Assembly (NCBI GenBank): GCA_947453795.1
Contig: CANGIC010000002.1
Span: 1 to 43,907 of the forward strand
Length of the DNA stretch: 43,907 nucleotides
DNA from: Flavobacteriales bacterium
GTDB lineage: Bacteria > Bacteroidota > Bacteroidia > Flavobacteriales_D > Crocinitomicaceae
Direction: 5' to 3'
The first letter of the stretch is position 1. Each line of letters begins with the position of its first letter. Position numbers and translations under genes: made by a program. A model generated the notes under the pieces. It ran no database searches. It was not told the DNA's origin and was given only the letters and a program-made list of their open reading frames with translations. Shown one piece after another: positions 1-43,907 of this stretch.

Positions 1-187
1 AATCGTTTTTTTCATGCTACTTAAACCCACTAAAACTTAAAAAGTAACAAGCGTTACATGGTTTTAACTGAAATTAACAATTCAAAGGAGAATTACCAAT
101 GACGAATTACGAATGAGGATTTACAAGTTAAGCATGAGGATAAGCAATTTTTCATTCTTAATTCTTAATTCTTAATTTTTCAATCTC

Positions 188-1066
188 TCACCCTCCATAC
201 CCTTGATGCATCTTCAAGATCATGCCGTCAGAAAGTCCAACTTTGGGGACGAATAGCTCCGAACAACCAAGTTGATTGAGGATAAACAAATATATTTCCA
301 TGGCAGGAACAATCACATCCGCACGATCGGGCTTGAGCTGAAACAATTCAACACGCTTTTTAACGGACAATGGTTCCAATTGATCATGCAAGGCCTGAAT
401 ATCAAGGACACTAACGGATTCATTTTGTTTGGCGCCAAGGATTTTATGAATTTTATTGATGTTACCACCTGTCCCAAAAATTTGGTGTGGTCGAGTCATA
501 TCGACATTTTCATCGATCCAATCGTGCAAAAGATCCCATACAGCGGCATCTACCTTTCCTTTCAATGCGCGCAGTGTCCCGATTTCAAACGAACGCGAAG
601 AAATCAGATGGCCATTTTCGAAGATGCTTACTTCTGTACTTCCTCCCCCAACGTCGATCACAATAAACGGAATCTCCCGGTCAATGTCCAACACCTCAAA
701 ATTTCCAAAAATTAAATCGGCTTCCTCCTGTCCGCTAATTATTTCAATGGTTACGCCCGTTTCTTTTTGAATCTTTTGCAGAATTTTATCTGCATTCTTC
801 GCTTCACGCATAGCTGAGGTCGCAACTGCGCGCAAGGAATGAACCTCGAAAATTTCACTAATCAATCGAAAGGCCTGAATGGTCTTCACGAAGTCATTGC
901 CCTTCTTTTTTGAGATATTCCCTTTATCGAAAACATCTTCACCTAGACGCAACGGAATTCGTGTGTAAGAAACCTTTTTGACATACAAACGCTGCTTATT
1001 CTTGTCCACTTCTCCTACGAGAAGTCGCGCTGCATTCGTTCCTATATCAATTGCTCCAAATTTCAT
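188..1066 (-). CDS. ppx: Exopolyphosphatase / Ppx-GppA family phosphatase
   Basis: N-terminal GAIDIGTNAARLLV and internal VIDVGGGSTEVSIF phosphate-binding motifs; directly downstream of ppk1 on the same strand. Confidence 0.93.
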   Translation of the reverse strand: MKFGAIDIGTNAARLLVGEVDKNKQRLYVKKVSYTRIPLRLGEDVFDKGNISKKKGNDFVKTIQAFRLISEIFEVHSLRAVATSAMREAKNADKILQKIQKETGVTIEIISGQEEADLIFGNFEVLDIDREIPFIVIDVGGGSTEVSIFENGHLISSRSFEIGTLRALKGKVDAAVWDLLHDWIDENVDMTRPHQIFGTGGNINKIHKILGAKQNESVSVLDIQALHDQLEPLSVKKRVELFQLKPDRADVIVPAMEIYLFILNQLGCSELFVPKVGLSDGMILKMHQGYGG

Positions 1067-1169
1067 TTCCTTGTCAAATAAAGCGCAAAAATACAGAACT
1101 GAATGAAGGAAAATACCATTCGTTGAAAACTCTGCAAAGAATTAATGGATTGAGGAAGGGTGGTGAATT

Positions 1170-3218
1170 TTACTCTTGATCTACACTCCCCTCAGCAAGC
1201 CATTTAAAATGTTGGTAGATTTCCATTTGTGCATGAAAAGGCGGTAAATCTCTCTTGTGGTAGCTATTTAAAAAGTCTGCACTGATTAAACGTGCCTTTA
1301 CACTGCCTCGCCATTGGTAGTCGAAAAGTAAATCGAGTTCTTGCTGAATGAATACATCCGATACCTGTACCCCCACTTCGATGCGATTGTCTAAATTACG
1401 CTCCATGAAGTCAGCACTTGTGATGATGTAGGTCGGGTTGCCGTCATTTTGAAAAATCATAAAACGGCCGTGTTCCAAGTAGCGGTCAACAATACTTATT
1501 ACTGTAATGTTTTCGCTCAATCCTTTTTGTCCGGGAATTAAACAACAGATTCCTCGGATAATCATATCAATCTTTACTCCTGCTTTGCTCGCTTGATAGA
1601 GTTTTTCAATAATTTCTGGATCGGTAAGGTTATTCAATTTAATGCGCATCCCGGCGAACTTTCCTTTTTTCGCATGCTCAATCTCACGATTGATGAGCGC
1701 AAGTATTTTTCTACGCGTATTGAACGGCGAAACCAATAAGGTACGAAAAGCAGGACGCTCCAAATTATTTTCAAGGAGACGAAATACTTTTCTTACCTCC
1801 TGCGACACTTGCGTATTGCTGGTCAAAAGACACATATCCGAGTAAATACGGGAGGTTTTCTCATTAAAATTCCCCGTTCCCACATAGGTAATCAATTGTT
1901 CCTTTGTGCGGTTCATGCGGGTAATTTGAAGCAATTTCGAATGTACCTTCATGTTTGGAACACCATAAATGACTTTCACACCAAACTCTTTCAATCGATT
2001 GGCCCAGTACAAATTATTCTGCTCATCAAAGCGCGCTTGCAGCTCCATCACGACGACTACTTCTTTGCCATTGAATGCCGCAGAAAGAATAGCATTCATA
2101 ATGTCTGAATTGCGTGCTATGCGGTAGATATTGATTTTCACCGATTTTACCTTCGGATCGAGCGCCGCCTCACGCAATAAATCTGTGACATAGTCGAAAC
2201 GCTGGTAGGGAAAATGAAGGAGTACATCCTTCTTGAGTACCGTTGGGATTATTCCATGAGGGTGTTCCAAATCAGGATGAATAACAGGCGGCTGCGGTGC
2301 GTAAAGGAAATCTGGATTATTGAATTTCGGGAAGGAAATAAAATCTTTAAAATTGTGGTATCGACCACCTGGAATGGTATTCAATCCTTTCTTGAGGTGC
2401 AAGGACTGTAAGAGAAAATGCAGTAAATCATCCGGCATCTGGCTGTCGTACACAAAGCGCACTGGGGCACCTTTCTTCCGTTCCTTTAGACTATGTTCAA
2501 TTTTCTGAATAAAATTGGTCGACAAGTCATCGTCGATATCCAGCTCTGCATCACGGGTAAACTTAAAGGTATAGGCACTTATTTCATGCGGCTCGAAAAT
2601 GCTAAAAATTTCCTTTAGATGCGTACGAATGATGTCGTCGATAAGGATGATAAAAGACTTCTCTTCCCGATTAATGACTACAAAACGAGAAAGGTCACCA
2701 GGGATTTGAATGAGGGCATAGCGGATTTTCCCATGGCTGCAGAGCATTTTTACAGCCAGATAAATGGCGTAATCTCTCAGTTTTGGAAAATCTCTTTTTT
2801 TGTCCAGTACAATAGGAAATATCTCATGCTTCAATTCCGAATGAAAAAAATCGGACAAATGGCTCACCTGAGAATCCTCCACCTGTTTTTCATTGATGAG
2901 ATGAATGTTATTTTTCCGCAACTCTTCCACCAACACCACAAAAGTTTCCTCAAACTTGACTTGCTGCTGAAGCACAATTTCCCGAATGGTCTTGTATAGA
3001 TCTTCTGCTGTTCCTTCAAACCCATGAACCCTTTGTTTTTTCAACAGCATCATTCTCCGCACATTGGCCACACGAACCCGATAGAATTCATCCATATTGT
3101 TGGAGTATATGCCTAAAAATCGCACACGTTCAATCAATGGAACATTCGGATCCATGGCCTCTTGTAGCACGCGGTCGTTGAACGAAAGCCAGCTCAGTTC
3201 TCGGTTAATTGTATTCAC
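1170..3218 (-). CDS. ppk1: Polyphosphate kinase 1
   Basis: 682 aa; NRELSWLSFNDRVLQEA start, VKINIYRIARNSDIMNAI, VHSKLLQITR, GTGNFNEKTSRIYSD motifs typical of PPK1. Confidence 0.97.
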   Translation of the reverse strand: MNTINRELSWLSFNDRVLQEAMDPNVPLIERVRFLGIYSNNMDEFYRVRVANVRRMMLLKKQRVHGFEGTAEDLYKTIREIVLQQQVKFEETFVVLVEELRKNNIHLINEKQVEDSQVSHLSDFFHSELKHEIFPIVLDKKRDFPKLRDYAIYLAVKMLCSHGKIRYALIQIPGDLSRFVVINREEKSFIILIDDIIRTHLKEIFSIFEPHEISAYTFKFTRDAELDIDDDLSTNFIQKIEHSLKERKKGAPVRFVYDSQMPDDLLHFLLQSLHLKKGLNTIPGGRYHNFKDFISFPKFNNPDFLYAPQPPVIHPDLEHPHGIIPTVLKKDVLLHFPYQRFDYVTDLLREAALDPKVKSVKINIYRIARNSDIMNAILSAAFNGKEVVVVMELQARFDEQNNLYWANRLKEFGVKVIYGVPNMKVHSKLLQITRMNRTKEQLITYVGTGNFNEKTSRIYSDMCLLTSNTQVSQEVRKVFRLLENNLERPAFRTLLVSPFNTRRKILALINREIEHAKKGKFAGMRIKLNNLTDPEIIEKLYQASKAGVKIDMIIRGICCLIPGQKGLSENITVISIVDRYLEHGRFMIFQNDGNPTYIITSADFMERNLDNRIEVGVQVSDVFIQQELDLLFDYQWRGSVKARLISADFLNSYHKRDLPPFHAQMEIYQHFKWLAEGSVDQE

Positions 3219-3426
3219 AATTCAAAATTGGTCATTTGAAATGAAGTGGAAGGTAAAATTGAGATTAAAAAAATGTGAAGACTCGTGTTGCGGGTTATGA
3301 GTGATGAGTGACGAATTACCAATTTGGCCCTTCGAAGAACAATCGAGTCTTTCAGCAAAGCGGTCTTTTGTCTATCAGTCTGCTTTGGCAGGCGGTCTTT
3401 TGTCTATCAAAGGGTAAAGAGCGAAG

Positions 3427-3463
3427 AAAAACAGAGTGGAGTGAACCGCTCTCACTCTGTTTT
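3427..3463 (-). terminator. Intrinsic terminator downstream of tRNA-Val
   Basis: Inverted repeat AAAACAGAGTG...CACTCTGTTTT with T-run on the minus strand, just 3' of the tRNA. Confidence 0.75.
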
Positions 3464-3465
3464 GT

Positions 3466-3539
3466 GGGTAATACTGGATTCGAACCAGTGACCCCTGCCC
3501 TGTCAAGGCAGTACTCTAAACCAACTGAGCTAATTACCC
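3466..3539 (-). tRNA. tRNA-Val(GAC)
   Basis: RC is GGGTAATTAGCTCAGTTGGTTTAGAGTACTGCCTTGACAGGGCAGGGGTCACTGGTTCGAACCAGTATTACCC; 7-bp acceptor stem, CTGCC-TTGACAG-GGCAG anticodon arm (anticodon GAC), GGTTCGAACC T-arm. Confidence 0.95.
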
Positions 3540-3603
3540 GGGAACACAAAGGTAGAAAAGATCAGCAGGAAACCAACCTTTTCAAATTCGACAACGCCCT
3601 TGT

Positions 3604-4377
3604 TTGAATAGTTTCCCTGCCTTCACAAGACGCTTTAATCTGAAAAACGCGTATTTTCATCAAAAAATTCATTGTGTTATGCGCTTCATCATCTTCATTC
3701 TGTGCCTCACTTCCTCTATTGTTTCTCTTGCACAGAAATCTTTTCAAGTAAAAGTAGTCGTACGTTCCATTGATGGAATTCCTTTAGAGAACATCTCAAT
3801 AACGTCAATGAACGGTACATCAGTCATTGGAAATAAAACAGATGTGAATGGAATCTGCAATTTAGTTTTATCCCAAAAATCCTTTTCGATAACAGCTCAA
3901 GATGAAACGGAAAATTATGCCTCCACCATGGTACCTGTTTCTCTCAACAAAGCGGAAAACTGCTTCGTAAATATTGAGATGGTTCCCGGTGCTAAAATGA
4001 ATTTGGAACGGCTAAAGCTGGATGATATTAAATATGGGAAAGCGGATTCAATAGGAAATAAACCTTGTAGCGATACCAATTTTGTTGAGGCCAGTTATCC
4101 CGGTGGCAACGAAGGTTTAATGAAGTACATCAGAGAAACCATTCGCTATCCAGAAGTCAGCTTGGATAGAAATGAATCAGGTAGAGTCTATCTTTCATTC
4201 ATTATTGAAACAGATGGGAACCTTTCTCATGTGAAGGTCGTTCGCGGCGTGTCACCTGAACTTGACCAAGAGGCAATGCGCGTGTTTGTCAAATCGCCAA
4301 AATGGGTGCCCGCTGTTTGCAATGGAACAGTAGTCCGAAGTAGTTACAAAATTCCAATAACTTTCAGTTTACAATAA
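3604..4377 (+). CDS. Secreted protein with carboxypeptidase-like N-terminus and TonB C-terminal domain (energy transducer TonB-like); likely start 3679 (MRFIIFILCLTSS...)
   Basis: Signal peptide; C-terminal GRVYLSFIIETDGNLSHVKVVRGVSPELDQEAMRVFVKSPKWVPA TonB_C pattern. Confidence 0.8.
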   Translation: MNSFPAFTRRFNLKNAYFHQKIHCVMRFIIFILCLTSSIVSLAQKSFQVKVVVRSIDGIPLENISITSMNGTSVIGNKTDVNGICNLVLSQKSFSITAQDETENYASTMVPVSLNKAENCFVNIEMVPGAKMNLERLKLDDIKYGKADSIGNKPCSDTNFVEASYPGGNEGLMKYIRETIRYPEVSLDRNESGRVYLSFIIETDGNLSHVKVVRGVSPELDQEAMRVFVKSPKWVPAVCNGTVVRSSYKIPITFSLQ

Positions 4378-4387
4378 ATCTATTCTG

Positions 4388-5218
4388 ATGAAATTCATTT
4401 CTTTCTTTTCTTTTTTATTGTCTATAATAACGAGTTCATTTGCTTATTCCCAAGACTATCTCAATCCCTACAATGGATTCGCGAAAGGTGATACGGTATA
4501 TGCCTTCCACGACAATATCCCTATGTTTTCCAGTCCAAACACGATGTCAAAATTAGTGGCGGAGATCAGATTAAATCAAGTGATTACCATTGCCTCAGCA
4601 CGCGAACAGGATTTCTCCATTGCATACAATTCGAACGAGTTTCTCCATGTCAACTTTAAAGGCAAAAAGGGATTCATTCAGCGAAAACATCTCGCCGCAA
4701 AACAGTTGATCCATGCACCAAGTAAGTCCATCATGCTTTTTCAATTTGCGTTGAATGCAGACCGTCAATACGATTTGAACTACAGCGAATACAGCGGGAA
4801 TGAACTTGTCCAAACAATGCCCTTGACCATGTACAGCAATGCCTGTAATGTTTCTTTGGAAGACACGCATGGACTGGATAGTGTTACCGCATTCCTCGTT
4901 GTGGACCATTTCGCCGAGGCCTGTGGAGTCAATGGAGGCCTTGATTATTACACATGGAATTCGGGTGAATTGTCTTTGATGGCTACACTTTTTGAGGTGG
5001 GAGATGGCGGAGTGTATTCCTTGCAAGAACGGCTTGTATTCCCCACAGATCCTGGAGGATTACCTGATAAAGTGATTTTTGAGGCGTCCGAAGAAAATGT
5101 GTATGACGAAGAAACGGAATGGATTTCCACCTTGAATACACGAAGAGTTTATCAATGGGTGTATGGGAATTTGTACCCAGAATTTAAAAAATCGTTTGAG
5201 GAGGAAGTTGAAGAGTAA
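4388..5218 (+). CDS. Hypothetical secreted protein with possible SH3-like region
   Basis: Signal peptide and intact 276-aa ORF; N-terminal IPMFSSPNTMSKLVAEIRLNQVITI...KGFIQRKHL looks like a bacterial SH3-type segment. Confidence 0.6.
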   Translation: MKFISFFSFLLSIITSSFAYSQDYLNPYNGFAKGDTVYAFHDNIPMFSSPNTMSKLVAEIRLNQVITIASAREQDFSIAYNSNEFLHVNFKGKKGFIQRKHLAAKQLIHAPSKSIMLFQFALNADRQYDLNYSEYSGNELVQTMPLTMYSNACNVSLEDTHGLDSVTAFLVVDHFAEACGVNGGLDYYTWNSGELSLMATLFEVGDGGVYSLQERLVFPTDPGGLPDKVIFEASEENVYDEETEWISTLNTRRVYQWVYGNLYPEFKKSFEEEVEE

Positions 5219-5237
5219 CAGAATAGAACGAACGACG

Positions 5238-5624
5238 ATGAAAAGATTTATTTTGGCCTCTAGTATAATGGGCTTTATTATGTTTAGCAGCGCAACATCG
5301 CCCACTCACGAAGGCATGTGCAACATCAGCATTTCAAAAGCATACACACAAAATGTACTCGGCAAGAACATCGGGTATTATGTCGAATTCAAAAACAACG
5401 CTAGCCGCAGTGTTGATGCCTTAAAATGGAAAGCGACCTTTTACGATAATTTCAATGAGCAAAAGGGAGTGAGAGATGGATCTTGGAGCTCTGGAAATTT
5501 CATTTCACCCATTGCGCCAAAATCGACCGCCATAGATTTAGAAAGTAACTGGGTAAATGACGCCACAAAAGTGAGAATTACCATCACCAAGGTGCATTTC
5601 ACTGATGGCATGACCTGCGATTAA
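5238..5624 (+). CDS. Small secreted hypothetical protein
   Basis: In-frame MKRFILASSIMGFIMFSSATSP signal peptide inside the ORF 5163-5624. Confidence 0.6.
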   Translation: MKRFILASSIMGFIMFSSATSPTHEGMCNISISKAYTQNVLGKNIGYYVEFKNNASRSVDALKWKATFYDNFNEQKGVRDGSWSSGNFISPIAPKSTAIDLESNWVNDATKVRITITKVHFTDGMTCD

Positions 5625-5959
5625 TTCTTCTTTCGAGGAGCAGATTTCTTGCGCATACTTGGCATTGAAGTAGGTTGATTTCTCAGTTCTTCTAAAATAG
5701 GAGAACTATTGAATTTAAGGAATTGTTTCATAATATGATTGGTCAATTCCTCCTTATTGTCAAGTAAGTCATTAAGCTCAAATTCTTTATCATCGCGATT
5801 TAAAATCAACAGGTTGACAAAATCCTCAGCAACAGCCAAACGCATCGATATCAATAAGATATCATTGTATTTACGAATCAGCTCTGTGATTTTCTCTTCT
5901 TGTTGGGAGGTCATGTAGTGTGCTTTTGCAGATGACTTCAAAGATACACTGCATTGCAA
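5621..5959 (-). CDS. Hypothetical protein
   Basis: 112-aa ORF; likely start MTSQQEEKITELIRKYND; basic C-terminus; convergent with the previous gene. Confidence 0.5.
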   Translation of the reverse strand: MQCSVSLKSSAKAHYMTSQQEEKITELIRKYNDILLISMRLAVAEDFVNLLILNRDDKEFELNDLLDNKEELTNHIMKQFLKFNSSPILEELRNQPTSMPSMRKKSAPRKKN

Positions 5960-6118
5960 TTTCAGCGATAAAAAGTTGTCAACATCGACTAGGAAGCAGG
6001 TAATTTTTATTGAATTTTCAGGGATAAAAAACCGGTAAATAAAATACGTGTCGATTGTCGAAGTAGAGACTGAAAAAGAACAAAATCCACCGACTGATCA
6101 ACTACCGACTGATCAGTC

Positions 6119-6155
6119 AAAAAAAATGCCCTCGGGCCGGAATCCGAGGGCAAAA
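6119..6155 (-). terminator. Intrinsic terminator
   Basis: GCCCTCGG-gccggaat-CCGAGGGC stem, T-run on minus strand; follows ORF 6159-6680. Confidence 0.8.
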
Positions 6156-6158
6156 CCA

Positions 6159-6567
6159 TTAAACTTCAAATGCTAAAACAAACCGAATCGAGTGATGGTC
6201 ACATTTTTTCAATTTAAACATTAACCAATTAAACCGATCTAACTCCACTTCGTCAACTTTCTTTTTTGAGGTCCGAAAATCTTCTCTCAAAGCGTAATCA
6301 GAAGTCAAAATCTCAAGGATTTTAATGTTTGAGTCAGTGCCAGAAATCAACATCAATTTCCCTGGGGTAGTAGGAATCTTTTGTAGAATTTTTTTATAAA
6401 GCGCTAATTGACCTTCAAGATCCTCTTTATATGCGTACTTTTTTTTCTTTTTTGAAGTTAATTCCTCTGGGACAAGGATTTCTTCGTTCGACTCTTGAAG
6501 CTCATAACGCTTCTTTTTCAATTCAAAATTAGGAATACCACAATCAACCAATCTTACAGCCATAGAC
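6159..6567 (-). CDS. Hypothetical protein (similar by eye to ORF 30440-30877); ORF extends to 6680, likely start MSMAVRLVDCG
   Basis: Intact ORF followed by a terminator; shared ALYKKILQ..P..PG...LTSDYALR pattern with 30440-30877. Confidence 0.55.
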
Positions 6568-6756
6568 ATACATCGTTTAAGTGAAACAAAAAAAAGAAAA
6601 CAAGAAACAAAGAACTTAATACCAGATTCCGGTTTCTGGTCAAGCGTTATCCTTACGCATCCTTGTTTAATAAATAACAATATTTATCAAAAACATTAAA
6701 AATAGTTAGAATTATGTCCCACAGTCGTATGTCAAGTGTTCTTTAAACACTGAGCT

Positions 6757-7080
6757 ATGATTCCTATATATCTCCTTATTCTTGCTGCATTCGCGACACG
6801 CTATATCGCATGGAGGTTATTCATGAAAAAAGTTGCGCTGATTTGCCATCGATACGATCTCACTTATGTGTTTGAGGACAGTCATGTAACTGAGTTAAAC
6901 CTCAAAAGGAAAGATCCAGGCGGTTATATTTTCTACTGCGAATGGTCGGCATACCACTTTTTCTATCTCAAAGGACCAAACCCTTACGACATTTTAGTCT
7001 CGTTTAAAGCGTATCGTATTGAAAATTTTTATTCGGCAAATGCGATTGAGAAACTTCGCGCATTGAATGCTGTGGCGTAA
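6757..7080 (+). CDS. Hypothetical membrane-anchored protein
   Basis: 107-aa ORF, hydrophobic N-terminus MIPIYLLILAAFATRYIAW. Confidence 0.45.
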   Translation: MIPIYLLILAAFATRYIAWRLFMKKVALICHRYDLTYVFEDSHVTELNLKRKDPGGYIFYCEWSAYHFFYLKGPNPYDILVSFKAYRIENFYSANAIEKLRALNAVA

Positions 7081-7093
7081 TTCATTCATTTTT

Positions 7094-7507
7094 TTAGATA
7101 GTTACCCGATACACATCTGTTTTGTTTCGGGAAATATCTGGAACGATAAATCCGCCGGGTTCAGGAATTTCCTCTTTTAAAGTGAATGATTTACATCCTT
7201 TAGGCAGACCTTTAAAGATGAGGGTGAAGTTATACACGCCATTGTGGAAGATCCTAGTCCATTGTGGTGCGAGTGAAATTCCATCCCAATGCACCAACTG
7301 AATTCTTTGTCCGTCATCACATATGAGGTAGGTCGTTTTCCAAATGCGAACTCCCATTCCGAATTCACAGGGAATAGAGCAATGAACAATCACTTGACGT
7401 TCCTCTTCGATTTTCGGTTTCACCGAAATCTTTATTTTGGTTTTGGGTTTTGCGACAAGGGTGTCTGTATCTGACATTTGGAAACTCATGACATGTATTT
7501 TAAGCAA
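7094..7507 (-). CDS. Small beta-rich hypothetical protein, paralog of 10160-10612 and 11863-12342
   Basis: Shared pattern GISLAPQWTRIFHNGVYNFTLIFKGLPKG vs GIPIAPTKYHFQCQGQAHSYTLYFPALPKG. Confidence 0.6.
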   Translation of the reverse strand: MLKIHVMSFQMSDTDTLVAKPKTKIKISVKPKIEEERQVIVHCSIPCEFGMGVRIWKTTYLICDDGQRIQLVHWDGISLAPQWTRIFHNGVYNFTLIFKGLPKGCKSFTLKEEIPEPGGFIVPDISRNKTDVYRVTI

Positions 7508-7764
7508 AATACAACGAAATAGCGGTTTTACCTCATGTTGGATGGACTATTTGAGAAGAAAAAAAGAGATGCCGCTCACTTCCAGGCAAAATAATTCAGA
7601 TATATGTGTCTTGAATGTGTGCTTTATGAATCGTGAAACCTTGAATCTTGAATTTCGGATCTAATTAAAGTAATCGAAATACATCATCTGTGATCGTCGA
7701 TGAATAGATGGCACCTGACTTATTTTGGGCTTTCGGCAAACGACTTCTCTAAAAAAGGAGAGTG

Positions 7765-8193
7765 TTATATTTGAGTCGAATAGTTGAATTTATCCAATAC
7801 CTCTTGAAGTGACTCTATTTCTTGCTGTGTAGCTTCCGTGAGTGAGTCTATTTGTTCAACCGGAAGTATGGCAATGCGTCTTGTTACTGTGCCATCGTAT
7901 TTATCGTGTACTGGACCTTCAGAGGTATTCAGGAATTTCAATTTGAGTGCTTTATTTTTTAATTCAGACATGAGAAAAATTTCACGGCGTACTGGTGCGG
8001 AAGCGTTGTGTATGCGTGTCTTTAAGTCAGTCAAGGCGTCAATCTCGGCCTCTATTGTAGCCATGAGTTCAACGGGGTCATAAGACCGTCTGTTTCCTTC
8101 AAGCACCGAATTGTTTTTATTCAATCGGTCCCAAAGTGTGTGTAGCAATGCTACTTTCTTGTTCTTTAGTTTAAGCGCTTGCGCAATCGTCAT
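7765..8193 (-). CDS. DIP1984 family protein
   Basis: AQALKLKNKKVALLHTLWDRLNKNNSVLEG...DPVELMATIEAEIDALTDLKTRI fits the DIP1984/septicolysin-annotated family from memory. Confidence 0.65.
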   Translation of the reverse strand: MTIAQALKLKNKKVALLHTLWDRLNKNNSVLEGNRRSYDPVELMATIEAEIDALTDLKTRIHNASAPVRREIFLMSELKNKALKLKFLNTSEGPVHDKYDGTVTRRIAILPVEQIDSLTEATQQEIESLQEVLDKFNYSTQI

Positions 8194-8294
8194 AGATCTA
8201 TAAATTATTAGTGGTTACAAAGTTTAATTTGGGGTAAAAGTTGGCCCCGTGGGCGATATTTCATCGCCCAACAGTGACCACAGCTTCAGGTTAG

Positions 8295-8819
8295 TTAGTA
8301 CTCAGTACCCCAGCCGACGAGAATTCGTTTCAATCGGTCTTTCGCCCGCATGACCGTCATTCCAATATTCGTTTCAGGAATATTCATTAACACCGCAATT
8401 TCCTTCCCGCTATAACCGAAATAGTATTTCAGCGTTAGGACAATCCGGTCGCGCTCCCCTACCCTTTCAAGCGCTTTTCGAAGCGTTTTACTATCCACTC
8501 CGTATTCATCCGAGAAAGACGTTGAGTCGGACAAATTTTTTAAATCATCCGTACCGACACGAATCGACAAGGAATTTCCTTTGCGCTCCATTAAATCAAA
8601 GCAATGGTTGCGCGTCATCGTATACATCCATGAACTCAAGGTGCCTATCCCTTCATTGTATTGACCAATGCGCGTCCAGGCCTTAAGTATTACATCCTGT
8701 ACAACATCATCCAACCAGTATTCATACCCTTTCGCAAGGAATTTTTTTGCCGTCATTCTTACCATCGCTTCGTTGTTCAACACCGCTTGCTCCATTGTTT
8801 CCATCATTCTTCTTTCCAT
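8295..8819 (-). CDS. ECF-type RNA polymerase sigma factor
   Basis: Sigma-70 region 2 (YEYWLDDVVQDVILKAW...SSWMYTMTRNHCFDLMERK) and region 4 (DRIVLTLKYYFGYSGKEIAVLMNIPETNIGMTVMRAKDRLKRIL). Confidence 0.93.
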   Translation of the reverse strand: MERRMMETMEQAVLNNEAMVRMTAKKFLAKGYEYWLDDVVQDVILKAWTRIGQYNEGIGTLSSWMYTMTRNHCFDLMERKGNSLSIRVGTDDLKNLSDSTSFSDEYGVDSKTLRKALERVGERDRIVLTLKYYFGYSGKEIAVLMNIPETNIGMTVMRAKDRLKRILVGWGTEY

Positions 8820-8854
8820 ATACCAGTTGTTTTAGTTGTTTGCAGTACCTAAAG

Positions 8855-9045
8855 GTTACCCCCCATATATAGGTGTTCTAAAATCGAGTGCCGACTTCCC
8901 TGATTTTTAGTCACAATCATATACCCATAGTATAAGGCATACACCATGTGATATGATCCATAACTGAAACCAGGGAAGGACACATCTAATCCTTATCGCT
9001 CCGGAGAGAAATAAGTAGAAATTCTATAGTAAAGGGGGGTGGGAT
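8855..9045 (+). ncRNA. Candidate 6S RNA-like structured RNA
   Basis: Nested complementary blocks in an otherwise non-coding gap: ACCCCCC/GGGGGGT, TATAG/CTATA, TTCTA/TAGAA, CTTCCCTG/CAGGGAAG, ATCATAT/ATATGAT, plus a local CTTAT...ATAAG hairpin on the 3' side of the central bubble. Confidence 0.55.
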
Positions 9046-9159
9046 TTTACACGCCGTGCTGTTAACGCATGACTTTTAAATAAGTAACAATCTTTTTTGA
9101 TATTTTTTCGAAATAAAACACATCTTATTGTAATTCAATACATTAACTCTTGATATTTT

Positions 9160-10056
9160 TTATTCCTCCCGCCTAACTCGACGCATATCCTCGCGTTCGC
9201 GAACAAGTTTAGTGCAATATTCCCACGCACGGGCATTCAATTGTTGGGCCGTTCCATTGGTATTGCCAAAGCCCGCATTTCCTCTCATACGGTTTGACGT
9301 ATAAAAAGTAACGCCATTGAACAAACCCCACGCATTTGTGCCCAAGTCCTTCATTTCGCCTTGAATGGATTGCATCATTTCACGTCGTCTTTTTCTTGAA
9401 CTACGCAGTGAATCGATCTCCCTATTTATTGTTCGTTCGTTTACTTTAGGTTCGGGAAACATGTATTCCAGAAAATCATAGATTTCATCTTTGCCGATTT
9501 CGCGATTCGCCAACTCCTTGGACAACTGCATTTGTTCCCATTTGCCCTGCTCATAGTTGTTCAGCATCACACGGATATCTTCGTCTGTCATCTCCAAACG
9601 ATGGGTGTGCTTGATGCGCAAATTATAAAGCTCACGTGAAAATTGGTTCTCACAGCGAAACATATAATTGGACAAACCAAGGAAAATTTTGGAGGACTGA
9701 TCGTGCGAATTACCTATAATTAAATAATGTTCGGCACGGTCATTCACCAATGTCATCGGATTACTATCCTTCAAAAATGCCAAAATGCGCTTGCCTTTCT
9801 GAAATTGTTCGAAACCGATGCACTTAAAATTGGAAACACCCTCTATGCGTTCCACCAAATTCATCAAGTCCGCATTGTAAAATGGCTCATACATTCCTGA
9901 ACACACACTTAGGATTTGCCCATTGTCGGTGCGCGTTATGGCAAAGCGATTCGATTTTTCGCCATGGCTGGTTAGCAGCTCTTCACGATTGACATCCCAA
10001 TCGATTTCCATTTTTAAAGATTTTTTCATAACTAAACATGTTTTAATGTTCTGCAA
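9160..10056 (-). CDS. DUF932 (phage/plasmid-like) domain protein
   Basis: NRFAITRTDNGQILSV, FKCIGFEQFQKGKRILAFLKDS and C-terminal NAWGLFNGVTFYTSNRM typical of DUF932; likely start MKKSLKMEIDWD. Confidence 0.75.
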   Translation of the reverse strand: MQNIKTCLVMKKSLKMEIDWDVNREELLTSHGEKSNRFAITRTDNGQILSVCSGMYEPFYNADLMNLVERIEGVSNFKCIGFEQFQKGKRILAFLKDSNPMTLVNDRAEHYLIIGNSHDQSSKIFLGLSNYMFRCENQFSRELYNLRIKHTHRLEMTDEDIRVMLNNYEQGKWEQMQLSKELANREIGKDEIYDFLEYMFPEPKVNERTINREIDSLRSSRKRRREMMQSIQGEMKDLGTNAWGLFNGVTFYTSNRMRGNAGFGNTNGTAQQLNARAWEYCTKLVREREDMRRVRREE

Positions 10057-10159
10057 ATAAAATATGTAGTTCGGTATGCTTAGTACGCACTGAAAAAAAA
10101 TCTTTACTTTTTTTATCGCATCACTTCCGGATCAGCTTTTGGAAAATAGTCACCTATCA

Positions 10160-10612
10160 CTAAATTTGCACGGCCTTCACCATGTCAATTTGGATATTGA
10201 AAAAGTCGAAATTTTCACCAGACACATGATGAGCAGCACTTATTTCCTCTTTATCCTCCATAAATTCCGGCTCTATGATTTCGTATACTCCATCTTCCTG
10301 CGGAATGGCTTCAAAGTAAAGGGAATAGAACTGCCAATCACGTTGCGATTCGAAATAATGCTTATTCGGAGAAAAAGATATTCCATTTGTATTCAGCAGC
10401 TTATATACCTTCTTTCCATTCCTTTCGCGCATATACGTTTCTGGTGAAATTTGAATCCAACCCCCATTGTTGTAAATACTGTTAAAGGTGGAATATCCAA
10501 AATCCACTTTCGTAAAACTCGGAGTGATCGTTATCCTTAAAAGGGTTGGATTGTCAGAAATTCCCTCATTCGGAACATGGGGAAACAAGTATGATTTCGT
10601 TGATTTTTTCAT
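10160..10612 (-). CDS. Small beta-rich hypothetical protein, paralog family member
   Basis: NGGWIQISPETYMRERNG...GISFSPNKHYFESQRDWQFYSLYFEAIP; start overlaps the stop of the WYL gene by 4 bp. Confidence 0.65.
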   Translation of the reverse strand: MKKSTKSYLFPHVPNEGISDNPTLLRITITPSFTKVDFGYSTFNSIYNNGGWIQISPETYMRERNGKKVYKLLNTNGISFSPNKHYFESQRDWQFYSLYFEAIPQEDGVYEIIEPEFMEDKEEISAAHHVSGENFDFFNIQIDMVKAVQI

Positions 10613-11589
10613 CGGTTATAATTTTCTTTTACTTCATTTCTCAACCATACTGGCTCTACAATTCGGATGGAATTCCCAAAGGATCGCAGCAAGCGAATAA
10701 GTTCGAAAGACGGAATGAGATTCAATTCTATACGCGCTCGACCACTGTTTTGGACCGAGACAAATTTTTGACTTTCGTGAATGGGGTATGATCGGAAATA
10801 CGCCAATTCTTGAGGGACTATGTCGATTATAATCTGTTGTAATTCTTGATTTTCAATTGGGTAAACGCCATAGATATGTTGAAAATACGCTACCGCATCA
10901 GGTCCTTGTTCACCTCGAAATTCAGCTTGCACACACACAGGATCATGGATTCGATCAAATCCAAAAGTCCGAATTTCGTTGTGCTCATCCGAATACGCGA
11001 CAACATACCACCGATTGTCAAACTCCTTGAGCAGCATAGGGTGTATAATGCGGGAAGTGAATCTATGTTTGCTGTAAGAATAATGGACAATGGAAACCGG
11101 AATGCGGTCTTTAATCGCGCGGAAAAACAAATCGAAATGTTCAAAACCACGAAAATCGCGCGGCGCATCCGTTTGAATGAATTGTCTTTTAAAGTCGCCC
11201 TGTGGGAATTTCTCCCGATAAGCAGTCAATACTTTTTCCATCGCATGTTCAAATTGTCCACTCACGCGAGAACTGCCAATGCTTTGAATCAACTCAATGG
11301 CATTTTTAATGCTGCTAATATCTTGGTCGAGTAATCCTACGCCGTCAAAACGATAGGTGTCGTCAGTATATTCATACGCTTTTTTGGTATAGTTGAATTC
11401 GATCGGCGCATGGAAGGAGATCCGCATGTTTTTAATGTCCTTCACGACTGTGTCTAATGCGGGCTCAAAATCTGTTTCTTTCGCACAGGCCTGAATCAGG
11501 TCTAGTAGTGTAGGCAATGGCTTTTGCCGATTTCGAAGCCGAGCATCGATGGCTTTGTACCTGAGGTAGGGATTTTTTGTTACGGGCAT
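10609..11589 (-). CDS. WYL domain-containing transcriptional regulator
   Basis: FRAIKDRIPVSIVHYSYSKHRFTSRIIHPMLLKEFDNRWYVVAYSDEHNEIRTFGFDRI is a WYL-domain core. Confidence 0.88.
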   Translation of the reverse strand: MPVTKNPYLRYKAIDARLRNRQKPLPTLLDLIQACAKETDFEPALDTVVKDIKNMRISFHAPIEFNYTKKAYEYTDDTYRFDGVGLLDQDISSIKNAIELIQSIGSSRVSGQFEHAMEKVLTAYREKFPQGDFKRQFIQTDAPRDFRGFEHFDLFFRAIKDRIPVSIVHYSYSKHRFTSRIIHPMLLKEFDNRWYVVAYSDEHNEIRTFGFDRIHDPVCVQAEFRGEQGPDAVAYFQHIYGVYPIENQELQQIIIDIVPQELAYFRSYPIHESQKFVSVQNSGRARIELNLIPSFELIRLLRSFGNSIRIVEPVWLRNEVKENYNR

Positions 11590-11862
11590 AGTGTATGTTT
11601 TAAATGTTCATCACTCAACAAATCTGCTGTTGATGCACAAAACTAATCTAAAAAAAATGATTCGGTATATAAGATGCGTAATTGTGAATAACTTATTACT
11701 AAGCAGTTAGTCATTTTCTATTTCACTACGGATGAAGAATACAGAACTGAGCACTTTCTTTGTCAAAAATTCTAAGAGTCGGATGTTATGTTCTCGAGAA
11801 AGGAGCATTTCCAATTCCGATACGGATAGAAAAATAAATTGTAACCATAAAACAACAGATAA

Positions 11863-12342
11863 ATGAACACAAAAACAGTTACCCCGGAAAAAGAAGAATT
11901 GGAAACACTTACTCCAAAGAAAAAACCTCAGGTCATCAAGCGACCAGTGATTGAAGAAGGACCAGATTCGGATGTTGCCATCAGTGAAATTGAACTCAAT
12001 GACGAGCTCACACGCATTGATTTCTTTTACATTTCCTCCAGAATTTACATCAATGGTGGATGGATTCAAATGCACCCATCGTGCTACATTCGTCCTCACG
12101 GCACCGACTTAAAACTGCAAATGATCAAGGCCGAAGGAATTCCTATTGCACCAACAAAGTACCATTTCCAATGTCAAGGTCAGGCGCACAGCTACACCCT
12201 CTACTTCCCCGCTCTTCCCAAAGGAACGACAATGATCGATGTCATAGAGCGCGACGGCAATTTCCCGGATGACTTCAATTTCTTTTCTGTGAGCGTACGC
12301 GAAAACCTTCCGATAGAAATCCGTTTCATTAGCGAAAACTAA
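11863..12342 (+). CDS. Small beta-rich hypothetical protein, paralog family member
   Basis: YINGGWIQMHPSCYIRPHG...GIPIAPTKYHFQ...YTLYFPALPKG. Confidence 0.65.
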   Translation: MNTKTVTPEKEELETLTPKKKPQVIKRPVIEEGPDSDVAISEIELNDELTRIDFFYISSRIYINGGWIQMHPSCYIRPHGTDLKLQMIKAEGIPIAPTKYHFQCQGQAHSYTLYFPALPKGTTMIDVIERDGNFPDDFNFFSVSVRENLPIEIRFISEN

Positions 12343-12351
12343 GCTGTACCC

Positions 12352-12801
12352 ATGAACTTAGAAAAACTACACTGCGACATTCTAGAATTGAAATTGCTTC
12401 GTGCAGAAATAATTGTGCGTAAAAAGCACCTTATTAAAATGCAGCGCTATGAAGAGGTTGCAAATGAAAGAGAAAGAGAACGGGAAATCCTCAAAAATCT
12501 CGGGGTTATCCAGGGACAATTGGAACATTTCGATGGCTCATTGGCGTTGACTAAAGAAAATTTAAGGAGGAAGCAAGAAATCCGAAACCTTTTGATTGAA
12601 ATAAATCCAGTTGATCATGCTTTTGCTACAGACAGTTTAGCGCAGATTGAAAAACAGATTGTTGACTTGAAAAAAGAGAGAAACAGCTTCCTTGCGAATA
12701 AGGACCAAGAGGGTGCCGAACCCCTTATTACTGAATTGCACGATCTCTTTCAACTGCGCATGGACATCGACTCGTTCATTCGACAAAGGGATATAATTTA
12801 A
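12352..12801 (+). CDS. Coiled-coil hypothetical protein
   Basis: Intact 149-aa ORF 9 nt downstream of the previous gene; heptad-rich, charged sequence. Confidence 0.6.
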   Translation: MNLEKLHCDILELKLLRAEIIVRKKHLIKMQRYEEVANEREREREILKNLGVIQGQLEHFDGSLALTKENLRRKQEIRNLLIEINPVDHAFATDSLAQIEKQIVDLKKERNSFLANKDQEGAEPLITELHDLFQLRMDIDSFIRQRDII

Positions 12802-12876
12802 GAACGTCTTGCAGTGAATCGAAGGGTTTGCTGCAGGATTTTTTACTTCATTCAGTAATTAGAACTGAAAATGTCT

Positions 12877-13722
12877 TTACGCCTTGATTTCATTCATTTC
12901 TTCACCCATTCCTCGAACAAAGCGATCAATCGCAACACGGCTATTGGCGCTCATTTTCAGTTCATAGCGCTCAGAATTGGCAATTTTCGTTAAATGAGGC
13001 ACACACAATGGGTACTCCTCTTTTAAAAGTAAATAGGCCTTCAATGACAGTTCAAAATGCAAGGGATATATAGTGTCCGTTGGTCCAAATCCAAAAGCAT
13101 CCGGTTTGGTTACCATGTGTTTGTCTTCATGTATCCACGATACACCAAGTAGCTCTACATTGGTGATTCGTTCAATATTATAGTACTTATTTTGACCTGA
13201 TGTTGCTTCGTAAGCCATCAGTGTTCGATAGTTGTCCGTAAACGCAAAAGGTTCAATGTAACGGTCTGAAATTTTCTGACTGTTCAAAGAGTGATAATTT
13301 TTTAGGACCACTTGACCGCGCTTCGCTATAGCTTCGCTCAACAATTCGATGATGCGACCTAGATGGGCTTTCAAGAGGTGACTAGACACAAGCGTCGATT
13401 CAGAAGAAAGGTAAATCTTCTTTAAAATAGAATCTTTTAAGGGATGATTTTTTGCAAAGCTCAACACCATTTTACGAATCAATTCAGACTCTTCGTTGGT
13501 GAATTTTACCCCACCCTCGTCATTGCTAGCCGGAATAGAATACCGATTAAATGAATCACGCTGCAAGTCAAACCCCAATTCCCTCAACAAATCAAAATAG
13601 CGGTAAACTGTTCGATCAGTCGTGTCGATTATAGCACCCAGTTGATGGATTGATTTTGCTGGCTCTTGTTTCAATAATGAAATCAGTTGCAAAACCCGCA
13701 AGATTTTATGTTGATTGAGCAT
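12877..13722 (-). CDS. HTH/WYL-type transcriptional regulator
   Basis: N-terminal HTH KILRVLQLISLLKQEPAKSIHQLGAIIDTTDRTVYRYFDLLRELGFDLQRD followed by a WYL-like region (PFAFTDNYRTLMAYEATSGQNKYYNIERITNVELL). Confidence 0.85.
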   Translation of the reverse strand: MLNQHKILRVLQLISLLKQEPAKSIHQLGAIIDTTDRTVYRYFDLLRELGFDLQRDSFNRYSIPASNDEGGVKFTNEESELIRKMVLSFAKNHPLKDSILKKIYLSSESTLVSSHLLKAHLGRIIELLSEAIAKRGQVVLKNYHSLNSQKISDRYIEPFAFTDNYRTLMAYEATSGQNKYYNIERITNVELLGVSWIHEDKHMVTKPDAFGFGPTDTIYPLHFELSLKAYLLLKEEYPLCVPHLTKIANSERYELKMSANSRVAIDRFVRGMGEEMNEIKA

Positions 13723-13974
13723 TGACTATAATTTTCGCGCAAAGAAGGTCAAAATGCTGTAAATGCACAAATTAGTGACCTTAGTTGTCAAGATTCTTTT
13801 TCTGTCCCTTTGACTAATAATAGAATAACGATTAGTTCAAGTTGATTTAACTCATGCGTTAATATATTTTTGATTGCCCACGAATAGCGACCTATCTCAA
13901 TTCTTCATTTTTATTTCCTTATTTTAATTTTTAACTCTTGATTCTTAATTCTTAGTTTTACTCAAAATCTCTCC

Positions 13975-15579
13975 ATGGACAACAATCTGCATTGGCTCAA
14001 GCACAATAAGTTTAACAAATCGACTGCATTTACCCACGAGGAGCGCGATGAAAAAGCCATTCGGGGATTACTTCCATATGCCGTTTCTACACAGATGGTG
14101 CAGGTAAAAAGAGTACTCCGAAATCTGAGAAAAAAAACCTCCAACCTTGATAAGTATTCTTATTTATCCGCATTACAAAGCAGGAATGAACGCTTGTTTT
14201 ACCGTGTATTGATTGAAAACATTGAAGAACTATTGCCCATTGTTTATACACCAACCGTTGGAGAGGCATGCCGCGAATATTCACACTTATTTTCTGAAAC
14301 CAAAGGGTTTTACATTACCCCAGATGACCGCGGAATGATCTCGAAAATTTTGAAAAATTGGCCAGAAGAGGACATACGCGTTATCGTTGTCACCGATGGT
14401 CAGCGGATTCTTGGATTAGGAGATCTCGGAGCGAATGGCATGGGAATTCCTATCGGGAAGTTAATGCTTTATTCGGCGTGTGCAGGCATCGATCCTGCGC
14501 AGTGCTTGCCCGTGATGCTCGATGTTGGAACAAACAACCAACTGCTGCTAGACGACCCATTTTACCTCGGATTTCCTCACAAAAGAATTGAGGGTGCTGC
14601 GTATTTTGAATTGGTCAATGAGTTTATTATGAGCGTACAACAACTTTATCCCAAGGCCATGATTCAGTTTGAGGATTTCCTTACACCGAATGCGTATGGA
14701 TTGCTAAAAACCTATAAAGACAAAGTACTGTGTTTCAATGATGATATACAAGGTACGGCTTCCGTTGCATTGGCGGGTGTCTATGCATCGACGCGTATTA
14801 CAAAAAAATCATTTTCGGAATTAACCATTATGTTCCTCGGCGCGGGATCGGCAGCCACTGGAATTGCAGACTTAATTGCTTACGCATTGGAAAAGGAGGG
14901 CTTAGATCCTGAAGTTGCTCGGCAACACTTATGGTTTGCGGATGTCAATGGGTTGGTGGTTGCGGATCGAACAGATTTGCTCGAACACAATCTGCCCTAC
15001 GCACATGCTCATGAACAGCTTTCATTTTTGGATGCCCTAAAATCAATAAAACCAGATATACTCATTGGTGCAACAGGTGCGGCGGGCACCTTCACTCAAG
15101 AAGTAATCGAAACGATGACGAACATCAATGATCGTCCCGTCATTTTTGCCCTATCCAATCCAACAGCCAATGCAGAATGTACTGCTGAACAGGCCTACAC
15201 TTGGAGTCAAGGTCAAGCCATTTTTGTCAGTGGCAGTCCCTTTGACACTATTCAATTGAACGGGAAATCGTTTGATCCAGGACAAGGAAACAACGCCTAC
15301 ATTTTCCCCGGCTTAGGCCTTGGTGTTACGGCATGTGAGGCAACGTTTATTCCCGATGAATTTTTCTTAGTTGCCGCGCAAACCTTGGCCGATTTAGTGA
15401 CTGAAGAGGATTTACATCATGGATCCCTCTACCCGCCTATTCGCGACATTCGCGATGTATCACTTCAAATTGCAGAATCTGTTGCCGAAAAAGCGTACGA
15501 AATGAACTTGGCGAAAGCGCCAAAAACTGGTTCTATGCGCGGCATGATCGAGGCGCTTTTGTATGATCCGTATTATTAG
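13975..15579 (+). CDS. maeA: NAD-dependent malic enzyme
   Basis: 534 aa; YTPTVGEACREYSH, VVTDGQRILGLGDLGANGMGIPIGKL, FNDDIQGTASVALAG, IFALSNPTANAECTAEQAY. Confidence 0.95.
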   Translation: MDNNLHWLKHNKFNKSTAFTHEERDEKAIRGLLPYAVSTQMVQVKRVLRNLRKKTSNLDKYSYLSALQSRNERLFYRVLIENIEELLPIVYTPTVGEACREYSHLFSETKGFYITPDDRGMISKILKNWPEEDIRVIVVTDGQRILGLGDLGANGMGIPIGKLMLYSACAGIDPAQCLPVMLDVGTNNQLLLDDPFYLGFPHKRIEGAAYFELVNEFIMSVQQLYPKAMIQFEDFLTPNAYGLLKTYKDKVLCFNDDIQGTASVALAGVYASTRITKKSFSELTIMFLGAGSAATGIADLIAYALEKEGLDPEVARQHLWFADVNGLVVADRTDLLEHNLPYAHAHEQLSFLDALKSIKPDILIGATGAAGTFTQEVIETMTNINDRPVIFALSNPTANAECTAEQAYTWSQGQAIFVSGSPFDTIQLNGKSFDPGQGNNAYIFPGLGLGVTACEATFIPDEFFLVAAQTLADLVTEEDLHHGSLYPPIRDIRDVSLQIAESVAEKAYEMNLAKAPKTGSMRGMIEALLYDPYY

Positions 15580-15584
15580 GATCT

Positions 15585-15660
15585 GGGACGAGAGACAAGG
15601 GACAAGGGACAAGGGACAAGAGACTTGGTCTTTACATTGGTGGCTGAGGACCTCGAAGCC
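15585..15660. repeat. Composite repeat copy 1: 7-bp GACAAGG tandem array plus conserved flank
   Basis: GGGACGAGAGACAA(GGgacaa)n...TTGGTGGCTGAGGACCTCGAAG, similar to 15756-15840. Confidence 0.8.
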
Positions 15661-15755
15661 ACATGGAATAAGAGACTTCAAGATGTTAAGACATTAAGAT
15701 TTTAGGACTTTAAATCTTGATTTGTTTTGTTTTTTCCTCGGGCCTTGTTGAACGA

Positions 15756-15840
15756 GGGACGAGAGACAAAGGACAAAGGACAAAGGACAAAGGACAAAGG
15801 ACATGATTTTACTTTGGTGGCTGAAGTCCTCGAAGTTGCC
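15756..15840. repeat. Composite repeat copy 2: 7-bp GACAAAG tandem array plus conserved flank
   Basis: GGGACGAGAGACAA(AGGACAA)n...TTTGGTGGCTGAAGTCCTCGAAG, abutting the RT stop codon. Confidence 0.8.
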
Positions 15841-16920
15841 CTATGTCAATGTTTTCAATTTCTCCTGAAAACGCAGAAAAATTGGATCATCTTTACCGCG
15901 TACTTGACCAATAAAAGAAATGTATCCGCGCAAGCGATTTAAAAAAATAAACTGGTCGCTTTCGCGCACTACAGGTGAATTTTTAAAGTGCTTCGCTGCA
16001 GCAGCGGTGGGACCATTTTTTTCGAAATCAAAGAGCATTGCTCTAACTTGACGGATTTGACTTCGTTTTACGTTTGCCTTCGTATTCACAACAATTCCCG
16101 TCACTTCCTTTCTTCTACCTGTGCCTTTTTGACGGATTTTCTTTTCGTTGATAACAAACCGATTGGATTCCACAATTGAACGAATTTGAGCGATTTCCGC
16201 ATCATGAAAGGGCATAACTGCAGAGAACGTAAGATCGTCAGCATAACGTGTGTAAGTCCAACCACGCTCGGCTGATAATTTTCTCATGGCCTCGTCCATT
16301 TCAGCGCAAATAAAATTGGTAAGGATTGGTGATGTAGGCGCGCCTTGCGGCAAATGACCTTTATAAGTTGTCAGCAATGTCAAAACCGTAGCCGTTTGCT
16401 CGTTGAATCGGAAGCGGTCAGAAAGAAAAATTTGCTTGACACGTTGCGCATGAATGGAAGGAAAAAAGTCCTTTATATCCAAATTGAGCACATACGGTTT
16501 ACCAACATGAGGCAACGCGTTTTGTACGATTGGTGATGCGGGGGTTGCGTTCTCATCGTTGATGACAAATCCAAAAACAGCAGGGTCTGGATTACACCTG
16601 TACAAGGACTGAAGTCCATCATTCATTAACCGTTGAACATGCATTAACCTTGGCTCTGGCGCTTCAATGTTACGCGCTCCACCCCTTTTTTTTGCAATAG
16701 AAAAGCTGCGGTATTTGGGTGTATTGAGGATTTGTTCGAGAACTGCGCGTGGCACCTGAAAATAGGCACACACATCTTGTGCATTTTCCAAGGAGAGCAA
16801 GAGTCCCGCAGAAATCATCTGTTTTGGCACCCCTGGAAAAAGTTTGAGGATTAAGTGTTGAGAACGAAGTGTTTTCTTTAGTTCCGGACCTTGCTGTTCA
16901 ACAAATTCGTACAATGTCAT
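15841..16920 (-). CDS. Retron-type reverse transcriptase
   Basis: 359 aa; NALPHVGKPYVLNLDIKDFFPSI (NAxxH plus RT1/2), LPQGAPTSPILTN, YTRYADDLTFS (catalytic YADD), RRKEVTGIVVN (VTG motif). Confidence 0.95.
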   Translation of the reverse strand: MTLYEFVEQQGPELKKTLRSQHLILKLFPGVPKQMISAGLLLSLENAQDVCAYFQVPRAVLEQILNTPKYRSFSIAKKRGGARNIEAPEPRLMHVQRLMNDGLQSLYRCNPDPAVFGFVINDENATPASPIVQNALPHVGKPYVLNLDIKDFFPSIHAQRVKQIFLSDRFRFNEQTATVLTLLTTYKGHLPQGAPTSPILTNFICAEMDEAMRKLSAERGWTYTRYADDLTFSAVMPFHDAEIAQIRSIVESNRFVINEKKIRQKGTGRRKEVTGIVVNTKANVKRSQIRQVRAMLFDFEKNGPTAAAAKHFKNSPVVRESDQFIFLNRLRGYISFIGQVRGKDDPIFLRFQEKLKTLT

Positions 16921-16930
16921 GTGATGTTTT

Positions 16931-17100
16931 TAAAAAAGAGAGCCGTTGCTTCTTATCTTCAATTTAGATGTTTCGGCGAAAGTGGAGCGCAGCGGAACTT
17001 CGACGAAACATCGAAGTTCATGGCCTCCATTCTCAATTGGGTTGCAGGTGCACAACCACTTATCGGTCAGTCCGACACATAAGTTGGGCAACGGCTCTCG
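16931..17100 (-). ncRNA. Retron msr-msd ncRNA
   Basis: On minus strand: a1 GAGAGCCGTTGC (17088-17099), msr hairpins, msd hairpin with arms 17004-17012/16967-16975 (GATGTTTCG/CGAAACATC), a2 GCAACGGCTCTC (16938-16949) then TTTTTT; located immediately upstream of the RT. Confidence 0.88.
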
Positions 17101-17106
17101 TAACGA

Positions 17107-18141
17107 TTAAAATGGTGTATCTCCTAATTCTTCCAATCTTTCACGATTTATTGAAAATCGCTCGAGATGGTCGTTTACTGAAATGATTCGCGTATAATTG
17201 GCGTCTCGGGCATATTGAATTCGCTCTAAGGAACCGCTTCTATTTTTGGCCAAGATCAACTCGGTAATGCCATCTGTTGTATTTCCATCCTCATCCTGCA
17301 TAAAACCATAATATTCTGGTCTGTAGAGGAAAAAAACTTTGTCCGCGTCTTGTTCAATCGAACCACTTTCTCTCAAATCGGAGAGTATCGGTCGTTTATC
17401 TCCTCCACGTGTCTCTACCATTCGGCTCAACTGGCTAGAAGCAATAAGTAGGACATTAAATTCTCGTGCAACGTTCTTTAATTCTCGACTGACATAACTC
17501 ATCTCCATTTCACGGTTATGACGGTATCGATCTGAGCTTATGAGCTGGATGTAATCGATAAAAACCACTTTCACCCCATCTTCCTCAACATGCTTTTTGC
17601 AACGTTCACGAAGAACTTGAAGTGACTTCGTGGGTTGGTCACTAATCCACAATTTTCGCGATTGAAACTCATTTTTCACAGAATCAATCAACTCCAATTC
17701 CAAGCGATTCAAAGACCCCGACATGATTTGATTCAATGAAATCCCTGACAAAGCTGCCACCATGCGTTTTACCAACAATCCTTCAGATAAATCAAAACTG
17801 CAATACAATACGGGAGTTTTCGTAGAAATATTCAAGGCCAGATTCATCAGTAGATGCGTTTTTCCCATAGCCGGACGTCCGCCAAAAACTACATACTCCC
17901 CTTGAAACAAGGGAACACGTTGATCAAAATCTTCCATTCCCGTTTCAATGATTTCTCCCGCTACCCCAAAATCACTTATGTGCGAAGAAAAAATATCGAT
18001 GGCTTTTTTTGCCGGTAGTGAGGAATTCTCACGAAACTCAATTTCACGAACAATAGCGTTTAATTCCGCCAAGATGTGCTGGTCATCTTTGTTTTGATCC
18101 TCAATAATCTTTCGTAATCGGTGCTGAATAGATGTATGCAT
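17107..18141 (-). CDS. DnaB-like helicase C-terminal domain protein (short N-terminus), retron-linked
   Basis: Walker A VVFGGRPAMGKTHLLMNLALN, FIDYIQLISS Walker B, IASSQLSRMVETRGGDKRPILSDLRESGSIEQDADKVFFLYRPEYY; 344 aa. Confidence 0.9.
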   Translation of the reverse strand: MHTSIQHRLRKIIEDQNKDDQHILAELNAIVREIEFRENSSLPAKKAIDIFSSHISDFGVAGEIIETGMEDFDQRVPLFQGEYVVFGGRPAMGKTHLLMNLALNISTKTPVLYCSFDLSEGLLVKRMVAALSGISLNQIMSGSLNRLELELIDSVKNEFQSRKLWISDQPTKSLQVLRERCKKHVEEDGVKVVFIDYIQLISSDRYRHNREMEMSYVSRELKNVAREFNVLLIASSQLSRMVETRGGDKRPILSDLRESGSIEQDADKVFFLYRPEYYGFMQDEDGNTTDGITELILAKNRSGSLERIQYARDANYTRIISVNDHLERFSINRERLEELGDTPF

Positions 18142-18145
18142 GTGC

Positions 18146-18176
18146 CAAATTTATGTTGGTTTTTCGCAGCGAAAAA
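18146..18176 (-). promoter_or_regulatory. Candidate promoter/operator upstream of the DnaB-like gene
   Basis: Minus strand TTTTTCGC-T-GCGAAAAA palindrome (18160-18176) upstream of TAAATTTG, a match to the Bacteroidota -7 consensus TAnnTTTG. Confidence 0.4.
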
Positions 18177-18258
18177 TGACGAACATTACCCTTTTTGTTC
18201 TTCATTTCATGCGCTCATCCCTTCAACGGACGAGACATAAACATTTAACCGAACAATT

Positions 18259-18855
18259 TTAATCTAACCACGAAAACCAAGTTTCTTGTTCAACATGCTC
18301 CACCTTCATTTGCTCACAAACTTTGATGGTATGCCCAGTTCCGCCTGGCTTGGTTGCCTTTCGGTCCACATAGAAAATCGCAAAACGAGCGGGTTTCACC
18401 TCTTCTGAACCCGTTACCATCAAGGTGCTTCGAAGAATATATTTCGCATTCGCTACAATTTTTCCTGTTGTTTCACCCTTCAAATATTTATCAATTCCGT
18501 GTTGAGTCCCTTTATGTGTCTTGGCCTGATCCACTAAGGTTGGTTCATTAACCACATCTACTCGATCTAAAGAAAAACTACCATACCCCACGCGATTTTC
18601 CGGTCGATGATTCGGATAAGGAAGAATGATTTCGACCCGAGACGGATCAATTGCCCCTACTCCAGAAATAAATAAACTATCCGCACCTTCCGCATTTCCA
18701 CTTCGAAAGACAATATGCTTGCTTCGCTTGGCCAATAATCTGCCTAAATCAATCAACTTTTGTTCATCCGCAGGTGACACATTACGGCTACCTGCAAGTA
18801 AAACAACACCTCCTGCGGTATCGTACTTTTCAAAAAATGTATCTAAATCTAACAT
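18259..18855 (-). CDS. SLOG/DprA-like Rossmann-fold protein (putative)
   Basis: VVLLAGSRNVSPADEQKLIDLGRLLAKRSKHIVFRSGNAEGADSLFISG... and C-terminal KPGGTGHTIKVCEQ resemble SLOG nucleotide-binding folds. Confidence 0.6.
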   Translation of the reverse strand: MLDLDTFFEKYDTAGGVVLLAGSRNVSPADEQKLIDLGRLLAKRSKHIVFRSGNAEGADSLFISGVGAIDPSRVEIILPYPNHRPENRVGYGSFSLDRVDVVNEPTLVDQAKTHKGTQHGIDKYLKGETTGKIVANAKYILRSTLMVTGSEEVKPARFAIFYVDRKATKPGGTGHTIKVCEQMKVEHVEQETWFSWLD

Positions 18856-18924
18856 GCCTCTCCTACGAACTTAAGAATCAAATGTATCAAAGATTTAATT
18901 GTTATTTTTATTCAAATCATTCTA

Positions 18925-19839
18925 TTGCTGCGCCTTATGGTCATTAAACCCTTAAAAATGTCTGCCCTATTCATGGCACTTGCTGGATTTCTCCTATCGT
19001 GTGACTCCACTTCTGATCACGCACAAAACAGTGATGAAAAGACTTTTGGCGATCAATTCGATCAGGCAATAGAAGAAGGAGGTAAGCTCATTGATGAATT
19101 ATCAGAACAAGTTGATGCGATCGAAATTAACGGATTCACCATCGCGGATGATAAAAAAATGGGGAAAGAGCTCTACGAGAAAATCATGAACAGTGGCGAA
19201 TACAAGGTGCTTGACCGATCAGCTAACGCAAAACTTTACGGATATGTAGAAGGCATTAAACAGCGGATTCTACATAGCGGAAAGCTTAAACACAAGAATG
19301 ATTTTGAGTGGACCTTGACCATCATCGATGACGACGAGACAATCAATGCGTTCTGTGCACCGGGCGGCTATATTTTTGTCTATACCGGGATTCTGAAATT
19401 TCTGGACAATGAGGCAGAATTCGCTGGTGTGATGGCGCACGAAATTGGTCATGCCGATCGTCGTCACGGAACACGTCAGCTCACGAAGAGTCTCGGTATT
19501 GATTTGATTTTGTCCTTTTTGTTAGGGGATGGAAATGGTCAAGTTGCACGACAAATCACCTCTGGTTTATTGAATTTGCGCTATTCCCGAAAATATGAAC
19601 GCGAGGCAGACAAATGCTCCGTAAAGTACCTTTGTCAAACGGATTACAACGCAGCTGGTGCGGCAGGATTTTTCGAAAAGATTCTTCAAACCAAAGGTGA
19701 CCAATCTTTGGAGTTATTGAGCACACACCCAGATCCAAAGGAGCGAATTAGGAATTTTAAGTCTGAAAAGGAAGCATGCAACTGCAGCGGTAATCATTCA
19801 TTTGGGCAGCGTTACCAAAAAATGAAAATGAATCTTTAG
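18925..19839 (+). CDS. M48 family metallopeptidase (lipoprotein-like signal)
   Basis: VMAHEIGHADRRHGTRQL (HExxH), EREADKCSVKYLCQ, STHPDPKERIRNF. Confidence 0.92.
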   Translation: MLRLMVIKPLKMSALFMALAGFLLSCDSTSDHAQNSDEKTFGDQFDQAIEEGGKLIDELSEQVDAIEINGFTIADDKKMGKELYEKIMNSGEYKVLDRSANAKLYGYVEGIKQRILHSGKLKHKNDFEWTLTIIDDDETINAFCAPGGYIFVYTGILKFLDNEAEFAGVMAHEIGHADRRHGTRQLTKSLGIDLILSFLLGDGNGQVARQITSGLLNLRYSRKYEREADKCSVKYLCQTDYNAAGAAGFFEKILQTKGDQSLELLSTHPDPKERIRNFKSEKEACNCSGNHSFGQRYQKMKMNL

Positions 19840-20105
19840 GAAAATCAATATTTTTTTTCTTGTCATAAAATTACCTTTTATATTCTGATATTCAAACATT
19901 TAGCAACTATAATTCCGTTAAAATAGAAACATCGAATTGCTTTATTTTGTTGTTTTTTAAACTTTTTTGTAATATTTTGTGAAATAAAGCGTTACTATTT
20001 TCACCAACTGAATTATACCCTTCGAAAAACTAATCTGCCTATGATGATAAAAGGTTACTCTCCACATTAAAACTGCTTAATGTTTAACCCTAAAAACCAA
20101 ACGCC

Positions 20106-20600
20106 ATGAAAACAAATCTTGATCTTATTTCCGAGCAACTTCCTTACTTCCGTGCCATTGCGAAACGTTCTCTCCCGAATCATTATTTGCACCTTGCCGA
20201 AGACCTTGCTCAAGACGCCATCATCAAGGCCATTGAAAACATCAGCAAATTTGATCCCGCCAAAGGAAACTTCAAAAGCTGGTTGTATAGAGTCACTCAA
20301 AACCTATGTTTCGACGCCATCAGAAGCATGAAAAAAATGGATTTGGTGCCATTGAACGGTACAATCATGCACAACGACACTTCCGAACAAAGGGATCTTG
20401 AGCAAACCCAACTTCGCGTGATTCGCAAAGCCATGGCTTTTTTAAGTGACCGTGACCGTCAATTGATCACTTACCGATTTATGTATGGAATGAGTGGTCG
20501 CGAAATGGCTCAGTTAATGGACATTCCTGAAAGTCAAATTAATATCTACTTTCAACGCGCAAAGAATCGTTTGAAAGAACTTTGTAAAGAGGCCGCTTAG
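20106..20600 (+). CDS. RNA polymerase sigma factor (ECF-like)
   Basis: LAEDLAQDAIIKAIENISKFDPAKGNFKSWLYRVTQNLCFDAIR and DRQLITYRFMYGMSGREMAQLMDIPESQINIYFQRAKNRLKEL. Confidence 0.93.
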   Translation: MKTNLDLISEQLPYFRAIAKRSLPNHYLHLAEDLAQDAIIKAIENISKFDPAKGNFKSWLYRVTQNLCFDAIRSMKKMDLVPLNGTIMHNDTSEQRDLEQTQLRVIRKAMAFLSDRDRQLITYRFMYGMSGREMAQLMDIPESQINIYFQRAKNRLKELCKEAA

Positions 20601-20614
20601 GCCTCTTTTTTTTT
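20588..20614 (+). terminator. Intrinsic terminator overlapping the sigma factor stop codon
   Basis: GAGGCC-gctta-GGCCTC followed by T9; TAG stop lies within the hairpin. Confidence 0.8.
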
Positions 20615-20650
20615 CAACAAATGAATTAACTTTAACAAAAGTTTTATTCC

Positions 20651-21511
20651 ATGCGCAGTACGTATTACATTCTTGTTTTTGGTTCCCTACTCTTCGCTTA
20701 TGCGTGCAGTGGTGAAGAAAAAAAATCAGCAAAACCCGAAGCATCAGCGCGCGAAGATGTTCCAGAAAAAGATAGTGTGACCGCTCCTCAATTTAAAAGT
20801 GGCTTGGTCCTTCGTTTTCGAGATTACCACAAAGAATATTGCTTTACAACCGATGATGCTGAGGTCAATGACTTTTGTTCAGAAATGGATCTCCACATGT
20901 TGACGGTTGAATTGAAGGATCAATCTGTGGCAGATCGCATTAATGATGCGATTATCAAAGGAGTAACAAACAATACCCTTAAGGGAAAATCCCTTAGTCA
21001 ATGGGTATCTGAGGGGGTTGAGCGCAACGACATTGAAATGGCTTATCAACGATCCATCCGCTGTGATGTGGTCGAAAAATCACACGACATAATCGTCGTG
21101 GTCCTTGGTAATTATGAATATTACTACGGAGCCGCACATGGTGGAGGAACCACAGAAACGTACAACATTGACCTTCACACAGGAAAAATTCTTGGATTGA
21201 GTGATATTCTTCAAGCCGGATACGGCAAAGATTTGAAGCGCATTGCCGAACAAATCTTCATTGCTGAAAATGGAGCTGAAGGATGGGATTTCACGCCTGG
21301 AAATGGGGACTTCGCATTGGCGCACAACATTTCATTTACCCGAAAAGGAATGGTTTTCGTTTACGACGCATACGAAATTGGTCCTTATGCGGCTGGCTCT
21401 CCATCTATTTGTATTCCTTGGAAGCAATTGAAAAAACTACTCATAGAGGGATCTTTAATCCAAGATTTCATTGACCATCCGTCAAAGAAAGAGGAAGAAC
21501 TGGGATGTTAG
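20651..21511 (+). CDS. DUF3298/RsiV-like domain lipoprotein
   Basis: Signal/lipobox FAYACSGEE; GNYEYYYGAAHGGGTTETYNIDLHTGKILGLSDIL and FVYDAYEIGPYAAGSPSICIPWKQL. Confidence 0.78.
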   Translation: MRSTYYILVFGSLLFAYACSGEEKKSAKPEASAREDVPEKDSVTAPQFKSGLVLRFRDYHKEYCFTTDDAEVNDFCSEMDLHMLTVELKDQSVADRINDAIIKGVTNNTLKGKSLSQWVSEGVERNDIEMAYQRSIRCDVVEKSHDIIVVVLGNYEYYYGAAHGGGTTETYNIDLHTGKILGLSDILQAGYGKDLKRIAEQIFIAENGAEGWDFTPGNGDFALAHNISFTRKGMVFVYDAYEIGPYAAGSPSICIPWKQLKKLLIEGSLIQDFIDHPSKKEEELGC

Positions 21512-21576
21512 ACCTAATTATTTAACCTCTTTAAAATCATTACAATAGCTCGATGTCTCATGCCTTTCACCCACCT

Positions 21577-22185
21577 TTACTTTGATGGGGCAAGGGTAAA
21601 TGTGGCACCTCTCATCCTATGTATCCCATCCGAACCTTCCACCTTGGCAATAATTGAAAAATTCATGGGCAAAGATTTGCCGAGAAGGATATCCTGAATG
21701 TGCTGCGATAGTTTATTCCCGAAAACGGAGTACACTTGACCGTCATTGGGGATTTGAACATTAAAAGAAATAATTTTCCATTCGCCTTCGGGAATTGGGC
21801 AGGTTGATGGAGGGAATTGAATCGTCAGAGCCGCTGAAAGATCTTGAACTTCTCCACCATTCACCACATTCCCAAAATAGATGTCGGGACTAGGCAATGC
21901 CTTGCATTCGTAGTCGCGAACAAGGCGTTTTGAATTGGAAAAGGAAATCACAATGCGAACATTTTTTGACGTATCTGAAACCTTTGCAATCCATTGGTCG
22001 CCGTTTAATTTAATCAATGTCGCTCCTGTCGCTTGAAGCGTGTAATTTTGGCCATTTACTTCGGATTCCAAATCGAGAATGTTCTCGTAATTTCGATAAA
22101 GAACAAGACAATCTTCATTTTCTTGAGCGATTGAGAAAAAAGGGAAAGCCAGTAAAGCTATTATTTTCAACGTTTTCATAATCAA
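21577..22185 (-). CDS. Secreted hypothetical protein
   Basis: Signal peptide MKTLKIIALLAFPFFSIAQ; intact ORF. Confidence 0.65.
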   Translation of the reverse strand: MIMKTLKIIALLAFPFFSIAQENEDCLVLYRNYENILDLESEVNGQNYTLQATGATLIKLNGDQWIAKVSDTSKNVRIVISFSNSKRLVRDYECKALPSPDIYFGNVVNGGEVQDLSAALTIQFPPSTCPIPEGEWKIISFNVQIPNDGQVYSVFGNKLSQHIQDILLGKSLPMNFSIIAKVEGSDGIHRMRGATFTLAPSK

Positions 22186-22196
22186 ATATTTAAAGG

Positions 22197-22862
22197 TTAT
22201 TTTAAAAAATCATACACTTGATGGCGCATCAAGCGAACGCGCACACCAATTTCACAGCGGTAAAAGGATTGCTTTTGACCAGAATTATCGACTTGAATTG
22301 TTGGTGTAAATCCTTGTCGGTAAAACACATCAACATGGTTGGTTTGGCTTCTCGATCGCTTCCCAGCACCCGCATAAACATGGCAAAACGACAACCCCAC
22401 TTGCCCACCAATCTCTCCATACGATTGGTTGGGAATTGCGCGAGTACCAAACATATAGGTGTAATCGACGCCAACCAACAATCCCAATGACAAGTAATGA
22501 CACATGCCCCTCACCTTTTTCTCCTGTAGCTTCGCGATGCGTTTATCCGCCAAGATTGAACCCATTACCGAATGAGCACTCGAATAGGGAAATGAGCGCA
22601 AGTTCGGACTTGTCCTATTGAATTGAGCATATCCATAACCGGCAGAAAAAGTGATTCCCGGAACGGGCATTTTCATGAATCCCGCCGAAAAAGATAAGGT
22701 GTTTGCCGACAATTGCTTTAGACTTGATGCAGTCGTAGCTATGGGAACCCCAGTCAAAAACACACCGAAATTCTTTCCTGTTCTTTCGTAATACTGTGCT
22801 TTGCCAATCGTCCCGATCAACAAGATACCTCCTAAAAGTGTGTATTTAGTCATCGTCTTCAT
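22197..22862 (-). CDS. Hypothetical outer-membrane-type protein
   Basis: Signal peptide, aromatic/glycine beta-strand-like pattern; same orientation as neighbours. Confidence 0.55.
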   Translation of the reverse strand: MKTMTKYTLLGGILLIGTIGKAQYYERTGKNFGVFLTGVPIATTASSLKQLSANTLSFSAGFMKMPVPGITFSAGYGYAQFNRTSPNLRSFPYSSAHSVMGSILADKRIAKLQEKKVRGMCHYLSLGLLVGVDYTYMFGTRAIPNQSYGEIGGQVGLSFCHVYAGAGKRSRSQTNHVDVFYRQGFTPTIQVDNSGQKQSFYRCEIGVRVRLMRHQVYDFLK

Positions 22863-22864
22863 TT

Positions 22865-24718
22865 TTAGTTTATTCGTCTATACCCGAGAAGATTTTCTTT
22901 GGATAACACCATGACATTCACTTCATCATTCTGATTTCCACCCAGGCCGATTATCATTCCATCCGTTTCACCTAAAAATATGACGACGTGCCCATGGTAA
23001 GATTCGCCCCAACCAAATACTGCGAGGTCACCTACCTTTGGTTGATCCACTTTCTTCCCTACTTTCATCCAGGACCGTGCAAGCGCATTTTTTGGATATA
23101 CAAACCCATTCATTTTTGCACAATACATGATGAATGCACTGCACCAATGGGTTTCGTCGTTGTTGATATTTCGGTGACCAGTGGCATGAAAAAATTCCAC
23201 GATTTTTGGATTGTTTTCTGGGCCATAAATTTCTTTCGTTCCATAGAAACCAACCGCAGTTCGAATCATTGGGTGATCAAAGCCCGTGAAATCCGTTAAG
23301 CGATAAGCCAACACTTCATTGCGGAATCGTGCATTTAGTGTAAAAACAGTAGGTAGTGAAGAAGTTGATTTTTGACTTGTTGAAACGGTCTCGTTTTCAT
23401 TTAACTTCAACTTTTTATTTGCCACAGCTATCGATCTCATTTCTTGGTAATAGCCCTCGATTTCATCGTCCTTTGTTCCGTCATTGTAGATGCGGTAGGT
23501 AAACTCTACCCCTAAGGATGTTCGTACTTTCAGTAGGGCATTTTTCTCTTTCACTGGAATAAGCACTCTCGTTTTTCCTGAGGTCGTAGTGCTGGTGTAC
23601 CGTGCCTCAATCGCAGCAGAATTGTCACTATCCATTGGTATTATTTCAACTTTTGCAATGGACAACGCAGATGAAAACAAAAGCTCCATTTGATCTTTAA
23701 TGTGCACCTCTCCTTTTGCCGGTAGCATACGAATGTATTCTGCATTTTCTCGGGTCGGAGCGCAATATGTCAAGCGATTAAATTCTACTCTCGTCAAGGG
23801 AATCTCCAAAAGTTGCTGTGCTTCATCTTCCGGGAAATGTGAATGAATCATTATGGCTGGATCAACATTATTCCAACGATCCCCCAAGCAGATATCATAC
23901 AATTGGTCAGTGGTTCCAATGCGTGTTTTGTTCCAAAAATGCTTGGCTAAGTTTTTAGTTTTTGAGGTGGGATCAGCTTTCAATTCTCCTTCCACAACTT
24001 GAGAGGGTAAACCAGCGTCATTCAACATTTCAGCAAATAGATTGGCAATTCCCTTGCTTCCCGCTCGTCGATTATTTCCAACCAACAGAGAAATCGCTTG
24101 ATCAGCATCTTCTGTTTCACCTGCCAAAAACTCAACATTGTCTCGGAGGTAAGCAACAATCGTTTTTAGTTTAATTCGTCCATCCGTTTCACCTTTAATG
24201 AGGTACCGAACCACCTCATTCATATCCACTTCCGATGCTAGATTTTCATTCGTGACAATCCTACCTTGCTCCGGGTCCATGAAATAAGGATGACTATATT
24301 TTTCTTTCGCGGCGCTGCGCAAGACATACTCTTTTTTCTTAAAAATGGCCCTAAATCGGTTGTCATAGACCTTGCTATTGTCAATAAAAAGAGTAACTCC
24401 ATATAACTTGCAGGGAAAATTTTTATCTACGCAATTCAATTTCATTTTCCCACTTTCCAAGGAGTACTTCCCTGTATTCTTCAGCACCTTATAATAGACG
24501 GCATCCTTTACCCCTCCTTTAAATTCGCGATCCGGAGCATACACCAAATGCTCAAAAGTCTTATCGTGATACAAACGAATGAGCTCGATGTGATCCGATT
24601 TCTTAGACAACGGCTTATATACACTGCGTAAAATTGGCGTTTTTACGGGTGTGCTTCTTGCGGCTTGACTGTATGAAAAGCTCAGAAGCGTCAAGAAAAT
24701 GACGGGTATATTTTTCAT
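22865..24718 (-). CDS. Secreted protein with transglutaminase-like region and C-terminal TIGR02594/CHAP-like domain
   Basis: SLLVGNNRRAGSKGIANLFAEMLNDAGLPSQVVEGE...KHFWNKTRIG; C-terminal THWCSAFIMYCAKMNGF...ARSWMKVGKKVDQPKVGDLAVFGWG...HVVIFLGE. Confidence 0.75.
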   Translation of the reverse strand: MKNIPVIFLTLLSFSYSQAARSTPVKTPILRSVYKPLSKKSDHIELIRLYHDKTFEHLVYAPDREFKGGVKDAVYYKVLKNTGKYSLESGKMKLNCVDKNFPCKLYGVTLFIDNSKVYDNRFRAIFKKKEYVLRSAAKEKYSHPYFMDPEQGRIVTNENLASEVDMNEVVRYLIKGETDGRIKLKTIVAYLRDNVEFLAGETEDADQAISLLVGNNRRAGSKGIANLFAEMLNDAGLPSQVVEGELKADPTSKTKNLAKHFWNKTRIGTTDQLYDICLGDRWNNVDPAIMIHSHFPEDEAQQLLEIPLTRVEFNRLTYCAPTRENAEYIRMLPAKGEVHIKDQMELLFSSALSIAKVEIIPMDSDNSAAIEARYTSTTTSGKTRVLIPVKEKNALLKVRTSLGVEFTYRIYNDGTKDDEIEGYYQEMRSIAVANKKLKLNENETVSTSQKSTSSLPTVFTLNARFRNEVLAYRLTDFTGFDHPMIRTAVGFYGTKEIYGPENNPKIVEFFHATGHRNINNDETHWCSAFIMYCAKMNGFVYPKNALARSWMKVGKKVDQPKVGDLAVFGWGESYHGHVVIFLGETDGMIIGLGGNQNDEVNVMVLSKENLLGYRRIN

Positions 24719-24817
24719 ATGCTAAGGTGTTTGGGTAAGTGCCGTTTTACACAGCGACATGCCTAATACGTCAGCATTAAAAAAAGATAACAGTACAAAA
24801 AAAGAGAAATTACGAAA

Positions 24818-25753
24818 TTACTGGTGCACTAAATTTTCTGGCACTAGTGTTTGTTCACCTGAAAACCGGTAACCGACCAATAACCCTCCTTTAGCAACAC
24901 TAAAATCTATGCAACAGACATTGGCCCTTTGAATATTAATTTCGGTGTGGTCCAGCCAATAATGACCAAAAAAAACGGGCTTTTCATCATGACCATAATG
25001 CAAAACAAATTCATCCGCATTGGAGATATACGGTTGATGCAGACATTCTTTTGGAATTGAGGCAAAGCACTCCCCCAATGTAAAACCATGTTGACCTGCC
25101 CACCACTTGATACGCCCTTCTTTTCTTACTTTCCCCTCTTTATCCGCGAACCAAAATTCTTCATCCAATTCCAATTCGTCTCCTTTCAGTACAATTTCAT
25201 AAGCAAGGAGCAATGCTGGATCTGCATGAACGGCCAATAGACCTTCTCGGTCCAACTTGGTAATTCCCTTTTCTTGAATCAATGCCAACGACTTCTTGTC
25301 CCAATGGGCATGAACTGCCCTCAAGTAGTCATTTTCAAAGCTCAAAGGCAATTCTGCCATCCAATTGAGGTAATCGATTTTTTCATCACCGAGTTCTTGA
25401 TCGGTCAATTTCTCCCCTTTCGTCTTCTTGTCTTGAGGTCGGAAAGATACACCCTCCTCGTTGGTATAGTGGTAACACAGGAAATTGAATTCATGATTTC
25501 CCATGATGGCTATTGCATTTCCATTCTCCTGCATCGTACGCACAATGCGCAAGGTCCTTAATATTTCTGATCCACGATCGATATAATCCCCAATAAAAAG
25601 TACTTTTCGACCTTCAGGATGTGTATAATTATAAGGTTCGTTCTCGGAATAACCCATTTTCTCTAAAACGCTAACGAGTGCCGATCCATATCCGTGGATA
25701 TCGCCAATAATGTCAAAGTTTGAAAAGGAAGAAAAATTGCTTGTTGTCAACAT
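24818..25753 (-). CDS. Metallophosphoesterase (calcineurin-like); ORF extends to 25810
   Basis: FDIIGDIHGYGSAL, FIGDYIDRG, AIMGNHEFNF. Confidence 0.92.
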   Translation of the reverse strand: MLTTSNFSSFSNFDIIGDIHGYGSALVSVLEKMGYSENEPYNYTHPEGRKVLFIGDYIDRGSEILRTLRIVRTMQENGNAIAIMGNHEFNFLCYHYTNEEGVSFRPQDKKTKGEKLTDQELGDEKIDYLNWMAELPLSFENDYLRAVHAHWDKKSLALIQEKGITKLDREGLLAVHADPALLLAYEIVLKGDELELDEEFWFADKEGKVRKEGRIKWWAGQHGFTLGECFASIPKECLHQPYISNADEFVLHYGHDEKPVFFGHYWLDHTEINIQRANVCCIDFSVAKGGLLVGYRFSGEQTLVPENLVHQ

Positions 25754-25926
25754 GTACAGTTTAGTTCGGTTTAAAATCAAGATAAAGATAATCAATGCAT
25801 TAAATAACATCTACTAAAAGTGAAAAACTGCACTCCATACCTGCCATACATTTTATTAATTGAGGAATCGAATGCGTTTTTAGCTGTCCTAAATTCAATT
25901 CCCTTATCCCTATTTTTCGTAAGTTT

Positions 25927-26454
25927 ATGCGCACAACCCATGCACAAGCCCTCATGAGTACAACGCAAGAATCCGATCAAACAAAAAAGCGCCTATGGAT
26001 AACGGTAATTGTCATTGCTGTTTTCTCGTCGCTCATTATTTTTCTTCTCTACAAAAACTTGAGCGATGAGGACCAACTTCGCCGTTCTCAGGTGCAAGAG
26101 ATGCGGCAAGAGATCAACGAATTGACATCGAGTATCAAGGCCTTAAGCAAGACAAAACGCGCACTTACAAAGTCCCGCGACTCGTTGCAGCAAAATGTCG
26201 ATTACATCTGGCCTATGCGCTCCTTGGTCTACAATGCCAAATTGCGTGACAAAGTGTTGGCCGATTTGGAATTAAAACCGGGTGACGCCTGTCGATTGAA
26301 AGCTGACTCGAGCATTGTCGTAATTACTGATGTCATTGTTGGTGGCAATCAATATACCTATTTCGTGAATTACCGTGCCCGCAATAAAAAAGGAGAATCG
26401 AATGATTACTCACCTTTTGAACTTGAGCCATTGAAGAAAAAAAGTGAGGAATAA
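25927..26454 (+). CDS. Membrane-anchored coiled-coil hypothetical protein
   Basis: TM segment RLWITVIVIAVFSSLIIFLLYK plus coiled coil; intact ORF. Confidence 0.6.
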   Translation: MRTTHAQALMSTTQESDQTKKRLWITVIVIAVFSSLIIFLLYKNLSDEDQLRRSQVQEMRQEINELTSSIKALSKTKRALTKSRDSLQQNVDYIWPMRSLVYNAKLRDKVLADLELKPGDACRLKADSSIVVITDVIVGGNQYTYFVNYRARNKKGESNDYSPFELEPLKKKSEE

Positions 26455-26456
26455 GC

Positions 26457-27014
26457 ATGACAGCATTCTTTAAAACACCTGAACAATCGTCCACAACAAT
26501 TACCGAACTCATGATTCCTTCTTATGCCAATTTTGGTGGAAAGGTACATGGCGGCATTTTACTTTCTTTGATGGATAAAGTGGCTTATGCGTGTGCCTCA
26601 AAACACAGTGCGGCGTATTGTGTCACCGTGGCAGTTGATGGGGTAGAATTTTTAAGTCCTGTTGAAGTGGGTGAATTGGTTTCGTTGACCGCTCGGGTAC
26701 ATTTTGCGGGAAACACGACGATGATTGTCAACATTCAAGTGGAATCGCTCCAACCGAGAACAGGGATTGTCAAGCATACCAACTCCTGTTATTTCACGAT
26801 GGCGGCAAAGGACGAACACGGAAAATTGACTACAGTACCCGGACTAAAAATTGAAACGAAGGAAGACCTCGTCCAATTCTGTGAGGCAAAAAGTATTCGT
26901 GAAAACTCTAAAATAAATCGCGCCCTTTTAGCCAATGACATGCAGCATTTAAGTGTCGATGAACAGATTAAATTTTGTGAAAACGACCGCTGTTTGATCG
27001 ATATTCGCTCCTAA
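26457..27014 (+). CDS. Acyl-CoA thioesterase (hotdog fold)
   Basis: MIPSYANFGGKVHGGILLSLMDKVAYACASKHS...VDGVEFLSPVEVGELVSLTARV. Confidence 0.9.
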   Translation: MTAFFKTPEQSSTTITELMIPSYANFGGKVHGGILLSLMDKVAYACASKHSAAYCVTVAVDGVEFLSPVEVGELVSLTARVHFAGNTTMIVNIQVESLQPRTGIVKHTNSCYFTMAAKDEHGKLTTVPGLKIETKEDLVQFCEAKSIRENSKINRALLANDMQHLSVDEQIKFCENDRCLIDIRS

Positions 27015-27091
27015 TAATTTTCTTCACGTGGCATATGTTATAATCCAAACCATCTTTCGTTTGCTGAATTGTAACTTTAAAAACAGATGTC

Positions 27092-27373
27092 ATGGGAACA
27101 AAAAAATTCATTCAAACACTGCAGGTGTTGCGTCAAGGAAGCATTTCCGTATTGCTGATTGGCGGCGTATTTTACTTGAATCATTTCACCGGAGGCAAGG
27201 CATTATTGACAATCGGGGGACTGAGTCTTGCAGTTCATTCATTTTTTCGCGCGTTTACACCTATTCACGAAGAACCCAACTGGGAATTGGTGTATCCAGA
27301 ATTGGCACTCGGACACCATGCCTTTGATGCCGATGAAAACGAAGTAATCACCGAAAAAAAAGCAGAACAATGA
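27092..27373 (+). CDS. Small membrane protein
   Basis: Intact ORF; C-terminal FTPIHEEPNWELVYPEL shared with the next gene. Confidence 0.65.
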   Translation: MGTKKFIQTLQVLRQGSISVLLIGGVFYLNHFTGGKALLTIGGLSLAVHSFFRAFTPIHEEPNWELVYPELALGHHAFDADENEVITEKKAEQ

Positions 27374-27654
27374 GACCCGGAAGTAAAGGCTGGATGTCGT
27401 TCATAAAGAAACTGTTTTGTTTCAGTGAGGCATTATTAATAGCAGCCCTTGTGACCAAGTTTTTGTTGTGGGAAATGCCCGAATTAAAAAGTCCATTCCG
27501 CATTGCGCTAGCTAATGTATCGCTGATGACTGGTGTTTTTAATCTGGTTATTATCTATGCACTATCGATGTTTGCGCCGGTACATACAAAACCCAATTGG
27601 TCACTGATCTACCCAGAATTGAAAGGCAATAAACCAAGGAAAACTAGTCAGTAA
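27370..27654 (+). CDS. Small membrane protein, paralog of the preceding gene
   Basis: FAPVHTKPNWSLIYPEL; ATGA overlap with preceding ORF. Confidence 0.65.
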   Translation: MRPGSKGWMSFIKKLFCFSEALLIAALVTKFLLWEMPELKSPFRIALANVSLMTGVFNLVIIYALSMFAPVHTKPNWSLIYPELKGNKPRKTSQ

Positions 27655-27659
27655 AACAA

Positions 27660-27687
27660 AGAAGGCGGTGAAAATCGCCTTTTTTTC
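27660..27687 (+). terminator. Intrinsic terminator
   Basis: AAGGCG-gtgaaaat-CGCCTT then T-run. Confidence 0.75.
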
Positions 27688-27690
27688 ATA

Positions 27691-28998
27691 TTAAAGATGG
27701 CAAAGCAAGGAATACGCACCTTCCAAAACTATCCAGTCGTCTTGATAACCAACAAAAGGCGCGTGATCCTGAATGATATCCTCCTTTTGAAACAGATAGG
27801 TCAACGACAAATCAACCAGTTCTGCATTCGACTCGTTTCGCAAATCGATAATGCGTTGAGAAAGAAATTTGAGGTCCTCCAACAAATCGTCGAAAGTTTC
27901 TTGTTCAAAAAAGTTTACTTGCATAAGGAGTAAATCTTGGAAATCACATTTCACCTCAACACACGATTTCAGTAAAGAAAGGAAGGCGGAATAATTGCTA
28001 TTGTACCCGTGATTCAGCAAATTTAAGGACAGCGAATCGCCTTTTATTTCACGGTCAAATGCGGTGAGTAAATTCAACAATTCATCATGAAATATTTCAT
28101 TTTTTAGTTGACCATCCTTCAATAATGCCCGGATCCAATCGGACAAGTCGAACTCGAAAAGCGTGGAAACAAGTGCCAACTTTTCCTCCTCCGATTTATC
28201 CAAAGCTAAAAATTCCGCATAGGACAAGGAGCTATATGCAGGCAGTTTACTGAATGTCAACTGGTACAACAAAACATCCGCATAATCTTCGGTATGGTGT
28301 TCAAACATTTCCAATGTCGACAAGACCGTTTCTGGAGCTACCCGCTTGTAATAAAGGGAATTCTTACACAAGTTCAAGGCGTGCGCAACATCATTGGCAA
28401 AAAGGGATAGCCCCTTGTCGAACGCCATTTTTGACACGGAATCATTCACAATTTTAGCCCCTAAAATGGCGACACCTTCATTGCGTATTGTAGCAAATAA
28501 ATGCAAGAATGCCCATTGAACACTAAAATCGTGAAGGATATTTTCCTTTGGTTGAACATTTTTTCGGTGGGATAACATGAAATTTTTGGACGCCAAATAC
28601 TGCGCGCGATTCTCTAAAATCACTTGAATATCAAGCGCATGAATAATTTCATGCAAGACCGTCTCTTGCATTATGGCTTCCTCCTGAATGGCCTGAGCAT
28701 AGTAGCCATTCCATTCAAAAACAAAATTTCCTTTTGATGAATCCGCTGCATTAAATGAGGCGATTTTCTCATTGACATCATCAAAAAATAGATGGATAAA
28801 CACATGTGCTACATCTTGTTCCTCATCCATCAAAGGCATCAATCTTTCGAACTGCGCAAAAAAAATAGAAGTAATTTGCTGCTGTAAATCAGCCCATTCC
28901 AATGCTAAGTCCGAGCAACAATTTAAAGGATCCAACACCTTTACCACAAGCTTCTTGGAGAGATCAACCGTCATTTTTAAAAAATTGATTCGAAACAA
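27691..28998 (-). CDS. Hypothetical protein with HExxH zinc-protease-like motif
   Basis: 435-aa ORF; TVLHEIIHALDIQVILENRAQYLA. Confidence 0.65.
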   Translation of the reverse strand: MFRINFLKMTVDLSKKLVVKVLDPLNCCSDLALEWADLQQQITSIFFAQFERLMPLMDEEQDVAHVFIHLFFDDVNEKIASFNAADSSKGNFVFEWNGYYAQAIQEEAIMQETVLHEIIHALDIQVILENRAQYLASKNFMLSHRKNVQPKENILHDFSVQWAFLHLFATIRNEGVAILGAKIVNDSVSKMAFDKGLSLFANDVAHALNLCKNSLYYKRVAPETVLSTLEMFEHHTEDYADVLLYQLTFSKLPAYSSLSYAEFLALDKSEEEKLALVSTLFEFDLSDWIRALLKDGQLKNEIFHDELLNLLTAFDREIKGDSLSLNLLNHGYNSNYSAFLSLLKSCVEVKCDFQDLLLMQVNFFEQETFDDLLEDLKFLSQRIIDLRNESNAELVDLSLTYLFQKEDIIQDHAPFVGYQDDWIVLEGAYSLLCHL

Positions 28999-29091
28999 AG
29001 ATACTTCTTGATTTAATTTTTACTTCATTTGTTATGCAATTGGAATTTTAGCGTGAATAGAGGTTAACATATACTTTATAAAATTTGAACC

Positions 29092-29718
29092 ATGTCTTCT
29101 TACAACCGTCAAAAAGAACATATTCTTTGGATTGGTGAACATGCTAAAGCATTGTTTAAAGCCACACATGCCAGCGTCCTTGACAAATTTGAAAATCATC
29201 TTTTACTTTATGAGAACGATTCTGCGGAAGAATTGCCAAACGCCAGTTATCTCATGGACGCGGGAAATGAGGACGATTTAGATTATGAATTGAGCGCATT
29301 GAATGAGCCCGTGGTCAAGTACCTGAAGAAAATTAAAGTACATGCAAAACCGGGATTAGTAATTGGCAGTCCTTTTGAAATGTTGATGCAATGTGTGATT
29401 GAATCTTCCCATGTACCCCAGGTGAACATATTGAATGAATCTGCCCCTATGCTTTTTGAGAAGGTATATCGTTCAGCGCCAAAAACTCGGCATTCACTGA
29501 TTGATTTGACGCATCAACATGTTCTTTTTCTTAAATCTGATGTTCCATTCCGAGATCTAAAAAAAGAGGCCGCACAAACATTGAAAAATGCGCATCAATG
29601 CCTTTCGGTCACCATGACGGCAGACGCAAATGTGACGAATCTGAGTGAGTTTTTATTCAGGTATCAAGAAAAACATGAAGATGCTGCAGGAGAAACAGAT
29701 GGCATCACACTTCTTTAA
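29092..29718 (+). CDS. Hypothetical protein upstream of a sigma factor
   Basis: Intact 208-aa ORF, 16 nt upstream of the sigma factor gene. Confidence 0.6.
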   Translation: MSSYNRQKEHILWIGEHAKALFKATHASVLDKFENHLLLYENDSAEELPNASYLMDAGNEDDLDYELSALNEPVVKYLKKIKVHAKPGLVIGSPFEMLMQCVIESSHVPQVNILNESAPMLFEKVYRSAPKTRHSLIDLTHQHVLFLKSDVPFRDLKKEAAQTLKNAHQCLSVTMTADANVTNLSEFLFRYQEKHEDAAGETDGITLL

Positions 29719-29734
29719 AGATTGATCCGGGACA

Positions 29735-30307
29735 ATGAATAGGGAACTCCTTCTTAAAGAAATTTTATTTCGTCAAAAAAAGGCGATAAAATATATCATT
29801 CGGCGCCATTTTAAGGAAAGTGAAGTCGATGATCTTTACCAAGAAGTATGCATTGATCTTTTTAAAAAGATTGGTCGTGAGCACGATGACTTGCTCGCCC
29901 GGTGGAATACGGGAAATTTCGTCGCTGTAGTGGTAAAGAATTTTTGTCTTTCTCAAATTCGAAAATCAAACGCCAAAAAAAGGATTAAAACAAAAAACTT
30001 CGATGAAGACGACGCGTTTTTAAAAGCTGTTCATGGTTCTTCCTATGTGGACAGTGATGAATTGGATTTTTTTAAAAGCACGAAGAAAATAAATCTTATC
30101 GAAGCACTTTCGCGTTTAAGTGATCGTGATCAAGAATTCATTATGCTCAGGTATTTCCAGAAAAAATCAATCTTGGAAATCAATGACAAAATGGGTGTTA
30201 CCAACAGTTCTGTGTACATTGATCGGGCAGAAAAAAAATTAAAAAGAATTATTGGGACAATTGATGACGACGAGTCCTTTGAAATCATTGATGGCCTTGC
30301 AGAATGA
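29735..30307 (+). CDS. Sigma-70 family RNA polymerase sigma factor
   Basis: EVDDLYQEVCIDLFKKIG and LSRLSDRDQEFIMLRYFQKKSILEINDKMGVTNSSVYIDRAEKKLKRI. Confidence 0.9.
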   Translation: MNRELLLKEILFRQKKAIKYIIRRHFKESEVDDLYQEVCIDLFKKIGREHDDLLARWNTGNFVAVVVKNFCLSQIRKSNAKKRIKTKNFDEDDAFLKAVHGSSYVDSDELDFFKSTKKINLIEALSRLSDRDQEFIMLRYFQKKSILEINDKMGVTNSSVYIDRAEKKLKRIIGTIDDDESFEIIDGLAE

Positions 30308-30439
30308 TTGTGCGTGCTGTTGATGGTGCAGCAACAATTTTTCAAGCGTAAGATAGACGCACACCACGACAACTCGTGCATCAAACAGGTATCAAACAAG
30401 CATCAAAGGTACATCTATTCCCAAGTTAAAAAAAGCATT

Positions 30440-30805
30440 TCAACCCACTTTCGCGGGTTGAAAAACTAGAATGGTACCTTGTAGAGCTTTCAATGTCGAA
30501 AGGCACCAAGCTGAATTTGAAACACGATGATTTAATACGGAAGAGCGCAAATCGCTGTCAGAAGTAATCACCGCAACAGGAAAGTTTATCCCCGAAAGGT
30601 TTTGAACATAAACGATCACACTTCCCGGGAGTTCTGGAAAAGCATGTACAAGACGGTAGAGTTCAATTGAAAACTCAGTTTCTTTTGGAACCAAAGCGTA
30701 CGAGAAGCCCGTTTTGTTTTTTGGATTTTCGCCCACTACAACTTTTTCAAAGTTTAAGCGAAGGGTTTTTGGCGTTGCGCCAGTGGAAATGATTGTTCTT
30801 TTTTT
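30440..30805 (-). CDS. Small hypothetical protein (similar to 6159-6567); ORF extends to 30877
   Basis: ELYRLVHAFPELPGSVIVYV...ITSDSDLR; likely start MKKRTIISTGATPKTLRLNF. Confidence 0.6.
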   Translation of the reverse strand, partial: KKRTIISTGATPKTLRLNFEKVVVGENPKNKTGFSYALVPKETEFSIELYRLVHAFPELPGSVIVYVQNLSGINFPVAVITSDSDLRSSVLNHRVSNSAWCLSTLKALQGTILVFQPAKVG

Positions 30806-31017
30806 CATGTGTTGGTTTTTAATTGATTTGAAATTTCCGCCGGACGGTTCGGATGTACCTCTCCCACCTGACTTCAATTCAATGTTTAAAACCCAATGAC
30901 ACTTTTTAGATAATCATAAATTGATCCAATTTGGATGTTCACTTTGCTATACGCGCAACAATGTATTAAATAACATTTCTTATTTGCTTTTTCTTTATTT
31001 CATGATTTTGATAGAAA

Positions 31018-31055
31018 AAATTGCATAAAACTACATCACGTATGTTATGCAATTT
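31018..31055. promoter_or_regulatory. 11-bp perfect inverted repeat upstream of the AAA+ ATPase gene
   Basis: AAATTGCATAA-(16 nt)-TTATGCAATTT, 36 nt upstream of the ATG at 31091. Confidence 0.6.
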
Positions 31056-31090
31056 GAAGACATCCGTACTTGAGATGAAAATCAGACCCC

Positions 31091-32824
31091 ATGCAGAAAA
31101 AAATCTCCGCTCAAAAGGCAACAACAGGTATGGCACCATCATCGGAAGTCGTATCAAAAAACAAAAAAATCACCCCATTGGACGCAATCAACACGATCTA
31201 CTATGCCTCCAAAGACTCTTCTATTCCCGAGGACTTGATCCCTGGCTTAAAGAAAGAACTCACTGTACTTTCAACGTACTTGACTTGTAACCATACCGAG
31301 GCCTTTCTATTCGCAAACATCGCCACACTAAACTTGTTTGGCGATAAATCCGACATGGTAGATTTGTACCGTTTTTTTGAAATTACACCCTTCCAATTTA
31401 TGCCTTTCCTCCCGGCGCTGGATTCGTTGTATGAAAAACGATTGATTTTCAAGAAGACGCACCGCCACCGCTCGGATGATGTGATGCGCAAATATTACTA
31501 TTCTGCTGCTCCAGACATTATTGATGCACTGATCCGCAACGCACCATTCCCTCAATCGGAGAAAAGAGAAATGAATGGTACGATTGAAGTATTGGAGGTG
31601 ATTTATGAACTTGCAAACGCTTGCATTCAAGGCGAAATGAATATCACCGACCTCATTACCGAAGTGGATCAAATCTTGAATGCACAGAAAAAACATGCCT
31701 TTATTCGCACGATTCGCGACCTCGACTTGCTTGACAAAGAACGCGTATTGTACATTTATGTCATTTGGAAAACGCTAATGGGAACTGCAGCTGTAGATAT
31801 GGACGATCCCATTACTGCCTTTTTCCCAATATCCTCGCACCGCGTACGCTACATTCAAAGCATCTACAGTGGCGAATGCAAATTGATTAGCAATGACCTT
31901 TTGGAATACCGCCAGTCGCGATTTTTCAATGATGTCGAACTGCAAGTGACAGAGAAAACATCGGATTTACTGCAGGACGATCAAATTGTAATCTTCAAGC
32001 AAAAGAAAAAATCCAACACCATTAAACCTGAATCTATTGGTGCAAAAACCCTTTTTTACAGCGCTCAAGAGGAATCACAGATTTCTACCGTACGCGAAAT
32101 GATGATGGACAACACCTACACAGCACTCATCGATCGTTTGAAAGGAAAAAACCTTCCGCTTAACTTGAACATTCTACTTTTTGGTGCCCCCGGTACTGGT
32201 AAGACTGAAACAGTTTTGCAGTTGGCGAAGGCGAGCGGACGCGAAATAATGAAAGTGGAAATCAGCCAAACAAAATCAATGTGGTTTGGAGAGTCGGAGA
32301 AAAACATTAAAAAGATCTTCAAAGAGTATGAGGATTTGTGTAAAAATTGCGAGCTCACGCCTGTTCTATTCTTTAACGAAGCGGATGCCATTCTCTCCAA
32401 CAGAAAGAGCGGTTCGAACAGCAATACTGCCCAAACGGAGAATGCCATTCAAAATATTCTTTTGGAAGAATTGGAGAATTTCAAAGGCATCTTCCTGGCT
32501 ACAACCAATCTTGCCGATAACCTCGATAAGGCCTTCGATAGAAGATTTTTGTTCAAGATCAAGTTCGAAAGACCAGAATTAACGGCAAGAACAGCCATCT
32601 GGATGGATAAAATCAGCTATTTATCAAAAGATGACGCTATGTATTTGGCGGATAATTTTGACCTTACTGGGGGACAGATTGACAACATCGTGCGCAAATG
32701 TGAAATTAAATCTGTAATCGAAGGAATTGATGCAGACTTTGAGATGCTGAAAAGCTATTGCTTTGAGGAGCTTGTGCTCTCATCAAAATCAGGTAATTTC
32801 ATTGGTTTTCAAAAGCGTGCGTAG
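31091..32824 (+). CDS. AAA+ family ATPase
   Basis: LLFGAPGTGKTETVLQLAKASG Walker A, PVLFFNEADAILSNR Walker B-like, LATTNLADNLDKAFDRRFLFKIKFERP. Confidence 0.92.
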   Translation: MQKKISAQKATTGMAPSSEVVSKNKKITPLDAINTIYYASKDSSIPEDLIPGLKKELTVLSTYLTCNHTEAFLFANIATLNLFGDKSDMVDLYRFFEITPFQFMPFLPALDSLYEKRLIFKKTHRHRSDDVMRKYYYSAAPDIIDALIRNAPFPQSEKREMNGTIEVLEVIYELANACIQGEMNITDLITEVDQILNAQKKHAFIRTIRDLDLLDKERVLYIYVIWKTLMGTAAVDMDDPITAFFPISSHRVRYIQSIYSGECKLISNDLLEYRQSRFFNDVELQVTEKTSDLLQDDQIVIFKQKKKSNTIKPESIGAKTLFYSAQEESQISTVREMMMDNTYTALIDRLKGKNLPLNLNILLFGAPGTGKTETVLQLAKASGREIMKVEISQTKSMWFGESEKNIKKIFKEYEDLCKNCELTPVLFFNEADAILSNRKSGSNSNTAQTENAIQNILLEELENFKGIFLATTNLADNLDKAFDRRFLFKIKFERPELTARTAIWMDKISYLSKDDAMYLADNFDLTGGQIDNIVRKCEIKSVIEGIDADFEMLKSYCFEELVLSSKSGNFIGFQKRA

Positions 32825-32935
32825 CGTTTAAAGCAAGCGAGACATCCACTTTCCATGGATTGTGTTCTAATTTTGTATAAATGCCTTGTACCAAAAAACG
32901 AATCACTAACTTAGTGCTTTCACGGACTGAAAATC

Positions 32936-33502
32936 ATGTACTTCGTTAATCTTTTTGGCATCGGCATTCGCTATTGGAATTGTGATATTCCCGATGCCGT
33001 TTTTTCGGCAATGGACGAAGCGCGCATAAAATTGGAGGGAAAATGGGAAACTCTCCTGTTCGATACAGACTTTCTCATGTCTTTCGGAATTTTGCACTGG
33101 CAACACCTCAGTGAAACTGGAGAAAAACGCGCATTTTCACTAACCAGAGAGAACCGCATCGAAATCAAACACAAATCTAAGTTTATAGATAAATTTAAAT
33201 CCATCGATTTACTTGGAGAAGAAAGCCTTTTTCCTAAATATTCAACATTACCAAAAGCCGATCATATCCCCCTTAAATTTGGGCATCAACGCATGGTTTT
33301 GGTACACTATGAAATTGGTTTGTTTGCAAAATATGAATTCAGCGCGCCCTCCTTTGAGGTGGAAAACCTACGTTTTATCTTGGTTGATCCCATACCGGGA
33401 AAAACACAACAATGGCTTTGTGGGATTGAAATGAACGGAGCTGCATTGACCAGCGTTAAAAACGATGTGCTGTTCCGGGGTTCAACGGTTTACATGCCTT
33501 AA
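32936..33502 (+). CDS. Hypothetical protein
   Basis: Intact 188-aa ORF, same orientation as the ATPase. Confidence 0.55.
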   Translation: MYFVNLFGIGIRYWNCDIPDAVFSAMDEARIKLEGKWETLLFDTDFLMSFGILHWQHLSETGEKRAFSLTRENRIEIKHKSKFIDKFKSIDLLGEESLFPKYSTLPKADHIPLKFGHQRMVLVHYEIGLFAKYEFSAPSFEVENLRFILVDPIPGKTQQWLCGIEMNGAALTSVKNDVLFRGSTVYMP

Positions 33503-33583
33503 TTGGACTTTAAAAAATCGCAGTTCAGTAAATTTCATTCCGTTTAAAATTTATTAAATTCGTACCTATCTAACTAAACTACT

Positions 33584-34738
33584 ATGAACAAACTGCGCGG
33601 TTTACTCAATTTTATTGAAGAAAAAATCCTTTTTCGATTTGGGAAAATAAGTTGGCAAATCATCTCGATTATTGCCATTGGAACGCTTCTATATGCGATC
33701 TCGCTTTACATCTGGAATGCAGTCCCTTCCTCTCGTGAGGAGGTGAAAATATCCAAGATGGAATTCGATAAAAACGAAATCGATACGGACTTTGATGAAA
33801 GCAACAATGTAGATGCCTGCGCCAAAGAGAATTACAAAAAAGTTCTGGACAGTTTAAAACGCGCAATGCCCAATGCGGAATGGAAAAATTTGGGTGATTC
33901 TGTAGAAGTTGATCGCTACCGCTGGGAAGAAGTGTACGATCCTTACTGGGATTTCACCTACCCACAGCAAATCGAATATACGGAATTGGAATACCGACGT
34001 AATCCACAGGCCATACCGAATATTTTGGACGATATCTTCGAGTACAAAGGAATTGACTCTACCCAATTTTGCCAACGCATCAAGGTGCTTCGTATGTTAA
34101 TCGAATTGAACAAATACACTAGCCAAGACCAAGGGACAAACTTCTTGCAATCGTACCATAGAAATACATTGATTTACAATGGATACCTAAGTCTTTCGAA
34201 CATTAAAGACGTGGTTTCAATCTTTGAAAAAGTAGAGGGACGTAAACCGCGATTTAAGGATTTATATGAAGAGAAAGACGATCTCAACCAATTTAGTAGG
34301 TATATTGATTATTTCAAAAATGACTCCATTACAAAATCACGAATAGAAACAGTCACTGAGACATTAAAGAAAATTAAAGGCAAAGGAGTAATCAAGACTG
34401 CTGCGTTCAAACATAATATTGCAGAAAAAATTCTGGAAAGTAGTCTAACAGATGCTGACATTACTGCCGCATGTGACGATTTCTTCACTTCAACAGCGTT
34501 TAAATACACCGACAAATCTGCCGTCGGAATCTTCTTTAAATACCACCGCTTGTATGTAAGAAAAGTAAGATTAGCTGAGGACCTATTGGCTGAAGAAACC
34601 TTTGAAAAAGAAATGAATAGAGAGCATTATTACGAACTAGGAATTTTGAGTTTCGCCGCTGTGCTTAGTATCGCTACTATACTGCTACTTTTCTCTATTC
34701 GCGGAATCTTAAAGGAGAAAAATCAACCGAAAGCATAA
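33584..34738 (+). CDS. Membrane-associated hypothetical protein
   Basis: N- and C-terminal TM segments; intact 384-aa ORF followed by a terminator. Confidence 0.65.
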   Translation: MNKLRGLLNFIEEKILFRFGKISWQIISIIAIGTLLYAISLYIWNAVPSSREEVKISKMEFDKNEIDTDFDESNNVDACAKENYKKVLDSLKRAMPNAEWKNLGDSVEVDRYRWEEVYDPYWDFTYPQQIEYTELEYRRNPQAIPNILDDIFEYKGIDSTQFCQRIKVLRMLIELNKYTSQDQGTNFLQSYHRNTLIYNGYLSLSNIKDVVSIFEKVEGRKPRFKDLYEEKDDLNQFSRYIDYFKNDSITKSRIETVTETLKKIKGKGVIKTAAFKHNIAEKILESSLTDADITAACDDFFTSTAFKYTDKSAVGIFFKYHRLYVRKVRLAEDLLAEETFEKEMNREHYYELGILSFAAVLSIATILLLFSIRGILKEKNQPKA

Positions 34739-34744
34739 TCCATT

Positions 34745-34771
34745 AAAAGCTCCGAAAGGGGCTTTTTTTTT
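34745..34771 (+). terminator. Intrinsic terminator
   Basis: AAAAGCTCC-gaaa-GGGGCTTTT then T-run (one G-U pair). Confidence 0.75.
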
Positions 34772-34783
34772 CAATTAAAGCAT

Positions 34784-35209
34784 ATGTTCAACGCATCTCT
34801 TTCTTCCATTTTTATTCTATTCACTTCCATTTCGTTCGGACAAACTGTTCTTGACTACAAAACAAAAACAACAGAGAATGAAAAGGAAAGAACTGAAATC
34901 CTCAATTTGGCGCGAAAAGATATTTACGCTCAGTTTGATCAAGAGGTTGTGTTTGTCGTAAATCACTTAAAGGTTAGCGGAATTTTCGCCTGGTTTGAAG
35001 GAACAGTATTGCGGAAAGATGGTAATCCAATGGAATTTCCGGACGAAGCATACGATTGTTGTCATGCGGAGGGCCTTTTCATGAGAAAAAATGGACATTG
35101 GACCATTGTGGAATTTGGTGCATTTTCCACAGATTGCTGGTATTGCGGAATAAATATGCGCTACCCTAATGTCCCAAAAGGTGTTTTTTCTCAGCATGTT
35201 ATCTATTAA
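34784..35209 (+). CDS. Hypothetical secreted protein
   Basis: Signal peptide; intact ORF with HAEGLFMRKNGHWTIVEFGAFSTDCWY. Confidence 0.6.
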   Translation: MFNASLSSIFILFTSISFGQTVLDYKTKTTENEKERTEILNLARKDIYAQFDQEVVFVVNHLKVSGIFAWFEGTVLRKDGNPMEFPDEAYDCCHAEGLFMRKNGHWTIVEFGAFSTDCWYCGINMRYPNVPKGVFSQHVIY

Positions 35210-36068
35210 CCTTTTGACAACAAGAAAGCGCATTGCCATTGCTTCGTTCTCACTACTATTTAGTGGATTACTTTCGGCATGGCTCATCGGCTATCTTTCT
35301 ACGAATGCTCATACTGCCATCCTTCCAAATGCCCCGAAGCAAATCTCCGCTCAGGAAAAGTTAAACAATGATTCAATCCCTTGGCAAGTGCTTAAGCTTA
35401 TGAAAGCATACCCAAACTTCGTTGTTGGCTACTCGAATGGAAGTATTATGTTTCAAGATTCGACACAAATGCGTTTCAATGACAACAGAATAAAGTCTTC
35501 TCAAGAGCTACTCGACAACGCTGATCTCGAAGACATGTTTCATGACCCATACTTAGCAGACAGTAGCGTAAAAATACCCGATAACGATGCAGGACGAATG
35601 CGCAACGAAGCTTTTTTTATGAAAATTTATGGCCAAACGAAGGAAGAAATCCGATCAAACTTAACGGAAATCGTTTGGTGTCCATCACTTGTCAACCAGC
35701 GCATCATGGTGAATAAAAATAATGGCGTCAGCAAACAGTTCATTGCGCTCTCAAAAGAATTGGATCAACATCCTGAATTCAAAAAATACATCTCTAATAT
35801 TGGTGGGACATTCAATTACCGAAAAATCAATGGCACCAATCGATTGAGCATGCATAGTTTCGGAATTACGATTGACATAAATATAGCTGAATCAAACTAT
35901 TGGCAATGGGACTGTGGATGTACCAACGAGAATGGCGTCAATGGATTTAAGAATAGAATTCCCATTGCACTTGTCTTGATCTTCGAAAAACACGGATTCA
36001 TTTGGGGAGGACGATGGAAACATTACGACACCATGCACTTTGAATACCGTCCAGAACTATTCCCATAA
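35196..36068 (+). CDS. M15 family metallopeptidase (D-Ala-D-Ala carboxypeptidase / peptidoglycan endopeptidase)
   Basis: SMHSFGITIDINIAESNYW...LVLIFEKHGFIWGGRWKHYDTMHFEYRPEL; ORF listed from 35169, likely start at MLSINLLTTRKR. Confidence 0.85.
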   Translation: MLSINLLTTRKRIAIASFSLLFSGLLSAWLIGYLSTNAHTAILPNAPKQISAQEKLNNDSIPWQVLKLMKAYPNFVVGYSNGSIMFQDSTQMRFNDNRIKSSQELLDNADLEDMFHDPYLADSSVKIPDNDAGRMRNEAFFMKIYGQTKEEIRSNLTEIVWCPSLVNQRIMVNKNNGVSKQFIALSKELDQHPEFKKYISNIGGTFNYRKINGTNRLSMHSFGITIDINIAESNYWQWDCGCTNENGVNGFKNRIPIALVLIFEKHGFIWGGRWKHYDTMHFEYRPELFP

Positions 36069-36178
36069 ATCGGGACCTATTTAAGATTAACAATCCAATA
36101 ACAAAATAGCGAACAATCGATTGATTTTCACTTCTAGAATTTTGTAATTTCACACTTCACGTTTTCAGAATCAGTATT

Positions 36179-37234
36179 ATGGCGAACAATGAACAACTTC
36201 AAAAAACCCTAACATTAGGCCTTCGCATTTTACTTGCAGGCATGTTCTTTTTGTCGGCAATTGCCAAATTGTACCCAAGTGCACCTTTGGCTTTAGGAAC
36301 ATTTGAAGCCAAACAATTGATTCCTATGGGGTTCAATGAAGATTTTGCGCAGTATTTCTCCCGCATTTTAATTGGCTGTGAATTGGCCTTGGCTGTTGGA
36401 TTGCTTCAGCCCCATTATTTCAAGCGACTCGTGTTGCCACTTTCCTTTCTTATGTTGTTTGTGTTCTCATCGCAACTGACCTATGAAATCATCACCATCG
36501 GAAACAAAGGAAATTGCGGATGTTTTGGCGCCTTGCTTCCTATGACACCAGTTCAAGCACTAGTAAAGAACATCCTAGCCATGGGAATGCTCGTTTACCT
36601 ATTTATGGTGATGAAAAAAGAGGACGATAAAAGGAATCATTTCTTGATTTTGACCATTATCTTGGCGTCTATTCTCGCCATTTTCATGGTAGGACCAATG
36701 CAACAAAAGACAAAAATTACCCCAGTTATTCAAGGAACAATTAATGAGGTAGATACGGCGACAACTGTTGTAGATACGATTGCAGTAAGCGCAGATCCAA
36801 AAGCCGTGAAAGACTCCATTCCAGAAGTTAAGGAACCTAAAGCAAAGAAATCAGGCTTCAGCAACCTCTTCCCAGACATTGACAAAGGAAAGAAAATCTT
36901 ATGCTTTTTTGCGCCAGGATGCGATCACTGCAAGGAAACCGCGAAAGAACTAACAAAAATGAAAAAAACGATCAGTGGATTCCCGGAAATACGCATCGTT
37001 TTCATGGATGAAGAAGCTGAATTGATCCCCGATTTCTTTGCGTTTGCCGGCAGTGATTACACCTACTTGGTACTTGATGTTGTCACCTTCTGGAAGACAC
37101 TTGGCAGTTCGAAAGACACACCGGGAGTGATGTACTATTGGAACGGAAATCTCATCAAGGAATACAATGGTATCGCGGACAAGAAATTCAAGGAGGGGGA
37201 GTTTAAGAAGGTAGTGGTGAAGAAATATGAGTGA
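36179..37234 (+). CDS. DoxX/MauE-like membrane protein with thioredoxin-like C-terminal domain
   Basis: Four TM segments with LRILLAGMFFLSAIAKLYP...; C-terminal KILCFFAPGCDHCKETAKEL (CxxC). Confidence 0.8.
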   Translation: MANNEQLQKTLTLGLRILLAGMFFLSAIAKLYPSAPLALGTFEAKQLIPMGFNEDFAQYFSRILIGCELALAVGLLQPHYFKRLVLPLSFLMLFVFSSQLTYEIITIGNKGNCGCFGALLPMTPVQALVKNILAMGMLVYLFMVMKKEDDKRNHFLILTIILASILAIFMVGPMQQKTKITPVIQGTINEVDTATTVVDTIAVSADPKAVKDSIPEVKEPKAKKSGFSNLFPDIDKGKKILCFFAPGCDHCKETAKELTKMKKTISGFPEIRIVFMDEEAELIPDFFAFAGSDYTYLVLDVVTFWKTLGSSKDTPGVMYYWNGNLIKEYNGIADKKFKEGEFKKVVVKKYE

Positions 37235-37258
37235 CGAATTACGAGTTACGAGTTACGA

Positions 37259-37411
37259 ATTGCCGAAGGCATCAAATTACCGAAGGTATCAAATTGCCGA
37301 AGGCATCAAATTACCGAAGGTATCAAATTGCCGAAGGCATCAAATTACCGAAGGCATCAAATTGCTGAAAGCATCAAATTACCGAAGGCACCAAATTGCC
37401 GCAGGTATCAA
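37259..37411. repeat. 17-bp tandem repeat array (about 9 units)
   Basis: Units of CATCAAATTACCGAAGG / TATCAAATTGCCGAAGG. Confidence 0.93.
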
Positions 37412-37417
37412 ATCTTC

Positions 37418-37855
37418 CTAGCCGGTAATCACATTCAAAACAAATAGCAACAACACAATTGCCGCGAGGATCATCCAAAGGTCACGGTTGATGTTGTCTT
37501 TTTTACCACCTGTTACTTGATTTGATTTTGGTGATGATTGACCACTTGAAACTGGTTTAGATACCTTCTTGGGTTCCTCTTTTCGTTCAGTCCTTCTTCC
37601 AAGAATATAGTATTCCCAGTCATAGGTGGCAGTTGAACCGAATCGAACTTTATCTCCTGCCTGAAGGATCACAGGATCAGAAATAGATTTACCATTCACA
37701 AAGGTATGCGCACGCGAACCAAGGTCCGTGAGAAACACATTGTTCTCGTTGTCAATGAAAATCTCAGCATGTGCAGGACCGATATCCGAATCCAAGAAAC
37801 GCACATCATTTTCTTCCGCCTGACCAATACGCAGTATTTTCGGTCCTTTCATCAT
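37418..37855 (-). CDS. FHA domain protein with C-terminal TM segment
   Basis: ILRIGQAEENDVRFLDSDIGPAHAEIFIDNENNVFLTDLGSRAHTFVNGKSI...LQAGDKVRFG. Confidence 0.88.
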   Translation of the reverse strand: MMKGPKILRIGQAEENDVRFLDSDIGPAHAEIFIDNENNVFLTDLGSRAHTFVNGKSISDPVILQAGDKVRFGSTATYDWEYYILGRRTERKEEPKKVSKPVSSGQSSPKSNQVTGGKKDNINRDLWMILAAIVLLLFVLNVITG

Positions 37856-37936
37856 ATCCTTTGAATTAGATTCATCGATTCTCTTTGCAAAGTAAAGGCT
37901 TTATTGCACATTGAAAAACGCAATGGAGAAAAAAAA

Positions 37937-39103
37937 CTACTCACGGGGATTCATCCAATGGTTCAATGCTTCAAAAAGCAGCTCTCCTTGCAGGTTGTAT
38001 CCCTTGCGCAAGTAGTGGACGTGGTCATCATTCACCAAACCGGCCTTTTTCCATTCGAGCATACTTCCTTCTCCACCCATCGCTTTATAGAGGTCCCAAA
38101 GGGCAAATCCATGTTTTATACTCTGCTCGCGTAAGATTCCTGAAATGATTAGAATGCGTTGATTGACTGATGCTACTCCCCCTTTCAAGCGGTAATTTTC
38201 TGATGGAAGGGTAATCAGCACAGAAGCATTGGGCAATGTTGCATGCAACAAGGTAAACATGGAATCAACAATTTGACGAAAACCCGCTTCAGTGAAAGAG
38301 GGGTCATACGATTCATTGGTTCCAAGTGAAACAATCACAAGATCCGGCTGAAACAAAGGCATTTGCTGAAGAAAGAAATCATTCCGCAAATAATCGCGGT
38401 ACCTCGCACCCGCCACACCCGCCGAATTGTAAACCACACCCCTTTGGTCATTCTCTACATAAACCCCATGTAAGGTCATCGCTGCTCCAGAAAAGGATAT
38501 GTCTAATTTGCTCAATGGCTTTGCACTATGAAAAGAAAGTGTGTCAAAATGAGGTTGCGTAGTGGCTTTTGAGAATGTATTGTTGATCGTAACACTCCCC
38601 TTTTTTGGATCATTTAAGGAGTACAACAAAAATCCTTTTGTGTATGGATTTACAACAGAATCTTTCCTCAATTCAAGTGAAAAGGCGCCTGTTTCTGTAG
38701 TGCTTTTGATGCCAATGCCCGGAAGTCCGATATTGAATTTATGCGGATAATTGATGATCCAACTGTTTGACCACACAGTCGCAGAAGTGGCAATAAAATC
38801 CTTTGGACCATTTGTTTTTGCCAAGGTATACGGAAAAACCAATCCTCTTCCCCCATTGCCATAGCTTGCCTGCATTTTTTTTCGCGTGATACCGCTTAAA
38901 TTATCCGGTTGAATGTGCGAATCCCCTATGTGCAAGATGCGGACCTTTTGAATCCTTCCTCCATTCAATGAATCCATTTTCAATACAAAATGGTCGAACA
39001 AATCACCCGTATTTTCAATGGTATTCTCACCAAGCGTTAACTGCTCCCGTTGACCTACAGCGAGCAAAGGAAACAACACCACAACTACACTCCACCACTT
39101 CAT
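37937..39103 (-). CDS. SGNH/GDSL-type hydrolase
   Basis: VRILHIGDSHIQPDNLSG, LVIVSLGTNESYD, VNDDHVHYLRKGY catalytic blocks. Confidence 0.85.
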   Translation of the reverse strand: MKWWSVVVVLFPLLAVGQREQLTLGENTIENTGDLFDHFVLKMDSLNGGRIQKVRILHIGDSHIQPDNLSGITRKKMQASYGNGGRGLVFPYTLAKTNGPKDFIATSATVWSNSWIINYPHKFNIGLPGIGIKSTTETGAFSLELRKDSVVNPYTKGFLLYSLNDPKKGSVTINNTFSKATTQPHFDTLSFHSAKPLSKLDISFSGAAMTLHGVYVENDQRGVVYNSAGVAGARYRDYLRNDFFLQQMPLFQPDLVIVSLGTNESYDPSFTEAGFRQIVDSMFTLLHATLPNASVLITLPSENYRLKGGVASVNQRILIISGILREQSIKHGFALWDLYKAMGGEGSMLEWKKAGLVNDDHVHYLRKGYNLQGELLFEALNHWMNPRE

Positions 39104-39113
39104 TCAGCGCAAC

Positions 39114-40574
39114 TTAAAATTGAAAATAGATAAAGGGCTGAACTACGGATGAGCGCATTTGGATAATGACTTGTATCACAACAATCATCATAGCGAACTT
39201 CACCAATAGGTCCTGACCTGAGATGTAAGTTACGACTTTTTCTTTCCAAATGGAAGGAATCAGCGTTAAACCATACCCCAAAATCAACAAAACAATCAAT
39301 GTCGGATTGGTTTCCATGACGGCCCACACCATTTGCAGATTCGCAGTGCTAAAAATTCGGGTGTATATGTTCCATGTCATCTCCATGGATGACGCACGGA
39401 AAGGAATCCACAGCAGCGAAACACAAACAAAGGTAAAGACCCAAGAAAGGGCATTGTACCAGCCGTTATCCCATCGTTTTCCTGAAAATTTCACCCATAA
39501 TTTGTGAAGAATCAAAAGCACCCCGTGACCAGCGCCCCAGAACACAAATTTCCAATCTGCACCGTGCCAAAATCCTCCGACCAACATGGTTACGAGCAGG
39601 AAAAGCAACTGAAGTAAAAATCCTTTTCTATTTCCTCCTAAAGGAATGTAGATGTAATCGCGCAACCATGACGACAGGGAAATGTGCCAACGACGCCAAA
39701 AGTTCGTAATGTCCAAGGCCTTGTAGGGCGAATCAAAGTTGAGACAAAGACGGTAACCGAGTAAAAGTGCTACTCCAATAGCCATGTCGGTATAGCCACT
39801 AAAATCACAGAAGATCTGCAAGGTATAGCACAATGAAGCCAAGATCAATTCAGACCCTGAAAAGCCTTCTGGTGCGGAAAAAACGATGTCTGAATACTGA
39901 GCAACATAATCAGCAATGATGGCCTTTTTGATCAATCCTTTGAAAATAAGGTAAAAGGCCTCATTGAATTGCGCACCATTTAAGCTGAACTTCTTTTTCA
40001 ATTGCGGCAAGAAGTCACGCGCGCGAACGATAGGACCAGCAACGAGATGCGGAAAGAAGAGCATATACATCAGGTAGTTTCGAAAGGCCGGACGCTTTAC
40101 CTTCTTATTTGTCACATCCACCATGTAACTAATCGACTGAAAGGTGTAAAAAGAAATTCCAATGGGCAGAATCAATTCACTCAAGGTATGTTTACTCCCC
40201 GTGAGTGCATCCATATTCAACAAAAAGAAATTCTTGTACTTAAAATAGAGTAAAAAGGAAAGACTGAAAAGGATGCCCGCTGCTAAAATCCACTTTTTCT
40301 TTCGCTCATTTTGCTGGCGTTCAATCCACATCGAAAAGAGATAATCGGCTGAAATTGTGAGTAAAAGGAGTAAGAGAAAGATTCCACTTGCCTTGTAGTA
40401 GAAATAGGCACTAAACGCAATAATGAAATATTCACGTGGCCCTTTGGTTTTCGCTACAAAGGAATAGCCGATTAAGAAGATAGCGAACAAGAACAAGAAA
40501 ATCCCTTGATGAAAGAGCATCGGATCTTCCGGAATGTGCTGAAACTGTTTCCCTATTTCTCCCCAATTGATCAT
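39114..40574 (-). CDS. MBOAT family O-acyltransferase (AlgI-like)
   Basis: LILPIGISFYTFQSISYMVDV, FFPHLVAGPIVRARDFLPQ, FWRRWHISLSSWLRDYIYIPLGGNRKG, MLVGGFWHGADWKFVFWGAGHG. Confidence 0.95.
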   Translation of the reverse strand: MINWGEIGKQFQHIPEDPMLFHQGIFLFLFAIFLIGYSFVAKTKGPREYFIIAFSAYFYYKASGIFLLLLLLTISADYLFSMWIERQQNERKKKWILAAGILFSLSFLLYFKYKNFFLLNMDALTGSKHTLSELILPIGISFYTFQSISYMVDVTNKKVKRPAFRNYLMYMLFFPHLVAGPIVRARDFLPQLKKKFSLNGAQFNEAFYLIFKGLIKKAIIADYVAQYSDIVFSAPEGFSGSELILASLCYTLQIFCDFSGYTDMAIGVALLLGYRLCLNFDSPYKALDITNFWRRWHISLSSWLRDYIYIPLGGNRKGFLLQLLFLLVTMLVGGFWHGADWKFVFWGAGHGVLLILHKLWVKFSGKRWDNGWYNALSWVFTFVCVSLLWIPFRASSMEMTWNIYTRIFSTANLQMVWAVMETNPTLIVLLILGYGLTLIPSIWKEKVVTYISGQDLLVKFAMMIVVIQVIIQMRSSVVQPFIYFQF

Positions 40575-40575
40575 G

Positions 40576-41433
40576 CTACTTCACGTTCATTAATATGGTT
40601 CGTGTAAACTTTAGTTTCGGCAAAGCATCCACCTTCTTGGACATATCGATGACTCCTTTTTCCGTTAAAGAAACTGCAACTTGATCGAACCACAATTTCG
40701 CGGCACTTTTGGAGGGATGTCGTCCATCGGCTGAACGTTCCATTTGAATTTCATGGGAGGCAAAGAAATGACTTCCCACCTCCTTTTGCATCACGGCGAT
40801 GATTCCTTTGTCCTTTGTCCAGGCGGCAGGTCCAATCCAGGAGTAACGAACATTGTGTGCATTGAACGTCTTGATGATCTTTCGCATGTAAAGGGCACGT
40901 TGATCAAAATCGTTGACAAAGAGTTCATTTAAGCCAATGGCAAACAAAACCACTGACGGTTTATAGAGATCGAGATAATAGTCTAAAGTATCGGAAGAAC
41001 CCCATTGTTTGGTGGATGAGCCGTAATAAATAAGCGTCGCCACCAAAACATGACCATTGGCATCGCAATAGGCACTTACTGGACTTCTTAAGCCCTCCAA
41101 TTGGGAATCACCCAGCAACAAAACACGCTCAACGCCTTCGGGTGTATCCACCGGCGTAGCACCTTTCGCCACTTTTACTGGTGTTTGCTTCTGCGCCGTT
41201 TCCGTCGAATCCGCTACTTTCTTGGTTTTGTCATGCTTCTCTCCTGATGTCACTTTTTGATCGAGCTCCTTTTTATCCATCTTAAAAAAAGCTCCGATTT
41301 CTGCTCTACGCAATTCAAAAAGTATCGGGTTTTTGAATGATCCCAAAAAGAAAAAAAGGCAGAAAGTCAGTAAAAAACCAACGCCTACCTTTCTTAATTT
41401 TATCTGTGGATCTTGTGCCATTTTCGCGAACAA
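40576..41433 (-). CDS. Membrane-anchored SGNH/GDSL hydrolase
   Basis: RVLLLGDSQLEGLRSPVS, VVLFAIGLNELFV, DGRHPSKSAAKLW. Confidence 0.8.
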   Translation of the reverse strand: MFAKMAQDPQIKLRKVGVGFLLTFCLFFFLGSFKNPILFELRRAEIGAFFKMDKKELDQKVTSGEKHDKTKKVADSTETAQKQTPVKVAKGATPVDTPEGVERVLLLGDSQLEGLRSPVSAYCDANGHVLVATLIYYGSSTKQWGSSDTLDYYLDLYKPSVVLFAIGLNELFVNDFDQRALYMRKIIKTFNAHNVRYSWIGPAAWTKDKGIIAVMQKEVGSHFFASHEIQMERSADGRHPSKSAAKLWFDQVAVSLTEKGVIDMSKKVDALPKLKFTRTILMNVK

Positions 41434-41460
41434 ACATACGAATAAAGCACGAATGAGGCA

Positions 41461-42600
41461 TTAGTCCTTGTACGTCACCAATTCTCTATCCAGTTTAATG
41501 GATTTTTCGGCACCATGTTCACCAGTAATATCGTAGAAATGAAGTAGTTCCTCCCCCACGGCATCTTTGAACTTTCTGCGAATACGCGACAAATTCACAT
41601 TGATGTCACTCTCGATAGGATTGACCAATGACTGTATTGTTCGCTGCATGTCTTCATTTGATTCACGTCCAGATAAGCGTTGGTAAATCGTTAAAAGTTC
41701 ACCGCGATGATCATACAATTCCGGAAGCGAAATGCCTTCTGGGTGATTGAGGTACAACAAGTACAAAGAACGTTCCTTTGGATTCAAGCGCACTTCAAGA
41801 TTCCCAAAATCAGTCAAGTAGATTTTTTTCATGAATCCTTCCACTTGAATTCGACTAGGCCTGCGCATGATGCGCACACGTTCGCGGAAAATTAAATTGT
41901 TTCGGATTCCATCCATCGTATCCAGGATTTGATTGACAAAATTTGATGGCAAATCCTTTTGATTGATGTGATCTAGGCAACTTGGACAAATATCCGCAGT
42001 GCGCATTTTCAAGATAATTTCCTTTTTGTTTTCACAGTAATCCATAAAACAACCGATGGATGTAGTATGCAGATGCTGTTGTAATTCGTAGCGGGAAGAA
42101 TAAATACAACCTCTCAATAACCACACAATCACTTCATACGCAATGGGGAAACGAACATCAATATGATTTTGGAAGTAATGGCTCCAATTTTCTGTATGAA
42201 TGAAATAATTCTTTAAGCTTTCGTCAATCGAACCAAACCAGTTTTTGTCGTTACCAATGTTGGTCAATAAAATGACATGGTCATCTGACGGCACAGTGCG
42301 CAGTGTGCGGTAATTTTCACATTGACGAAACAGTTCCTGCCAAGTCAAACGCTGATCAGTCATTGGAAAAGAATGCCGCATTTCATTGTCGGAAATAAGA
42401 CTGTATTGAGGAAAAACAACATGGTCTTTTGTGTCAAACTTCTTTTCGTCCTCCCAGTAGTGATCTTTCGGTTCCGCATCCATGATCCCCAATTCACTTT
42501 CAATAAAGCGAATGGGACCAGGATATTGACGGAGCACATGAACGACATCGCGGTAAGTGTCTTCACTCAGTTCTGGACTTTTCAGGAGATGTACATTCAT
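41461..42600 (-). CDS. Hypothetical protein with Cys-rich segment and C-terminal winged-HTH-like region
   Basis: IGCFMDYCENKKEIILKMRTADICPSCLDHI; C-terminal LNPKERSLYLLYLNHPEGISLPELYDHRGELLTIYQRLSGR...LSRIRRKFKDAVG. Confidence 0.65.
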   Translation of the reverse strand: MNVHLLKSPELSEDTYRDVVHVLRQYPGPIRFIESELGIMDAEPKDHYWEDEKKFDTKDHVVFPQYSLISDNEMRHSFPMTDQRLTWQELFRQCENYRTLRTVPSDDHVILLTNIGNDKNWFGSIDESLKNYFIHTENWSHYFQNHIDVRFPIAYEVIVWLLRGCIYSSRYELQQHLHTTSIGCFMDYCENKKEIILKMRTADICPSCLDHINQKDLPSNFVNQILDTMDGIRNNLIFRERVRIMRRPSRIQVEGFMKKIYLTDFGNLEVRLNPKERSLYLLYLNHPEGISLPELYDHRGELLTIYQRLSGRESNEDMQRTIQSLVNPIESDINVNLSRIRRKFKDAVGEELLHFYDITGEHGAEKSIKLDRELVTYKD

Positions 42601-42626
42601 GGCAGTGCTATTTAGTTGTCAAACAA

Positions 42627-43285
42627 TTACTTGCTTCTACGGTCTTTTTTATCAAAAATATCAAAAATTGAGGTTTTTACGTTTCCCGCATGTTTTGATG
42701 CCGAATATTGACGCATGGATTCACCCACATCCATCATCATTTGATTCATGTCTTTCTTGTCAAAGGACATGACATTTTCTTCTTTGATGCTCAACATTTG
42801 AGACGTATGGAAAGCATCAATGTCTGCACCAATGAAACTGAAACTCCATTTTCCAGTTCCCTCCAAATGACGCACCATGGCAGCAATTTGATGATAGGTA
42901 TAATAGCGGGAGGTATTTTCTTGGCCATCAGTTAGAATGACAACGACCACACTGGCCTCGTCCTCTTCAATCGCAGTGCGGTGTACCTCATTGATTTTAT
43001 TGATCGAAAAACCAATGGCATCCAACAAGGATGTTGATCCTTTTGGCTGATAATTCAGGCCATTAAGCTCCGGTACAAAATCGGTAGTTGCGTCGCGGTA
43101 TACATGATCGATTTCCCCATTAAAGGTGGTCAAAGAAACCATGTATTCTTGATTTGGAAACTCGCTCTTCAAGGAACGAATGGTATTTAATTGTGCATTA
43201 AACCCGTTAATCGTAGCTAGTGTGCAGTTGCACATCGATCCACTTTTATCCAAAATGAATTGATAGATTGTCTGTTTGTTTTTCA
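42627..43285 (-). CDS. VWA domain protein; ORF extends to 43352
   Basis: YQFILDKSGSMCNCTLATINGFNAQL (MIDAS DxSxS), QPKGSTSLLDAIG, VVVILTDGQENTS. Confidence 0.9.
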
Positions 43286-43376
43286 TGACTGTTTTTTTAT
43301 TGGTTATGGAACAAAGGTCCTTTAAACCAATCCGAACATGAAATTCTTGCAACCTTGCAAAACAATCGGCTACATT

Positions 43377-43907
43377 TTACGAAAGGGATACTTCCTTCAA
43401 AAAGCCGTCTAGCAATTGCATTTGATTTTGAGCGCGTTGCCGATTATGCATCGGGAAATCAATGCGGTAATAAACGTCACCATTGAGGAAGTCAGTCAGA
43501 AAACGAACGCATTGCACCAAGATGACGGCTGCACAAGCGAGCTCCATGGATTGAAGTTCTAACTGCGAGAGATGGTTTTGCATATTTGCGAGGTAGGACT
43601 TTTTCAATGTTTGAAATACCTCCACATTAAATCCTCCATTCCCTTTGTCTTCTTCTGATTGCACATTGCAAAAGGAGCGCACCATATCGCCAAAATCGTA
43701 GAGGACTGTCCCGGGCATGAGCGTATCTAAGTCAATCAATGCGGCCACCTTGGATAATCCCTGATGGAACAAGAAATTACTCAACTTGGGATCGCCATGA
43801 ATGATGCGTACTGGCAATTGCGGTTGAATGTCGACGAATCGCTGAATGAGTTCACGGTGGGTTTGGACAAAGGCAATTTCATCCATGGCCAACGCTTGTC
43901 TGTCAAG
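43377..43907 (-). CDS. Phosphotransferase (APH/choline-kinase-like), truncated by window edge
   Basis: VRIIHGDPKLSNFLFHQGLSKVAALIDLDTLMPGTVLYDFGDMVRSF; reading frame open to the window end. Confidence 0.85.
   Translation of the reverse strand, partial: LDRQALAMDEIAFVQTHRELIQRFVDIQPQLPVRIIHGDPKLSNFLFHQGLSKVAALIDLDTLMPGTVLYDFGDMVRSFCNVQSEEDKGNGGFNVEVFQTLKKSYLANMQNHLSQLELQSMELACAAVILVQCVRFLTDFLNGDVYYRIDFPMHNRQRAQNQMQLLDGFLKEVSLS

What the first reader, a model, noticed from the sequence alone, without database searches (positions are those of the whole stretch)
15841..17100. Complete retron: RT plus msr-msd with perfect 12-bp a1/a2 arms
The RT carries the catalytic YADD and the two retron hallmarks, NAxxH (NALPH) and VTG (EVTGIVVN). 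Upstream, on the same strand, are a1 GAGAGCCGTTGC and a2 GCAACGGCTCTC, which are perfectly complementary and enclose about 138 nt. The msr candidate has hairpins CCAACTTAT..TCGG-ACTGA-CCGA..ATAAGTGG and GGTTG..CAACC. The msd candidate is closed by CAATT/AATTG with a long hairpin GATGTTTCG-x-CGAA(A)GT / ACTTCG-x-CGAAACATC around a 13-nt loop. a2 is followed by T6 and then the RT start codon. This is a standard retron layout, but the msr-msd sequence does not match any retron I recall.
Basis: partly seen in the sequence, partly recalled or inferred. Interest (0 to 1): 0.85.

Follow-up and report, generated by a model that had tools for sequence, protein, structure and literature searches.

The report
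Retron paired with DnaB-like helicase
This is a real retron (a bacterial element whose enzyme copies a small RNA into DNA, usually to defend against phages), and its constant partner across Bacteroidota is a cut-down copy of the cell's replication helicase DnaB, a partner I found described for no retron.

Summary
The RT (15841-16920, minus) carries YADD, NAxxH and VTG. The 12-bp a1/a2 arms are exact, and the ncRNA folds far better than shuffles (z -6.6).

Seven bases upstream of a1 ends a 344-aa gene (17107-18141): the DnaB motor domain with intact motifs but no N-terminal domain. In 36 loci across many Bacteroidota families, in different surroundings, the order is DnaB-like gene, ncRNA, RT. 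The 30 such RTs in my tree fall in one clade (98/96) with a single partnerless RT; none of the 47 RTs outside has a DnaB neighbour. RT and DnaB distances track each other (r = 0.83). This RT lacks the fused effector of its nearest named types (XI, XII, I-C). PADLOC-DB has no fitting retron-effector model, Rfam no matching family, and no held paper links retrons with DnaB.

Verdict: a retron of an apparently undescribed type, with a DnaB-like helicase as probable effector. msDNA production, phage defence and toxicity are inferred, not shown.

The parts
17107..18141 (-). DnaB-like helicase/ATPase gene (344 aa): DnaB C-terminal RecA motor plus linker helix, DnaB N-terminal domain absent; probable retron effector
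   Evidence: PF03796 E 3.7e-71; PDB profile match to DnaB residues 117-449; AlphaFold model pLDDT 80.7, best Foldseek hits DnaB-ssDNA 4esv; upstream neighbour of the RT in 36 loci
16938..17099 (-). ncRNA (msr-msd) bounded by a1 and a2
   Evidence: conserved at the same place in 23 aligned loci
17088..17099 (-). a1 arm GAGAGCCGTTGC
   Evidence: covariation with a2 in 10 of 11 aligned pairs
17059..17083 (-). msr stem-loop 1; contains conserved TTATG (17082-17078), whose TTAT can also pair with the conserved ATAA before a2
   Evidence: alignment A3; the alternative pairing is inference
17040..17057 (-). msr stem-loop 2, GGTTGTGCACCTGCAACC
   Evidence: 94.6% of cells paired, 2 of 4 pairs with two-sided changes
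16967..17012 (-). msd hairpin, stem GATGTTTCG/CGAAACATC
   Evidence: equivalent stems of unrelated sequence in most members
16984..16994 (-). conserved apical loop motif of the msd hairpin, CGCTGCGCTCC (consensus CRCTnCGYTCC)
   Evidence: 17 of 23 loci, 0.007 expected after mononucleotide shuffling
16953..16958 (-). near-invariant AGATAA block just 5' of a2, where reverse transcription would start
   Evidence: alignment A3; start site inferred from known retrons
16938..16949 (-). a2 arm GCAACGGCTCTC
16932..16937 (-). T6 run directly after a2; a T run follows a2 in most members
15841..16920 (-). retron reverse transcriptase, 359 aa, no C-terminal effector domain
18259..18855 (-). 198-aa protein of no known family, upstream of the DnaB-like gene; neighbour in the genus only, probably not part of the core
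   Evidence: no Pfam, NCBIfam or PADLOC match; neighbour only in the window's close relatives

Best explanation
This is a retron whose three parts are a DnaB-like helicase (effector), an msr-msd ncRNA and a retron RT, encoded in that order as one unit. Shown by sequence: the constant gene order, the covarying a1/a2 and msd stems, intact RT and DnaB motifs, co-divergence of RT and DnaB, and purifying selection. Inferred from known retrons: the RT makes msDNA from the ncRNA, and RT plus msDNA hold the DnaB-like ring motor in an inactive complex. Inferred and uncertain: phage interference with the msDNA or RT (for example by a nuclease, methylase or SSB) releases or activates the DnaB-like protein. 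It would then act on replicating DNA as a ring helicase without the primase-binding domain, loading on or unwinding single-stranded DNA and blocking host and phage replication, so that the infected cell stops. Confidence by step: retron about 0.97; DnaB-like protein as functional partner about 0.9; a defence role about 0.8; this effector mechanism about 0.45.
For: RT motifs invariant in 16 RTs: N134 A135 xx H138, YADD 226-229, T274 G275. Best RT models are retron types XI, XII and I-C; best solved relatives are retron Ec67 and Ec86. a1/a2 helix: 96.8% of cells paired, 10 of 11 pairs with two-sided changes; over the three helices tested, cells paired fall from 91.5% to 25-49% when partners are slid, and 38 two-sided cells compare with 8.9 in shuffles. 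DnaB-like gene directly upstream of the RT in 36 loci. RT tree: the 30 DnaB-linked RTs fall in one clade (98/96) with only L170 added, and none of the 47 RTs outside has a DnaB neighbour. Retron DnaBs separate from replicative DnaBs of the same family at 100/100; RT-DnaB distance correlation 0.83, 0 of 2000 permutations as high. dN/dS 0.07-0.14 for RT and about 0.05 for DnaB. Motor motifs kept: Walker A (G93, K94), Walker B D196, LRESG region, KN(R). The genome has a separate full-length DnaB (G000:C149). Surroundings differ between loci. Precedent: retron RT-msDNA restrains or forms a complex with effectors, triggered by phage factors such as SSB (PMC12887533; PMC12548924).
Against: No msDNA, phage-defence or toxicity data exist here. 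The branching G and the msd borders are not located; the textbook AGC context is not evident. Helicases are not established as retron effectors, and the motor could be a sensor, loader or processing factor instead. Mestre et al. 2020 (the 13 retron types) was not in the library, so novelty rests on PADLOC-DB, Rfam, the held papers and memory. Two loci (L161, L168) have in-frame stops in the RT, so some copies are decaying.
Confidence: 0.8

Rival explanations
1. The DnaB-like protein is not the toxin but a sensor or regulator: it monitors replication forks or binds the msDNA single strand, and the whole complex or a host factor is the active arm (compare holocomplex-active retrons such as Eco8).
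For: DnaB-family motors bind ssDNA (general knowledge), and msDNA is itself ssDNA. In Eco8 the complex rather than the effector alone is active and the trigger is a replication protein, SSB. All helicase motifs are kept.
Against: No second conserved gene is present that could be the toxin; in most retrons the partner protein is the effector.
Confidence: 0.25
2. The element serves the cell rather than fighting phages: the DnaB-like protein and the msDNA help restart or repair stalled forks.
For: Strong purifying selection and vertical persistence in the window's close relatives; the helicase motor is intact.
Against: Patchy occurrence (13 of 388 genomes of the class besides the window's own gave strong RT hits with the DnaB gene), differing sites and a copy on an IMG/VR contig (L081) look like a mobile defence module.
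Confidence: 0.12
3. The DnaB-like gene is a chance or hitch-hiking neighbour, and the retron works with the RT and ncRNA only, or with the upstream 198-aa protein.
For: In the window's closest relatives the whole neighbourhood, with the 198-aa gene, is shared by descent.
Against: 36 loci with differing outer flanks keep DnaB-ncRNA-RT. Clade-specific association: 30 of 31 inside against 0 of 47 outside. r = 0.83. The 198-aa homologues in other genomes lack this RT and DnaB in their flanks.
Confidence: 0.03
4. The RT is not a retron RT but belongs to group II introns, DGRs, DRT/Abi or CRISPR-linked RTs.
For: CRISPR-linked RTs exist near the base of the clade (L170, L230).
Against: Model scores: retron types 326 bits, group II 52.5, Drt2 43.7. 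The msr-msd is conserved by covariation.
Confidence: 0.01

Closest known systems
Retron types XI (RT-protease), XII (RT-TIR) and I-C (RT-Toprim, Ec67/Eco2)
   Same: Nearest RT sequences: 326, 299 and 296 bits; Ec67 is the nearest solved structure
   Different: Those RTs carry the effector as a C-terminal fusion; here the RT ends after the RT region (359 aa) and the partner is a separate upstream DnaB-like gene
Separate-effector retrons (for example Ec86; Eco8 with an OLD ATPase-Toprim effector)
   Same: Partner protein gene next to ncRNA and RT; Eco8 also has an ATPase partner and a replication-linked trigger (PMC12887533)
   Different: Partner is a DnaB-family ring helicase motor, not a nucleotide-degrading enzyme or nuclease; ncRNA unrelated to Rfam families
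Replicative helicase DnaB
   Same: C-terminal motor and linker helix; 28-34% identity to DnaB of known structure in the model alignments; motifs kept
   Different: N-terminal domain missing in the main clade (kept in deep member L169 and weakly in L026); separate clade from replicative DnaB at 100/100; 344 aa against about 520-560
PADLOC mad8 (MADS defence)
   Same: Weak match of all 18 DnaB-like proteins (best 2.4e-7): a related P-loop motor
   Different: Far below the DnaB_C match (3.7e-71); MADS partners were not looked for beyond the neighbouring genes

Membership tests
Retron | RT with YADD plus retron motifs NAxxH and VTG | tested here: met
   Invariant in 16 aligned RTs; retron models best
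Retron | Inverted repeats a1/a2 enclosing msr-msd next to the RT, conserved in homologues | tested here: met
   97% paired, 10 of 11 pairs compensatory
Retron | msr stem-loops and a long msd hairpin | tested here: met
Retron | Conserved branching guanosine | tested here: inconclusive
   Invariant G in TTATG near a1; no textbook AGC context identified
Retron | Branched RNA-DNA msDNA product | not testable with these tools
   Needs expression and a gel
Retron | Associated effector gene or fused domain | tested here: met
   DnaB-like gene in 36 loci; its role as effector is inferred
Retron types XI / XII / I-C | Effector domain fused to the C-terminus of the RT | tested here: not met
   The RT profile covers the ORF to its end (C-term 0)
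Any retron type covered by PADLOC-DB 2.0.0 | Partner protein matches a known retron effector model | tested here: not met
   18 DnaB-like proteins: only mad8, PDC-S27 and typeIV_DinG, all weak
Replicative DnaB | N-terminal domain plus motor; groups with chromosomal DnaB | tested here: not met
   the genome has its own full-length DnaB
Group II intron / DRT reverse transcriptases | Best match to those RT models | tested here: not met
   52.5 and 43.7 bits against 326

The most novel reading that the evidence does not exclude
A new retron type in which a replicative helicase was turned into an immune effector. The msDNA, with a conserved DNA loop at the tip of a variable stem, acts as a decoy that occupies or caps the DnaB-like ring. 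When phage replication proteins disturb the msDNA, the freed ring loads on forks or single-stranded DNA and jams replication of host and phage.
Probability: 0.35. Interest if true: 0.88.

Novelty: new variant of a known kind. Interest (0 to 1): 0.72.

Why it matters
Known retron partners are mostly nucleases, NAD- or nucleotide-degrading enzymes, proteases, DNA-binding and membrane proteins. A DnaB motor as the constant partner would link retron sensing directly to the replication fork and give a new way to stop an infected cell. The family spans many Bacteroidota families, a phylum where retron biology is little tested, and it supplies dozens of new msr-msd sequences for DNA-writing tools. 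Whether the ring alone is toxic, and whether RT-msDNA restrains it, is directly testable in a laboratory E. coli strain.

Tried and rejected
Rfam at gathering and permissive thresholds: no RNA family match. The 198-aa upstream protein as partner: rejected, because it is a neighbour only in the window's close relatives and its homologues elsewhere have no RT or DnaB in their flanks. Empty-site comparison in the genus: inconclusive, because the other members lack a close orthologue of the flanking malic enzyme and carry only distant homologues of the M48 protein. Sigma-54 promoters before the retrons next to RtcR: only isolated hits, none conserved. RNAalifold on the whole alignment missed the variable msd stem; a direct stem search found it. 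Plasmid and phage records: RT hits only up to about 40% identity. Mestre et al. 2020 was not held. L170 looked like a DnaB-less member of the clade; it lies beside a short repeat array of 71-nt period, and its relative L230 sits beside cas1, so it is probably a different, CRISPR-linked RT.

Full report
What was claimed and checked. Both are there: RT 15841-16920 on the minus strand, a1 17088-17099, a2 16938-16949, 138 nt between, T6 after a2. The strand folds 6.6 standard deviations better than shuffles. The RT matches retron RT models far above group II intron or DRT models, and its nearest solved relatives are retrons Ec67 and Ec86.

Is the ncRNA real? The same structure lies between the partner gene and the RT in 23 aligned loci. 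On an alignment not fitted to structure, the a1/a2 helix is 96.8% paired and 10 of its 11 pairs have changes on both sides that keep pairing. For the three helices together, 38 cells changed on both sides against 8.9 in shuffles, and sliding partners by 1-3 columns drops cells paired from 91.5% to 25-49%. Example: L052 has AAAGCCGTTGCC/GGCAACGGCTTT where L055 has GAGCCCTTACC/GGTAAGGGCTC. The msd region is a hairpin whose stem differs completely between members but stays complementary in most, around a loop CRCTnCGYTCC found in 17 of 23 loci (0.007 expected after mononucleotide shuffling). Rfam has no matching family.

The gene ending 7 nt before a1 (17107-18141) is a DnaB C-terminal motor (PF03796, E 3.7e-71). 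A profile of the family matches solved DnaB from about residue 117 to 449, that is, the linker helix and RecA motor without the N-terminal domain. The AlphaFold model (pLDDT 80.7, pTM 0.72) finds DnaB-ssDNA structures first (4esv, TM about 0.7 by query). Walker A, Walker B and the LRESG region are kept; from general knowledge of DnaB structures, not tested here, ssDNA contacts lie in that LRESG region. The genome has a separate full-length DnaB on another contig.

The association is constant. A family-wide search with the DnaB-like protein found a short paralogue distinct from replicative DnaB. Wherever the contig is long enough, a related RT follows in the same orientation after roughly 160-240 nt. 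A class-wide RT search gave 13 strong loci besides the window (one of them L026 again), all with the DnaB-like gene; of RT hits above 316 bits only L170 lacked it. One copy is on an IMG/VR contig (L081). I count 36 loci in all. Outer flanks differ between loci, so shared descent of a large neighbourhood does not explain it; in the window's closest relatives it does, which is why the distant loci matter.

Trees. Among 78 RTs, the 30 DnaB-linked ones and L170 form one clade (98/96); none of the 47 outside has a DnaB neighbour. L170 lies by a repeat array, and its relative L230 has cas1 and no DnaB. Some deep branches are long and their order is unsure. Retron DnaBs are separated from replicative DnaBs at 100/100, and RT and DnaB distances correlate at 0.83 (0 of 2000 permutations as high). 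Deep members keep a recognisable DnaB N-terminal domain (L169 above the Pfam cut-off, L026 just below), which suggests descent from a full DnaB followed by loss of that domain. dN/dS in close relatives is 0.07-0.14 for the RT and about 0.05 for the DnaB-like gene. At these synonymous distances the values are rough but clearly below 1.

Which known type? The RT is nearest to types XI, XII and I-C, all single-gene fusions, but it has no C-terminal extension. The partner matches no retron effector model in PADLOC-DB 2.0.0. No held paper links retrons with DnaB. A 2026 preprint speaks of sixteen subtypes with effectors such as ATPases, cold-shock proteins, HNH and HEPN nucleases and membrane proteins (PMC13405049). 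The founding classification (Mestre et al. 2020) was not available, so novelty is likely but not proved.

How it probably works. Known retrons keep a partner protein in check with RT-msDNA and release or activate it when phage proteins interfere (PMC12548924). Eco8, with an ATPase partner, responds to phage SSB (PMC12887533). By analogy the DnaB-like ring is held by RT-msDNA and acts on replication when freed. The holding step and the trigger are inferred from other retrons; the toxic act of the ring is my inference. The conserved loop at the tip of the variable msd stem is a candidate contact for the DnaB-like protein or for a trigger.

Limits. All evidence is from sequence and prediction. 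msDNA, toxicity and protection were not measured. The branch point is unknown. Two members have broken RTs.

Noticed in passing
L196:3672-5144, L207:9231-10664, L206:2529-3968; also L195, L197, L198, L200-L202, L208: An RtcR-family sigma-54 regulator (PF06956 in L196; RNA-repair regulator) lies next to the DnaB-retron in about 10 of 17 inspected loci of the family. In L206 and L207 it is divergent from the gene cluster that contains the retron; perhaps RNA damage controls expression.
   Followed up: partly
L195:9736-10329, L199:8379-8936, L200:4907-5467, L201:8895-9455, L202: A 186-198 aa protein of no Pfam family starts within about 24 nt of (or overlaps) the end of the RT on the same strand: a possible optional third gene.
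   Followed up: partly
L170:347-1447 and L230:1486-2520: RTs near the base of the DnaB-retron clade that sit beside a short repeat array (L170) or cas1 (L230): apparent CRISPR-linked relatives of retron RTs.
   Followed up: partly
window 18259-18855: 198-aa protein matching no Pfam, NCBIfam or PADLOC model, scattered in Bacteroidota (10 of 297 genomes), next to the retron only in the window's close relatives.
   Followed up: partly
window 15590-15805; L018:2280-2345: Short CCTTTGT/CTCTTGT-type tandem repeats in the intergenic stretch after the RT, also present after the RT in the relative L018.
   Followed up: no
window 31091-32824: 577-aa AAA protein with a PADLOC IetA/TRIP13-like match (E 6e-25); no partner checked.
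   Followed up: no
window 10609-11589 and 12877-13722: Two WYL/HTH-type regulators close to the retron; similar-looking proteins also occur near L081 (2094-3161) and L201 (11837-12844).
   Followed up: no
L161, L168: DnaB-retrons with in-frame stops in the RT, i.e. decaying copies.
   Followed up: no
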